From the IMG/VR virus record IMGVR_UViG_3300043640_000020, positions 1 to 48,177 of that record: a stretch of 48,177 nucleotides of DNA; one strand, given 5' to 3'. The notes under the pieces are model-generated. The model saw only the letters and a program-made list of their open reading frames with translations, was not told the DNA's origin and did not search any database. Within the stretch, counting starts at the first letter, position 1. Every line of letters begins with the position of its first letter. Positions 1 through 48,177 of this stretch are shown one piece after another. The translations under genes were made by a program, and so were the position numbers. Source of the DNA: a virus.

Positions 1-205
1 TCGCGATCGGCGGTGCGCTTCCGCTTGCGCGACCACTCGGCCATGAACCGCTCGCCCATGTCGCGGATGGTTGCCGGGGCGGCATCACGTGATACCACGA
101 CGAGCCTCGGATCGAGACCGGCTTTAACCGCGTCGTGGACCGCCTTGCCGGCGCGTTCGGCTTCCTGGTATCGGAAGGTTTGCGGGTGCAGCTCGCCGAG
201 GACGT
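1..205. repeat. Direct terminal repeat, copy 1 (circle overlap)
   Basis: Identical to 47973-48177 except at three positions: A100/G48072, A117/G48089 and A127/G48099. Both copies lie inside the integrase gene. Joining them at the repeat gives an open 425-residue frame, so the repeat most likely marks the overlap of a circular or circularly permuted genome. The mismatches look like sequence variants in the population. Two of the three change a residue (Val/Ala at integrase residues 103 and 94) and one is silent. Confidence 0.9.
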
Positions 206-407
206 GGATCTTCTTCGGCTGGCCCGGCACGTTGTAGTAGACCTCCCAAAACACCCGGCCGTTCCGGTGGAAGTGGACACCGAGCCCGGCCCAGCCGACG
301 TAGGCTTTCGGGCACCAGTAGCGGGGCTTCTGAAACTTCCACTCCCGCAGCAGGTTCGGCATGTTCCAGTGCGAGATGGGGATCTCTCTTATAATATCTT
401 TACGCAT
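1..407 (-). CDS. int: Tyrosine integrase, N-terminal part (cut by window edge)
   Basis: The frame opens at ATG 407-405 (MRKDIIREIP), preceded by GGGAG at suitable spacing, and runs off the window start. Joined to 47102-48177 it makes a 425-residue integrase. Residues about 37-103 resemble the DUF4102-type arm-binding domain of P4-like integrases: a conserved Gly and Trp pattern, then an AERAGKAVHDAVKAGLDPRL helix that ends in the usual 'G-DP'. Integrases of this kind recombine attP with a host attB site and mark the phage as temperate. Palindromes at 427-452 sit directly upstream and probably control it. Seen: frame, start and the join across the repeat. Inferred: the integration role. Confidence 0.85.
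   Translation of the reverse strand, partial: MRKDIIREIPISHWNMPNLLREWKFQKPRYWCPKAYVGWAGLGVHFHRNGRVFWEVYYNVPGQPKKIHVLGELHPQTFRYQEAERAGKAVHDAVKAGLDPRLVVVSRDAAPATIRDMGERFMAEWSRKRKRTADR
81..96. promoter_or_regulatory. Dispersed palindrome site (integrase linker), same site as 48053
   Basis: GGCATCACGTGATACC differs at one base from the perfect palindrome GGTATCACGTGATACC found around the genome. It lies inside integrase codons 104-109 (read V-S-R-D-A), between the arm-binding and core domains. On the circle this is the same site as 48053-48068. Confidence 0.75.
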
Positions 408-426
408 GGTGACTCCCTCGGAAAAC

Positions 427-452
427 TGGTGTATCCGATACACCAATTGGTG
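427..452. promoter_or_regulatory. Nested operator-like palindromes upstream of integrase
   Basis: Positions 427-445 form TGGTGTATC-C-GATACACCA, a perfect 9-bp inverted repeat with a one-base centre. It overlaps a second perfect palindrome, CACCAATTGGTG, at 441-452. They lie 20-45 bases upstream of the integrase start, where a repressor would block or modulate transcription. The half-site GATACACCA recurs at 653, 8867 and, as GATGCACCA, at 640, 10933 and 11221. Seen: symmetry and recurrence. Inferred: operator function. Confidence 0.6.
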
Positions 453-462
453 CTCCGGCACA

Positions 463-600
463 ATCCCCCGCAATTCTGCCACCTTATATTTGCTTAACTT
501 AACAGAGGGTTAAGAAAAGCAAGAGTTTTTTGAGGCCCACCATATACGGCGTTTTATTCAGTTTTTATCAATACTTTTGATCGCGCGGCGTCCGAAAACC
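463..600. other. AT-rich non-coding stretch next to integrase; possible attP region
   Basis: No convincing gene lies between 408 and 635. This part is clearly richer in A+T than its surroundings, with short direct TTAAC repeats near 493-511, a T6 run near 525 and a TATCAATACTTTT segment resembling an IHF site near 567. Phage attachment sites often lie in such DNA next to int. No core sequence can be identified without the host attB, so this is only a candidate. Confidence 0.2.
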
Positions 601-635
601 CTAGGCTTTCCGCCATTTTCCAGGCTTCCGAGGGG

Positions 636-749
636 TTAAGATGCACCAATTCGATACACCAACGCCCCAACCCGCCGGAATAGCCGGTGCCACCACATGC
701 GCTCGCAGCGGTCATACAGCCGACGCATACGGCTCGCTCGATGGCTCAT
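636..749 (-). CDS. Small basic protein, 37 aa, unknown
   Basis: ATG 749-747 is preceded by AGGGGACC at good spacing, and the frame ends with TAA at 636. It begins 9 bases after the stop of the HNH gene, so it would be the last gene of the leftward helicase-HNH unit. The product (MSHRASRMRRLYDRC...) is rich in Arg and Trp and has no membrane segment or known motif. Its 3' end overlaps the CACCA repeats at 640-661, so it may be fortuitous. The ribosome site and gene spacing are the main support. Confidence 0.4.
   Translation of the reverse strand: MSHRASRMRRLYDRCERMWWHRLFRRVGALVYRIGAS
640..661. promoter_or_regulatory. Pair of GATRCACCA half-sites
   Basis: GATGCACCA (640-648) and GATACACCA (653-661) are direct repeats 13 bases apart. 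A diverged pair with the same spacing lies at 11221-11242, and single copies flank the early promoters at 8866 and 10930. The spacing of slightly more than one helical turn suits a protein binding the same DNA face. Function is inferred. Confidence 0.5.
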
Positions 750-758
750 GATGGTCCC

Positions 759-1298
759 CTAAATATCCGCCGCATTGTCGAGCAAACGATTGCCCTTCGC
801 CGCGTTCTTAGATTGCGTGAGCAACTGAAGGTTCCACGGCACATGCAAGCCGCAGACCGTCTTGCCCCTCAGCGGGACGATATGGTCCACGTCCAGCCCA
901 AGCGTCGCGCCTAAGATGTACCACTCTTCCATATCCCGGTACTGCCCGACAGTCAGCCAGAGCGGCGTGGCCCGTAGCTCTCGCGCGATACGGTTCGCGT
1001 TCTTGATGCGATGCTTGTGCGGCTGCTCGGCCCTAATGCGCGCTTCGTATTCGCGCGCCTTCTCTCGGTTGGCGCGGCGCGCGGCGTTCTTCTTTTCTCG
1101 GTACGCTAGCGCGGTCGCGCGCCGGCGATCTTTATTCGCTTCGTACCAAGCCTTGATGGCGTCGCGCCGCTTCAGATTGTTCGCCGCGAGGCGCGCTCTG
1201 TGCCGCTCGGGGTACTTCGCCTGATAGCGCTTTGCCCATTCCTTCTCGCGCTCGGCCTTCGTAAGCGTCGGGTCGCACCGGACATAGGGGCGCGTCAT
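759..1298 (-). CDS. HNH endonuclease
   Basis: A 179-residue protein with a long Lys/Arg-rich N-terminal part (about residues 10-100, probably DNA-contacting helices) and a C-terminal HNH nuclease domain. The motif reads VDHIVPLRG (His of the beta hairpin), then GLHVPWNLQLL (Asn) and KNAAKGN near residues 135-170. Such enzymes nick or cut DNA; in phages they act as free-standing homing endonucleases or aid packaging. Its start overlaps the stop of the helicase gene by 4 bases (ATGA). A decayed relative of the same layout is encoded at 8900-9463. The family is clear; the target is unknown. Confidence 0.85.
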   Translation of the reverse strand: MTRPYVRCDPTLTKAEREKEWAKRYQAKYPERHRARLAANNLKRRDAIKAWYEANKDRRRATALAYREKKNAARRANREKAREYEARIRAEQPHKHRIKNANRIARELRATPLWLTVGQYRDMEEWYILGATLGLDVDHIVPLRGKTVCGLHVPWNLQLLTQSKNAAKGNRLLDNAADI

Positions 1299-2860
1299 CG
1301 CGCGTCCAGCATCTTATGGATCGATTGATCCTTCCGAACGGCCGTAGAGATTACTCGCTCGTCAAGCGTTCCCGCTACGATCGGAACGTGCCCGATGAGA
1401 TATTGCCCGCGTTGGCCCAAGCGATGGATGCGGTCAAGAAATTGTGTGTTTTTTCCCGGCGTATAATCGGGCTCCGCCAACACGGCATCCTGCGCCTCCG
1501 TCAGCGTCCAGCCCTCACCGATGACGCCTATCTGCCCGAGGATGATGCGGATCTTGTCGGACTGCTGGAAGTCGTCAGCCGCCTTCTGCTTCGCCTTGGG
1601 GCTCGTGCCGCCGTCGAGGTAGGTCAGGCCGTACTTCGTCAGTCTCTCGCGCAGAATGCCCAGCACGCTCCGGTGAAGGGCACCTACGACCACCTTGCGC
1701 ACGCCGCTGTCCAACAGCTCTTCGATATAGTCGGCCACGCTCGGCGCCTTCGCCTCGCCCAGCAGCCGCCGGGCCGTGGAGATCTCGCCGTCGACCGGGA
1801 TGCCATGCGCGAACGCCTCCGGGTCCATGTCGTAGAGGCGCGCGGCGTCGGTCCAGCCGGGGTGCTTCAGCGCCGACTTGATGGCCGACGTAACGGCGAT
1901 CGGGAAGGGGTGCCAGATCTTCTCGGGCAGCTCGCTCAAGACATCTTCCTTGAGCCGACGAACCATTAAGAATTTGCGAAGGCGACGCTGGAGATCTTCC
2001 AGGTTCCGCGGCGCGTTGCGGACCTGATTTGAATAATGCAGCTTGTTCGCCCAAACCTGCTTTTCGGGATCGAAGACCGGGCTGCGGATCATGCCTTCGC
2101 CCATGCCGTAGTAGAAGTCGCAAAAATCTTCTAGAGAGACGTTGTCGATCGCCTCGTGGTTGAGAAGTCGGATAATATTATAGACTTCCTTGGGCTGATT
2201 AGGCGCGATCGTCCCCGACAGCGGCGTCATCCTGCCGCAGACTTCCGCCAGCCCCGGAACGAACTTGCCGTGATCCATCCAGCCGCAGACAGCCTTGGTG
2301 CGCTTGTTGCCGCCAGGGTCTTTCAGCGCGTGCGCCTCGTCCATGATGATATGGTCCCAGCGCTCGGCCATCAGCGCGGCGTGTATCGACGGATTGGAGA
2401 TCAGCGCCCACGACAGAATGACGTAGTGCGCCGTGTTGCTCACGCCGTCCGACGATTTGGCGATGGGGTAGGTCTGGACGTTCGGGGTGGTGCTCCACCG
2501 CCATATTTCGCGCTCCCAATTGAGCCGGAGGCTGGCCGGGCAGATGACGAGCGTCTTGCGCGCGCCGATGCTGTTCGAAATGAGAATGCCTTGCGCCGTC
2601 TTGCCGATGCCGGGCTCGTCGCCGATCAAGGCGTGGTCGCGGTTGATGACGTACTCGACGCCGGCGTGCTGGTACTCGCGCGGCGTGACCGCGGACGGAT
2701 GCGGCGCGCGGTAGAAGTGCGGCTCCGTCGCCCAAGACGCGGCCACCGCAAAATCGGGATCTAGCTTGCGACGCCGACGACGGTTCTTGAACCTCTCGCT
2801 CTCGCTCAAATCGTCCTCACCGTCTACATCCTCGTATTCGTCTAAGTCGTCACCTAGCAT
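1295..2860 (-). CDS. SNF2-family (superfamily 2) DNA helicase/translocase
   Basis: 521 residues, with all key SF2/SNF2 motifs: Walker A GDEPGIGKT (about 80-88), DEAH box (174-177), motif III LSGT (214-217), motif V GEGWTL and motif VI FLDRIHRLGQ near residue 490. The HRLGQ signature and overall spacing match SMARCAL1/SNF2-like proteins that use ATP to translocate on or anneal DNA. The acidic N-terminus (DDLDEYEDVDGEDD) is followed by an Arg-rich segment. It is the first gene of a leftward unit with the HNH gene. No classical Shine-Dalgarno stands out before ATG 2860. The likely role is in phage DNA replication or repair. Confidence 0.9.
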   Translation of the reverse strand: MLGDDLDEYEDVDGEDDLSESERFKNRRRRRKLDPDFAVAASWATEPHFYRAPHPSAVTPREYQHAGVEYVINRDHALIGDEPGIGKTAQGILISNSIGARKTLVICPASLRLNWEREIWRWSTTPNVQTYPIAKSSDGVSNTAHYVILSWALISNPSIHAALMAERWDHIIMDEAHALKDPGGNKRTKAVCGWMDHGKFVPGLAEVCGRMTPLSGTIAPNQPKEVYNIIRLLNHEAIDNVSLEDFCDFYYGMGEGMIRSPVFDPEKQVWANKLHYSNQVRNAPRNLEDLQRRLRKFLMVRRLKEDVLSELPEKIWHPFPIAVTSAIKSALKHPGWTDAARLYDMDPEAFAHGIPVDGEISTARRLLGEAKAPSVADYIEELLDSGVRKVVVGALHRSVLGILRERLTKYGLTYLDGGTSPKAKQKAADDFQQSDKIRIILGQIGVIGEGWTLTEAQDAVLAEPDYTPGKNTQFLDRIHRLGQRGQYLIGHVPIVAGTLDERVISTAVRKDQSIHKMLDAR

Positions 2861-2936
2861 GAGCTTTCTCGCATACGCAGCAATAGATGTAAACCCCTGA
2901 TTGGACTCGTCTTTCGGGTTAGACTCCGCTAGAGCA

Positions 2937-3137
2937 TTACTGCCCCCCGTTCATGTCGCGCCAGCCGGCCTTGGTGTACCCGTCGACACAGGCGCGAACG
3001 TCGGCGCCAACGATCGAGCCCCACGGATCATGGCGGCACTGCACCAGTTCGCCCGTGGTCGGGTTCTGCATCACGACCAGTTGCGGAGTGCAACCGGCGA
3101 GGCAAAGGACGGCGACGGCAAGCGTAAATCTCTTCAT
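2937..3137 (-). CDS. Small predicted lipoprotein, 66 aa
   Basis: Start ATG 3137 is chosen because GGGGGAAAG lies just upstream; a longer frame to 3182 lacks this. The N-terminus MKRFTLAVAVLCLAGC is a short lipoprotein signal with lipobox LAGC, so the mature protein should be lipid-anchored through Cys16. The rest (QNPTTGELVQCRHDPWG) resembles small phage and prophage lipoproteins of unknown role, with three further Cys residues at most. Its start overlaps the stop of the preceding gene by 4 bases. A role in the host envelope, for example superinfection exclusion, is possible but not shown. Confidence 0.7.
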   Translation of the reverse strand: MKRFTLAVAVLCLAGCTPQLVVMQNPTTGELVQCRHDPWGSIVGADVRACVDGYTKAGWRDMNGGQ

Positions 3138-3355
3138 GCTACTTTCCCCCGCAGCACCGTAAAGAGGCGCGCGGCGTCCCACGCCTTCAGCTTCCTCAGC
3201 TCGGCGCGTTTAGTTTCCGCGTCGCGCTCATCCGCACACAAGAACGGGCGCCCGTCCTCCGCGTAGTTCATCCATTCGCCCTCGTGGTAGATCTTGACCC
3301 CGTGCATGACCCGGTCGTTTGCCTTGTCGTACCAAGCCGTCGTTTGCGTTTTCAT
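3134..3355 (-). CDS. Small conserved-type phage protein, 73 aa, unknown
   Basis: ATG 3355 follows a strong AAAGGGGAAG ribosome site; the in-frame upstream extension to 3421 has none. The product (MKTQTTAWYDKAND...) is soluble and charged, with a Lys/Arg/Glu-rich C-terminal helix (about 45-65). No motif is recognised. It is translationally coupled to the lipoprotein gene through an ATGA overlap. Confidence 0.6.
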   Translation of the reverse strand: MKTQTTAWYDKANDRVMHGVKIYHEGEWMNYAEDGRPFLCADERDAETKRAELRKLKAWDAARLFTVLRGKVA

Positions 3356-3426
3356 CGTGACTTCCCCTTTCACGCCAGCAGCCCCGCCAAGCTTTCGCCG
3401 GGCAGAGCTGCCTTCGCGCATGCGGT

Positions 3427-3442
3427 CTTCTCACCCGCTCGG
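3427..3442. repeat. 16-bp direct repeat CTTCTCACCCGCTCGG, copy 1
   Basis: An exact second copy is at 46089-46104, in the same orientation, and each lies upstream of a leftward gene (starts at 3355 and 46058). A 16-base chance match between two short gene-free segments is unlikely, so it may be a shared promoter or protein-binding element. No function is shown. Confidence 0.4.
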
Positions 3443-3462
3443 CCGGTGCCTATCACCGACTG

Positions 3463-3480
3463 CCCTAGATTGCTCTAGGG
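3463..3480. terminator. Hairpin CCCTAGA-TTGC-TCTAGGG
   Basis: A perfect 7-bp stem with a 4-base loop in the gap just after the end (3499) of the leftward 3499-4572 gene. No T-run follows, so intrinsic termination is uncertain; it could be a transcript-stabilising or processing hairpin. Confidence 0.4.
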
Positions 3481-3498
3481 GGTCTCCCATAGTCTAGA

Positions 3499-4572
3499 CT
3501 ACTCGGCTGCGTGCTGATGATGGTTGAGGAACTGCGCCTGCGCCGCAGCCGAGCCGGCTTCGGTGTCATCGTCGAACGTCGTATGCAGCTCGCCGCCGAC
3601 TTCCTCGGCCGCCCAATGCGCGAATAGCATCTTGTCCGTCGCCTTGAGCAGCCCGAAGGCGGCCTTGAGGGCTTCCACGCCATGCAGCATCGCGGGCTTG
3701 GCCGGCTTCGGCTGCTTGAAGCCGAAGTCCTCCGCGGTGTTGTCCTCGTATGCCTTCGCGCCGCCCTCTTCGGTGCCGCCGATGACTTCCCGCGTCGTAG
3801 GAACCTTTTTCTTCTCGCGGTGCGCCGCGTTCGCGAGAGCGTTCTTCTCGCGAAGGTCGGCCAGGGCGAGGCGCGGGTTTTCCGACGAGCCAACCGCGAC
3901 GAGCTTGCGGACGTTCTCGTAAGACTGCTCCGTGATATTCTTCTCCGCCCAGTCCTTGAACTTCAGCCCGTGCTCGGCGCACTTCGCCTTGGCTGACGCG
4001 AGCTGGATTGACGCGGCCAAGCGGTGGTCGTCGGCATCGCTCTCCAGCTTCGCGGCCTTGGCAAAGCGAACGTTGATCTCGTTGGCGAGCGGGTCGAGAT
4101 CGTTGCTGATGGCCGCGGCCTTAGCTTGCTCGATCGTCGCGACTTCCTGCTTCTTCGCGACCTTGGCAGCGTCGGCCTCGGTCTTCTCCTGCTTGCGCTT
4201 CTCCAGCTCGGCGGTGCGTGCGGCTTGTGCCGGCGTCGGACCCTTCGGCGTGACTTCCGCCTTCTCCTTCGCCTCTCGCTTGACCTTCTTCGCCTCGCGG
4301 ACGGCGGCCTGCGTCTTCTTGAACAGCTCGGCCTTCTCCGCCTTGTCGAGCTTCGGCTTCTCGGGCTTGACCGGCGCATTCGCCTTGGCAGCGGCCTTGG
4401 CCTCTCGCTCGATCTTCGCCTCGGCTTTCTTGGCGGCGATGCTGGCGACGCGATCCTTGTTCGCCTGCTTGATCTTCGCGGCGCGTTCGGCCTTGGCGAG
4501 CTGCGCCGCAGTCTTCGGCTTGACAGGCTTCGCGTCGGTCGGCGGAAGTGTCTCGGCGGTCGTCGGTTCCAT
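3499..4572 (-). CDS. Lys/Ala-rich phage protein with DUF3102-like segment; candidate DNA-binding protein
   Basis: 357 residues. Residues about 1-160 are a very Lys/Ala/Glu-rich, probably helical or coiled-coil region. Residues about 160-230 (LAASIQLASAKAKCAEHGLKF...WAEKNI...YENVRKL) resemble DUF3102-like phage proteins that carry a helical DNA-binding-type fold. The rest is charged and ends in an acidic, His-rich tail. AGGAG lies upstream of ATG 4572. A perfect copy of the dispersed palindrome (4648-4663) sits within its likely promoter, so this gene may be controlled by the palindrome-binding protein or may encode it. That link is inference; no ParB CTP-binding motif is visible. Confidence 0.6.
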   Translation of the reverse strand: MEPTTAETLPPTDAKPVKPKTAAQLAKAERAAKIKQANKDRVASIAAKKAEAKIEREAKAAAKANAPVKPEKPKLDKAEKAELFKKTQAAVREAKKVKREAKEKAEVTPKGPTPAQAARTAELEKRKQEKTEADAAKVAKKQEVATIEQAKAAAISNDLDPLANEINVRFAKAAKLESDADDHRLAASIQLASAKAKCAEHGLKFKDWAEKNITEQSYENVRKLVAVGSSENPRLALADLREKNALANAAHREKKKVPTTREVIGGTEEGGAKAYEDNTAEDFGFKQPKPAKPAMLHGVEALKAAFGLLKATDKMLFAHWAAEEVGGELHTTFDDDTEAGSAAAQAQFLNHHQHAAE

Positions 4573-4646
4573 GCGGATAAGCTCCTGCTACGGCGGGGCG
4601 CCGCGATCGGATGATGTATGGAAGCCCCTGCTTCATTTCACCGTGA

Positions 4647-4674
4647 CGGTATCACGTGATACCAAGATCCGTCA
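4647..4674 (-). promoter_or_regulatory. Leftward promoter overlapped by perfect dispersed palindrome
   Basis: The palindrome GGTATCACGTGATACC is perfect at 4648-4663. On the minus strand a TTGACG -35 (4674-4669) lies 16-17 bases before a weak -10 (GATACC/ATACCG), so the palindrome fills the spacer and -10. A protein bound there would directly block transcription of the 3499-4572 gene. The site also lies about 110 bases upstream of the rightward primase-helicase gene. Confidence 0.6.
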
Positions 4675-4773
4675 AACCCGTTAATAATCCGTAAGCCAAC
4701 GAACATTCTACTTAATCGTTCCTTCACCGCTGCTGATGCCTAGTATCCCGCTAGGGTACGCCAGGGATCACTC

Positions 4774-6744
4774 ATGAATGCACTGTTGCAGGCTGCGCTC
4801 CACTACGCGGTGGATTTGCATTGGCCTATCTTCCCGTGCAACCAGCTCAAAGAGCCGCTGGTCGAGGGCGGCGTTACCGCAGCGACGACCGATCCGGCCG
4901 TCATCACGGAGTGGTGGGAAACCTACCCCCGCGCGAACATCGGCCTAGACGTTGGCGGCGCCGGCATGATGGCGCTCGACTTCGACCCCGGCTCATCGCG
5001 TGCCGAGTGCGCCAAGGCTGTCGGCGGCTTGCCGGATACGCTGCTGCACCAGAAGACACCACGCGGCGGCGATCATCTCCTGTACGCCCTGGCGCCGGGC
5101 GAGATCGTATCGGCCAGCGCGTCGAAGCTGTCGCCGGCCGTCGATGTCCGCAGCTTCCATAGCTATATCCTCCTGGCGCCGTCGCGTACCGCGGATGGCG
5201 TCTATGAGTGGGTGAGCGAGGGAAAGCCGGCTTACCGCACGGACGAGCTTGTCAGGCTCGCCAACGTCGCGCGGGAGAAGTCCGCCGATCGCGATGCTTG
5301 GCTGATACCCGCCGACATGCCCGAGAATGTCGAGCTGGCGACGGCTTGGCTGAAGCGCGACGCCAAGATATCCGTGGAGGGGCAGGGCGGCGACGCCATG
5401 GCCTACGCTACCGCGGCGCATTTGAAGAGCTTCGGCATCAGCGAACCCCTGGCGCTCGATCTCCTGTGGCAGCACTGGAACCCACGCAATCAACCGCCAT
5501 GGGGCGCCGACGAGATCGACCATCTGGAAGCCAAGGTCGAGCACGCCTATAGGTATAACACGTCGCCGCCGGGCAATGTGACGCCCGCCTACAAGATCGC
5601 CAAGGCTCAAGCCCTGTTCGCACCCGTCGCGGCGAAGCTGGACGAAGCCGCCGTGACCGACAACGGCTTGGCCGGTGAAGCTGGACGGTTCCGGTTCGCC
5701 GAGGGCGATGCGTTCGATGATATCAAAGCGCCGAACTGGCTCATTGACGGCTTTCTGCCCGAGGGCTGCTATGGGCTGCTCACGGCTCACCCTGGCGCCG
5801 GCAAGACGTTTATCGCGCTCGATATCGGGCTGACGATCGCCAGCGAATTCATGATGGCCACCGCCCCGGTTTGGAGCGTGCTCACCCACGGCGCCGTGCT
5901 CTACGCGGCTGGCGAAGGCCGGTCACAGATACCCAAGCGCAAACGAGCGTGGGAGAAGCTGCACTACGGCGGCGCGCGTGTCCGCGGCTTCGTCCTGGCC
6001 GATCCGATGCCCAACGTCGCCAACGACGAGGACTGGACGGCGTTCATTGCCGGCGCGCTCGGGATGTCACCGGGTGGCTACAAGCTCGTCGTGCTCGACA
6101 CCATCGGCCGCGCCATGCAGGGCTTGAATGAGAACGCGCAGGAGCACGCCAGCAACTTCACCAAGCGCGTGGAGCAATTGCAGCGCGCGCTAGGCTGCGC
6201 CGTGCTGGCGCTCCACCATAGCGGCCACGACGGCACGCGCGCGCGAGGCAGTAGTGTCTTCGGCGCCGATGCGGATGTCTCTGTCGTGCTGGAACGCGAC
6301 GGGCAAGCGCCGGTCGTCAGCTTGCGTATGGAGAAGCAGAAAGACGCCGAGCAATGGGAAATCCCGCGCCGTGTTGCGCTGGAAGAAACCAGCGTCGGCG
6401 ACGGGATCAAATCGCTGGTCGCGATGCCGGCCGTAACGCGCCGCGAAGAGGCGATGCAGCACGTGCAAGCCGTGAAGCACAAGAACGATCCGACGAGGAA
6501 GAATGACGGCGCGGCGGTGATGGTGTTGGACGCTGCTGTCAAGGCAGTCTTAGCGTCCAACACCGGCAAGGCATGGTCTACGGCCGATCTTGCGCAAGCC
6601 GTCGCCATGAGGGACGAGGTAGAAATCTCCAGCAAGACGTTGGCGAACCGCGGTTTGCCGGAGCTTAGAGAGACGCGCGGAACCTACGCGAATAAGGCGT
6701 ATGACGCCGCCACGAAGCGCTGGCGCAGCGTCAGCCCCGCTTAG
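4774..6744 (+). CDS. Primase-polymerase / RepA-type helicase fusion
   Basis: 656 residues. Residues 1-150 match the bifunctional primase-polymerase N-terminal domain (PF09250 type): the catalytic pair is LDFD (D69, D71), followed by PRGGDH (H101). Residues about 320-510 are a RecA-fold AAA_25/RepA-like helicase: Walker A AHPGAGKT (338-345), Walker B LVVLDT (D442), then ALHHSG and ARGSS. Such fusions unwind and prime phage DNA at the fork. ATG 4774 has AGGGA 9 bases upstream. It is the only rightward gene in the left arm and converges on the gene ending at 6741. The C-terminal 120 residues resemble a winged-helix segment; that is less sure. Confidence 0.9.
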   Translation: MNALLQAALHYAVDLHWPIFPCNQLKEPLVEGGVTAATTDPAVITEWWETYPRANIGLDVGGAGMMALDFDPGSSRAECAKAVGGLPDTLLHQKTPRGGDHLLYALAPGEIVSASASKLSPAVDVRSFHSYILLAPSRTADGVYEWVSEGKPAYRTDELVRLANVAREKSADRDAWLIPADMPENVELATAWLKRDAKISVEGQGGDAMAYATAAHLKSFGISEPLALDLLWQHWNPRNQPPWGADEIDHLEAKVEHAYRYNTSPPGNVTPAYKIAKAQALFAPVAAKLDEAAVTDNGLAGEAGRFRFAEGDAFDDIKAPNWLIDGFLPEGCYGLLTAHPGAGKTFIALDIGLTIASEFMMATAPVWSVLTHGAVLYAAGEGRSQIPKRKRAWEKLHYGGARVRGFVLADPMPNVANDEDWTAFIAGALGMSPGGYKLVVLDTIGRAMQGLNENAQEHASNFTKRVEQLQRALGCAVLALHHSGHDGTRARGSSVFGADADVSVVLERDGQAPVVSLRMEKQKDAEQWEIPRRVALEETSVGDGIKSLVAMPAVTRREEAMQHVQAVKHKNDPTRKNDGAAVMVLDAAVKAVLASNTGKAWSTADLAQAVAMRDEVEISSKTLANRGLPELRETRGTYANKAYDAATKRWRSVSPA

Positions 6745-6971
6745 CCCATCGCATCAGAAATGCTCGCTTCGACGTTCTCGATCTCATCGACCGCAGTCCC
6801 TAGCATCTCGGCGACTTCCTGCATCCGCTGACCGCGTTCCGCGGCTTGTAACCTTTCGGACAAGTTGTCAAACGCCTCTTGCTCTTCCTCCGCAATTTCT
6901 TGGATCATCTCTCGGGCCTCGGACAGTTTCGCTTGCGCGAGGTCTAGTTGCTTTCGGCGCGCAGTATTCAT
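6741..6971 (-). CDS. Small coiled-coil protein, 76 aa
   Basis: ATG 6971 has GGAGGA upstream. The product is almost entirely charged helix (AQAKLSEAREMIQEIAEEEQ, then ERLQAAERGQRMQEVAEML), predicted coiled coil and probably an oligomer. Its last bases overlap the end of the convergent primase-helicase gene by 4. The start overlaps the stop of the upstream Cys-rich gene by 4 bases, so the leftward genes from 8459 down are one coupled unit. Similar short acidic coiled-coil proteins are common in phage early regions; function is unknown. Confidence 0.7.
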   Translation of the reverse strand: MNTARRKQLDLAQAKLSEAREMIQEIAEEEQEAFDNLSERLQAAERGQRMQEVAEMLGTAVDEIENVEASISDAMG

Positions 6972-7141
6972 GATGCAATCCTCCGGTCAAAACTCGTCAA
7001 TGGTGGCGTGACCTTACACGCATGGACCTCGATAAAGCAATCCGTGCAGATAGCTTTATCGGGCGGTTCATCGTCCATGCGGTGACTGACGGGCGCGGGC
7101 TCGTGACAGCTCGCGCATATCGTCGGATGCTTGACAGTCAT
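6968..7141 (-). CDS. Small zinc-ribbon-like protein, 57 aa
   Basis: ATG 7141 follows GAGGGGG at good spacing and overlaps the stop of the upstream gene (ATGA). The product has two Cys pairs, CASCHEP (about residues 9-15) and CTDCF (about 33-37), the typical spacing for one bound zinc. Such small phage zinc proteins often bind nucleic acid or host transcription factors, but no specific family is recognised. Confidence 0.65.
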   Translation of the reverse strand: MTVKHPTICASCHEPAPVSHRMDDEPPDKAICTDCFIEVHACKVTPPLTSFDRRIAS

Positions 7142-7632
7142 AGCGCCGGCCCCCTCGAAGCGGCGTAGTCTCTCGCTGCTTTGCGCGACAAGAACGAATT
7201 GACGACGCGCCCGGCCATCAGCACGGCGTAGGTTGTCGGCGCGTCGGGCTTCACCGCGAGCCTGTGCCAATCCAACCTTGGCTCGCCGCTGGCGTACCGG
7301 GGGACGCTCATTCCGTAGTGGAGCTGCGCGCCGGCCGAATAGCACTTGACGCGGCGAACAATGGCGCCGTTCGGAAGATACTCTTCCTGCCGTACCGCCG
7401 CTTCCCGAGCTTCCTGGGATGTCACGCTGCCCGCGCCAAACCGAAACGAGCGAGCGTATGCTTCGGCCTTTTTCTTCGACAAGCCGCGAGCGCCGGCTAG
7501 CCATTCGACGTAATCCACTTCTTGACGCTGGACCGTCTCAGGCGTCAGCTTGCCCAGCTCGCGCAGCGATGGCGGCTTGTAGCCGTAATAGGTGCGCCAG
7601 TTCTTCGGTTTCGTGCTGTTCATAGCAGTCAT
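7138..7632 (-). CDS. Unknown phage protein, 164 aa
   Basis: The start at ATG 7632 overlaps the stop of the repeat-protein gene by 4 bases; a second ATG three codons later is possible. The product is basic and soluble (LRELGKLTPETVQRQEVDYV, later LSRKAARDYAASRG). No known domain is recognised. It is flanked by overlapping genes on both sides, which supports it being translated. Confidence 0.6.
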   Translation of the reverse strand: MTAMNSTKPKNWRTYYGYKPPSLRELGKLTPETVQRQEVDYVEWLAGARGLSKKKAEAYARSFRFGAGSVTSQEAREAAVRQEEYLPNGAIVRRVKCYSAGAQLHYGMSVPRYASGEPRLDWHRLAVKPDAPTTYAVLMAGRVVNSFLSRKAARDYAASRGPAL

Positions 7633-8459
7633 GCCTCGATCAAATCGAGGAACGCGACGGCTGGCACGGCCATGCCAATGAGAATGTTCGCCACGTCATC
7701 CGCGAACGCCGTTAACTCCTGGTCGGCGGAGTAGGCGGCGTCGGCGGCGGATCGGGCGGATCGGGCGGCGGAGTAGGCGGCGGATCGGGCGGATCGGGCG
7801 GCGTCGGCGGCGGAGTAGGCGGAGTAGGCGGCGGATCGGGCGGATCGGGCGGCGGAGTAGGCGGCGGATCGGGCGGATCGGGCGGCGTCGGCGGCGGATC
7901 GGGCGGATCGGGCGGCGGATCGGGCGGATCGGGCGGCGGAGTAGGCGGCGGCGGAGTAGGCGGCGTCGGCGGCGGATCGGGCGGATCGGGCGGCGGAGTA
8001 GGCGGCGGCGGAGTAGGCGGCGTCGGCGGCGTCGGGGGTCTCGCACGCAAGCGCAGCTTTCTCCAAAGCCGCCTTATGCTCCGCTTGCGGGTGCAATTCC
8101 GCCGCCCGGCGCAATGCGCGGGGGACAACCGTGCGGATCGTCATCGCCGAGACTAGGCGCGTGAATTGCACGTCGTCGAGCACGTCCTTTGTCCCGAGCT
8201 GCAACACCGCCAGCTTGCGCATGCCCTTGGCGCGAGCGGCGTCGGATGACCATGCGGCGTCATTGAGCGTGATCTTGAGCTTACGTAGGGCCGGAGAAAC
8301 GCAATCCGGCTCGTCACCGTGCGGTAGGCCAAGCGCGAAGCATACGGCAGCCTCTACGCACATTTGGCCGGGAATGGGCTGGCCAACGCCTGAGACAAGG
8401 CCAGCGTCCACGATCTCAAGAACCTTGGCGGCGATTTCGCGAGTGATAATGCGTGTCAT
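7629..8459 (-). CDS. Low-complexity Ala/Ser/Arg/Tyr repeat protein, 276 aa
   Basis: ATG 8459 has AAGGGGAC upstream. Residues 1-140 look like an ordinary globular domain (EIAAKVLEIVDAGLVSGVGQ, CVEAAVCFALGLPHGDEPDC). Residues about 143-245 are a tandem array built from three short blocks, AYSA, ARSA and ADAA, repeated in varying order. The final 30 residues (ELTAFADDVANILIGMAVPA) are ordinary sequence again. The array should form a long amphipathic helix with Arg at regular spacing. Proteins with such Ala-rich arrays occur in several phages, usually without known function. The array is coded by near-perfect DNA repeats, so its length probably varies between isolates. Confidence 0.7.
   Translation of the reverse strand: MTRIITREIAAKVLEIVDAGLVSGVGQPIPGQMCVEAAVCFALGLPHGDEPDCVSPALRKLKITLNDAAWSSDAARAKGMRKLAVLQLGTKDVLDDVQFTRLVSAMTIRTVVPRALRRAAELHPQAEHKAALEKAALACETPDAADAAYSAAAYSAARSARSAADAAYSAAAYSAARSARSAARSARSAADAARSARSAAYSAARSARSAAYSAYSAADAARSARSAAYSAARSARSAADAAYSADQELTAFADDVANILIGMAVPAVAFLDLIEA
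7725..8035. repeat. Tandem GC-rich repeats inside the 7629-8459 gene
   Basis: About 310 bases composed of interleaved 15- and 21-base blocks (gcggatcgg, gcggagtag and gcggcgtcg). All blocks keep length divisible by three, so gain or loss of units would preserve the reading frame. Replication slippage is the likely cause. It is not a CRISPR array: there are no unique spacers. Confidence 0.9.
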
Positions 8460-8524
8460 GGTAAGTCCCCTTGGTTTGTCGTGAGTTGGCAGGCGTAACA
8501 GAGAAAAGTTATGAAACCGTCAGC

Positions 8525-8842
8525 TTAGCGACAGAGAGCTTCGATCGCTTCAACTCCCGCAAGCACGGCATCGCGCAAGATGAGCAGCCGAGAATAGTCG
8601 CCGCCCATCTTGCTGGCGTGTTCCAATGCCTCGGTGGGTATGCCGGCGCAGGCGTTGACACAGGCGACGATACGGCGAGCGTTGGCGACGTTCTCCGCGC
8701 ACCACGCCTCCGCTTCCTGCGTGATGCCGTGAGCGGCGGGTGATAGATTGCCCGCTACGATGCGGCCGAAGTGCCCGACGAGCGGACCGAGAATGGAGCC
8801 GTCCGATTGCGCGGGGGTAGGCTCGCTTGTGTGTTTCGCCAT
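8525..8842 (-). CDS. Conserved-type phage protein, 105 aa
   Basis: ATG 8842 is preceded by AGGAGG. The central NARRIVACVNACAGIPTEAL stretch is a motif I recognise from many phage hypothetical proteins. These are small, helical early proteins of unknown function. A TTGACA promoter with a CGATACACCA site lies directly upstream (8866-8903), so this is probably the first gene of the 8842-6741 leftward unit. Confidence 0.7.
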   Translation of the reverse strand: MAKHTSEPTPAQSDGSILGPLVGHFGRIVAGNLSPAAHGITQEAEAWCAENVANARRIVACVNACAGIPTEALEHASKMGGDYSRLLILRDAVLAGVEAIEALCR

Positions 8843-8865
8843 GGTCTAACCTCCTGATAAACACT

Positions 8866-8903
8866 CGATACACCAAATATGATCGATCATACGCCAATGT
8901 CAA
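8866..8903 (-). promoter_or_regulatory. Leftward early promoter with operator-like elements
   Basis: On the minus strand a consensus -35 TTGACA lies at 8903-8898 and a CATATT -10 follows at 16 bp spacing (8881-8876). A perfect 14-bp palindrome TATGATCGATCATA (8878-8891) sits in the spacer. TGGTGTATCG (8875-8866) lies just downstream of the -10. The same arrangement is found at 10930-10970. The -35 also contains the stop codon of the 8900-9463 gene. Confidence 0.6.
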
Positions 8904-9463
8904 CCACTGATTTCAGGCGATCGGCGACGGCGTACCGTGAGCGGTGCATTTCTCGGCACTCTCAGGCGCAGATTGGCGAGCGTGAATTTGCCGCCATCGC
9001 CCGGCAGGACGATATAGGCGACACGCTGCCTACGCTCGCCGGCTTCCGCGTACAGGGCCGACAGAGCGGCCGCATCGCGGGTCCATAGCGGGTCAAGTTC
9101 GCCCATACGTTCGGCGATATCCTTGGCGCGCGTCATCGCAACAAAGCCGGGCACGCTAATTCTCGCTTTGACCGTCGTCTTGCGCGCGCGCAGTGCAACC
9201 CGCTGCTCAAACGCCCGCGTCCTGAGTACCGCTCTTTCCGCCCGCATGATAACGGCCTTTGCCTTCGCACGCTCCCGCGCCGCCAGCTTTATCGCCAGGG
9301 CTTTCTCCGGGTTGCGCTCGCGCCACGTCTTAGCATAGCCGGCCACCTTGTCACGGTTCGCTGCTTTCCAGCGTTTCCCGGCCGCTACGATAGCGCGCTT
9401 GTTCTTGGCGTAGTAGGTGCGAGCGTATTCCCGATCACGCTCGCGCTTCGCTTCGTCGTCCAT
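8900..9463 (-). CDS. Degenerate HNH-like protein
   Basis: 187 residues from ATG 9463, which has GAGGG upstream; a GTG at 9487 would add 8 residues. The basic N-terminal half (AKRERDREYARTYYAKNKRA...) and the later LWTRDAAALSALYAEAG segment have the same layout as the intact HNH protein at 759-1298 and related phage HNH enzymes. Where the active enzymes have VDHIVPL and a WNLQ Asn, this one reads VAYIVLP and LANLRLR, so the catalytic His residues are missing. It is probably inactive as a nuclease, but the frame is open, so it may keep DNA-binding function. Family assignment is by pattern only. Confidence 0.6.
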   Translation of the reverse strand: MDDEAKRERDREYARTYYAKNKRAIVAAGKRWKAANRDKVAGYAKTWRERNPEKALAIKLAARERAKAKAVIMRAERAVLRTRAFEQRVALRARKTTVKARISVPGFVAMTRAKDIAERMGELDPLWTRDAAALSALYAEAGERRQRVAYIVLPGDGGKFTLANLRLRVPRNAPLTVRRRRSPEISG

Positions 9464-9544
9464 AGCTTTACCCTCGCTTGGTATCACGATGCCGGCGAAC
9501 GTATATTGAATAGCTTAAAATAGTACCAAGCGTCTCCCAGGCGC

Positions 9545-9889
9545 TAAGACCCGCAGAAAACAGCCGTGCGGGATAGAATTAAAGCCACGGTAACGAATGC
9601 GATCCTAGGCAAACACTGGGGATCGTGGATCTCGGCAAGGGGATGATTTTAAGGTATCCGGGGTGGGTGCATCAAGTCGGCCATAGCCCGAAACGGGAGA
9701 GCATCCCGAGATGAATGTATAGAAATCAAGGGTTTGCAGGGTAGCTGTAGGTCGGGACCCGACTTAAACGGGAGACTTACTTGTTCCCGGTATGCTGGCA
9801 AGGGAATAGGGCTATAGGAGTAACCTCCTAGCCATTTCCCGCTGCTACCCCAAAGCGTGATACCAAGAAAATATGGTGGCGCTTTGGGG
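9545..9889. ncRNA. Structured non-coding region (candidate ncRNA)
   Basis: The 490 bases between genes (9464-9955) hold no credible gene but many strong hairpins: CCCGCA/TGCGGG (9550-9572), CGGGA/TCCCG (9694-9708), GTCGG/CCGAC (9751-9763), CGGGA/TCCCG (9769-9789), a long bulged stem (9802-9840) capped by AGGAG-TAAC-CTCCT, and a perfect 10-bp stem CCCCAAAGCG/CGCTTTGGGG (9848-9889) with an inner ACCA/TGGT stem. G+C is lower than in the genes. Strand is uncertain; the flanking genes are leftward. I could not fit it to tRNA, tmRNA, group I or group II consensus. The last stem holds a half-site (GTGATACCA) of the dispersed palindrome. Confidence 0.5.
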
Positions 9890-9955
9890 TGCAAACGCTT
9901 GAGCGTGGGATGTCGGATGAATGGCCGGGCGAGCGTATGACCACGGGTCGAGAAA

Positions 9956-10195
9956 TCAGGAGAGAGTGCTGGTGCTTTCCGAAGCGCGCATCTTCTGCGC
10001 TACGCGGATATGCTCTCTTTCCACCCATCGCCACGTGCTCGCATCGCCAATGACTTTCTGCGGCGCTTGTGTCCCCGCGATGTCGAATTCCCGTAGCGCC
10101 GCATCGGCGCCCATGCGCTCGTAAGTCGCGTAGTTCGCGTTCGATTGCGCTTCTTTGGCGCTTGCCGGCGAGCTGTAGAAGGCGAACGGGTTCAT
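9956..10195 (-). CDS. Unknown small protein, 79 aa
   Basis: ATG 10195 has AGGAG upstream and overlaps the stop of the 10192-10356 gene by 4 bases. The product is soluble, with one Trp-rich segment (DASTWRWVEREHIRVAQKM) near the C-terminus. No motif is recognised. It is the last protein gene before the structured region at 9545-9889. Confidence 0.6.
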   Translation of the reverse strand: MNPFAFYSSPASAKEAQSNANYATYERMGADAALREFDIAGTQAPQKVIGDASTWRWVEREHIRVAQKMRASESTSTLS

Positions 10196-10356
10196 GATTG
10201 CTCCTGTTGCATGGGTTGCGTGCGAGCTGATGGCCGAACTAGGGCGATCTCGCCAGCGTCGAGCTTATGGCTTACCGCTGCGATCGGGTCACGTTGCCCT
10301 TGCTTGCGGTAGTGCCGAACGGCTGTCAGCCAACTATCGAATTCCAGCGTTGCCAT
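10192..10356 (-). CDS. Unknown small protein, 54 aa
   Basis: ATG 10356 to TGA 10192, with the stop overlapping the next start (ATGA). The product begins MATLEFDSWLTAVRHYRKQG and is basic and soluble. A hammerhead ribozyme lies 30 bases upstream (10386-10441), so the 5' end of its message is probably made by self-cleavage 57 bases before the start codon. Too short for a family call; the coupling with the next gene supports it. Confidence 0.55.
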   Translation of the reverse strand: MATLEFDSWLTAVRHYRKQGQRDPIAAVSHKLDAGEIALVRPSARTQPMQQEQS

Positions 10357-10385
10357 CGGTATGCTCCATTCCTGCGAGGTCGAGG

Positions 10386-10441
10386 GATCTCATCAGCAAG
10401 CGCGTTACGCTTGTACACGGCTAGCGCGCCGTGTTTCGACC
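10386..10441 (-). ncRNA. Type II hammerhead ribozyme, copy 1
   Basis: Read on the minus strand: stem II strand GGTC (10441-10438), then GAAA with G12-A13-A14 at 10437-10435 and A15.1 at 10434. Stem III is ACACGGC/GCCGTGT around a 6-base loop. The cleavage nucleotide A17 is at 10414 (triplet GUA). Stem I is CAAGCG/CGCTTG (10413-10408 and 10402-10397) with loop TAACG. The core CTGATGA is at 10396-10390 and the closing stem II strand GATC at 10389-10386. Every invariant core base and the A15.1-U16.1 pair are present; both ends meet in stem II, the type II form. Cleavage is predicted between 10414 and 10413. Confidence 0.9.
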
Positions 10442-10471
10442 TGTATCTATTAACGGTTGATAAGCTGTCCG

Positions 10472-10741
10472 TCAAGCCCTGCGCTTGATCGGCTTGCGTG
10501 ATCCGTGGTAGCGCATCCGCGCTTGTTCCTCGTCATAGCACTCGTGTTGAGCGTCGGAGGCCATCACATAGGCCACGGCTAATGCGTCCCCGGTCTCGGC
10601 GGCGCGTTTGCGCGTGTCTTGGTGCTTCTCGGAGCCGAAACCCGCGTTGATGAGATCGCGGCAGAGCTTCGATGCTAGTGCCGTGCGCTTCTCGTACAGC
10701 GCTTGCAGCTTGGCGGCGGAGAGCTTCGATAGGTTCGTCAT
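10472..10741 (-). CDS. Unknown early protein, 89 aa
   Basis: Start ATG 10741 is chosen because AAGGGGTATATC lies directly upstream; the longer frame to 10942 would run through the ribozyme and another gene. The product (MTNLSKLSAAKLQALYEKRT...) is helical and ends in a basic stretch (SRKPIKRRA). No family is recognised. Its ribosome site starts right after the closing strand of hammerhead copy 2 (10754-10811). Confidence 0.65.
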   Translation of the reverse strand: MTNLSKLSAAKLQALYEKRTALASKLCRDLINAGFGSEKHQDTRKRAAETGDALAVAYVMASDAQHECYDEEQARMRYHGSRKPIKRRA

Positions 10742-10753
10742 GATATACCCCTT

Positions 10754-10811
10754 GATCTCATCAGCAAGCGCTTGACGCTTGGACACGGCGCTTAGAAGCC
10801 GTGTTTCGATC
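10754..10811 (-). ncRNA. Type II hammerhead ribozyme, copy 2
   Basis: Minus strand: stem II strand GATC (10811-10808), G12-A13-A14 at 10807-10805, A15.1 at 10804. Stem III is ACACGGC/GCCGTGT (10804-10798 and 10789-10783) with loop TTCTAAGC. C17 is at 10782 (triplet GUC). Stem I is CAAGCG/CGCTTG (10781-10776 and 10770-10765) with loop TCAAG. Core CTGATGA is at 10764-10758 and the closing stem II strand GATC at 10757-10754. All conserved hammerhead positions are met. Cleavage is predicted between 10782 and 10781, 40 bases before ATG 10741. It differs from copy 1 in loops and cleavage triplet while keeping both stems paired. Confidence 0.92.
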
Positions 10812-10837
10812 TTAGCGGCGTGTTTCGATCTTAGCGG
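10800..10837. repeat. 19-bp tandem duplication at the 5' edge of hammerhead copy 2
   Basis: The unit CGTGTTTCGATCTTAGCGG occurs twice back to back (10800-10818 and 10819-10837). It duplicates the GATCGAAACACG strand of the ribozyme, giving a second possible partner for stem II, and overlaps the stop codon of the 10831-10908 gene. Confidence 0.85.
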
Positions 10838-10908
10838 CGTGGGAACAGCGTCGTCACCAGCATGAAGAGCGTCGGCGGTACGAGGATGAGCAGCGCGAGA
10901 CCAACCAT
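10831..10908 (-). CDS. Single-pass membrane micropeptide, 25 aa
   Basis: ATG 10908 follows GGGGCTTATATC, the same leader style as ATG 10741 and ATG 41241. The product is essentially one membrane segment (VGLALLILVPPTLFMLVTTL) ending FPRR. It is the first frame after the 10930-10970 promoter. Very short, so the call rests on the ribosome site, hydrophobicity and position. Confidence 0.45.
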   Translation of the reverse strand: MVGLALLILVPPTLFMLVTTLFPRR

Positions 10909-10929
10909 GATATAAGCCCCTGTGTTTCG

Positions 10930-10970
10930 TTCGATGCACCATTTCTGATCGATCCTCATTCGAGTGTCAA
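10930..10970 (-). promoter_or_regulatory. Main leftward early promoter candidate
   Basis: Minus strand: consensus TTGACA at 10970-10965, GATCGATC in the spacer (10956-10949 region), a weak -10 (CAGAAA/AGAAAT) and TGGTGCATCGAA (10941-10930) over the expected start. The layout is the same as at 8866-8903, with aligned blocks TGTCAAC, GATCGATC and CGATRCACCA. The weak -10 suggests activator help. It would drive the leftward genes from 10908 through both ribozymes. Confidence 0.5.
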
Positions 10971-10998
10971 CGGCTATTTTCGGGTGGCGTCGCTTTTC

Positions 10999-11016
10999 TG
11001 GTATCACGTGATACCA
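10999..11016. promoter_or_regulatory. Dispersed palindrome, perfect 18-bp copy
   Basis: TGGTATCACGTGATACCA is perfectly symmetrical over 18 bases. It lies about 30 bases upstream of the TTGACA of the 10930-10970 promoter, at the edge of the central control region, where it could act on leftward early transcription. Confidence 0.8.
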
Positions 11017-11022
11017 AATATC

Positions 11023-11084
11023 GGTAAGCCACGACTTACCATCGCTCAGTCGTCCAGGTGTAAATCCGGTTGCATCATGCAACC
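11023..11084. promoter_or_regulatory. Cluster of inverted repeats in the central control region
   Basis: GGTAAG/CTTACC with a 6-base centre occupies 11023-11040. GGTTGCAT-C-ATGCAACC, an 8-bp inverted repeat with a one-base centre, occupies 11068-11084. With the palindromes at 10999 and 11412 and the repeat at 11116, this makes the densest set of operator-like elements in the window. No credible gene crosses it. Confidence 0.5.
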
Positions 11085-11115
11085 AACCCAACATTTTCCG
11101 GGAGATCTCAAGCGT

Positions 11116-11137
11116 GGTAAGTGAACGCTCACTCACA
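11116..11137. promoter_or_regulatory. 22-bp repeat with AGTGAACGCTCACT core, copy 1
   Basis: Identical over 22 bases to 21109-21130, just before the major capsid gene. The core AGTGA-ACGC-TCACT is an inverted repeat of the kind bound by TetR-family dimers. Two identical copies, one in the control region and one in the late operon, suggest a shared regulator or shared start signal. Function is inferred. Confidence 0.55.
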
Positions 11138-11636
11138 TGGGGTTCTATCATTACATATGAGTGGTGATTAGCCATCGCGCGCCAATGATATCAATGACTT
11201 AGCTACGTTAGCGCAGGTATGATGCACCAGTTCAATGCACTGATGCGTTCTACGCGCCTAGTATACTACGCATGCGCGTGCGGTTCTCTGTCCGCCGGAT
11301 GGTCATTTTCTGGCACCCTCGGCCGTGGCGATGTTCGGGGGGTGGGGTGCCTTTCGATTTTGCGTACCTAACAGATCCCCGGAACTCTAAAGCCAACTTT
11401 CGACGATTTTTTGGTATCACGTGATACCACCGCCCCGACTTATGAAAAACGTGCGAGCATCCTCCGCCAGAAAAAGAGAACACCTTAACGCGATCGCAAC
11501 CTTTAATGCCGATGCTCCCTCTCGCTGCGCCGGGCTCCACCGACTTCCCCTGGTCACGTGGACGGCGCCCGCTGTTGGTCGAGGCAAAGCGGGATAGAAA
11601 TAGATCGACCACTCCATTCACGCGGGGACCAAGGGC
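11138..11636. other. Gene-free control region before the late operon
   Basis: About 500 bases with no supported gene. It contains GATGCACCA and a diverged second half-site 13 bases on (11221-11242), a palindromic TAGTATACTA (11259-11268) with a TATACT -10-like hexamer, and a perfect 18-bp palindrome at 11412-11429 after a T6 run. The rightward late promoter for the terminase-capsid operon should lie here, but no clear -35/-10 pair can be assigned. Confidence 0.5.
11412..11429. promoter_or_regulatory. Dispersed palindrome, perfect 18-bp copy
   Basis: TGGTATCACGTGATACCA, identical to 10999-11016 and 396 bases from its centre. It lies between the early leftward genes and the first late gene (11637), so it is well placed to affect late transcription. 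Confidence 0.8.
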
Positions 11637-12218
11637 ATGGCCGGGAACAAGAAGGGACAAAAACTCTCGGCGATGCAGAGGCGGGCCGCGGACGCCTATA
11701 TCGACAACGGGTTCCGCAACAAGCTCAACGCCATGCGGATTGCGGGCTACGCCGATACGACGGCCAGCGCCGCGGCGAACAAGGTCGTCTTCCACCAGCC
11801 GAAGGTGATTGCGTATATCGAGGCGGCGCGCGAGCGATTGCAGCGCAAGTACGATGTCACCAAGGATTTCGTCGTGCAGCGCATGGCACGGCTGGCGAAC
11901 AGCGGCGAGATCCTGGCGAAGTATCGCTACACGGCCGAGGACGGAAGCCTGTATTGGGACTTCACCGATGCCACGGCCGACGATCTCTCCGTGATCTCGG
12001 GCATGACCGTCGAAACCTACGCCGATGGCCGGGGCGATGAGAAGGTGATGGTCAAGAAGTTCAAGATCGACGTGCCAGATCCGAAGGGCGCGCTCGACAG
12101 CCTCGCCCGCGTGATCGGGCTGTTTAACGACAAAGTAACGGTCCAGGGCGAAGTATCCCTGATTGAGCGGCTTCAACGTGGGCGTGAGCGCGCTAAGGCG
12201 AAGGATGGCGGCAAATGA
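11637..12218 (+). CDS. terS: Terminase small subunit
   Basis: 193 residues of the Terminase_2 type: a Lys-rich start, an N-terminal helix-turn-helix-like region (AMQRRAADAYIDNGFRNKLN through VVFHQPKVIAYIEAARERLQ, residues about 10-72) and a helical oligomerisation region after KYDVTKDFVVQRMARLANSG. Small terminase recognises phage DNA at the packaging site and stimulates the large subunit. AAGGGC precedes ATG 11637. It is the first late gene. The large subunit follows only after six other genes (16282), an unusual separation. Confidence 0.85.
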   Translation: MAGNKKGQKLSAMQRRAADAYIDNGFRNKLNAMRIAGYADTTASAAANKVVFHQPKVIAYIEAARERLQRKYDVTKDFVVQRMARLANSGEILAKYRYTAEDGSLYWDFTDATADDLSVISGMTVETYADGRGDEKVMVKKFKIDVPDPKGALDSLARVIGLFNDKVTVQGEVSLIERLQRGRERAKAKDGGK

Positions 12219-12565
12219 CCACGGTTCCCTTCAATACGCAGGTGAAAGAAGCTGCCGGCGTCTATCTCGATAGCTGGACGCTGACGAGCGCGAATACGGA
12301 CGGCCAGCCGATTTCGATCCCTGGTGCGCCCGATCGCTGTTTCCAGGCGACGGGGACGTTCGGTGGGGCGACGATCGTCATGCAGGGCTCGCTCGACGGC
12401 GGGACAACGTGGTTCCAGCTCCACGACGGCGGCAATACGCTGATCGCGCTGACGGCGGCCGACGGCGGGGCGATCCTTGAGAACGCGCTGCTCATCCGTC
12501 CCTTCCTCTCCGTGGCGGGTTCGGGCGCCTCCATCAACGTTTATCTGCTCTCAGGGGTGAAGTGA
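12215..12565 (+). CDS. Putative virion beta-rich protein, 116 aa
   Basis: The start overlaps the terS stop (ATGA). The sequence is rich in Gly, Thr and short beta strands (FQATGTFGGATIVMQGSLDG, then TTWFQLHDGG and ALLIRPFLSVAGSG). This resembles the small beta-sandwich proteins often coded near phage head and tail genes. No enzyme motif is present. A virion or decoration role is inferred from context. Confidence 0.6.
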   Translation: MTTVPFNTQVKEAAGVYLDSWTLTSANTDGQPISIPGAPDRCFQATGTFGGATIVMQGSLDGGTTWFQLHDGGNTLIALTAADGGAILENALLIRPFLSVAGSGASINVYLLSGVK

Positions 12566-13047
12566 TGTCGGAACTTGCCGCAGCCGTCGAGCTGGTGAAG
12601 CAGCAGGCGAAGGCGTTCCAGGCCGTCCTGGCGGTGGCCGATGCCCTGTCTCGTCTTCGCGACCTTGAGCAGACTCTTGTCGAGCGCGAGGCGCAGGTTG
12701 CCACGGCGACGATCGAGCTGGACAAGGCCGTCGAAGAGCGGGTGACGCTCCACATGGGCATCTCTGTGCTCCAGGCCGAGCGAGACCGGCTCAACGCCCT
12801 CATCGCCAACTTGAACAGTGAGTTGGCGACGGAGCGCGGCAAGATCCTTGGCGATGCGGAAGCTCGTGCGCTTGAGATCGTGGATGCCGCGGTACGTCGA
12901 GCTGACGAGATCGACGCCGATGTCAAGCAGGCGCAAGCCGACCATCTATTCCGCCTGCAAGGCCATGCCGAGCTGGAGGCCGCGGCGCAGGATCGCGTCG
13001 ACCGGCTTGACGCTCACGTCGCGGACATCAAGGCGAGGTTCGGCTGA
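12565..13047 (+). CDS. Coiled-coil protein, 160 aa
   Basis: ATG 12565 overlaps the preceding TGA by one base and has AGGGG upstream; an in-frame GTG three bases earlier is less likely. Nearly the whole protein is a charged heptad-type helix (LRDLEQTLVEREAQVATATI, ERDRLNALIANLNSELATER), so it probably forms a rod or dimer. Its place in a run of overlapping late genes suggests a structural or assembly role. Confidence 0.6.
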   Translation: MSELAAAVELVKQQAKAFQAVLAVADALSRLRDLEQTLVEREAQVATATIELDKAVEERVTLHMGISVLQAERDRLNALIANLNSELATERGKILGDAEARALEIVDAAVRRADEIDADVKQAQADHLFRLQGHAELEAAAQDRVDRLDAHVADIKARFG

Positions 13048-13469
13048 TGGCGACTTATAACAAATTCAATGTCTTCGTCCAAAACCTCGCGAATGGCGTC
13101 CACGACTTCGCCACCGATCAGCTTGCCGTCGTCCTGACGAACACGCTTCCGACCGCGGCGAATGCGCTGCTGTCCGATATCACGGATCTCTCGACGGGCG
13201 GCGGCTACACGGCCGGCGGCACGAACGTCACGACGACCTCCAGCACGCAGACGAGCGGCACGGAAAAGCTGATCGTGGCCGATCTGACGTTCACGGCGAC
13301 AACCGGCTTCGGCCCGTTCCGCTATGCCGTGCTGTTCGACAAGACGCCGACTTCGCCGTTGAAGCCGTTGATCGTCTGGTTTGACTACGGCAGCTCCATC
13401 TCGCTCGGCGCGGGCGAGACGTTCCTGGTCGACTTCGACCAGACGAACGGCCTCTTCACGATCGCATAA
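13047..13469 (+). CDS. Conserved-type phage virion protein, 140 aa
   Basis: The start overlaps the coiled-coil gene stop by one base. The N-terminal block YNKFNVFVQNLANGVHDFAT, followed by LAVVLTNTLP, SDITDLSTGGGYTAGGT and later GPFRYAVLFDKTP, is a pattern I recognise from many podovirus and prophage proteins of 120-150 residues coded near structural genes. They are beta-rich and presumed virion components. The exact role is unknown. Confidence 0.65.
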   Translation: MATYNKFNVFVQNLANGVHDFATDQLAVVLTNTLPTAANALLSDITDLSTGGGYTAGGTNVTTTSSTQTSGTEKLIVADLTFTATTGFGPFRYAVLFDKTPTSPLKPLIVWFDYGSSISLGAGETFLVDFDQTNGLFTIA

Positions 13470-13481
13470 AGGGGGCTGAAA

Positions 13482-13817
13482 ATGACATTCGATCAACTCA
13501 CCGCCGAGCAGCAGGCCCTTCTCACGGCGTTCGTCGACGGCTTGTTCCGCCCAATCGAAGGCGAGGTAAATCGCTCGTTCGGAGCCGTGCAGCATATGCT
13601 TGACAGCAACGCGGCCGGCGTCGGCACTCTCCTCGCCGGGCTGGACCCCGCGACCGTCCTCCCGATGACGACGGGGCTCGCCGGGGCGCAGCCGCGAACG
13701 GCTGGCGACATCATCAGCGCCCTCGCCAGCTACACGGCGGCCTGCGCCTCGTTCAACACTGATGCGATGCGCCAGAGCCGCATCATGTCGGCCGGCATCT
13801 CGGCGACGGCTCCCTAA
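13482..13817 (+). CDS. Unknown late protein, 111 aa
   Basis: The ATG follows AAGGGGGCTG in the 12-base gap after the previous gene. The product is helical at the N-terminus (FDQLTAEQQALLTAFVDGLF) and Ala/Gly-rich later. No recognised domain. It lies inside the run of accessory virion-type genes between terS and terL. Confidence 0.55.
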   Translation: MTFDQLTAEQQALLTAFVDGLFRPIEGEVNRSFGAVQHMLDSNAAGVGTLLAGLDPATVLPMTTGLAGAQPRTAGDIISALASYTAACASFNTDAMRQSRIMSAGISATAP

Positions 13818-13820
13818 GCG

Positions 13821-15257
13821 ATGACCGTCAACGCGACCGCCGTCTATCGCGTCAGGACGGGCGGCAACAATGCGAATGGTGGCGGTTTCGACCCGACGAT
13901 CTCAGGTGCGGGGACGGACTATTCGCAGCAGGACGCGGCGCAGTGGTCGTCGTCCAGCGTCACGTCATCCAGCACGACATGCACCGACAATAACTCGCAG
14001 GGCACGCTGACGACGGCGATGATCGGCAACGTCGTGTGGTTGAGCGGCGCGGCGTATTTCATTCTGACGGTGCCGACCGCCAACACCTTCACCGTAGATC
14101 GCGCGCCAACGGTTGCGGCGGTAGCGGCAAAGATCGGCGGGGCTTGGGCGAACCCGTGGACCAACTTGACGGGCTCTGCCTGGATAGTCCCCGGCTGCAC
14201 GATCTATGTGCGCGGCTCGGGCAGCGACGCCCCCTCGGCGGCAGACTATACGTCCACCAGCTTCGTCCAGCTCCCCGCGGGGAGCACAAGCGTCGGGCGC
14301 ATCCGCCTTCTCAGCGAGAACGGGCGTCCACAGATCAACTCCGCTGGTCTCTTATACCAGTCCAATAACTTTTGGTGGTTCGAGGGCTTCAAGGTCAAGC
14401 TCACGTCGGCATCTAATGGGCGCATTATCGGCTGGGGCGGAACTCCGGCAGGGCATGTATTCAAGAACGTTGTTGTCGACCAGAACAATTTTGATTGTCC
14501 GCTCAACCTTGACGCCGGAAACGTCTACATCAACTGCATAATCTACTCTTCGGTGGCGATTTCAGGAGGTGCCGGGACCAGCGCGGCGTTTGATTTGTCG
14601 CCTAATTTTGGCAGCACTGCGATCGGATGTGTCGCCTTCAATGTTAAGGGTATCGGTTTCGCCCTGGTCGATGGGGCGGCGGCGATCAACTGCATTGCAG
14701 CGAATGGCGCGGGGGATGGCGTCACGGTCACGTCGTCGCGCACGGACATGCCGATGCGGGTCATCGGCTGCACGATCGACGCGAACGCCGGGCACGGCAT
14801 CAATCTCCTGACCGATGATGCGGTCCTGATGGCCGTGATCGCCAACAATATTGTGCGCAACCACACCAGCGCGTCGAAGTACGGCATCTTTGCGAACAAT
14901 ACCCGAACCGCTGCGGTCAATGATCGGATCAAGGGCTTCGCGGACTACAACGATCTATACAACAACAACGGCGCGGCAGGTGGCGGCTGGCAAGGAATGT
15001 CGGACGCACAGCCAGCAGGCAACTCCCAAAATCTCAATCTCGATCCACAATTCACCAATCCTTCGACGACGATCGGTGCGGCGGATTATTCGATCGGCAC
15101 GAATCTGAAGGCAAAGGGCCTGCCCGGCTCGTTCAACCCCGCCTCGATCATGGCGACAGTCGGCTACATGGACATGGGCGCCGTGCAGCGCCAGGAGCCG
15201 ACCGGCGGCGGCACGACGATCATCAATTCACGCGCCACGGCGCACGGACGGAGATAG
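13821..15257 (+). CDS. Right-handed beta-helix protein, possible tail spike or accessory depolymerase
   Basis: 478 residues. The N-terminal block YRVRTGGNNANGGGFDPTIS, with DYSQQDAAQW, recurs in phage and prophage proteins that continue as parallel beta helices. From about residue 180 the sequence has repeated short strand-turn units rich in Asn, Gly, Val and Ile (FKNVVVDQNNFDCPLNLDAG, AINCIAANGAGDGVTV, VIGCTIDANAGHGINLL), typical of pectate-lyase-like folds. Such proteins often bind or cut surface polysaccharide. No catalytic residues can be assigned by eye. Its position before terL, away from the tail fibre gene, is unusual for a spike. Confidence 0.7.
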   Translation: MTVNATAVYRVRTGGNNANGGGFDPTISGAGTDYSQQDAAQWSSSSVTSSSTTCTDNNSQGTLTTAMIGNVVWLSGAAYFILTVPTANTFTVDRAPTVAAVAAKIGGAWANPWTNLTGSAWIVPGCTIYVRGSGSDAPSAADYTSTSFVQLPAGSTSVGRIRLLSENGRPQINSAGLLYQSNNFWWFEGFKVKLTSASNGRIIGWGGTPAGHVFKNVVVDQNNFDCPLNLDAGNVYINCIIYSSVAISGGAGTSAAFDLSPNFGSTAIGCVAFNVKGIGFALVDGAAAINCIAANGAGDGVTVTSSRTDMPMRVIGCTIDANAGHGINLLTDDAVLMAVIANNIVRNHTSASKYGIFANNTRTAAVNDRIKGFADYNDLYNNNGAAGGGWQGMSDAQPAGNSQNLNLDPQFTNPSTTIGAADYSIGTNLKAKGLPGSFNPASIMATVGYMDMGAVQRQEPTGGGTTIINSRATAHGRR

Positions 15258-15259
15258 CC

Positions 15260-15712
15260 ATGGCCCGCACCTATACCGCCAACTTCGCCAACGTCACCGT
15301 CTCGGCGATCCAAGACGCGATTTCGATCCTTGCGCCGAGCGGCAAACTCGTCGAGATCATCGAGGTGCGTCTTGCTGCCAAGACGACGACGAGCGAGAGC
15401 GTGCGTATCCGTCATCGTCGATCGGTCGGGGCGGCGCTGGGCTCCGGCGGATCGGTCGTCACGCCGGCCAAGCACGAGGCTGGTGACGGCGCGGCCTCGT
15501 CGACCGTCCACGCGAACGACACGACGCAGGCGACGGGCACACTGACGACCATCTTCGAGGACATCTTCAACGTGTTGAGCGGCTACTTGTGGGTGCCGGT
15601 CCCCGAAGAGAAGATCATCCTCGCGCCTGCCGATGCTTATGTGCTCGATTTGCCGGCCGCGCCGGCCAGCAACAGCTATTCCGGCAGCGTGACCTTCCGC
15701 GAAGTCGGGTAA
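15260..15712 (+). CDS. Putative virion protein, 150 aa
   Basis: The ATG comes two bases after the beta-helix gene. Beta-rich sequence (ARTYTANFANVTVSAIQDAI, FEDIFNVLSGYLWVPVPEEK, SYSGSVTFREVG) looks like small phage virion proteins that contact host-recognition modules. No enzyme motif. Close spacing to the neighbouring genes suggests co-translation. Confidence 0.6.
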   Translation: MARTYTANFANVTVSAIQDAISILAPSGKLVEIIEVRLAAKTTTSESVRIRHRRSVGAALGSGGSVVTPAKHEAGDGAASSTVHANDTTQATGTLTTIFEDIFNVLSGYLWVPVPEEKIILAPADAYVLDLPAAPASNSYSGSVTFREVG

Positions 15713-15724
15713 GCTGGCCCCGCC

Positions 15725-16279
15725 ATGAGCGCCGGCATCTATCGGAAAGACGCGGCGCTCTGGCGGCGGAGGCGTCGCGTCGACTTCGCTGCCCTCTTTG
15801 CGAGCGCGGGCGGGGGGCCGACGCACACGCTCACCGCGGCGGCCGGCGCCTACACCATCGGCGGCGTCGCTGCGGGCCTGCTACACGGCTTCCGGCTCGG
15901 CGCAGCGCAGGGCAGCTACGTCCTCACTGGCAACGACGCGATCCTGTCGCCGAGCAAGACCTTCGTCGCGGCGCCGGGCGCCTACGTGCTCACCGGGAAC
16001 CCCGTCACGTTCAAGCGGGGCTACGTCCTCAAGGCGGCGAGCGGCAGCTACACCCTCGGCGGCAACGCCGCAGCACTCAAGGCCGGCCGCGTCCTCACCG
16101 CGGCGCAGGGCTCCTACGCGCTCACGGGCAGCGACGCCGGGCTGAAGATCGGCAACCGCACGCTGACGGCACAGAGCGGCAGCTACGTCATCACTGGCAA
16201 CGCGGCGACGCTATCGAAAGATGGCGAAGTTCTCAGCGGCAGCGACATCCCGCGCCGCCGACGCCGCATCTGGAGCTAG
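15725..16279 (+). CDS. Tandem-repeat beta protein, 184 aa
   Basis: After an Arg-rich start (KDAALWRRRRRVDF), residues about 33-165 are six imperfect repeats of about 21-22 residues with the pattern x-AA-x-G-x-Y-x-L-T-G-N-x-A-x-L-K-x-G. Each unit should form two short beta strands, making a regular solenoid or beta sheet stack. The C-terminus is again very basic (IPRRRRRIWS). Such an acidic-poor repeat rod between charged ends could be a spike, a surface binder or an assembly ruler. No family is recognised. It ends 2 bases before terL. Confidence 0.6.
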   Translation: MSAGIYRKDAALWRRRRRVDFAALFASAGGGPTHTLTAAAGAYTIGGVAAGLLHGFRLGAAQGSYVLTGNDAILSPSKTFVAAPGAYVLTGNPVTFKRGYVLKAASGSYTLGGNAAALKAGRVLTAAQGSYALTGSDAGLKIGNRTLTAQSGSYVITGNAATLSKDGEVLSGSDIPRRRRRIWS

Positions 16280-16281
16280 GC

Positions 16282-17922
16282 ATGAAACTCCACAATCCCA
16301 AGGCGGCGTTGAACCTGAATACGGGATCACGTGATACCAGAAATCCGCCGACCGCCGACGAGCGGCTTGCCGATGCGCTGGCCGAGTTCTACGCGGACCC
16401 GCTCGGCTACGTCATGTTCTGCTTCCCGTGGGACACGGACAAGTCCATCCAACTCGTCGAGCTGGAAGAGCCCTACAAATCCCGCTTCGGCTGCAAGTTC
16501 GGGCCGGACGTATGGGCCTGCCAGTTCCTTGACGAGCTGGGGCGCGAGATCAAGCAGCGCGGCTTCGACGGGCAGAACGCTGTCTTGCCGATCCAATTCG
16601 CCGCCGGCTCCGGCCACGGCATCGGGAAGTCCGTGCTCGTCGCGTGGCTGACGAAGTTCATCCTCGATACGCGCCCGCTGTCCAAGGGCATCATGACCGC
16701 TTCGACGGATGCGCAGCTTCGCACGAAGACGTGGGCGGAAGTCGGCAAGTGGCACAAGATGTCCCTCACCGAGCACTGGTTCGAATACAACACCGGGCGC
16801 GGGGCGATGGCCCTGGTGAACAAGCAGGAGGGCGGGCGCTACAAGGAACAGTGGCGCTGCGACGCGCAGACGTGCCGCGAAGAGAATTCGGAAGCCTTCG
16901 CCGGCTTGCACGCCGCGAACGCGACGCCGTTCTACATTTTCGACGAAGCCTCCGGCGTGCCCGACAAGATCTTTGAAGTGCGCGAGGGTGGCACGACGGA
17001 CGGTGAGCCAATGACGTTCGACTTCGGCAACCCGACGCGCAACAGCGGGCGCTTCTATGAGGAATGCGCCGGCCGGTTCAAGCATCGCTACATCGTCAAG
17101 ACGATCGACAGCCGCGATGTCAAGATCACGAACAAGGCCCGCATCCAGCAGTGGATTGACGATTATGGGATCGAAAGCGACTTCGTGAAGGTCCGTGTTC
17201 GCGGCATCTTCCCCTCCGCCGGCTCGACGCAGTTCATTCCGACGAACGAGGTGATTACGGCGATGGCGCGCGAGGTCGTCGAGGACCGCCGCGCCCCGCT
17301 CGTGATCGGCGTAGACGTGGCCCGGTTCGGCGATGACGATAGCGTTATCTGGCCGCGGCTCGGCCACGATGCGCGCTCGTTCGGGCCGGAGTGCCATAGC
17401 GGACTCGATACCGTGGCGCTCGTCGGCAAAGTCATCGAGAAGGTGCGGTTCTTCCGAGGGCTCGGCCAAGCCGTCTCGGCGATCTTCGTGGACGGCGGCG
17501 GCGTCGGCGGCGGCGTCGTCGATCAGCTCCGCTCGCTCGGCTACAACGTCATGGAAGTGCAGTTCGGCTCGGCGCCGGATGACCGCAACACCTATCGCTA
17601 TAAAATCGACGAGATGTACGGACGCATGAAAGAGGCGCTGAAGACCCGGCTCGCTTTGCCGGCGATGCGCGACCCGAAGGGAATGGAGATTAAGGACCAA
17701 TTAACTCAGCGTGAGTATGGTTTCACGATCAAGGGCCAGATCAACCTTGAGAGCAAGGCCGACATGAAGGAACGCTTGGGCAGCGGCGTAGGATCGCCCG
17801 ACATCGCCGACGCCCTCGCCATCACCTACGCCTATGAGATCGCTCTGCCGCCTCCGCCGGAGCACGTTTCGGGAAGCGCCGCGAAGAATTGGGATTACGA
17901 TCCGCTGAAGACCAATTGGTAA
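16282..17922 (+). CDS. terL: Terminase large subunit
   Basis: 546 residues from ATG 16282, preceded by GGAG; an open frame continues upstream to 15589 but runs through the repeat gene and is rejected. ATPase: Walker A GSGHGIGKS (109-117) and Walker B FYIFDEAS (D221, E222). Nuclease: VIGVDVARFGDDDS (D345 onward), IFVDGGG (D404) and SPDIADALAI near residue 510 supply the acidic metal-binding residues. It packages DNA into the prohead. Codons 15-19 (GSRDTR) hold a one-mismatch copy of the dispersed palindrome, in the poorly structured N-terminus. Confidence 0.93.
   Translation: MKLHNPKAALNLNTGSRDTRNPPTADERLADALAEFYADPLGYVMFCFPWDTDKSIQLVELEEPYKSRFGCKFGPDVWACQFLDELGREIKQRGFDGQNAVLPIQFAAGSGHGIGKSVLVAWLTKFILDTRPLSKGIMTASTDAQLRTKTWAEVGKWHKMSLTEHWFEYNTGRGAMALVNKQEGGRYKEQWRCDAQTCREENSEAFAGLHAANATPFYIFDEASGVPDKIFEVREGGTTDGEPMTFDFGNPTRNSGRFYEECAGRFKHRYIVKTIDSRDVKITNKARIQQWIDDYGIESDFVKVRVRGIFPSAGSTQFIPTNEVITAMAREVVEDRRAPLVIGVDVARFGDDDSVIWPRLGHDARSFGPECHSGLDTVALVGKVIEKVRFFRGLGQAVSAIFVDGGGVGGGVVDQLRSLGYNVMEVQFGSAPDDRNTYRYKIDEMYGRMKEALKTRLALPAMRDPKGMEIKDQLTQREYGFTIKGQINLESKADMKERLGSGVGSPDIADALAITYAYEIALPPPPEHVSGSAAKNWDYDPLKTNW
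16323..16338. promoter_or_regulatory. Dispersed palindrome inside terL
   Basis: GGGATCACGTGATACC, one mismatch to the perfect 16-mer. It is read as G-S-R-D-T within the first 20 codons of terL, a position unlikely to matter for the enzyme. Confidence 0.75.
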
Positions 17923-17934
17923 GGACATTTGACC

Positions 17935-18150
17935 ATGTGCATGGGAGGGGGTTCCGCCCCAGCAGCCCCGGTTCTACCGCCGGCCGCCCCGCCGCCGCCG
18001 ACGCTCGCCGATCCGGCGGTTGCCGCGGCACGCGCCAGTAACCAGCAGACGGCAGCGCTCGCCGCCGGCCGGGCATCCACCATCATGACTTCGCCGCAGG
18101 GCGACCTCAACCCCGTCAATTCGACGAAGAAGACCGCGTTGGGCCAGTGA
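17935..18150 (+). CDS. Small Pro/Ala-rich protein between terL and portal, 71 aa
   Basis: ATG 17935 has AAGGA upstream. The product starts MCMGGGSAPAAP, continues with a Pro-rich stretch and ends NPVNSTKKTALGQ. Small MCMGGG-type proteins are common between terminase and portal genes in podoviruses; their role is not established. No membrane segment or enzyme motif. Confidence 0.65.
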   Translation: MCMGGGSAPAAPVLPPAAPPPPTLADPAVAAARASNQQTAALAAGRASTIMTSPQGDLNPVNSTKKTALGQ

Positions 18151-18151
18151 T

Positions 18152-19900
18152 ATGGCAGATCTCAATTACCGGGACCGGGCCGAGCGCCGCAAGTCCGCGC
18201 TGAAGCTGGAGCGCGAGAGCTTCATTCCGCACTACAAGGAGCTGGCACAGTTCATCCAGCCGCGGCGAGGCCGGTTCTTCATTCAGGACCGCGACCGCGG
18301 CGGCGATCGGTACAACAGCATCATCAACAGCAAGGCGACGGCAGCGCTGCGCGTGGCGCGCTCCGGCATGCTTGCGGGCGCCATGAGCCCGAGCCGGCCA
18401 TGGATGAAGCTGGAGCTTCAGGACGACGACTTGAACGCCTTCCAGCCGACGAAGGTTTGGCTGTCGAAGGTCGCGAAGGTTCTCTACCGCATCTTCAACG
18501 AGGGCAACCTGTATCAGCAGGCGCCGTCGATGCTCGGCGAGCTGCTGCTGTGCGGCACGGGTGTTCTCTCGCACGTCGATGATTTCGAGGACGTGGCCCG
18601 GTTCTACGCGTTCACGATGGGCTCGTACATGATCGGCCAGGACAGCCGGCAAGTCGTCAACACGCTCATCCGCGAGTGGGAGATGTCGACGCTCCAGATC
18701 ATGGAGAAGTTCGCGAAGGACGATACCGGCGGCAAGGTCAGCCTCTCCGTGCAGACGGCCTACGACAACGGGCGCTACGACCAGTGGTTCCCGGTGACGC
18801 AGATCGTCGAGCCGAACATCGACTATAGCGTCAGCAAGAAGCTGGCGAAGTTCAAGAAATTCCGCTCGACCTACTACGAACCCGGCAACGTCGAAAAAGA
18901 CGTGTACCTGCGCGACAAGGGCTTCGCCTACTTCCCGTTCTACTGCCCGCGCTGGGACGTGACGGGCGAGGACATCTACGGCACCGATTGCCCAGCCATG
19001 ACCGCGCTCGGTGATATCAAGGGCCTCCAGATCGAGGAACGCCGCAAGGCGCAGGCGATCGACAAGATGGTCAACCCGCCGCTCAAGGGGCCGGCGTCGT
19101 TGCGCAACTCGCCGATCGACAGCTTGCCCGGTGGCCTCACGGTCTACGAGGGCGACGGCGGCAAGGATGGGCTCGGCCCGCTCTACATGGTCAACCCCCA
19201 GCTCGGCGAGCTGCGGCTGGACATGAAGGCCGTCGAGGATCGGATCGACAACGCCTTCTACGCGCATCTGTTCCGCGCGATCTCCGACATGCCCGGCATC
19301 CAGCCGAAGAACCAACTGGAGCTTCAGCAGCGCGACCAGGAGCGGATGCTGGAGATCGGCCCGGTTCTGGAGCGGCTGCACGGCGAGTTCCTGGCGGGGC
19401 TCGTCAACCGCACCTATGCGCAGGCGCTCTTCGCCGGCATCCTGCCGCCGCCGCCGCCCGAGATCCAGGGCAAGCAGATCAAGACGACGTTCATTTCGGC
19501 GCTCGCGCAGGCGCAGCGCTCCGTCGCGGCCGGCACGATCGAACGCACGTCAACCTTCATTGCCGGGCTCGTCTCCGCCGGCTTCCATCAGGCGATGGAC
19601 AAGTTCAACATCGACGAGGCGATCGACGAATACGCCGATGTCACCGGCACGCCGCCGAGCCTCATCATTTCGACGGACGACGCCAACCGGGCGCGGCAGG
19701 CGCAGCAGCAGGCGCTCGCCGCGCAGCAGAAGCTCGCCGCCACGAACATGGCCGCCGATACCGCGCAGAAGGGCGCCGCCGCCGCGCAGTCTCTCGGCGC
19801 GACGCCGGGCGTCTCGGGCACGGGCAATAACACGTTGCTCCAGAACGTCACCGAGGCCGTGCGGCAGCGCGGCGCGGCCAACGCCTTCGCGCAACGGTAA
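18152..19900 (+). CDS. Portal (head-to-tail connecting) protein
   Basis: 582 residues of the podovirus head-to-tail connector family. Typical features are the N-terminal ERRKSALKLERESFIPHYKE and FIQPRRGRF, the RVARSGMLAGAMSPSRPWMK block, GELLLCGTGV, and a Gln/Ala-rich C-terminus (after residue 510) that in relatives forms the barrel. Twelve copies form the portal ring through which DNA enters and leaves. The gene begins one base after the previous stop, and the product is close to the family's usual length. Confidence 0.92.
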   Translation: MADLNYRDRAERRKSALKLERESFIPHYKELAQFIQPRRGRFFIQDRDRGGDRYNSIINSKATAALRVARSGMLAGAMSPSRPWMKLELQDDDLNAFQPTKVWLSKVAKVLYRIFNEGNLYQQAPSMLGELLLCGTGVLSHVDDFEDVARFYAFTMGSYMIGQDSRQVVNTLIREWEMSTLQIMEKFAKDDTGGKVSLSVQTAYDNGRYDQWFPVTQIVEPNIDYSVSKKLAKFKKFRSTYYEPGNVEKDVYLRDKGFAYFPFYCPRWDVTGEDIYGTDCPAMTALGDIKGLQIEERRKAQAIDKMVNPPLKGPASLRNSPIDSLPGGLTVYEGDGGKDGLGPLYMVNPQLGELRLDMKAVEDRIDNAFYAHLFRAISDMPGIQPKNQLELQQRDQERMLEIGPVLERLHGEFLAGLVNRTYAQALFAGILPPPPPEIQGKQIKTTFISALAQAQRSVAAGTIERTSTFIAGLVSAGFHQAMDKFNIDEAIDEYADVTGTPPSLIISTDDANRARQAQQQALAAQQKLAATNMAADTAQKGAAAAQSLGATPGVSGTGNNTLLQNVTEAVRQRGAANAFAQR

Positions 19901-19903
19901 GCC

Positions 19904-20239
19904 ATGACTTACGACACACAGGACGAGGAAGAAGCCCGCGTCGCCGAGCAGTATCGGCAAGCGGCGCTGACGGCGCTTCAGGAGCGTGAAGACCTCCGCG
20001 CCGTGCTTGGCTCCATCCAGGGCCGTAGCTTTCTCTGGACGCTGCTCGCCGGCATCTACAGCAACTCGCACCGCGGCGAGAACACGCATGAGAGCGCTTT
20101 CGAAGAGGGCAGGCGCAAGGCCGCTCTCGACCTCTTCGCCCGCATCTTCGACGCCGACCCGAACGCCTACACCCTCATGCGGGGCGAGGCGGTTACGCGC
20201 ATTCCGCGCATCACCAAAGCAGGAGACCAGGAGTCATGA
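19904..20239 (+). CDS. Bbp19-like phage protein, 111 aa
   Basis: The core block GRSFLWTLLAGIYSNSHRGE, then AFEEGRRKAALDLFARIF and a final YTLMRGEA, matches the small helical protein found between portal and scaffold in BPP-1-like podoviruses and many prophages. Function is unknown; its constant place suggests head assembly. The stop overlaps the scaffold start by 4 bases. Confidence 0.7.
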   Translation: MTYDTQDEEEARVAEQYRQAALTALQEREDLRAVLGSIQGRSFLWTLLAGIYSNSHRGENTHESAFEEGRRKAALDLFARIFDADPNAYTLMRGEAVTRIPRITKAGDQES

Positions 20240-21075
20240 CGACTGAAGTTCCCGCAGCGGCGCCCGTCATCGAGACGCCCGTTGCCGCAGCGCCGGCTAC
20301 CGCCCTCGGCGCAGTCGAGGTATCACGTGATACCAGCGTCGCCGCCGACCCGGCCGCCGTCACCGCAGCCGAGACGGCGCTTGCCGCCGCGACCACGCCG
20401 GAGAGCAAGGCCGCCGCGCAGGCGGCGCTCGACGCGCTGAAGCCGCCCGTCGCCGACCCGGCGAAAGCCGCCGCCGATACGAAGGCGCTGGCCGTCACCG
20501 CGGCCGAGAAGACCCTGGCCGATGCGAAGACGCCGGAAGAGAAGGCCGCGGCCACCAAGGCGCTTGCCGAGCTGAAGGACACGCCCGGCGTCGCGCCGGA
20601 GAAGTACGAGGCGTTCACGCTGCCTGACGGGCTCATCCCCGACGCGACGCAGCATGAGGCGTTCGGCGAGCTGGCGAAGACGTTGAATTTGAGCCAGCTT
20701 CAGGCGCAGAAGCTCGTCGATTTCGAAGTCGGCCGCGTGCAGGAAGCGGTGAAAACCAATGCGAAGGCGTGGAACGACTTGCTCGACACGCGCCTCGCCG
20801 AGACGAAGGCCGACCCCGAGATTGGCGGCGCCAAGTACGACGAGAGCATTGCGTCGGCGCACGTTGCGCTGAAGCAATTCGGCACGCCGGAGCTGGCGAA
20901 GTACCTCTCCAAGGACGCCGCCGGCAGTCACAAGGAAGTCGTCCGCTTTCTCGCGAAAGTCGGCTCGGCGATGGCCGATGACAAGATCGTCCTGACGGGC
21001 GGTCGACCGATCGCGTCCACGCCGCTGACGCAAGCGCAGGCGCTTTACCCGTCGATGCGACCGAAGGCAACGTAA
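20236..21075 (+). CDS. Scaffolding-type protein
   Basis: 279 residues. Residues 1-120 are Ala/Pro/Glu-rich and probably disordered or helical, followed by GVAPEKYEAFTLPDGLIPDA, LAKTLNLSQLQAQKLVDFEV and a helical C-terminal part. This composition and its position directly before the capsid gene are typical of podovirus scaffolds, which guide prohead assembly and then leave. Codons for EVSRDTS (28-34) carry a perfect copy of the dispersed palindrome (20319-20334) in the disordered N-terminus. Confidence 0.8.
   Translation: MTTEVPAAAPVIETPVAAAPATALGAVEVSRDTSVAADPAAVTAAETALAAATTPESKAAAQAALDALKPPVADPAKAAADTKALAVTAAEKTLADAKTPEEKAAATKALAELKDTPGVAPEKYEAFTLPDGLIPDATQHEAFGELAKTLNLSQLQAQKLVDFEVGRVQEAVKTNAKAWNDLLDTRLAETKADPEIGGAKYDESIASAHVALKQFGTPELAKYLSKDAAGSHKEVVRFLAKVGSAMADDKIVLTGGRPIASTPLTQAQALYPSMRPKAT
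20319..20334. promoter_or_regulatory. Dispersed palindrome inside the scaffold gene, perfect 16-mer
   Basis: GGTATCACGTGATACC read as V-S-R-D-T in the flexible N-terminal part of the scaffold protein. Confidence 0.8.
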
Positions 21076-21108
21076 TCTTAACGCCTGAGAGCGTACCGTC
21101 CGCTCAAG

Positions 21109-21130
21109 GGTAAGTGAACGCTCACTCACA
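21109..21130. promoter_or_regulatory. 22-bp repeat with AGTGAACGCTCACT core, copy 2
   Basis: Identical to 11116-11137. It lies in the 84-base gap before the major capsid gene, 30 bases upstream of ATG 21160, where it could be an operator or internal promoter element for high capsid expression. Confidence 0.55.
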
Positions 21131-21159
21131 CAAGAACTTTAGGTCAAGGAACTTTCCCC

Positions 21160-22158
21160 ATGGCAGCTATCTCCATCAATAACCCGACTTTGCGCGACCT
21201 TGCCGCGGCGACCGACCCGAACGGGCAAATTGCGCAGGTCGTCGAGATCTTGAACCTCCAGAACGAGATTTTGGAGGACATGACGTGGGTGGAGGGCAAC
21301 CTGACCACCGGCAACAAGACGGCCATCCGCAGCGGCCTGCCGCCCGTCGCCTTCCGCAAGATGTACGGCGGCGTCCAGCCGAACAAGTCGGGCCGCGTCA
21401 CCGTTACCGACAACTGCGGTATGCTGGAGGCGTACGCCGAAGTCGACAAGGCGCTCGCCGACCTCGCCGGCAATGCCGCGGCGTTCCGCCTGTCCGAGGA
21501 CAAGGCGTTCATCGAGAGCATGAACCAGTCGGTCTCCACCAACCTGTTCTACGGCTCGGAAGTCGTGACGCCCGAGGGCTTCACCGGCCTGTCGCCGCGC
21601 TTCAGCCTGTCGACCGCACCGAACGGCGAGAACGTCATCAAGGCAGACGGCGCCGGCACCGACAACGCCTCCATCTGGCTCGTCCTCTGGAGCCCCGAGA
21701 CGGTTCACGGCGTCGTTCCGAAGGGCTCGCACGCCGGCCTCCAGGTCACGGACAAGGGCGTCGTCACCATCGAGAACGCCGATGGTGCGGGTGGCCGCAT
21801 GGAAGCCTACCGCACTCACTTCCGTTGGGACGTGGGCCTGACCGTCAAGGATTGGCGCTACGTCGTCCGCATCTGCAACGTCGACAAGTCGAACCTCAAG
21901 GTCGATCGCTCGTCGGGTGCGGATCTCCCTGACCTGATGTATCAGGCGCTGGAGCAGATCCCGAACCTCGGCTCGGGCCGCCCGGCGTTCTACATGAGCC
22001 GGTCGATCCGCTCCATGCTGCGCCGCCAGATCGCCTACGGCGTTCGCGGTAGCACCCTGGAGATGGGCGATGTCGGTGGCAAGATGATCCCCGTCTTCCA
22101 GGGCGTTCCGCTGCGCCGCGCCGATGCTCTGTCCGCGGATGAGGCGCTGGTTTCGTAA
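21160..22158 (+). CDS. Major capsid protein
   Basis: 332 residues. The N-terminal NPTLRDLAAATDPNGQIAQV, the LNLQNEILEDMTWVEGN block, LPPVAFRKMYGGVQPNKS and the C-terminal FQGVPLRRADALS are typical of the BPP-1/Bbp17-like podovirus capsid family with an HK97-type fold. AAGGAA lies upstream of the ATG. The gap before it carries the 22-bp repeat, and a terminator follows the next gene (22713-22741), so capsid and cement proteins may form a specially expressed pair. Confidence 0.88.
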   Translation: MAAISINNPTLRDLAAATDPNGQIAQVVEILNLQNEILEDMTWVEGNLTTGNKTAIRSGLPPVAFRKMYGGVQPNKSGRVTVTDNCGMLEAYAEVDKALADLAGNAAAFRLSEDKAFIESMNQSVSTNLFYGSEVVTPEGFTGLSPRFSLSTAPNGENVIKADGAGTDNASIWLVLWSPETVHGVVPKGSHAGLQVTDKGVVTIENADGAGGRMEAYRTHFRWDVGLTVKDWRYVVRICNVDKSNLKVDRSSGADLPDLMYQALEQIPNLGSGRPAFYMSRSIRSMLRRQIAYGVRGSTLEMGDVGGKMIPVFQGVPLRRADALSADEALVS

Positions 22159-22200
22159 CCAGCGGTTCTCCAGCATCCTCTTACGCGAAAGACCAAGCAC

Positions 22201-22704
22201 ATGGCAATCATCGATACCGAACTTCAGTTCGCCAACGCCACGTCGGTTGCGGCGGCGGCCGGCACGGCGGCAATCGGCTCGCAGGTCGATCTCACCGGCG
22301 GCCAGCTCGTCAATGGGCAGATCAATCTCGGCCCGGCGATCGACGGCAAGCCGCTCCACCTCGTCATTGAGGTAACGACCGGCATCATCACGGCCGGCTC
22401 GGCCGGCACCATCGAGTTCGACCTTGTGTCGAGCGCGGCGGCTGCGCTGACCTCGCCGCACATGCACCTTCGCGGTGCCTCGCTGACGACCGGCGCCGCG
22501 GGCCTGGAAGCCGGGACGATCCTCTTCAACGGCCCGGTGCCGAAAGGCATGGCCGCGCCGACCGTTGCCGCGAACAACAACACCTATCTGCGGTATCTCG
22601 GCATCCAGTGCGTCATCGGCACCACGACCGTCACGGCGGGCGCCATCTCGGCGTACCTGACCTACGATCCGCCGGCTTGGGCGCCGACCCGCCCCGGCCT
22701 CTAA
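22201..22704 (+). CDS. Bbp16-like capsid cement protein
   Basis: 167 residues, beta-rich, beginning MAIIDTELQFANATSVAAAA, with an SQVDLTGG block and LRYLGIQCVIGTTTVTAGAI near the C-terminus. These match the Bbp16 family of cement proteins, which bind the outside of the capsid lattice and stabilise it. It directly follows the capsid gene and precedes a strong hairpin terminator. Confidence 0.8.
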   Translation: MAIIDTELQFANATSVAAAAGTAAIGSQVDLTGGQLVNGQINLGPAIDGKPLHLVIEVTTGIITAGSAGTIEFDLVSSAAAALTSPHMHLRGASLTTGAAGLEAGTILFNGPVPKGMAAPTVAANNNTYLRYLGIQCVIGTTTVTAGAISAYLTYDPPAWAPTRPGL

Positions 22705-22712
22705 GAAGCAAC

Positions 22713-22741
22713 GGGAGCGGGGGAGACCCCGCTTCCTCTTT
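22713..22741 (+). terminator. Rho-independent terminator after the cement gene
   Basis: GGGAGCGGGG pairs with CCCCGCTTCC around a GAGA tetraloop (10 pairs, one G-T wobble), followed by TCTTT. It lies 8 bases after the stop of the cement gene and probably attenuates late transcription between head and tail genes. Confidence 0.75.
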
Positions 22742-22763
22742 GCCCTGACGGAGTGTTTTCGAA

Positions 22764-23066
22764 ATGCGCGTCGTGCTGAAGGCCCAATGGTTCGGCCCGG
22801 ATCATCGTCTCTATGAGCGGAAGGTCGACGGGGGGGAGATCCCTGACGAGTACCGCAAGCTGCTGCCGAAGTCGGCCGTCGTCTCGGACGACGAGAAGCC
22901 GGCGCCGGTTGTCGAGCCCGCCAAGGCGCCGACGCTCGCCGACTTTGACGCGGAACGCGAGGCGGGCGAGATCGCGGACGCCAAGGCGCTGACTGCCGAG
23001 GAAACCCTGCGCATCAACCGAGCCCGCATCAAGGCGCAGCTCGCCGCGGAGAAGGCCGACAAATAG
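22764..23066 (+). CDS. Small phage protein, 100 aa, unknown
   Basis: Begins MRVVLKAQWFGPDHRLYERK, a short beta-type start seen in small proteins coded after capsid genes, then a Lys/Glu/Ala-rich helical tail. ACGGAG precedes the ATG. Its stop codon TAG (23064-23066) overlaps the first base of a dispersed palindrome. A virion-assembly role is inferred from position. Confidence 0.6.
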   Translation: MRVVLKAQWFGPDHRLYERKVDGGEIPDEYRKLLPKSAVVSDDEKPAPVVEPAKAPTLADFDAEREAGEIADAKALTAEETLRINRARIKAQLAAEKADK

Positions 23067-23081
23067 GTATCACGTGATGCC
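23066..23081. promoter_or_regulatory. Dispersed palindrome at a gene junction, adjoining the ribosome site
   Basis: GGTATCACGTGATGCC, one mismatch. It bridges the stop of the previous gene and is followed directly by AGGAG, upstream of the tail tubular A gene (23096). The same palindrome-then-AGGAG order is found at 41026 on the other strand, so an RNA hairpin or bound protein here could affect translation. Confidence 0.7.
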
Positions 23082-23095
23082 AGGAGCGCGACGTA

Positions 23096-23725
23096 ATGGC
23101 GATCTCGAAAGTAGTCATCGCCAACATGGCGCTGGCCCATATCGGCACGAAGTCGAACATCCAAAGTTTTGACGAGAAGAGCCCCGAGGCGAAGCAGTGC
23201 AGCCTTTGGTACGACTTCTGTTTGCAGCAGGCGCTTGAGGGCTTCGACTGGAGCTTCGCCCGCACGCGCAAGCCGCTGGCGGTCGACGGCGACGCGCCGC
23301 CCGAGCAGTGGGGCTTCCGCTACCAGCTCCCGGCCGACTGCATCGCGACGCGGCGCATCTGGAACCCGAGCGGCGATGATGCCGACGCGGTGCCCTACGA
23401 GCTGGAGATCAACAGCAACGACGTTCGCACGCTGCTGACGGACCTCGACAGCGCCGTTCTCGTCTACACGCGCAGCGTCACCAACGCCGCCATCTTCCCG
23501 CCGCTGTTCGTCGAGCTGGTGTCTCGCGGCTTGGCCCAGCATATCGCCTTCTCCATCACGGGCAAGCTGGAGATCGTCAAGGCGCAGTCGGACACCTACC
23601 AATCGCTGCTGCGCAGCGCGCCGGCCTACGACGCCAACGAGCGCGTCGGCAAGCCGCCCCGTGACGCAGAATGGATCAGGGGCCGGAGCTTCAACGGCTA
23701 CTTCGACCGCAAGCTCGCGCGATGA
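23096..23725 (+). CDS. Tail tubular protein A-like (T7 gp11-type)
   Basis: 209 residues. The opening KVVIANMALAHIGTKSNIQS, EAKQCSLWYDFCLQQALEGF, W-F-R and the closing block with LQHIAFSITGKLE-type helices are the hallmark of the podovirus tail tubular A/gatekeeper family, which forms the ring joining portal and nozzle. AGGAG lies upstream, adjoining the palindrome. The length fits the family. Confidence 0.85.
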   Translation: MAISKVVIANMALAHIGTKSNIQSFDEKSPEAKQCSLWYDFCLQQALEGFDWSFARTRKPLAVDGDAPPEQWGFRYQLPADCIATRRIWNPSGDDADAVPYELEINSNDVRTLLTDLDSAVLVYTRSVTNAAIFPPLFVELVSRGLAQHIAFSITGKLEIVKAQSDTYQSLLRSAPAYDANERVGKPPRDAEWIRGRSFNGYFDRKLAR

Positions 23726-26247
23726 GCCTGCTTATCCAAGCCAGCTACGCCAAAGGCGAGATCGCTCCGGCGCTCTACGGGCGCGTCGACACGGCGGTGT
23801 ACCAGAGCGCGCTGCGCACGGCGCGCAACGTCATCGTGCGCGCCTACGGCAGCATCAGCAACCGCACCGGGCTCACCTTCATTGGCCCGGTCAAGGATCA
23901 CTCCTACCCGCCGCGGCTGATCGAGTTCCAGTTCAACACGACGGACACCTACCAGCTTGAGTTCGGCGACTTCTACATGCGTGTCATCCGCAATGACGCC
24001 TATGTGCTGGAGAGCGCTTTCAGCATCACGGCCATCACGGCGGCGCACCCGCCCGTCGTCACCGCGGCCGGGCACGGCTACGCCAATGGCGACGAGGTTT
24101 ACCTGCAATCCGTCGTCGGCATGACGCGGGTGAATCAGCGCCGGTTTCTCATCAAGAACGCCACGACGAACACCTTTACGCTGGCCGATCAAGTGACGGA
24201 CGCCGATATCGACGCGACCGCCTACGCCGCCTATGCCTCCGGCGGCACGGTGGCGCGCGTCTATACGCTCGTCAGCCCCTACGCCATCGCCGACACGCTG
24301 ACGCTGGACGACGCCCAATCGGCCGACGTGATGACGCTCACGCACCAGCTCTACGCGCCGCGGGAGCTGACGCGCACGGACCACGACAATTGGGCGTTCA
24401 CGACCCCGGCCTTCGCGCCCTCCACCGCTTCGCCGACCGGCGTTGCCGTCGCGGCCGGCGGCGGAACGGTGACGCGCAACTACGCCGTGACCTTCTCCGC
24501 CACGACGACGTTTGAGGAAAGCCTGCCGACGCTCATCACGACCACGACCGGGGCGACGCCTTCCGCGGATGTCATCACGTGGACGGCCGGCGGCAGTGGG
24601 ATCGCGAACGCGAGCATCTACCTCCAGCAGAACGGCGTCTACGGCTTGCTTGGGACGAGCGACACGACGAGCTTTACGAACGCCAACATAGGGCCGGACC
24701 TCACCACGTCGCCGCCGGCCGCGCGCAACCCCTTCGTCGGCGCCGGCAATTATCCGGCGACCGTCAGCTATTACATGGAGCGGCGCGTTTTCGGCGGTAC
24801 GCTCAACCAGCCCGACACGACGTTCTACAGCCAAGTGGCGAGCGCCGCGAACATGAGCAGTTCGTCGCCCATTCAGGACGATGACGCGATCACGGCGACG
24901 CTCAACTCGCAGCAGGTGAACGCGATCAAGCACTTCGTTCCCGGCACGGATCTGCTGACTTTCACGTCGGGCAGCGAGTGGCAGACGAACGCCGGCAATG
25001 CCAGCAATTTCTCGGCCACGACGTTGACGCAGCACCCGCAATCGATTTGGGGCTGCTCCTATATCGCGCCGATTACGATGGGCAAGACGGTTCTCTTCGT
25101 CACGGAGAACCAATCGACGGTGCGCAATCTCGGCTTCGACTGGCAGGTGAACGGCTACACCGGCCAGGACGTGAGCCTGCTCGCGAGCCATCTCTTCTCC
25201 AACTACAAGATCGTTGACTGGTCCCTGGCCCGCACGCCTGACCCGATCATTCATACCGTCCGCGAAGACGGCCAAGCCTGCCTGCTGACGTTCAACCAGG
25301 AGCAGTCCATGATTGCCTGGACGCATTGGGACACGCAAGGTAGCTTCGAACGCACGTCGTCGCTGCGGCACAATGCAACAGAGATCGACGAGGCCGTATA
25401 CTTCGTCGTCAAGCGGCGCGTCAACGGCAATACGGTCCGCTACATCGAGCGCATCGCCAGCCGGCGCTTCATCGACGTGCGCGACGCCTTCTATGTCGAC
25501 GCTGGCCTGACCTATGACTTCCCTATCGACATCACCAGCATCACGCTTGGCAATCCGACGATCATCTCGGCGCCGGCCCACGGCTTCGTGAGCGGCGATC
25601 AGATCGACCTATTCGATATCGAATGGCAGACGAGCTTCGATGACATGGGCAACGAGATCGAGCCGGCGCAGCTCAACACGAGCCGGTACGCGGCCACGGT
25701 CATTGACGCGAACACCTTCTCCGTGCCGATCGACAGCACGCTCTTCGCCGCCTATGTCGAGGGCGGCACGGCACGCAAGGCGGTCCGGACGATCACGGGG
25801 CTCGACCATCTGGAGGGCTGCGCCGTCTCCGTGCTGGCCGATGGCAACGTCGTCAAGGGTCTTGTTGTCTCGCAGGGCGCGATTACGCTGCCGCGGAAAT
25901 TCAGCCGCGTGCATGTCGGGCTCCAGTACATCTCGGATATCGAGACGCTGGATATCGAAGCGCCCGGCGGCGGAACGATGCAGGGCACGCGCAAGAAGAC
26001 CAGCACCGTGACGGTGCGGTTCGACGCCTCGCGCGGCTTGCTCATCGGGCCGACTTCGGACGACCTCACGGAGATGAAGCAGCGCGAGGACGAGAACATG
26101 GGCGATCCGACCGCGCTCCTGACCGGCGACAAGCAAATCGTGCTGGAGCCGTCGTGGAACAGCAACGGCCGGATCTTCCTTCGGCAGGTGAACCCGTTGC
26201 CGATGAACATCCTCGCCATCATACCGGACCTCATCAACGGCACCTGA
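23722..26247 (+). CDS. Tail tubular protein B-like (T7 gp12-type nozzle)
   Basis: 841 residues from ATG 23722, which overlaps the previous stop; the start gives SLLIQASYAKGEIAPALYGR, a family hallmark (GEISP-type). Later parts include TFIGPVKDHSYPPRLIEFQF, TDTYQLEFG and the C-terminal SWNSNGRIFLRQVNPLPMNI. The protein forms the tail nozzle and contacts fibres. Repeated beta modules with HGYANGDEVYLQ and HGFVSGDQIDLF occur at about residues 125 and 620. Confidence 0.88.
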   Translation: MSLLIQASYAKGEIAPALYGRVDTAVYQSALRTARNVIVRAYGSISNRTGLTFIGPVKDHSYPPRLIEFQFNTTDTYQLEFGDFYMRVIRNDAYVLESAFSITAITAAHPPVVTAAGHGYANGDEVYLQSVVGMTRVNQRRFLIKNATTNTFTLADQVTDADIDATAYAAYASGGTVARVYTLVSPYAIADTLTLDDAQSADVMTLTHQLYAPRELTRTDHDNWAFTTPAFAPSTASPTGVAVAAGGGTVTRNYAVTFSATTTFEESLPTLITTTTGATPSADVITWTAGGSGIANASIYLQQNGVYGLLGTSDTTSFTNANIGPDLTTSPPAARNPFVGAGNYPATVSYYMERRVFGGTLNQPDTTFYSQVASAANMSSSSPIQDDDAITATLNSQQVNAIKHFVPGTDLLTFTSGSEWQTNAGNASNFSATTLTQHPQSIWGCSYIAPITMGKTVLFVTENQSTVRNLGFDWQVNGYTGQDVSLLASHLFSNYKIVDWSLARTPDPIIHTVREDGQACLLTFNQEQSMIAWTHWDTQGSFERTSSLRHNATEIDEAVYFVVKRRVNGNTVRYIERIASRRFIDVRDAFYVDAGLTYDFPIDITSITLGNPTIISAPAHGFVSGDQIDLFDIEWQTSFDDMGNEIEPAQLNTSRYAATVIDANTFSVPIDSTLFAAYVEGGTARKAVRTITGLDHLEGCAVSVLADGNVVKGLVVSQGAITLPRKFSRVHVGLQYISDIETLDIEAPGGGTMQGTRKKTSTVTVRFDASRGLLIGPTSDDLTEMKQREDENMGDPTALLTGDKQIVLEPSWNSNGRIFLRQVNPLPMNILAIIPDLINGT

Positions 26248-26248
26248 T

Positions 26249-26713
26249 ATGCCCCGGTACGAAATTGTCCCGGCGACATTCTGCCACAAGATCGAGCTGG
26301 CGCGGCACATGGGCGCGGCCGATGTCGCCGAGGCTTGGGCCTCGCACCACGCCCGGCCGTTCGACGCTCTGCTGATGTCGGCGAAGGGATCACGTGATAC
26401 CCGAGCCGCCCTGGCGGATGGCCGGGTTATCTGCATGTTCGGCGTCAGCCAGCCCACGGCCTTGAGCAGCATCGGCAACCCGTGGATGCTCGGCGCCGAA
26501 GATCTCCCGCGCCACGCGAGGGCGTTCCTGCGCGGAAGCCGGGTATGGATGCAGGAGCAGCTAAACCTTTACGGAACCTTATCGAATTTCGTGGATGCTC
26601 GGAACGTAGTCGCAATCCGCTGGCTTCGCTGGCTCGGCTTCACAATCGAAGAGGCCCGGCCATTCGGCGCCGATCGGCTTCCGTTTCATCGTTTCAGCAG
26701 GGGCCGGCAATGA
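26249..26713 (+). CDS. T7 gp13-like / acetyltransferase-fold protein
   Basis: 154 residues. FGVSQPTALSSIGNPWMLGA, then RHARAFLRGSRVWMQEQLNL and NFVDARNVVAIRWLRWLGFT are the recurrent blocks of the gp13-like internal virion protein family, which has a GNAT-like fold. It begins two bases after the nozzle gene and overlaps the GNAT gene that follows. Codons for KGSRDTRA (46-53) carry a dispersed palindrome with one mismatch. Confidence 0.75.
   Translation: MPRYEIVPATFCHKIELARHMGAADVAEAWASHHARPFDALLMSAKGSRDTRAALADGRVICMFGVSQPTALSSIGNPWMLGAEDLPRHARAFLRGSRVWMQEQLNLYGTLSNFVDARNVVAIRWLRWLGFTIEEARPFGADRLPFHRFSRGRQ
26386..26401. promoter_or_regulatory. Dispersed palindrome inside the gp13-like gene
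   Basis: GGGATCACGTGATACC, one mismatch, read as G-S-R-D-T in a variable loop region. Confidence 0.75.
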
Positions 26714-27177
26714 GCGTCACGATCCACAAATGCACTGTCGCCGAGCTGAAGCGCGACATCTCGTTCCCGTCCATGTTTAGCGAATACGCCGATGAGTGCG
26801 CCATCGCTATGCTTCCATCACCGGACGAGAAGATGGCGGCCTACGACATGATCGAACGCTCGGGCGTCTTTCAGGCGTATGGTGCCTTTTCCGACGCCGG
26901 GGTGCTGCTTGGTTTTATGGCTCTCCTCACGCCGGTAATCCCGCACTATGGCGTCTGTATCGCCACCATGGAGAGCCTGTTCGTCGGCCGCGAGTACCGG
27001 GGCAGTGGCGCCGGGCTCAAGCTTCTGCGCGCCGCGGAGCGCCACGCCGAGGCCGCCGGTTGCCCCGGCCTTCTGGTGAGCGCGCCGACCGGCGGCCAGC
27101 TCGCCGAAGTTCTGGCGCGGCGCGACGGGTATGCCGAGACGAACCGCGTCTTCTTCCGAAAGCTCGACCATGAATGA
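26710..27177 (+). CDS. GNAT N-acetyltransferase
   Basis: 155 residues from ATG 26710, overlapping the previous stop by 3 bases. The acetyl-CoA-binding motif A is ESLFVGREYRGSGAGLKLLR (about residues 77-97), followed by the AERHAEAAGCPGLLVSAPT helix and strand. It transfers an acetyl group to an amine on an unknown substrate. GNAT genes at this position between tail and internal virion genes are common in podoviruses; target unknown. Confidence 0.8.
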   Translation: MSVTIHKCTVAELKRDISFPSMFSEYADECAIAMLPSPDEKMAAYDMIERSGVFQAYGAFSDAGVLLGFMALLTPVIPHYGVCIATMESLFVGREYRGSGAGLKLLRAAERHAEAAGCPGLLVSAPTGGQLAEVLARRDGYAETNRVFFRKLDHE

Positions 27178-27577
27178 AATCGCCACCATGAGCGCGAAGG
27201 CCGTCAGCGCCGTTCGATCGCTGGAAAATGAGGCGCTGAAGCTGCCGCAGGTCCCCATCGAGACGATACATGCACTTCATGCCAACGTCTACGCGCGCAC
27301 CGTGCGGATACCGGCGGGCGTCATGATTACCGGTGCGCTTATCAAGATCCCGACCGTGCTCATCGTGAGCGGCCACGCCATCATGTACGCGATCGACGGC
27401 GCGGAGCACGTGAGCGGATACAACGTCTTCTCTGCTGCTGCCGCCCGCAAGTCAGCCTTCTTCGCGATGACGGATACATACCTGACGATGCTTTTCGCGA
27501 CGAATGCGCAGACGGTCGTGGAGGCGGAGGCCGAGTTCACCGACGAGACGAGCCTACTCGTGACGAGGGAGAGTTGA
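27170..27577 (+). CDS. Conserved-type podovirus protein, 135 aa
   Basis: Start ATG 27170 overlaps the GNAT stop; ATG 27188 is an alternative. The core TVRIPAGVMITGALIKIPTV, with LIVSGHAIMY, RKSAFFAMTDTYLTMLFAT and an AEAEFTDE end, is a pattern seen in phage proteins next to internal virion genes. The beta-rich, cupin-like alternation suggests a small barrel. Function is not established. Confidence 0.65.
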   Translation: MNEIATMSAKAVSAVRSLENEALKLPQVPIETIHALHANVYARTVRIPAGVMITGALIKIPTVLIVSGHAIMYAIDGAEHVSGYNVFSAAAARKSAFFAMTDTYLTMLFATNAQTVVEAEAEFTDETSLLVTRES

Positions 27578-27578
27578 G

Positions 27579-28190
27579 ATGTCCGGCGTAACGACCGCTA
27601 CCGCCATTGCCATTGCAGGCGTCGCCGTCGCTGCCGTGGGCGTCGGCGTCACTGTCATGGGCCAGTCCGCAGCCGCCGACGCGCAGAAGCAGGCGCTCGA
27701 CTATCAGGCCGCCGTCTCCCGCAACAACGCCATCCTGGCCGGCCGAGCTTCCGATGACGCCCTGGCGCGCGGACAAGTCGCGGAGCAGAACGCCGCGATG
27801 GCCGGCAAGCAGCTCGTCGGCAAGGAGCGAGCGTCGCTCGCCAGCAACGGCGTGGACGTGAACAGCGGCAGCGCTCTCGACATCACGACGGACACGGCCG
27901 GCCAGAACAAGCTGGACCAGCTCACCATCGTTAGCAACGCGCAGCGTGAGGCGTTGGGCTTCCAGGCGCAGGGAGGCAACTTCGACGCGAACGCCGCGCT
28001 CCAGACCGCTTCGGCTGACAACGCCAGCAACTTCGGCGTCAGCGCCGGCACGGCGCTATCCGGGCTCGGAAGCGTCGCGAGCAAATGGTATGACTTCAAC
28101 AAGCAAGCCGCGCCCGCGACGAGCGATCCGTTCGACAACGCCAACATGAGCCAGTTCGACGAAGCCGCTGGCGGCACGTCGGGAGGATAA
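27579..28190 (+). CDS. Internal virion protein (gp14-type)
   Basis: 203 residues. A hydrophobic N-terminal segment (TATAIAIAGVAVAAVGVGVT) is followed by a long helical region (SAAADAQKQALDYQAAVSRN, QNAAMAGKQLVGKERASLAS). This is the pattern of the small internal core proteins ejected into the cell envelope to extend the podovirus tail. It begins one base after the previous gene and leads the run of internal proteins. Confidence 0.75.
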   Translation: MSGVTTATAIAIAGVAVAAVGVGVTVMGQSAAADAQKQALDYQAAVSRNNAILAGRASDDALARGQVAEQNAAMAGKQLVGKERASLASNGVDVNSGSALDITTDTAGQNKLDQLTIVSNAQREALGFQAQGGNFDANAALQTASADNASNFGVSAGTALSGLGSVASKWYDFNKQAAPATSDPFDNANMSQFDEAAGGTSGG

Positions 28191-28193
28191 GCC

Positions 28194-29840
28194 GTGGCAA
28201 CAGTTCCGATCCTCAGTCCCGGCAGTCTCGTCCAAGATAAGCCGATCGCGCCGGGCTACCAAAGCGCGAGCGCGGCGACGCCGGACGCCTTCGGCTACAA
28301 CACCGGGACGCAGCTCGCCGCCGCGGGCAAGGGCGCTACGGCGCTCGGCAGCGACGCGCTCGACCTCGCGACGCGGCAGCAGGCCGACGACAACGACCGC
28401 GCGCTGAAGCAAGCCGACGTTACGCTCGCCGACAAGGTCCGCACCATCACCTTCGGCGACGGCACGGCCGACAATCCCGGCTACTATTCGCAGCGCGGCG
28501 ACAACGCCGTTGACGGCGCCCCGTCGACCATGGCCGCCATCCAGCAGGCCCAATCCGACGTGATGGGCGGCATCCAGAACCAGCGTGTCAAGAACCTGTT
28601 CTCCAGCGTCGCGCAGCAGCGTGTCGTCTCGGCGCAGCAGGGCATCGGCAGCTTCCTCGACCAGCAGCGGCTCGTCGCGAACGTCGGCGCCTCGCAGGCC
28701 CGCGTCGGCAGCACGATCAACGACGCCGCGTCGTCGTGGAACGATCCCAAGCAGTTGGCAACCTCGCTCGCGGTCATCGGCGGCGAGACGGCGGCGCAAG
28801 GCCAGCTCCAGGGCTGGAGCCCCGACGAGGTAAAGCAGAAGGCGGAGGAAGCCAAGGCGTCGCTGTTCGCCAACGTCATCAAGGCGGCCGGGCGCACGGG
28901 CGACTACCAGACCGCCGAGAAGATCTTCCAGGACAACCTCGACAACATCCCCGGCTCGGCGCAAGGGCTGATCGAGCGTGAGTTGCGCACCGATCAGCGC
29001 GCCGCGCGCATGGACCAGCAACTCGCCTACGAGCAATCGAAGCGCGCCGCGGCCGACGCGCAGCAGAAGGCCGTCGACACTTCATGGCGTTCGATCGTCC
29101 AGCCAGACGGAACGATCGCCATGCCGGCGAACTTCGCGAGCAGCATTGTCAGCAATCCGGCCATCCATGCGGAAGTGGGTGCTGCGCTGATCGGCGCCGC
29201 CGAGCGAGTATCGAAAGCGGGCGGGGCGGTCCAGTCGACGCCGGGCTTGCTGCATCAGCTCGCCATCAACTCGCTTCTGCCCGATGACGACCCGAGCAAG
29301 ACGACGCCGGCTTCCGTCGTCTCGCACGCCGGCCTTGACCTGTCGAATGCCGACGTGAGCATGGCGATGTCCTTCACGAAGCCCGAGAATGTCGGCGACA
29401 CGCGCACGATGAACGACAGCCTTGCGTCGCTCCAGCAGCAGCTCGTCCCCGGATATCTCCCTGGCGCTCCGACGCCGGCTTCCACGGCGGTATTCCAGAA
29501 GCTCGACACGTGGTTCTATAACGCCGTCCAGCAGGGGAAGGCGCAGGGCAAGAGCGTCAATTCGATGCTCGACCCGAGCAGCAAGGACTACATCGTGACG
29601 CCGGCCGTGCTCCAGCAGCTCGGCAAGCCGACCGGCGACGACGTGACCGGCCCAAGCGTGATATCGCGCGTGACGAGTTATCTCAAGAGCCTGCCGCAGT
29701 ACAACCAGCCGGCCGACCCGCTCGCCGTGACGCAGAAGGGCGACCTCGCGCCGAAAGCCGAGACGGCCGGCGCCACCGTGCCCGGCAAAGCGCCCGTGAA
29801 GGGGCGCCCGTCGCTCGACGACATCTTCGGGGGTAAGTGA
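28194..29840 (+). CDS. Internal virion protein, 548 aa
   Basis: GTG start at 28194 with GGGAGGA upstream. The protein is Gln/Ala-rich and mostly helical, with few hydrophobic stretches, like gp15-type core proteins of podoviruses. No catalytic motif. The identity rests on position between the small and the very large internal protein genes and on composition. Confidence 0.65.
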   Translation: MATVPILSPGSLVQDKPIAPGYQSASAATPDAFGYNTGTQLAAAGKGATALGSDALDLATRQQADDNDRALKQADVTLADKVRTITFGDGTADNPGYYSQRGDNAVDGAPSTMAAIQQAQSDVMGGIQNQRVKNLFSSVAQQRVVSAQQGIGSFLDQQRLVANVGASQARVGSTINDAASSWNDPKQLATSLAVIGGETAAQGQLQGWSPDEVKQKAEEAKASLFANVIKAAGRTGDYQTAEKIFQDNLDNIPGSAQGLIERELRTDQRAARMDQQLAYEQSKRAAADAQQKAVDTSWRSIVQPDGTIAMPANFASSIVSNPAIHAEVGAALIGAAERVSKAGGAVQSTPGLLHQLAINSLLPDDDPSKTTPASVVSHAGLDLSNADVSMAMSFTKPENVGDTRTMNDSLASLQQQLVPGYLPGAPTPASTAVFQKLDTWFYNAVQQGKAQGKSVNSMLDPSSKDYIVTPAVLQQLGKPTGDDVTGPSVISRVTSYLKSLPQYNQPADPLAVTQKGDLAPKAETAGATVPGKAPVKGRPSLDDIFGGK

Positions 29841-29842
29841 CC

Positions 29843-32800
29843 GTGGCCGATCCGAACGCCGACGCGCCGATCCCCGAGCTGGACCCGGCGACCGCGCAGC
29901 CGTCCGATGCTGGCGTGCCCGAGCTGCCAGCGCAGCCCGTCGAGCCGAACCACGATACGCCCGGCTCGTTCCCGACGTTCTACGACAAGGCGGCGCAGGC
30001 TCGCGCGGCCGGCTATACGTGGGATGAGATCGGAACGCATCTGACGCAAGGCCGGGCCACCGCCAAAGCGGCCGGCTATACCGACGCGGAAGTCAACGCG
30101 CACCTCGGCATGGACCCGTCGTGGGACCAGCCGAACACGCCGCTCGACTACATCAAGCCGCAGATCCCGGCGGGCAACGGCGCCGATCAAGCGGCGCAGA
30201 CGGTGCGCGACTTCGCGGCTAACTATCTGACGCCGAGCATGGAGAACCCCGGCGCTCTGCCGCCGGCTCCGATCCGCACGCCCGGCGACTTCCTCAAGGC
30301 GGCCGGCCACGACATTATCGACGTGGGAAAGATCTTCGGCGGCGGCGTCGTGCAGGGCCTCGCATCGACGCTGGAGATGATGGACGGCCGGCCGCGCTCC
30401 ACGGAGGAATGGTCGCAACTCAACGCCGAAGCAATGAATTTCACGGGGCTACTCGCCGGCAAGGGGCCGGGCCTCAAGGCGGCCGATCCTCGCTTGAGCC
30501 CGATCGGGCTTCCGGCAACGAAGGATGTCATCGACGCCGCCGCTTCGATCGTTCACCCGCCGGAGCCGCTGCCCGAAGCCGCGCGCACCGCGGCGCCGGC
30601 CGAGCCGAACCCCGCCGCGACCCCGCGCCAGAACGCCGAGGCCCTGCTGGGAACCCCGCTGCGCTTCACGCCGCCCGATCTCGGCACGGTCATGCGCAAC
30701 CTTGGGCAGAACTTCGTCGACACGGGCGAGCACCCGCTTGACGCCGCCATGCGCGCGCAGGAAGACCCGTCGTTCGCAGCGCAGCTCTCCGCGTCCCGGC
30801 CGGATGTCACCTACGGCGAGGTTCCGGCGGCCGAGCCGGCCGTTGCTGGCGGGGTAGGCGATGCTCCCCCCGGCGAGCCTCCGCGTGGCGGCATCGGCGA
30901 CAACGGCGGCCCTCCCTTGCCGCCCGACATCACGCCCGAGACGATCCAGTTCCGCAACCCGGCGACGAGCACCGGGCTTGTCGACAACTTCCAGCGCATC
31001 TTCAACCCGGCCGACCGCACCGCCGAAGCATCCGACACGGCCGGCATCGTCCGCGAGGCGATGGCCCGGCAAGCGCAGAGCAGCCAGATATCGGATGCGA
31101 ACCTGCGCCAGTTCGGCCGCGCTGTAGCCGATCTCACGCCCGAGAAGCAGGCGCAGTTCATCCACGCCTACGAGAGCGGGGACTTGAGCTACCTCGCGGA
31201 CGGCTCGCCGCTGCATGACCTCGCCGCCGCGATCAAGACGGAGCTGGACGCGCGCTGGCAGAAGATGGACGCGCACGACGCCGCGCCCGGCTACATCGAC
31301 AATTATATGCCGCATCTCTACGCCGATGCCGATCTGGCGCAGCAGCGGCTTCCGGCCTACCGCGGCACGAAGTCGGCCACGGGTGCGAAGCCCTTCACCA
31401 AGGAACGCATCTTCTCGTCGTTCCTTGACGCCGCGGAAGTGCTCGACCTGAAGCCGCTGACGACGAACCCCATTGAGCTGGTGATGACGCATCTCTTCCA
31501 GGCCGACAAGTACATCGCCTCGCTCGATGTCGTCGACCAGCTCAAGAACGCCGGGCTCATCAAGCTTATGCCGGCCGATCTCACGCGCGCCGCGCAAGCT
31601 GAGTTCGCCGGCACCATGCGCGTCGATCCGTCGATCGCCAGGGGCGGCGCGGGCTCGTGGGTTGCGGCGGAGCCCGTCGCCACCATTCTCAATCGCTGGC
31701 TCTCGCCGGGGCTCACCGGCACGCCGATCTTCGATTTGCTGCGCTCCGGCGGCAACATGCTCAACATGGCGCAGCTCGGCATGTCGGCGTTCCATGGCGG
31801 CTTCGTCACGGCGGAAGCCGGCGTGAGCATGGTGGCGAAGGGCATCAAGCAAATCAGCCGCCTCGACCCGGAAGAGATGGCGCGCGGCCTCGGCAACATC
31901 GTGGCGGCGCCGGTCTCCGGCCCGCTCTTGAACGGCCTGCTCGGGCGCAAGGTCATCCAGCAGGTTCTCGGCCGCGCCGACTACGGGCCGGAGATCCAGA
32001 CGATCGCCGACGCGCTGATCGCAGGCGGTGGCCGTGTCGCCGCCGACCCGATGTACAAGGCGTCGGCGCTGGGCAGCTTTTGGGAGAACATGAAGGGCAG
32101 CATTATCAGCACGTCGCAACGGTTCGGCGAGGATGACGGCAAAGGCCCGATGACGCTCGGGCAAGCTGTCGTCGATATGTACCGCAACGCCGAGCCCGTG
32201 ACGGTACGTGGCACGCCGATCCTGCCCGGCGCCGTCCGCGCCACGGCGATGCTGCTGCCCCGTGTCATGGACACGATCGCTGCGCCGCTGATGGAAGGCT
32301 ACGTTCCGATGATGAAGGCAGGCGGCTTCGCCAACCTCATGCGCGACGAGCTGCGCGCGAACCCGAATATGTCGCCGGGCGAAGTCCGCGATACCGCCGG
32401 CCGGATCTGGAAGAGCATCGACAACCGGCTTGGGCAGATGGTCTACGACAACCGCTTTTGGGACAAGAACCTGCGCGACATGGGCCACGTCGGCGTGCGC
32501 TCGCTCGGCTGGACGGCGGGCACTATCGACGAAATCGGCGGGGGTCTCATGGATTTCACGCAGGGCCGGAAGGTGACGGCCGGCGAGGTGCACCAGCTCA
32601 CCGATCGCGCGTCCTATACGCTCGCGTTGCCGATCGCTACGGCGATGATGGGCGCGATCTTCGGCACGGTCTACGGCACGTGGAATGACAACTGGGGCAT
32701 CAAGGACTACCTGTTCCCCCCGACCGGCGGCAAGGACGCGCAGGGTGGACCCGAGCGCGCTTCGATGCCCGGCTATCTCAAGGACGCTTGGGAGTGGGGA

Positions 32801-33145
32801 ACGTCGCCCGGCCATACTGCACTGGCGAAGATCAACCCGCTCTGGACGACGCTCTATCAGATGATGAACAACGAGCAGTGGAACGGCGCCGCCATCACCG
32901 ACCCGCGCAAGCCGTTCATGGACGAAGCCGGTGACTACGCCGACTACATCGTGAAGCAGTTCACGCCGATCGTGTGGCAACCGCGGAAAGAGAGCGATGC
33001 GCAAAGCGCGCTCGGGCCGTTGGCCCGGCAAGTCGGCTTGCGCCCGGCGCCGTATGCTCTCCGCGAGCCCGAACGAGAGGCAGCGTATGGCGTCAAGGCG
33101 CTGATCGGCAAGCTACGCAAGAAACAGCGGACGGACGCCCAATAA
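29843..33145 (+). CDS. Large internal virion / DNA-ejection protein, 1100 aa
   Basis: GTG 29843 is preferred since GGGGG lies 9 bases upstream; GTG 29837, overlapping the previous stop, is possible. The N-terminus is Pro/Ala-rich and then has two related helical units (YDKAAQARAAGYTWDEIGTH and ATAKAAGYTDAEVNAHLGMD). The middle is a long helical region and the C-terminal third has hydrophobic helices (YTLALPIATAMMGAIFGTVY). Size and order match the gp16-like protein that crosses the host envelope. No clear transglycosylase motif is visible. Confidence 0.7.
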   Translation: MADPNADAPIPELDPATAQPSDAGVPELPAQPVEPNHDTPGSFPTFYDKAAQARAAGYTWDEIGTHLTQGRATAKAAGYTDAEVNAHLGMDPSWDQPNTPLDYIKPQIPAGNGADQAAQTVRDFAANYLTPSMENPGALPPAPIRTPGDFLKAAGHDIIDVGKIFGGGVVQGLASTLEMMDGRPRSTEEWSQLNAEAMNFTGLLAGKGPGLKAADPRLSPIGLPATKDVIDAAASIVHPPEPLPEAARTAAPAEPNPAATPRQNAEALLGTPLRFTPPDLGTVMRNLGQNFVDTGEHPLDAAMRAQEDPSFAAQLSASRPDVTYGEVPAAEPAVAGGVGDAPPGEPPRGGIGDNGGPPLPPDITPETIQFRNPATSTGLVDNFQRIFNPADRTAEASDTAGIVREAMARQAQSSQISDANLRQFGRAVADLTPEKQAQFIHAYESGDLSYLADGSPLHDLAAAIKTELDARWQKMDAHDAAPGYIDNYMPHLYADADLAQQRLPAYRGTKSATGAKPFTKERIFSSFLDAAEVLDLKPLTTNPIELVMTHLFQADKYIASLDVVDQLKNAGLIKLMPADLTRAAQAEFAGTMRVDPSIARGGAGSWVAAEPVATILNRWLSPGLTGTPIFDLLRSGGNMLNMAQLGMSAFHGGFVTAEAGVSMVAKGIKQISRLDPEEMARGLGNIVAAPVSGPLLNGLLGRKVIQQVLGRADYGPEIQTIADALIAGGGRVAADPMYKASALGSFWENMKGSIISTSQRFGEDDGKGPMTLGQAVVDMYRNAEPVTVRGTPILPGAVRATAMLLPRVMDTIAAPLMEGYVPMMKAGGFANLMRDELRANPNMSPGEVRDTAGRIWKSIDNRLGQMVYDNRFWDKNLRDMGHVGVRSLGWTAGTIDEIGGGLMDFTQGRKVTAGEVHQLTDRASYTLALPIATAMMGAIFGTVYGTWNDNWGIKDYLFPPTGGKDAQGGPERASMPGYLKDAWEWGTSPGHTALAKINPLWTTLYQMMNNEQWNGAAITDPRKPFMDEAGDYADYIVKQFTPIVWQPRKESDAQSALGPLARQVGLRPAPYALREPEREAAYGVKALIGKLRKKQRTDAQ

Positions 33146-33171
33146 TCAGCCGAGCATTAAGCCAGAAGTAA

Positions 33172-33187
33172 GGTATCACGTGATACC
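33172..33187. promoter_or_regulatory. Dispersed palindrome upstream of the tail fibre gene, perfect 16-mer
   Basis: GGTATCACGTGATACC in the 73-base gap between the large internal virion gene and the fibre gene, 31 bases before ATG 33219. Confidence 0.8.
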
Positions 33188-33218
33188 GTTCCGGCCGTAA
33201 GCACATTGGAATACGGTC

Positions 33219-34637
33219 ATGACGATCCAGTCCACCGCAGGCAAGGTGATCGTGGGCGGGAACGGCGTAGCAACGTCGTTCTCGTTCTCGCCGTTGACCA
33301 TCTTCGAAGACACCGATCTTCAGGTTACGCTCGTCGACACGAACGGCGCAGAGAGCCTTCTGACGGAAGGGACCGGCGCGAACAACTATGCCGTCGTCGT
33401 AGCGAGCTACCCTGGCTCCGGCTCGATCACGTACCCCGCATCCGGCTCGGCCTTCCTGCTGACCGGCCAACAGCTCGTCATGAAGGCGGTTCTGCCGCTG
33501 ACGCAAGAGACGGAGTTGGACAACCAGGGCGGCTACTTTGCCGACGTGCAGGAGACGGCGTTCGATCGCCAGACCGTCATTGCCCAGCAGCAGCAAGAGA
33601 CCATCAACCGCGCCCTTCAGCTCCCGCTCGCCGTGACGGGCGTCAGCACGACGCTCGCGGCGCCGGTCGCAGCCACGCTCCTCGGGTGGGCCACCGATGG
33701 CCTGTCGCTCATCAACTACGGCTTTGCCTCAGTCGGCCAAGTCGTCGCTTCCGTCTTCTCGCTGACGCTGCTTGTGCTGTCGACGGCGGCGGCTTGGCGC
33801 ACGGCGCTCGGGCTCGGCTCGGCCGCGACGCTTGCTGCAACCTCCGCCGGAACGAGCCTTGTCACCGCCGCTTCGGCCTCGGCGGCGTTGGCCGTCGTCA
33901 ACGGCGGGAACTTGTTCAATACGCTGTCGGGGATGAAGCTGTCGAACGACGGGACGACGCCGAACACAAAGCTAGACGTGGCCGCGGGGTTCTGCGCCGA
34001 CGATACGAATGCTTTCCTCATCGCCGGTTCGGCTGGCGTCATCGACTGCGCGACCGTAGGCGCGAATGGGCTTGACGCCGGGGCACTCGCCAATGCGACG
34101 TGGTACCACGTCTACGCCATTAGCAAGGCGGCGGGTGCGTCCCCGGCGCTGCTGGCGTCAACGAGCGCGTCAGCCCCGACGCTGCCGGACACGTACACCC
34201 TGAAGCGTCGGCTCGGGTCCTTCAAGACGGACGGCTCGGCGCATATCCTAGCCTTCACGCAGAACGGAGATGAGTTCCTTTGGCCGGTTATCGTTCCAGA
34301 GCTGGCGACGACGACGGCGGGCACCGCCGCAACCTTGCTGACGCTCGCCGGCTCCCCCTCTGGCGTCAAGGTGAGCGCGCTGCTTCGCGCCGCCGGTAGC
34401 AACGCCAGCAGCTTTGCGGTAATTCTCAGCTCGCCGGACGAGAATTCCGCCGCGGTGGGCGCGGTCACTGGCAACTACTCACTCGTCGCGCCGTCCGGCT
34501 CGCTCGTCGGCGCAGCGGGCCACTTCAGCCTGCGGACCAATACATCAGGGCAGATCCGCTACGTCGCGAGCGCGTCTTCGACAACCCTACAAATCGTCTC
34601 CTATGGCTGGACCGATACGCGCGGAAGGATATCCTGA
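33219..34637 (+). CDS. Tail fibre protein (T7 gp17-type N-terminus)
   Basis: 472 residues. Residues 1-135 match the podovirus fibre N-terminal domain that plugs into the tail: FSFSPLTIFEDTDLQVTLVD, GSGSITYPASGSAFLLTG, LPLTQETELDNQGGYFADVQ and ETAFDRQTVIAQQQQETINR. The middle is Ala/Ser/Thr-rich, and the C-terminal part (after about 250) is beta-rich and should bind the host. A weak ribosome site precedes the ATG; a dispersed palindrome lies upstream. Confidence 0.85.
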   Translation: MTIQSTAGKVIVGGNGVATSFSFSPLTIFEDTDLQVTLVDTNGAESLLTEGTGANNYAVVVASYPGSGSITYPASGSAFLLTGQQLVMKAVLPLTQETELDNQGGYFADVQETAFDRQTVIAQQQQETINRALQLPLAVTGVSTTLAAPVAATLLGWATDGLSLINYGFASVGQVVASVFSLTLLVLSTAAAWRTALGLGSAATLAATSAGTSLVTAASASAALAVVNGGNLFNTLSGMKLSNDGTTPNTKLDVAAGFCADDTNAFLIAGSAGVIDCATVGANGLDAGALANATWYHVYAISKAAGASPALLASTSASAPTLPDTYTLKRRLGSFKTDGSAHILAFTQNGDEFLWPVIVPELATTTAGTAATLLTLAGSPSGVKVSALLRAAGSNASSFAVILSSPDENSAAVGAVTGNYSLVAPSGSLVGAAGHFSLRTNTSGQIRYVASASSTTLQIVSYGWTDTRGRIS

Positions 34638-34996
34638 TGCCCTACGTTGCGCGCAATTCCGGTGGGGCGATCGATACCGTATGCGGCGCCCCGCAGCCCG
34701 GCGTGAGCGAGTTCCTGGCTGACGGAACAGCCGAGCTGGTGGCGTTTCTCAAACCCCCCGTGGCGCCCGTGCCGGTCGACGCCCGGCTATGGCTGGAGAG
34801 ACTGGCGCCGGCAACGCAGCTCGCCATCACGACCGCTGCCGCCGCAAGCCCGTCGCTGCTACTCTGGTTGCTCAAGGCGGCAGGCGCGCAGAGCGGCATC
34901 GTCCTCACGGACCCGGAGACGGTCGCAGGCGTCGCCGCCCTGGTCGCGGCCGGCGTCATCACGACCGCCGATCAAACTACGCTACTGGCGCCGTAA
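34637..34996 (+). CDS. Fibre-linked small protein, 119 aa
   Basis: Start overlaps the fibre stop by one base. It begins MPYVARNSGGAIDTVCGAPQ, like the short proteins that follow fibre genes and help fibre assembly or act as fibre tips in many phages. A helical, Ala-rich C-terminal half follows. The role is inferred from position and the N-terminal pattern. Confidence 0.6.
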   Translation: MPYVARNSGGAIDTVCGAPQPGVSEFLADGTAELVAFLKPPVAPVPVDARLWLERLAPATQLAITTAAAASPSLLLWLLKAAGAQSGIVLTDPETVAGVAALVAAGVITTADQTTLLAP

Positions 34997-35175
34997 TGGA
35001 CACCCTCGCGCAACTGAAAGCCGAATGCGGCGTCGCCGCCGGGCTCATGTCCGTGCCCATGTGGGCTGCGGTCGTGTCCAACGTCAGCCTCATCGCCTCA
35101 TGCGTCGTGGCCGTCTGCGGCGCGATCGTCGGCCTGCGCGCTGTGTACCTCCTCTGCCTGAGATACTGGAAATGA
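34996..35175 (+). CDS. Small membrane protein, 59 aa; possible holin
   Basis: The start overlaps the previous stop. The N-terminal 25 residues are soluble and the rest is one long membrane segment (VSNVSLIASCVVAVCGAIVG, extending to LLCLRYWK). It lies directly before, and overlaps, the lysozyme gene, the usual place of a holin or holin partner. Function is inferred from position and topology. Confidence 0.6.
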   Translation: MDTLAQLKAECGVAAGLMSVPMWAAVVSNVSLIASCVVAVCGAIVGLRAVYLLCLRYWK

Positions 35176-35573
35176 GCCTCTACGACGATCTGGTGCGCGA
35201 CGAAGGGTACAAGTCCCGCATCTACACGGACACGGAAGGCAAGCTGACGGGCGGGATCGGCCACAACTTCTCGGATCGCGGGCTCTCTCCGGCGGCGATC
35301 AAGTTCATCTACGACGAGGACGTTGCCGTGGCCGATGCCGATCTCGACAAGCACGTGCCCTGGTGGCGCAAGATGACCGCCGGCCGGCAAGACGCGCTGC
35401 GGAACATGGCGTTCAACCTCGGCTGGCCGGATCTCTCCGAATTTGTGCTGATGCTCGCCGCGCTCCAGGCCGGCGACTACCAGACCGCCGCCGCCGAAGC
35501 TCTCGCGAGCGAATGGGCGACCGAAGTTGGCGATCGTGCGAAACGCATCGCCCAAGTATTCCTGAAAGGATAA
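35172..35573 (+). CDS. Lysozyme-type endolysin (GH24)
   Basis: 133 residues. The catalytic block is LVRDEGYKSRIYTDTEGKLT followed by GGIGHN; E11, D20 and T26 match the T4 lysozyme triad in identity and number. The enzyme cuts the beta-1,4 bond of peptidoglycan glycan strands at the end of infection. No signal peptide, so a holin is needed for access. It overlaps the upstream membrane-protein gene by 4 bases. Confidence 0.92.
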   Translation: MSLYDDLVRDEGYKSRIYTDTEGKLTGGIGHNFSDRGLSPAAIKFIYDEDVAVADADLDKHVPWWRKMTAGRQDALRNMAFNLGWPDLSEFVLMLAALQAGDYQTAAAEALASEWATEVGDRAKRIAQVFLKG

Positions 35574-35577
35574 TCAC

Positions 35578-35679
35578 ATGCTGGAGCTGGTATTCGTCGG
35601 CGGGGTCGTGCTCACCCTTCTTGGCCACCCGGTGCTCGGCGTCGTCCTCATCTTCACCGCTCTGCTTTCCACTCGATAG
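35578..35679 (+). CDS. Membrane micropeptide, 33 aa
   Basis: ATG 35578 has AAAGGA upstream. The whole product is hydrophobic (MLELVFVGGVVLTLLGHPVL, then a second short segment ending TALLSTR), one or two membrane passes. It sits between the lysozyme and the holin-like gene; a role in lysis is likely but unproven. Confidence 0.5.
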   Translation: MLELVFVGGVVLTLLGHPVLGVVLIFTALLSTR

Positions 35680-35688
35680 GAGTTCGCT

Positions 35689-35970
35689 ATGCCGCCTCGC
35701 CAGCCGGAAGTTACCTCGATCGCCTTCGCCGTGCTCGCGCTGTTCGCGGCGATGCTCATCATCCTGACCTTCCACGAAGCGCCGACCGCCAACCAGCAGC
35801 TCTTGAACACCATGCTCGGCTTGCTCGGCGCGGCGTTCACCGGGCTCGTCGGCTACTACTTCGGCAGTTCCAACAGCAGCCGCGGCAAAGACCATACCAT
35901 CGCCAGTCTCTCGACGCCCATCACGACCGATGCCGTCAATGTGCCCGTGACCGCATCCACGACCAAGTAA
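35689..35970 (+). CDS. Holin-like membrane protein, 93 aa
   Basis: ATG 35689 follows a TAGGAG ribosome site. Two membrane segments (TSIAFAVLALFAAMLIILTF and TMLGLLGAAFTGLVGYYFGS) are joined by a short polar loop, followed by a polar C-terminal tail. This topology and the lysis-cassette position fit a small two-pass holin. Confidence 0.65.
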   Translation: MPPRQPEVTSIAFAVLALFAAMLIILTFHEAPTANQQLLNTMLGLLGAAFTGLVGYYFGSSNSSRGKDHTIASLSTPITTDAVNVPVTASTTK

Positions 35971-35994
35971 CCGGGCCTCTCAACAGGAGACACC

Positions 35995-36288
35995 ATGTTC
36001 AAGCACCTTCTCGCCGCCGCCGGGCTCTGCTTCCTCGTCGGCGCCTGCACCACCGACCAGCTCCAGCTCGCGCAGAATGACATCAGCACCGGCATCGCCG
36101 CCGGCTGCAAGGATGTCAACGCGGCGCTGCCGCTCGTGGCCGACCCGGCCGTCAAGGTCTATGCCGTCGCCGCGTGCGGCACTGCAACTGCCGTCGCCAG
36201 CCTCGTGCAGAACAGCGGCACGATCCAATGGCTCGGGCAGATCAAGGCCCAGCTCGACGCCGCCAAGGTCGCAGCGCCGGCTTCGTGA
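35995..36288 (+). CDS. Predicted lipoprotein in the lysis cassette, 97 aa
   Basis: The N-terminus MFKHLLAAAGLCFLVGAC is a lipoprotein signal with lipobox VGAC. The mature part is helical and Ala-rich with two further Cys residues. CAGGAG lies upstream. Small lipoproteins in lysis cassettes can be outer-membrane spanin subunits, but no inner-membrane partner overlaps it here, so that call is open. Confidence 0.65.
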   Translation: MFKHLLAAAGLCFLVGACTTDQLQLAQNDISTGIAAGCKDVNAALPLVADPAVKVYAVAACGTATAVASLVQNSGTIQWLGQIKAQLDAAKVAAPAS

Positions 36289-36893
36289 TCCTTCCACTAC
36301 GCATAGCCCAGCTCGTCGCGGCCTCATATACGGCTGCGCCGAGCTGGTCCGCGACTTGGCCGGAAGGCCGAGCGCGAGCTGTCGCCACGATCGAAGGCGA
36401 TACGACCGTCATTGCCTTTCCCGGCACGCAGACGCTCGCCGATTGGTTTGTCGATTTCCGCGCCTACCCCGCGACCGTCACGGATTACCCGATCGTCGGC
36501 CGCTGCCACGCCGGCTTCATTCAAGCCCTGGCGCGCATTGCCCCGCAGATCCTCGCTGACACCCGCGGCAAGCGGGTGTTCGTCGCCGGCCACTCGCTCG
36601 GCGGCGCGCTGGCTCAACTCTTCGCTGGTATCCTGGCGGGGCTGGGGAGGGCGCCTGATGGGCTTTGGACGTTCGGCGCCGCCCGGTGCATGGCCGACAC
36701 GAACGATTTCTTGGCGCCCCTGCTGGCAGGCATTCCGGGGCTTGACTACCGGCACCGCGACGACCCGGTGCCGTTCTTGCTGGCGGGGTTCGCTCATCCT
36801 CGGCCACTGACGCAGCTCGTGCCGATGTCATTCGAGCTGGACGTAGTTGCCGACCACTTCATCGATAACTACGTCCAGGCTCTCGCGGTTTAG
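36285..36893 (+). CDS. Class 3 lipase-like alpha/beta hydrolase
   Basis: 202 residues from GTG 36285, whose start overlaps the lipoprotein stop. The nucleophile elbow is VAGHSLGGALAQLF (S104), preceded by the conserved VIAFPGTQT (46-52) and RCHAGF (73-78); D160 (HRDDPVPF) and H191 (VVADHF) complete a plausible triad. Class 3 lipases cut acylglycerols or phospholipids. No signal peptide is evident, so it would be released with lysis or act with the holin. A lipase next to the lysozyme suggests attack on envelope lipids or a host surface lipid; the substrate is unknown. Confidence 0.8.
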   Translation: MILPLRIAQLVAASYTAAPSWSATWPEGRARAVATIEGDTTVIAFPGTQTLADWFVDFRAYPATVTDYPIVGRCHAGFIQALARIAPQILADTRGKRVFVAGHSLGGALAQLFAGILAGLGRAPDGLWTFGAARCMADTNDFLAPLLAGIPGLDYRHRDDPVPFLLAGFAHPRPLTQLVPMSFELDVVADHFIDNYVQALAV

Positions 36894-36979
36894 GGCTTGT
36901 CGAATACGCCGAGCATCGCAAGCCCGATGATCAGCACGAAGATGCAGAGCACGACATCTCCGGGGTTGCTCCAGCTCAC
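36890..36979 (-). CDS. Membrane micropeptide, 29 aa
   Basis: GTG start at 36979 with GAGGG upstream, overlapping the stop of the next gene (GTGA). One membrane segment (DVVLCIFVLIIGLAMLGVF). It converges on the lipase gene with a 4-base overlap of the stops. Confidence 0.5.
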   Translation of the reverse strand: MSWSNPGDVVLCIFVLIIGLAMLGVFDKP

Positions 36980-37155
36980 GCCGCGGCCCTCAATTTGAGC
37001 ATCGGCGGCCGACCGACGCCATTGCGCGCTCGGATCTTCCGCAGTTGCGTCCCGGTGTATGGCTGACGATACCCGCCAGCCGGCGCGGGCTTGAATGCGC
37101 CTGCGAACGTGAGAATGCTCGCCAGCAGCGCTGACATCCGAAATTTGCCCTTCAT
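36976..37155 (-). CDS. Small possibly secreted protein, 59 aa
   Basis: ATG 37155 follows GAAGGAG. A short basic start and a hydrophobic segment (MSALLASILTFAGAFKPAPA) resemble a signal sequence, followed by a basic tail. The start overlaps the stop of the 37152-37952 gene by 4 bases. No family recognised. Confidence 0.55.
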   Translation of the reverse strand: MKGKFRMSALLASILTFAGAFKPAPAGGYRQPYTGTQLRKIRARNGVGRPPMLKLRAAA

Positions 37156-37952
37156 GCTTTGTCTCCTTCTTCCAGTTCGATTTCGAGTTGCGCGAGCGCT
37201 CGCCACGCGACCTTGCCGCTATGGCGCACCTTGTCCGCATCGAAGGTGCCGGCCTCGCACTGGTGGCGGACGATGCAGTCGCCGTGATCCGTCGACTTCT
37301 CCTTCGCCCAATGCATCGGCTGGCCGGGGTTGTGCTGCTCGTTGCCGATACGCGATACCTCGGCGACGTAGGCCAGAGCTTTCGGGAAGTACCGCAGCAA
37401 CCCGCGGTCCATCGGCGCGGCCTTGCGCGCCTTGGGATCGGTGGCGAGCTTGGGCTTGGGATCGGTGGCGAGCTTGGGCTTGGGCTTGGGATCGGTGGCG
37501 AGCTTGGGCTTGGGCTTGGGATCGGTGGCGAGCTTGGGCTTGGGCTTGGGGCCGAAGGCGCCCGCCTCCGTCATCTCGGCGATAGTCTTCAGAGCGCGCG
37601 ACGCTCCCGGCCCGGCCGTCGTCACTATTTCGCCACGACCGGGCCGAAGGCCGATGCAGTAGAAGCACGTGCAATCGTGAACATGGTCGCCGGCCTTCGG
37701 CTGCTCCGTCACCACGTCGAAGCTCTCCAGCGCTTCCTTCGTGAGCGCGGGCATCGGTGTCTTCTTGCCGCAGCCGGCCGCGGCGCACGACAGCCAAGTA
37801 GAGCAGTCGGCGCACTTCACCTGACAGTCGCCGGGCTCCTGGTAGCCGCCGGGCAGCTCCACCTCGCCGCAGACGGTGCAGCGGCGCTTCAGAAGGGCGG
37901 AGATCCGGTCACGGTAGGAATGGCCGACACGGAGGCATGTAACGTGCGTCAT
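37152..37952 (-). CDS. dATP/dGTP diphosphohydrolase-like protein with Cys-rich N-terminus and repeats
   Basis: 266 residues from ATG 37952 (AGGTGG upstream). Residues 1-100 hold several CxxC pairs (CTVC, CADC, CTCFYC), probably zinc-binding. Residues 135-174 are near-identical repeats of KPKPKLATDP, a flexible linker. Residues 182-262 (GLLRYFPKALAYVAEVSRIG, HWAKEKSTDHGDCIVRHQCE, later HSGKVAWRALAQLEIEL) match the pattern of the phage DUF5664/MazZ-type dATP/dGTP diphosphohydrolase fold, which hydrolyses dNTPs to dNMPs. Two deoxyribosyltransferase-like genes lie immediately upstream, suggesting nucleotide-pool remodelling. The domain call is by pattern; moderately sure. Confidence 0.6.
   Translation of the reverse strand: MTHVTCLRVGHSYRDRISALLKRRCTVCGEVELPGGYQEPGDCQVKCADCSTWLSCAAAGCGKKTPMPALTKEALESFDVVTEQPKAGDHVHDCTCFYCIGLRPGRGEIVTTAGPGASRALKTIAEMTEAGAFGPKPKPKLATDPKPKPKLATDPKPKPKLATDPKPKLATDPKARKAAPMDRGLLRYFPKALAYVAEVSRIGNEQHNPGQPMHWAKEKSTDHGDCIVRHQCEAGTFDADKVRHSGKVAWRALAQLEIELEEGDKA
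37434..37549. repeat. 24/30-bp tandem repeats inside the diphosphohydrolase-like gene
   Basis: Four copies of a unit containing GGGATCGGTGGCGAGCTTGG, of 24 or 30 bases, encode the KPK(PK)LATDP linker. Unit lengths divide by three, so copy-number change keeps the frame. Confidence 0.9.
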
Positions 37953-38407
37953 GGCGCCACCTTTGGTCCGAAGATCCCTTCGACGCGCACGCGACGTTGC
38001 AGCGCCTCGGAGAGACGGTCGACGTTGAAGAAGACCTTGGTTGCGAATCTGTACATGACATCCCAGCGCTCGGGCTCCTGGTCGAACAGGACGTAGCCGA
38101 GCTTGCCGGTGCCGATCATATAACCCAGCTCCAGATGCGCCGATCGGCCAGCCGGGCAGACGAGCACGGCGGCGTCGCAGCGGTCCAAGTGCTTCTTGTC
38201 GAAGCTGAAGACGTGTTCGGCATTGTAGCCGTCCAGCGCCTCGCTGTAGGTGCGCCCGCGGCCCTTCTCGTAACGCTGCCACTCATCATCAGCGGCCGGG
38301 CCAGCGCCGTGCCAGTCGTCGAAGACTTCGAAGCCGTCAGCGCGCAGCCGCTCGGCCGCCGCTGTCACAGTCGGCTCGCGCAATGAGCCGATGATGTAGA
38401 TCCTCAT
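37949..38407 (-). CDS. Nucleoside 2-deoxyribosyltransferase-like protein (1)
   Basis: 152 residues from ATG 38407, which has AGGAG six bases upstream. The Rossmann-like start MRIYIIGSLREPTVTAAAER, then the DDWHGAGPAADDEWQRYEKG block and the acidic CDAAVLVCPAGRSAHLELGY segment (Glu as candidate nucleophile in the AHLELG motif) fit the nucleoside 2-deoxyribosyltransferase/DUF4406 superfamily, which exchanges or removes bases from deoxynucleosides or monophosphates. The frame stays open upstream to GTG 38548 (see 38408-38548). Confidence 0.75.
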   Translation of the reverse strand: MRIYIIGSLREPTVTAAAERLRADGFEVFDDWHGAGPAADDEWQRYEKGRGRTYSEALDGYNAEHVFSFDKKHLDRCDAAVLVCPAGRSAHLELGYMIGTGKLGYVLFDQEPERWDVMYRFATKVFFNVDRLSEALQRRVRVEGIFGPKVAP

Positions 38408-38548
38408 TGGTCTCTCCTGAATGTACGGCTTGCCGGTGAGCATGTTCTTCCAGTAGTCTCCGAGCCGCACCTGGGACGCGTGCTCCCGCGTGCCCGGATC
38501 GCGCTGGATGCCGTTGACGAAATCCATCCAGCCCGGAACGGTGGTCAC
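38408..38548 (-). other. In-frame upstream extension of deoxyribosyltransferase 1
   Basis: From GTG 38548, overlapping the stop of the second transferase gene (GTGA), 47 codons read straight into the transferase without a stop. The segment (PGWMDFVNGIQRDPGTREHA, WKNMLTGKPYIQE) looks like real coding sequence. Either the protein is 199 residues with an N-terminal extension or both starts are used, since AGGAG precedes the internal ATG. Confidence 0.45.
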
Positions 38549-39012
38549 GACAAGATCGCCTTGACGACGTGTAGAGCCTCGTCGAGCGACGGCGTGCGAT
38601 AGCCGATCGCCTCCGAGATCATCATGTGCTCGTGCGGGTTGCTCTTGTCGTGCTCGATCGCAACGACGATGGGGATACGCTTGAGATCCGCCCAAGCAAT
38701 CTCCATGACGGTTCCGACTGAAACCTTCTCGGCGCCCAGCAGGTTCACCAGCAGGACATCGCAGCGCGTGCAGTCGAAGCGGTCGCGGGTCATGACGCCA
38801 CGAGGCAGGGACAGCACGCCCATGTCGGCGTAGTCTTCCCCGGTGCCCGAGATCGTCTTGAGCTTGGCGAGGTATTCCTTGCCCCGCATCGGCGACAAGC
38901 CCTTAAGCCCGGCCGCCTTCAGGTCGCGAGCGGCGACTTCGCGCCAGTCGGTACAGCCGGCGTAGGACAAGCCCGTGATGGGGCCTGCCAAGTATACGAG
39001 TTTCGTTGTCAT
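38545..39012 (-). CDS. Nucleoside 2-deoxyribosyltransferase-like protein (2)
   Basis: 155 residues from ATG 39012, overlapping the stop of the phosphoesterase gene. KLVYLAGPITGLSYAGCTDW at the N-terminus, the CTRCDVLLVNLLGAEKVSVG block, GTVMEIAWADLKRIPIVVAI with Glu as candidate nucleophile, and HEHMMISEAIG are the standard blocks of DUF4406/2-deoxyribosyltransferase proteins. With the adjacent first transferase and the dNTP hydrolase-like gene it forms a three-gene nucleotide unit. Confidence 0.8.
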   Translation of the reverse strand: MTTKLVYLAGPITGLSYAGCTDWREVAARDLKAAGLKGLSPMRGKEYLAKLKTISGTGEDYADMGVLSLPRGVMTRDRFDCTRCDVLLVNLLGAEKVSVGTVMEIAWADLKRIPIVVAIEHDKSNPHEHMMISEAIGYRTPSLDEALHVVKAILS

Positions 39013-40691
39013 GCTCTCCACTTCCCCTGATAGCAAGTGATGACGGTTCGTTTTCCATTTCGGTAGGTCAGGACGTGACTTCTACTCCAGCTACTTGGGC
39101 CGATATTATACCCTTGCTCCAAATCGCCAGTAATGCCCGAGCGGTAAGCGCCGTCCTCGATCCCGGCCGAATGCCCGTGGCCCGTGTTGGATTTGCGGCC
39201 CATCTTGGCAAAGCCGCGCAGCGACGCCCTGGCGCCGTTCGGCCCGTGGTCGCCGTGCATCCCGCACTCGATGCCGCCGCCAGCATCGGGGCAGACGATG
39301 AAGCTCTCGTCGGCGCGGAGGAACGTCATGTCCTCGGCGCGGCGTCGCAGCATGTCGTCACCGCGTGCGCAGTCGCGGACAGCCCAAGCGACAAGGTGAA
39401 AGCTCTTGTCGTGCTCGGCGATGGCTCGGTAGACGCGAGCCTGCGCCTCCAGAAAGAGAACCGCATTGCGGGGGTCCGTTTTGTAGTCGCCCTCGCGCAG
39501 CCATCGCATGAAGGCGTTGTCGTGGTTGCTATCGACGACGACGGTTTGGCACCAGTCGCGGTAGCTCGTGCAGGTCAGAAAGCTGGTGACGCCATCCAGC
39601 TCATCGCCCACGTCATCCTTGCCGGCGACGTGCTTTTCGAATGCTTTGTGGGGGTTGCCGCGGTCATGGTGGTTGCGGGCGCGGAAGTCGAGAACATCGT
39701 GCATGAATTGATATCGCGGCGACAAGGCGTCGATCATGCTGCGGAACCCGCCGTGGTAATCCCCGCCCCACAGCATCTCTTCGACTTCGGCCGGCACCGT
39801 GCCGACGTGGATATCGCCCCACGTGATCGCCTCAAGGCGGTGGCCGTCCGTGACCAGCCCCTCTTTCGCCTGAAGCGTCAGATCGTAGATCGCGCCGTCG
39901 CTGTCGCTGTTGAGCTGACGACAGAACCAGTTGCCGTCGCTGTCGACTTCCACCAGCAGCGCGCCGTAGCCGTGATGGAATTCCGCCTTCAGCCCGGCCG
40001 TCTTGGCGATGTAGTTGCGTTGCGTGATGGTGCCGGTCGTGTAGTTGAACTTCGTCCCCTCGTGCTTGCCGGCGGCGATGCTCTCCATCGCGAACTTGAC
40101 GTGCGGGAAGATCCCCGACTTGCGGCCGGTGTAGCTCTCGAAACCGGAGAGCGGCCGAACGGCGGTCGGCAGGATGTTCATCTCGCCGCACCAGATCAGC
40201 CCCGGCGCGATGACAACGCTTTCGTCGAGAATGAAGGGCTCGATCTCCGGCGCGTACCAAAGCTCCCCCTGCACGTCTTCCTTGCCGCGCTTGACGGACA
40301 TCTTGCCGTAGCTCGCCTTGTCGTAGGTGAATGTCGAGACGCAGATCCGAGCGTCGTAGTGCTCGGCCAACGCCTTGAGGCTTTCCCACGCCGGCATGAA
40401 CAGGTGCGTGTTGTTCTGCGCGCAGGTGAAGATGTACCGCGCGACTTCGCCCGGCGCCGGCAACGCCCACTCGGAGCGGGGCAGGGCATGGACCCGCCCA
40501 CGAACCACGGGCTCTACGTCGATCGCCGGCCGGTCGTTGTCGAGTAAGGCCAGCTCAACGGCGCGGCTATAGCGCTTGTGCATGGCGCCGTAGGATATCC
40601 CGGTGGCGCGGACGGCGGCGCGGATGCTGCCGTGAGCGTGTACGGCTGTAAACGCGGCTCTGGCTTGCTCGATGCTGATGGCTGCGGTCAA
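39009..40691 (-). CDS. Calcineurin-like metallophosphoesterase with N-terminal helix-turn-helix
   Basis: 560 residues. The start is taken as TTG 40691, overlapping the resolvase-like stop (TTGA); upstream codons belong to that gene in another frame. Residues about 5-50 (ISIEQARAAFTAVHAHGSIR, ATGISYGAMHKRYSRA) read as a helix-turn-helix. The C-terminal half carries the metal-binding motifs GDIHVG (DxH), VVVDSNHD (N-H-D), GMHGDHG and GHGHSAG of calcineurin-type phosphoesterases, as in SbcD/Mre11-like nucleases. It probably acts on DNA during replication or recombination. Confidence 0.75.
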   Translation of the reverse strand: MTAAISIEQARAAFTAVHAHGSIRAAVRATGISYGAMHKRYSRAVELALLDNDRPAIDVEPVVRGRVHALPRSEWALPAPGEVARYIFTCAQNNTHLFMPAWESLKALAEHYDARICVSTFTYDKASYGKMSVKRGKEDVQGELWYAPEIEPFILDESVVIAPGLIWCGEMNILPTAVRPLSGFESYTGRKSGIFPHVKFAMESIAAGKHEGTKFNYTTGTITQRNYIAKTAGLKAEFHHGYGALLVEVDSDGNWFCRQLNSDSDGAIYDLTLQAKEGLVTDGHRLEAITWGDIHVGTVPAEVEEMLWGGDYHGGFRSMIDALSPRYQFMHDVLDFRARNHHDRGNPHKAFEKHVAGKDDVGDELDGVTSFLTCTSYRDWCQTVVVDSNHDNAFMRWLREGDYKTDPRNAVLFLEAQARVYRAIAEHDKSFHLVAWAVRDCARGDDMLRRRAEDMTFLRADESFIVCPDAGGGIECGMHGDHGPNGARASLRGFAKMGRKSNTGHGHSAGIEDGAYRSGITGDLEQGYNIGPSSWSRSHVLTYRNGKRTVITCYQGKWRA

Positions 40692-41011
40692 TACACGTAC
40701 TCCTTCATCAAGCCGAGAAACACGTCGGCGTCGAGCACGACAACCCACTTCTCGCCGTTCTTGCGATGGAAGATCAGCGCGTCGTCGCCGGGCTTCTTGT
40801 CCCGCATCGCTTGCTCCATCGCCTTGTAGAGATTGAAGGCTTGCACGCGCTTCACTTCGACGTGGAAACCTGACATCCCATGCACGACATCGGGGCTCTC
40901 GTTGCCGCCCGAGAACTGCTGGCCGCGCCGGGCGTCGAAGCCGTGGCGCTTGAACAGCGCGGCAACCTCCAGCTCGCCCCGACAACCCTTGCTCCGCGAA
41001 TTCACAGGCAT
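40688..41011 (-). CDS. Holliday-junction-resolvase-like PD-(D/E)XK nuclease, 107 aa
   Basis: ATG 41011 has AGGAG upstream; the longer frame from 41044 would use the palindrome as codons and lacks a ribosome site. The blocks KGCRGELEVAALFKRHGFDA, ESPDVV and FHVEVKRVQ give the Glu and the D-(12)-ExK active site of the archaeal Hjc-like/VRR-type nucleases. It could resolve branched replication intermediates. A perfect dispersed palindrome lies 15 bases before its start. Confidence 0.75.
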   Translation of the reverse strand: MPVNSRSKGCRGELEVAALFKRHGFDARRGQQFSGGNESPDVVHGMSGFHVEVKRVQAFNLYKAMEQAMRDKKPGDDALIFHRKNGEKWVVVLDADVFLGLMKEYVY

Positions 41012-41025
41012 CTCAAACGTTCTCC

Positions 41026-41043
41026 TGGTATCACGTGATACCA
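41026..41043. promoter_or_regulatory. Dispersed palindrome, perfect 18-bp copy, adjoining the ribosome site
   Basis: TGGTATCACGTGATACCA. On the minus strand GGAG follows immediately, so the ribosome site of the resolvase-like gene abuts the palindrome, as at 23066. Confidence 0.8.
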
Positions 41044-41047
41044 ACTT

Positions 41048-41137
41048 TCAGCCGTGCCGGAGCACGAGATAGGCAGTCGCCACTAGCGAGAAGACTTCTG
41101 CGATGAAGACGATCGCCATTGCGCCTTCGGTACTCAC
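41048..41137 (-). CDS. Membrane micropeptide, 29 aa
   Basis: GTG 41137 overlaps the stop of the 41134-41241 gene (GTGA); an ATG six codons in is possible. One membrane segment (MAIVFIAEVFSLVATAYLVL) ending RHG. Short, but coupling with its neighbour supports it. Confidence 0.4.
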   Translation of the reverse strand: MSTEGAMAIVFIAEVFSLVATAYLVLRHG

Positions 41138-41241
41138 CAGCCCGCCGCCAGCGCATACATCGCCGTCCAGGCGAACATGAGCCCGAACGCGATGCAGATT
41201 GCGCACGCGACTAAGCCTTCGGCGAACTTGAGGATCACCAT
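41134..41241 (-). CDS. Membrane micropeptide, 35 aa
   Basis: ATG 41241 follows AGGGGAAGTATATC, the same leader type as ATG 10741 and 10908. One or two membrane segments (LVACAICIAFGLMFAWTAMY) ending AAGW. It starts 64 bases after the DNA polymerase gene. Confidence 0.45.
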   Translation of the reverse strand: MVILKFAEGLVACAICIAFGLMFAWTAMYALAAGW

Positions 41242-41305
41242 GATATACTTCCCCTACTCTGTGGTTACTCTAAAGCACCGATAGTTACTTAAAGATGAAG
41301 TAATT

Positions 41306-43297
41306 CTATTTTTTGTACCTCGTGCCCGTCCAGACATCGACGGAGGCCGGCCATCCGGCCGCCCATTCGCCGGGGCTTTCGCTCATGATCGCCTTGAATT
41401 CTTCCTTCGACCCGAAGCCGACCGGCACTTCACACACGATCTCGTCGTAGACGGTGAGGATCGGGTTGTAGCCGGCGGCGGCGAGGCGAGCCTTGGCGGG
41501 CTCCATCGCTTCCCGGCTGATGGCCTGCGTAGCATTTTCCGCCAGCTTGCCGCCGTAGGTCGTGACGCGCTTCCACTGCCCTTCCTTCTGCGCCATGTAG
41601 GTGAGCTGCGCCTTCACGCGGCACGAGCACGTTCCGGCCGCGCAGTCGTCCTTCGTTGCCGGCTGATGCCACTGCGGCATGGTCGCGCGAAGCTGGGGAT
41701 CGAAGTACCAAATGCGCTTTCCGTTCGGCAGGCGCATCGTCAGCCAGCGGTCGATGATTTCGAATTGAATGCCGCTTGGCTCGACGACGTGGATATCGCC
41801 CGGCGTCTCCACCGCGGCAATCGCGGCGCGCTCCAGGTTGCGCCAGAACGCGACGATGGCCGGATGCTCCGCGCGCCACGCCTTGACAATTTCGATGATC
41901 CGCTCGTCGCTATGCCGGCCGCTGGTATCGAACTTCAGCCAAGCGCCAAGCGCCCCCTGGTAGCCGCAAGCGAGTTCGCAAATTTTGCCATCCTGCCGTT
42001 CTGAAGGATGCGTCGCCTTAGTCACGGTGCCCGGCGGCAAGTTGAACACCTTATCCGCGGTGCGTTCGTAGATCTTCTCGCCGCGAGCAAAGGCGTCGAT
42101 TTTCCACTGCTCCCCCGCGAGGCAAGAGAGAATGATAGCCTCGATCGACACGTAGTCGCCCGCGAGGATGTAGTTGCCGGGCTGCGCCATGATCCAATAG
42201 CGGCTGGCGTTGCTCACGGCCTGCATCGCATCGCCGTACAGCGCATCGAGCCATTGCGCGTCGCCGTACATGATATCGCGGACGAGCTGGTCCGGCTCCA
42301 TGCCGTCGAAGCCGCGGGTGAGGTTGAGCGGCTGGAAGCCGGAGCCCGTGTTGCGCCCCGTCAGCGCGCCGTGGTAGCGCGTTTGAAACCGCGCCCGGCC
42401 GTCAGGCGCGCATTGCCGGGCCATGGCGTCCAGCTTCTTCGTGCTGGCCTTGTTGATCTCCAGCCGGATTTGCATCGCGCGGCGAGCCGGGCCGGCGGGA
42501 ACGGCGCCGGCTTCCATCAGATCTTCCAGCGTGTCGGCCGTCATGTCGGGCAGGTTCACGCCCTGCTCGGTGAACCACGCCATCACCTTGTCCCGTTGCG
42601 TCGGGTTGAAGCCGACGAGCCCGCGGAACTCGGCCGTCAGATCCTCGGCGCGCTTGTCAACGATGGTGGCCGCGGCATCGATACCCTTCTGGTCAAGATA
42701 AAGTCCGCGTAGGTTTGTCTCCAGATCCAGAAGGAAAATAGGAATTTCAGCATCGGGCAAGTCTCCAAGAATTTCCGAGCAAGCGCGCTCGGTGATAACG
42801 TCGCGCCGGCAATAGGCGACGAACTTCTGAAAGTCTTCGGGCGGGATGACGGGCTTCGCCGTCTTCAGATGCAGCTTCGAATATTTCGTGATGAGCTTCG
42901 CGCCTTCCGGGTCTTTGCCGGGAAGGCCCAGCGCGGAGGCGAGGCGGTCGAGAGCCGGCGGCATAGCGAAGTAGTTGGCAGTCGCCATCGAGTCTCGCCA
43001 TTGCGCCAGTGGGATATCCGGCCAGCCATAGCGCGCGACCATGATGTTGCGCCAATGGGAAATTTCGAATGCGACGTTGTGGGCCTCGAACAAGTCGCCG
43101 CGCTCGATCGCTTCAACGATCTCTTGAGGGCAGTCGTTCGTGGCGTTCTTGCCCGGCCACCAGTCCCGCACGTCCTCGTCGCCCGGCGCGAAGCACAAGC
43201 AGATAATATCGGTCGTCGGGTGGAGCGAGTAATTCCACGAGCCGACCTTCTTGAGGTCCGCGTACCCGCGAGTTTCGAAATCGAGGGTCCAAATCAC
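41306..43297 (-). CDS. DNA polymerase, family A, with 3'-5' exonuclease
   Basis: 663 residues from GTG 43297, whose start overlaps the winged-helix stop (GTGA); the longer frame to 43423 is rejected because it overlaps that gene. Exonuclease: DFET (D6, E8), AHNVAFE (about 72-78), YCRRD (D166). Polymerase: motif A AGDYVSIEA (D381, E386), motif B RQDGKICELACGYQG (R434, K438, Y446), motif C VYDE (D618, E619). It replicates the phage DNA. The motif C His of VHDE is Tyr here. Other parts look complete. Confidence 0.92.
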   Translation of the reverse strand: MIWTLDFETRGYADLKKVGSWNYSLHPTTDIICLCFAPGDEDVRDWWPGKNATNDCPQEIVEAIERGDLFEAHNVAFEISHWRNIMVARYGWPDIPLAQWRDSMATANYFAMPPALDRLASALGLPGKDPEGAKLITKYSKLHLKTAKPVIPPEDFQKFVAYCRRDVITERACSEILGDLPDAEIPIFLLDLETNLRGLYLDQKGIDAAATIVDKRAEDLTAEFRGLVGFNPTQRDKVMAWFTEQGVNLPDMTADTLEDLMEAGAVPAGPARRAMQIRLEINKASTKKLDAMARQCAPDGRARFQTRYHGALTGRNTGSGFQPLNLTRGFDGMEPDQLVRDIMYGDAQWLDALYGDAMQAVSNASRYWIMAQPGNYILAGDYVSIEAIILSCLAGEQWKIDAFARGEKIYERTADKVFNLPPGTVTKATHPSERQDGKICELACGYQGALGAWLKFDTSGRHSDERIIEIVKAWRAEHPAIVAFWRNLERAAIAAVETPGDIHVVEPSGIQFEIIDRWLTMRLPNGKRIWYFDPQLRATMPQWHQPATKDDCAAGTCSCRVKAQLTYMAQKEGQWKRVTTYGGKLAENATQAISREAMEPAKARLAAAGYNPILTVYDEIVCEVPVGFGSKEEFKAIMSESPGEWAAGWPASVDVWTGTRYKK

Positions 43298-43566
43298 GTC
43301 GCCGGCCTCATGCGATACCCGCAGCCGTACACGGGCCTGAAGTTGTAGCCGTGGCGGCGCAGAGCGCATACCGCAAGCCGGATGATGGCGAGGTATGTCT
43401 TCGGGCGAGCGCCGTCGTCCCAAGCCTCGGCGGCGATAGTGTCATGCGAGACGAGAGAGCCGCGACCGCCGGCCACCGTCGAGAACACGGTGAACTCGAT
43501 CGGCGACATGCGATGGCCGTCCAAGGCCCGCAGCAGCCCGCTTGTGCTGACGCGATCTAGCCGCAT
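43294..43566 (-). CDS. Stand-alone OmpR/PhoB-type winged-helix protein, 90 aa
   Basis: ATG 43566 overlaps the stop of the SprT-like gene. The sequence HRMSPIEFTVFSTVAGGRGS, TIAAEAWDD, then AIIRLAVCALRRHGYNFRPV and GCGYRM reproduces the DNA-binding half of response regulators (recognition helix, then wing ending in the G-x-GYR turn). There is no receiver domain. It is the clearest DNA-binding regulator candidate in the window and lies between a protease-like gene and the DNA polymerase. Its target is unknown; the dispersed palindrome is one possibility. Confidence 0.7.
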   Translation of the reverse strand: MRLDRVSTSGLLRALDGHRMSPIEFTVFSTVAGGRGSLVSHDTIAAEAWDDGARPKTYLAIIRLAVCALRRHGYNFRPVYGCGYRMRPAT

Positions 43567-43919
43567 AGCCCGAACTGGTCCGGAGTCCAGCCGAAGTAGG
43601 CGCAGAGATCCTGACCGCGCGCCTGGAACCAAGGCCCGTGGTCCTCGCCAGCATCCTTCAGCGCCACGTCCTGCGCAAGGTGCAGCATCTCGTGGGCGAT
43701 AATGGCGAAAGCCTCGCCCGCGTCCTCAATGAGGTTGCGCGAGATCTCGATAACACAGGGCTCGCCGTCGTCGCGGTACTGCGAGTAGCCGCGGACCTTG
43801 CTCGTGCGGATCGCCTTGAACTCCGTCGTCGGCGGCATGGCGACGAGCGAGAGCGGCCCATGCTGGCGCAAGAAGACGTAGCTGGAGCGTATCAGCGCAG
43901 GCGTCAGAATGAACTTCAC
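43557..43919 (-). CDS. SprT-like zinc metalloprotein, 120 aa
   Basis: GTG start at 43919 with GAGGG upstream. The HExxH zinc motif is AHEMLHLAQD (about residues 74-83), with a further His downstream (EDHGPWFQ). SprT-like domains in phages and in Spartan proteins are DNA-linked metalloproteases. No signal peptide. The stop overlaps the winged-helix gene start. Confidence 0.75.
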   Translation of the reverse strand: MKFILTPALIRSSYVFLRQHGPLSLVAMPPTTEFKAIRTSKVRGYSQYRDDGEPCVIEISRNLIEDAGEAFAIIAHEMLHLAQDVALKDAGEDHGPWFQARGQDLCAYFGWTPDQFGLCG

Positions 43920-43990
43920 GGCTCAGCCCTCAATGCGCTTGTGATGAAGTGGCGGCCTCACATCGCCTCGGGGGTTTCGATGGATGACCC

Positions 43991-44018
43991 CTAACGCCGC
44001 GTCGCGCGCTGGCGTTAG
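43991..44018 (-). terminator. Hairpin after the DUF2815 gene
   Basis: CTAACGCC (43991-43998) pairs with GGCGTTAG (44011-44018), an 8-bp perfect stem that includes the TAA stop of the 44015-44683 gene. No T-run follows, so intrinsic termination is uncertain. The remaining gap to 43920 shows no gene. Confidence 0.4.
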
Positions 44019-44683
44019 CCCCGCTTGCGTCGGCCCGTCGCCCCGCTGGCTTCGCCGCTCGGCTTGCCAACGGGCTTGAACAGCGTCGAGTGGTCGCGGC
44101 CCTGCACCAGCTTCTCGCCGTCGCGCGTCTTCTGGAACGCCGACAGGTAGAACTTGAGGGCCTTCTTGCCGACGTTGTCGACATAGGCGGCGATCGTCAC
44201 CGCGGCGATGCCGAAGCAGCCGGGGTAAACCGCCGTCTGGTTCGCCACGCCGATCGGCTTCGCTTCCCCGTCGAACACGGCAACGCCGCCCGGCCCGTCC
44301 TGGCCGAACTGGTTGAACGACGTGTTGGCGCGAATGACGATCTTGCCCTTGTAGGCGTCGCCATCCTTGCCGCGCTCCGCGCGGGCCTCGGCCATCTCGT
44401 CGCCATCCTTGAGCGGCGAATGGACCTTCTTGCCCTCAAGGAACAGATCGAAGAACGTGTCGCCCCACTCATCGGCGGCGAAGTTCGCCAGATCGTCCTC
44501 GATCTTGCCCTCGCCGGTCACGTCCGCGGGATCGAACGCCAGCTCGATTTTGTACGTCGGCTTGCCTTCGACGCCGTTCGCGCTGGTGAACGCATCGCGT
44601 TCGAACAGGGACGAGTTGATAAGGCGCCCCTCGGGCAGCATGATAATCTTCGCCGGCTCGGACTTCTTCTGAATTGCAGCCAT
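44015..44683 (-). CDS. DUF2815-type ssDNA-binding protein
   Basis: 222 residues from ATG 44683, preceded by GGAGAG; a GTG two codons earlier is too close to it. GRLINSSLFERDAFTSANGV, with YKIELAFDP, GDTFFDLFLEGKKVHSPLKD, FNQFGQDGPGGVAVFDGEAK and the AVYPGCFGIAAVTIAAY block are the standard OB-fold blocks of this family (T7 gp2.5-like). It coats single-stranded DNA in replication and recombination. It forms a typical module with the DUF2800 exonuclease upstream and the polymerase downstream. The acidic or Ser-rich end is replaced by a basic tail (GRRKRG). Confidence 0.85.
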   Translation of the reverse strand: MAAIQKKSEPAKIIMLPEGRLINSSLFERDAFTSANGVEGKPTYKIELAFDPADVTGEGKIEDDLANFAADEWGDTFFDLFLEGKKVHSPLKDGDEMAEARAERGKDGDAYKGKIVIRANTSFNQFGQDGPGGVAVFDGEAKPIGVANQTAVYPGCFGIAAVTIAAYVDNVGKKALKFYLSAFQKTRDGEKLVQGRDHSTLFKPVGKPSGEASGATGRRKRG

Positions 44684-44727
44684 CTTCACTCTCTCCAGTC
44701 GTGATGAAACTCTCGATTGCGGATTGT

Positions 44728-45897
44728 CTACTTCGCCGCGGCCTTCCGCTTCTGCGTCGCGGCTTCGAACATACTCTTCGTATCCTTGTTGACCTTCGGC
44801 CGCGCGTCCTCAGACTTGGCGACGGTCAAGCCGGCGTCGGGCTTGTGCGCCCACTGTGCGACGAACGCCTTGCCCTCGGGCAACTCTTCCATTTGCGCGG
44901 GTGACAGCAGCGCCGGCTTCGAATAGGCCATCGGGCCGAACTTGGCTTTCGCGGCAGGGGCGGCGCCATCCTTGAAGACGCGGTTCGCACGGGCCTTCAC
45001 CAGTCCCCAGCCCGGTACGTCGACACCCGCGTTCATCATGCGGAACGCGGTGTTGCTGGCCGCTTTACCGACGATCTTCGCCCGCTCCAGCAAGTCGAGG
45101 AACCGCGAGACTTGAGCCGGCTTCAGCTCGTCGGCCGTCCCATTCATCAGCGCCATCATCGTCTCCAGTTCGTCCATCTCTTGCATGAGCTGCGGGCAGG
45201 CATGGGAACGCGCCGGGCAGAAGCGGCAGTGCTCGCCGGACTTGGTATCACGTGATACCATCGCGTGATCCATCGCCGGCCGCAGCACATCCCAAAGCCA
45301 GCGGAACAAATCGAGCGTCGAAAGCTCCCACGTGCGGTGCGGGCCGTCGAAGTGGAAGCCGTTTGGCTGGTGGATATGGATCACGACACGCTCGATCGCG
45401 CCCCACAAGCCCAGCTCTTCCAGCGCCCCGCAAGCGTAGTACATGCCCTGCGGATTTTCCTTGACTTCGACAACAATGCCCGCGCCGTTCTTGTAATCAT
45501 GGACGTGCAGGGTGCGCGTCGGCTCGTCGATGAAAATGGCGTCGGACGTGCCATAGAACAGCTCGTGTATCGAGGGGCAGTGAAAGCCGCGCTCGACGAA
45601 GAAATTACTTTGGTTGCGGTCGGGGTGAAGCTCGCGTATCTTATCGAGGTACTGCTGCACGGCATCGGCCATGTGCTTGTCGGTAGCCCAGCCCCCGTGC
45701 GTCCAGCCTAGGTGTTCCCAGGCGTCCGTGTCGGATGTCAGACACATTTCGCCGAGCGCATGAGCCGCCGTGCCGATCGCGGCGTGGTCGCTCTCTTCGT
45801 CGATGATGCCGGCGCTCAACCCGACCGAGCCTGGACACGCCATCCATCTCTTGGCGCCGGACGCGCCGAGTGGGCTATGGCCCTGTGGTCCGCTCAT
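44728..45897 (-). CDS. DUF2800 RecB/Cas4-like PD-(D/E)XK exonuclease
   Basis: 389 residues. N-terminal Cys21 (RWMACPGS) and C-terminal Cys224, Cys227, Cys234 form the likely iron-sulphur cluster of RecB-like nucleases. The active site includes GTSDAIF (D119) and VHDYKNG (D134, K136). It would process double-stranded ends for recombination with the ssDNA-binding protein next door. A perfect dispersed palindrome occupies codons 214-219 (VSRDT), just before the Cys cluster. The start overlaps the membrane-protein stop. Confidence 0.85.
   Translation of the reverse strand: MSGPQGHSPLGASGAKRWMACPGSVGLSAGIIDEESDHAAIGTAAHALGEMCLTSDTDAWEHLGWTHGGWATDKHMADAVQQYLDKIRELHPDRNQSNFFVERGFHCPSIHELFYGTSDAIFIDEPTRTLHVHDYKNGAGIVVEVKENPQGMYYACGALEELGLWGAIERVVIHIHQPNGFHFDGPHRTWELSTLDLFRWLWDVLRPAMDHAMVSRDTKSGEHCRFCPARSHACPQLMQEMDELETMMALMNGTADELKPAQVSRFLDLLERAKIVGKAASNTAFRMMNAGVDVPGWGLVKARANRVFKDGAAPAAKAKFGPMAYSKPALLSPAQMEELPEGKAFVAQWAHKPDAGLTVAKSEDARPKVNKDTKSMFEAATQKRKAAAK
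45243..45260. promoter_or_regulatory. Dispersed palindrome inside the exonuclease gene, perfect 18-bp copy
   Basis: TGGTATCACGTGATACCA, read on the minus strand as M-V-S-R-D-T in the linker before the Cys cluster. All 18 bases are kept although they encode protein. Confidence 0.8.
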
Positions 45898-46058
45898 AGT
45901 GGCACCGTCCAGGCTACGCCCGCTCCGGCCCCAATCGCGAGAATACCAAGGATGAAAATCCCGCCCGGTCCGAACAGACTACCGACGACAAACAGGACAA
46001 ACAGGACGAAGAGCGCAGCGGCGGCTACAGCCGCGCCAGTGACAGCGCCTCTAAACAT
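45894..46058 (-). CDS. Small membrane protein, 54 aa
   Basis: ATG 46058 has CTGGAGAG upstream and the stop overlaps the exonuclease start (ATGA). Two membrane segments (AVAAAALFVLFVLFVVGSLF and GGIFILGILAIGAGAGVAW). A Gly/Pro turn lies between them. The 16-bp repeat at 46089 lies 30 bases upstream. Function unknown. Confidence 0.6.
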   Translation of the reverse strand: MFRGAVTGAAVAAAALFVLFVLFVVGSLFGPGGIFILGILAIGAGAGVAWTVPL

Positions 46059-46088
46059 CTCACTCTCCAGGTCTAAGTAGTGTGCAGG

Positions 46089-46104
46089 CTTCTCACCCGC
46101 TCGG
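46089..46104. repeat. 16-bp direct repeat CTTCTCACCCGCTCGG, copy 2
   Basis: Exact copy of 3427-3442, same orientation, here in the gene-free 46059-46166 stretch. Possible shared promoter or binding element. Confidence 0.4.
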
Positions 46105-46166
46105 ACGTTCCGCCGGTAATACTCAGTAGCGATTGAGCCCTAGCGCACGAACGTCTAAACCCGTTG

Positions 46167-47039
46167 TTATTGTGCTTCGGAAACCATTACTCGCAGTTCG
46201 TCGATGAACTCCCGGCGCTCTTCGTCGACCAGCTCACCTACGCTTGTCGCGCCATGGAACTCCAGCAGGAATTCCTTGACGACCTTGGGTGTGATGACCG
46301 CCGCTGCTTGGCTGGCGGCCTTGGCGAGATCTTCGTTCGAGATGCCCGAGCTATCGGAAGGTGCAACGGGCGGCGAGGGCGTCGCTGTTGGCGCAGGCTG
46401 GTCCTGCGCAGCCTCGGTATGCGCCGTCCCATCCACAGATGCCGCAGCGCGGCGCTGGCGCATACGGGGTTCCGGCGAAGCCGCAGTCGTCTCGGTCGAC
46501 GCAGGCGTTTCCGGCGTAAGCTCGGCAGCGGGGACAGCGCGGCGCTGACGACGGGCTAAAGGGGCGCCGTCCTCAGACGAGGTATCCGTAGCAGTCGCAG
46601 GCTCCTTCTCCGCGTCCGCAGTAGGTGCAGAGCGTCGGCGGCGTGAGCCGGCTGCACCTTCGGTGGGCGATGGCTGTTGCGACGTGGTGCTTCCACCATC
46701 GACGGCGGCGCTCGCGTCGGCTAAAGGGGCGGCAGACGCCTCCAGCGGATTGGCGTGGGACTTGCGACGGCGGCCGGTCGATGCTTCCGCCTTGTCCAGC
46801 TCAACGAGCGCATCATTCCCTTCGTTGAGGATCTTGACGACCGCAGCAGATGCCTCGGGCGAGATCTTCAGCGGCGGAGCGCAGACGCCATCGCCGCACA
46901 AGCCGTTGAGCTGGAGCCAAGCGAGCACGCCGCCGATGTCTTGGAAGTCGAACCGTTCATTGCATCCCCAGCGAAAACCCACGGTGACGAGATTGCCGCT
47001 TTCTCCCTCGCTTTTCAGCGATACGCTTTCGATTTTCAT
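46167..47039 (-). CDS. Low-complexity phage protein with conserved-looking ends, 290 aa
   Basis: ATG 47039 follows AAGGGGCTTC. Residues 1-85 are a small globular domain (MKIESVSLKSEGESGNLVTV, GFRWGCNERF). Residues about 85-235 are Ala/Ser/Thr/Pro-rich and disordered, with four Arg clusters (TGRRRKS, SRRRRSA, ARRQRRA, MRQRRAA) at roughly regular spacing. The last 55 residues (ISNEDLAKAASQAAAVITPK, then EFLLEFHGATSVGELVDEER) are a helical domain. The Arg clusters could bind nucleic acid. No family recognised; it heads the leftward replication operon. Confidence 0.6.
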   Translation of the reverse strand: MKIESVSLKSEGESGNLVTVGFRWGCNERFDFQDIGGVLAWLQLNGLCGDGVCAPPLKISPEASAAVVKILNEGNDALVELDKAEASTGRRRKSHANPLEASAAPLADASAAVDGGSTTSQQPSPTEGAAGSRRRRSAPTADAEKEPATATDTSSEDGAPLARRQRRAVPAAELTPETPASTETTAASPEPRMRQRRAAASVDGTAHTEAAQDQPAPTATPSPPVAPSDSSGISNEDLAKAASQAAAVITPKVVKEFLLEFHGATSVGELVDEERREFIDELRVMVSEAQ

Positions 47040-47101
47040 TTGAAGCCCCTTTGTTCTGTGAAGGAATGTAAGCTACGATAGATTAACAATTGGTGTAGGA
47101 A

Positions 47102-48177
47102 CTAGATGCGTTTGCGGATCTCGTCCGCGAGCTGTTGCAGCATGATACGCTTGGGTTCGTCGTACTCCGTCTTGTTATAAATCTGCGTAATGCCCTTGCG
47201 CTGGTGCGAGAGGATCATGCCCACGTCGTCGTCCCGGTAGCGGATGTTCGTGCCCGGATGGCACATGCCGCCGATGGTGGTAGCGACGAACTTCCGAAGC
47301 GAGTAGGGGGACTGGCCCGGCTTCAGCCCCAGCTCTTCCGCGTTCTCGCGCATGGCATGGCGCAAGGCGTTCGTTTTCAGGGGCTTCTTGCCGCCGCCGT
47401 AGGGGCTCGCGAAGATGAAGTCCCCGGTTGGCGCCCACGGGCTGTTCTTGGCTTCGGTCGGGACGCCCACGGCGTCCTGGAGCACTTCCTTCGCCAGATC
47501 CGACAGCGGGACGCGGTGCGCCCGAGCCTTCTTCATGCGGATGCCTGGGATCGTCCAGACGCCATCCGGCCCGACTTCGCTCTTGAAGGCCCCGGCCGCT
47601 TCGCCAGGGCGAACGCCCGTCAGCAGCAGGAACCTCGCATACTCGCGCGTCACGGGCTCCAGCCCGATCCGGTCGAGGCCGTGCCAGAACGCCCCAATCT
47701 GGTCGAGCGCCAGCGGGACGGCGCCAAGGTCAATATCGTCTTCCTTCGGCTTGACGTGGAAAGCCGGCATCTTCTCGACGGGGTTGTGCTTGATGCCGAA
47801 CGGCCCGCGGCCCCAGTTGAACATCTTGCTGATCGTCGCCTTGAGCTGGTCGGCTTGCGACGGCGCGCGCTTTGCCACCGGAGCGAGGATTGCCATCACG
47901 TCGGCGTATTCGATGCTCGCCGGCACCCGGTCGCCGATGGCCGGGTTGACGTAGCGCAGCAGGAACATTTCGTCGCGATCGGCGGTGCGCTTCCGCTTGC
48001 GCGACCACTCGGCCATGAACCGCTCGCCCATGTCGCGGATGGTTGCCGGGGCGGCATCACGTGATACCACGGCGAGCCTCGGATCGAGGCCGGCTTTAGC
48101 CGCGTCGTGGACCGCCTTGCCGGCGCGTTCGGCTTCCTGGTATCGGAAGGTTTGCGGGTGCAGCTCGCCGAGGACGT
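47102..48177 (-). CDS. int: Tyrosine integrase, C-terminal part (cut by window edge)
   Basis: Continues from the 1-407 segment; residue numbers are for the joined 425-residue protein. The catalytic domain has Arg257 (LTGVRPGEA), a beta-hairpin Lys (K283/284 in RMKKARAHRVPL), Arg362 (SPYSLRKF), His392 (LSHQ) and the nucleophile Tyr401 (ITQIYNKTEYD). The usual His of the HxxR motif is Tyr359. Residues about 108-190 are the core-binding domain. The enzyme integrates and excises the phage genome. The stop TAG lies at 47102, 62 bases after the next gene's start region. Confidence 0.93.
   Translation of the reverse strand, partial: VLGELHPQTFRYQEAERAGKAVHDAAKAGLDPRLAVVSRDAAPATIRDMGERFMAEWSRKRKRTADRDEMFLLRYVNPAIGDRVPASIEYADVMAILAPVAKRAPSQADQLKATISKMFNWGRGPFGIKHNPVEKMPAFHVKPKEDDIDLGAVPLALDQIGAFWHGLDRIGLEPVTREYARFLLLTGVRPGEAAGAFKSEVGPDGVWTIPGIRMKKARAHRVPLSDLAKEVLQDAVGVPTEAKNSPWAPTGDFIFASPYGGGKKPLKTNALRHAMRENAEELGLKPGQSPYSLRKFVATTIGGMCHPGTNIRYRDDDVGMILSHQRKGITQIYNKTEYDEPKRIMLQQLADEIRKRI
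47973..48177. repeat. Direct terminal repeat, copy 2
   Basis: Matches 1-205 with three transitions (see that entry). Only when the copies are merged does the integrase frame become complete, supporting a circular map of about 47,972 bp. Confidence 0.9.
48053..48068. promoter_or_regulatory. Dispersed palindrome (integrase linker), second appearance of the site at 81
   Basis: GGCATCACGTGATACC, one mismatch, within the terminal repeat. On the circle it is one site together with 81-96. Confidence 0.75.

Follow-up and report, generated by a model that had tools for sequence, protein, structure and literature searches.

The locus raises the question of whether two similar elements, which lie on the minus strand between small leftward genes of the window (the whole 48,177-nt stretch of viral DNA that was analysed), are hammerhead ribozymes, and what such ribozymes would do to the message that contains them. 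Copy A is located at 10386..10442 (−), including the conserved A(−1) at 10442, and its RNA (10442–10386) reads A-GGUC-GAAA-CACGGC..GCCGUG-UA-CAAGCG-UAACG-CGCUUG-CUGAUGA-GAUC. Copy B is located at 10753..10812 (−), including A(−1) at 10812 and A(+1) at 10753, and reads A-GAUC-GAAA-CACGGC..GCCGUG-UC-CAAGCG-UCAAG-CGCUUG-CUGAUGA-GAUC-A from 10812 to 10753. Stem II of copy A is formed by 10441–10438 and 10389–10386 (GGUC/GAUC, with one G–U pair) and encloses GAA (10437–10435), the stem III hairpin (10434–10415), the H17 nucleotide A10414, the stem I hairpin (10413–10397, loop UAACG), and CUGAUGA (10396–10390), all on the minus strand. The corresponding minus-strand elements of copy B are stem II at 10811–10808 and 10757–10754 (GAUC/GAUC), GAA at 10807–10805, the stem III hairpin at 10804–10783, H17 = C at 10782, the stem I hairpin at 10781–10765 (loop UCAAG), and CUGAUGA at 10764–10758.

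Both copies contain the hammerhead core CUGANGA ... GAAA with U16.1–H17 before the cleavage site; the cleavage triplet is GUA in copy A and GUC in copy B. Stems I and III are closed by loops and stem II is open in both. By core and topology, copies A and B are complete type II hammerheads. From the hammerhead fold, cleavage on the minus strand is predicted between A10414, which would carry the 2′,3′-cyclic phosphate, and C10413, which would carry the 5′-OH (10413..10414), and between C10782 and C10781 (10781..10782). With a descriptor of the core and three stems, the window gave exactly these two matches, and 200 first-order Markov shuffles of it gave none. An earlier interpretation of this DNA, hereafter the sequence-only reading, had proposed two minus-strand type II hammerheads with new 5′ ends at 10413 and 10781. 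The sequence, the descriptor, and the covariance model described below agree with it in core, stems, triplets, and coordinates, and the two ends are the correct positions for this fold.

The scan of the window with Rfam at the gathering thresholds gave no hits. RF02276 (Hammerhead_II) scored copy B at 21.2 bits in a 96-nt scan, below its 37-bit gathering cut-off, and reported neither copy in a 2.2-kb scan. By this cut-off, the copies are not members of RF02276, and the curated model covers another sub-class. The low score can be explained by the printed consensus, in which stem II has 2 bp and the 3′ tail is longer. A covariance model, R1, was built from an ungapped alignment of 56 relatives, with the window and the loci L036, L037, and L038 left out. 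In the window it matched copy B at 59.8 bits (E = 1.9e-16), copy A at 47.7 bits (E = 1.2e-12), and nothing else. The covariance-model support expected by the sequence-only reading was thus obtained with the window-free model, but not with RF02276. The Rfam cut-off was reached by only one of 43 candidates (16 loci scanned); phage annotation is therefore blind to most of the sub-class.

A DNA similarity search of the phage collection, a search with the exact full-element pattern, and a search of cellular genomes with the window-type stem I pattern each gave no match. The pattern of the window stem I and CUGAUGAGA was found in three viral contigs (L036–L038), all of which have the remaining hammerhead. 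Two looser patterns, limited to stem II, GAAA, and the core, each matched at least 119 stretches and yielded 234 loci (L039–L272). Among the matches listed, 25 of these loci lack a complete fold, and the remainder are complete. Since the patterns name only the core and stem II, the pairing of stems I and III in all but 25 loci is evidence that is not circular. In the 56-member alignment, with the window left out, all 16 base pairs are kept in 100% of the members and 13 of them show two-sided changes, i.e., the compensatory changes that the sequence-only reading had named as a check. Because pairing was a requirement of the scanner that supplied the alignment members, cleaner evidence comes from the yield of the pattern scan. 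At least 315 type II candidates were found in at least 214 loci, window included. No hammerheads were found in 32 terminase relatives, in which the small-gene region is non-homologous where covered. Near type II copies, two hammerheads of other types, one type III and one type I, were noted at L236:13522–13469(−) and L250:5531–5579(+).

The two copies appear to belong to an abundant phage sub-class with characteristic features. Its stem II has 4 bp of the A-GRUC type, with A on both sides: among the matches listed, A precedes stem II in 257/260 and follows it in 219/260. Stem I has 6 bp and a loop of the form U-N-A-N-G/U (UNANK), whose first base is U in 250 of the 252 17-nt stem I hairpins among the matches listed. 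Stem III is often capped by stable GNRA or UNCG tetraloops; the loop of this stem is not involved in catalysis. Pairing of loop I with the 3′ tail occurs in 5.3% of the family versus 6.5% of shuffles, which is not above chance, and in the window no pairing of at least 4 bp between loop I and nucleotides downstream of stem II is present, the longest run being 2. The sub-class thus lacks the pseudoknot that characterises published type II forms. Judging from the conserved bases, loop I may instead make a non-Watson–Crick contact with the A bases that flank stem II. Copy B is canonical in all respects, and its minimum free energy (MFE) fold is exactly the hammerhead. Copy A departs from the family, among the matches listed, in its GUA triplet (A at H17 in 31/314), in C at +1 (16/260), and in its GGUC/GAUC stem II (5/314, although stem II frequencies are biased because the loci were found via patterns that fix stem II). 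Stems I and III are kept in the MFE fold of copy A, and stem II is absent from it.

Both copies lie among small genes of the same direction. Upstream of copy B is a 25-aa ORF (10831..10908 (−); MVGLALLILVPPTLFMLVTTLFPRR, hydrophobic), a weak gene call with an AGGGG leader at its start. Between the copies there is an 89-aa ORF (10472..10741 (−)), whose ATG follows copy B by 12 nt and has a Shine–Dalgarno-like AAGGGG; it has a weak match to phrog_12624 (E = 0.0028), no Pfam match, and no protein relatives in the viral contigs searched. Copy A is followed by a 54-aa ORF (10192..10356 (−)), a weak gene call without a Pfam match, with GGAG and an ATG 29 nt after stem II; its end has an ATGA-type overlap with a 79-aa ORF (9956..10195 (−)), for which no family match was found. 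The starts at 10356 and 10741, placed downstream of the ribozymes by the sequence-only reading, thus belong to open frames with Shine–Dalgarno-like motifs. The ribozyme-to-start distances of 12 nt (copy B) and 29 nt (copy A) are within the range of the sub-class. The preceding stop is 30 nt from copy A (stop of the 89-aa ORF) and 19 nt from copy B. The latter distance coincides with a 19-nt tandem duplication, CCGCTAAGATCGAAACACG x2 (10800..10837 (−), copies 100% identical), in which the stop (TAA) of the upstream ORF is repeated together with the copy B 5′ arm. Had this duplication not occurred, the stop would adjoin stem II (TAA|GAUC, 0 nt), as in the family. Homologues of helicase and endonuclease VII are among the leftward genes, and the ‘early’ status given to this transcript is plausible.

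Several other features of the window can be noted. The leaders of the 25-aa ORF (10908) and the 89-aa ORF (10741) are similar, CAGGGGCTTATATCATG and AAGGGGTATATCATG, which suggests a leader duplication. A 276-aa ORF at 7629–8459(−) has a long Ala/Ser/Arg/Tyr repeat tract (AAYSAARSARSAAD). An 18-bp palindrome, TGGTATCACGTGATACCA, occurs with up to 3 mismatches in 12 copies (80, 4647, 10999, 11412, 16322, 20318, 23065, 26385, 33171, 41026, 45243, and 48052), with 0 expected in shuffles. Some copies are intergenic, including two between the hammerhead unit and terS, where transcription diverges, and others are within genes; its exact 16-bp core is also found in the terminase relatives L004 (3 copies) and L009. 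These palindromes look like scattered regulator or stoperator-type sites.

The position of both window copies between co-directional small genes, as claimed from the sequence, is also the rule among relatives. Genes were called with a simple codon-usage gene finder, and the following counts refer to the matches listed. Genes of the same strand flank 241 of 296 non-redundant ribozymes, or 241 of the 270 that are outside predicted genes. From the stop codon to stem II the median distance is 1 nt, with 180/241 between −2 and +3 nt; in 67/241 the stop is UAG and overlaps the ribozyme, its G being also base 1 of stem II. From the ribozyme to the next start downstream, the median distance is 23 nt. 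Where a ribozyme separates two co-directional genes of these loci, the median gap is 80 nt, versus 1 nt where none does, and one gene is present between consecutive ribozymes in 54/95 cases. Multi-copy loci number 70, in 69 of which all copies are on one strand. On whole contigs, the copies are confined to one region of a few kb, e.g., nine copies in 38.6–42.7 kb of G046. Of the 25 PHROGs families that are most frequent among genes following a ribozyme, none is a structural or packaging family, whereas the control genes include terminase, tail, methyltransferase, and other families; this is a tendency limited to the 25 most frequent families.

When comparing copies A and B, it can be noted that all free stem positions are identical and the flanks are unrelated. 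By hand count, they differ at 1/44 paired or core sites versus at least 5/11 loop sites (Fisher p = 0.0007). Judging from these likenesses, the copies are evidently duplicates of one ancestral cassette. The selection on the fold that the sequence-only reading had suggested is supported by this pattern of differences and by the covariation in relatives. In all 20 near-identical within-genome pairs examined, the upstream flanks are no more alike than background, and the first ~15 nt downstream are shared in only some of the pairs. All 10 of 10 free positions are equal in 10/100 adjacent within-locus pairs versus 72/20000 between-locus pairs (among the matches listed). From the shared ribozyme, the unshared flanks, and the likeness of adjacent copies, it appears that the ribozyme spreads within a genome as one unit, in some cases together with its leader but without the flanking genes. 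Alternatively, a larger stretch may have been duplicated long ago, with later erosion of its unconstrained flanks.

A stricter pattern matched 48 contigs of cellular genomes, mostly Gastranaerophilales MAGs. Many of them contain Mu-like prophages with the gene order AAA ATPase (MuB-like by position), GemA, a small gene, [hammerhead, small gene, hammerhead], and a Mor-like gene. The Mor-like gene and the small gene that follows GemA serve as anchors. In each of the 26 loci in which both are present, the interval contains one or more hammerheads, and exactly two in 15 of these loci; since the loci were ascertained via the hammerhead, the counts show a conserved position and not a frequency. This position between GemA and the Mor-like gene is kept down to 42% identity of the MuB-like protein. 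The pair around one small gene in the GemA/Mor-like interval was seen in L276, L284, L293, L312, and other Gastranaerophilales loci. One hammerhead of the pair often has a conserved stem III loop (GGCUAACNNUGCAAGCU), which is not needed for catalysis and is possibly a binding site.

We consider it probable that the ribozymes of the window cut the leftward message into single-gene mRNAs with hairpin ends. The polycistronic transcript would be cut during its synthesis, 5′ of C10781 and C10413, which would release the 89-aa ORF as a single-gene mRNA and free the 54-aa/79-aa pair from it. In type II hammerheads both helices adjacent to the cut are closed hairpins, whereas in types I and III only one is; owing to this topology, a hairpin would be present at both new RNA ends. 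The upstream product would end in the stem III hairpin with a 2′,3′-cyclic phosphate a few nucleotides past the stop (about 20–30 nt here), and the downstream product would begin with the stem I hairpin and a 5′-OH about 40–60 nt before the start codon. Neighbouring cistrons would be uncoupled in this way, and the translation and stability of each could be tuned separately. The three minor departures of copy A, the lack of stem II in its MFE fold, and the absence of hammerheads from the terminase relatives searched argue against this partition; the activity of clustered phage hammerheads provides a precedent for it (Perreault et al., PMC3088659). Protection of the products by their hairpin ends is less firmly suggested than the partition, as direct-entry RNase E needs no 5′ phosphate; according to two reports, 5′-OH RNAs are still open to it (PMC2948425, PMC4191395).

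The ribozyme could also be a switch gated by translation: a terminating ribosome would cover stem II and GAAA, cleavage would take place only if the upstream gene is poorly translated, and it would alter the expression of the downstream gene. A stop-adjacent stem II is within the footprint of a terminating ribosome, and both the −2 to +3 nt spacing in 180 of the 241 ribozymes (among the matches listed) and the conserved ~23-nt leader to the next start fit this idea. However, compact gene packing alone would place the element against the stop; moreover, the stops upstream of the window copies are not adjacent to them, lying 30 nt away for copy A and, after the duplication, 19 nt away for copy B. 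We regard this mechanism as possible, but rather unlikely. It is improbable that one or both copies are decaying inactive relics. The GUA triplet, the G–U pair in stem II, and the C at +1 of copy A would be expected of a relic, as would the partial extra 5′ arm, but copy B is canonical and the changes after duplication are almost all in loops (1/44 versus at least 5/11, p = 0.0007).

A chance likeness, or a DNA- or protein-binding repeat resembling a hammerhead, would account for the 36-nt direct repeat in the window. This reading can practically be dismissed: it is effectively refuted by the absence of matches in 200 shuffles, the E-values of 1e-12 to 1e-16 with an independent model, and the covarying stems in relatives. 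Finally, gene-length RNAs released by paired cuts might be circularised, either by RtcB-type ligation or by the reverse reaction via a re-paired stem II, as in retrozymes. The end chemistry (5′-OH and 2′,3′-cyclic phosphate) fits, and the stem II halves of copies A and B are mutually compatible. Nevertheless, only 9/45 adjacent pairs with a pattern-free stem II (among the matches listed) could re-pair across the gene, which leaves circularisation through a shared stem II unsupported, and Perreault et al. sought circular or spliced products without finding any (PMC3088659). Circularisation is thus highly improbable.

Returning to the partition of the message, we tentatively suggest a broader picture in which phage type II hammerheads of a large and for the most part unannotated class might be a movable intercistronic cassette (stop/ribozyme/leader-RBS/start). 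It would copy itself within genomes without its neighbours and turn accessory operons of small genes into single-gene double-hairpin mRNAs, possibly gated by the terminating ribosome at a stop fused to stem II. The biological role of phage hammerheads has been in question since 2011. This role becomes directly testable with hundreds of loci that have one geometry in common (stop, ribozyme, ~23 nt, start), since the RNA ends can be predicted with single-base precision; the overlap with the stop codon points to a specific coupling to translation.

The sequence-only reading took tandem intercistronic hammerheads to be undescribed, which does not hold. Perreault et al. (2011) already describe clustered hammerheads of phages and prophages that flank single genes, suggest transcript processing, and report cleavage for three clustered arrangements (PMC3088659). 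No further paper on phage type II hammerheads was found in the literature searched, which excludes most subscription journals; within that scope, three features appear to be undescribed: the placement next to the stop codon, a phage sub-class that lacks the pseudoknot and scores below the Rfam cut-off, and the copying of the cassette. The type II hammerheads of RF02276 and of Perreault et al. have in common with the window copies the core, the three stems, the permutation, the phage or prophage setting, the single-gene clusters, and the proposed transcript processing (PMC3088659). They differ in having a short stem II and a loop I/3′-tail pseudoknot, whereas the window sub-class has a 4-bp stem II, A on both sides of it, and a UNANK loop I. 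The tandems of Agrobacterium tumefaciens (around ardA), Azorhizobium caulinodans, and Clostridium scindens contain, as here, several hammerheads per phage-like transcription unit (PMC3088659). They were cleaved in vitro, and the A. tumefaciens set also in E. coli (PMC3088659); however, they involve other genes and other hammerhead sequences, and the accessible text does not mention a stop-adjacent geometry (PMC3088659). Type I and III hammerheads (Schistosoma, sTRSV; PMC6155905) differ from the window copies in permutation and have non-pseudoknot contacts between loop I and stem II. A like contact is suggested for the window sub-class by conservation alone, i.e., by the invariant U of loop I and the A beside stem II. 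The two copies are real; clustered phage hammerheads, and a processing role suggested for them, were already known, while the geometry of this sub-class appears to be new within the literature searched.
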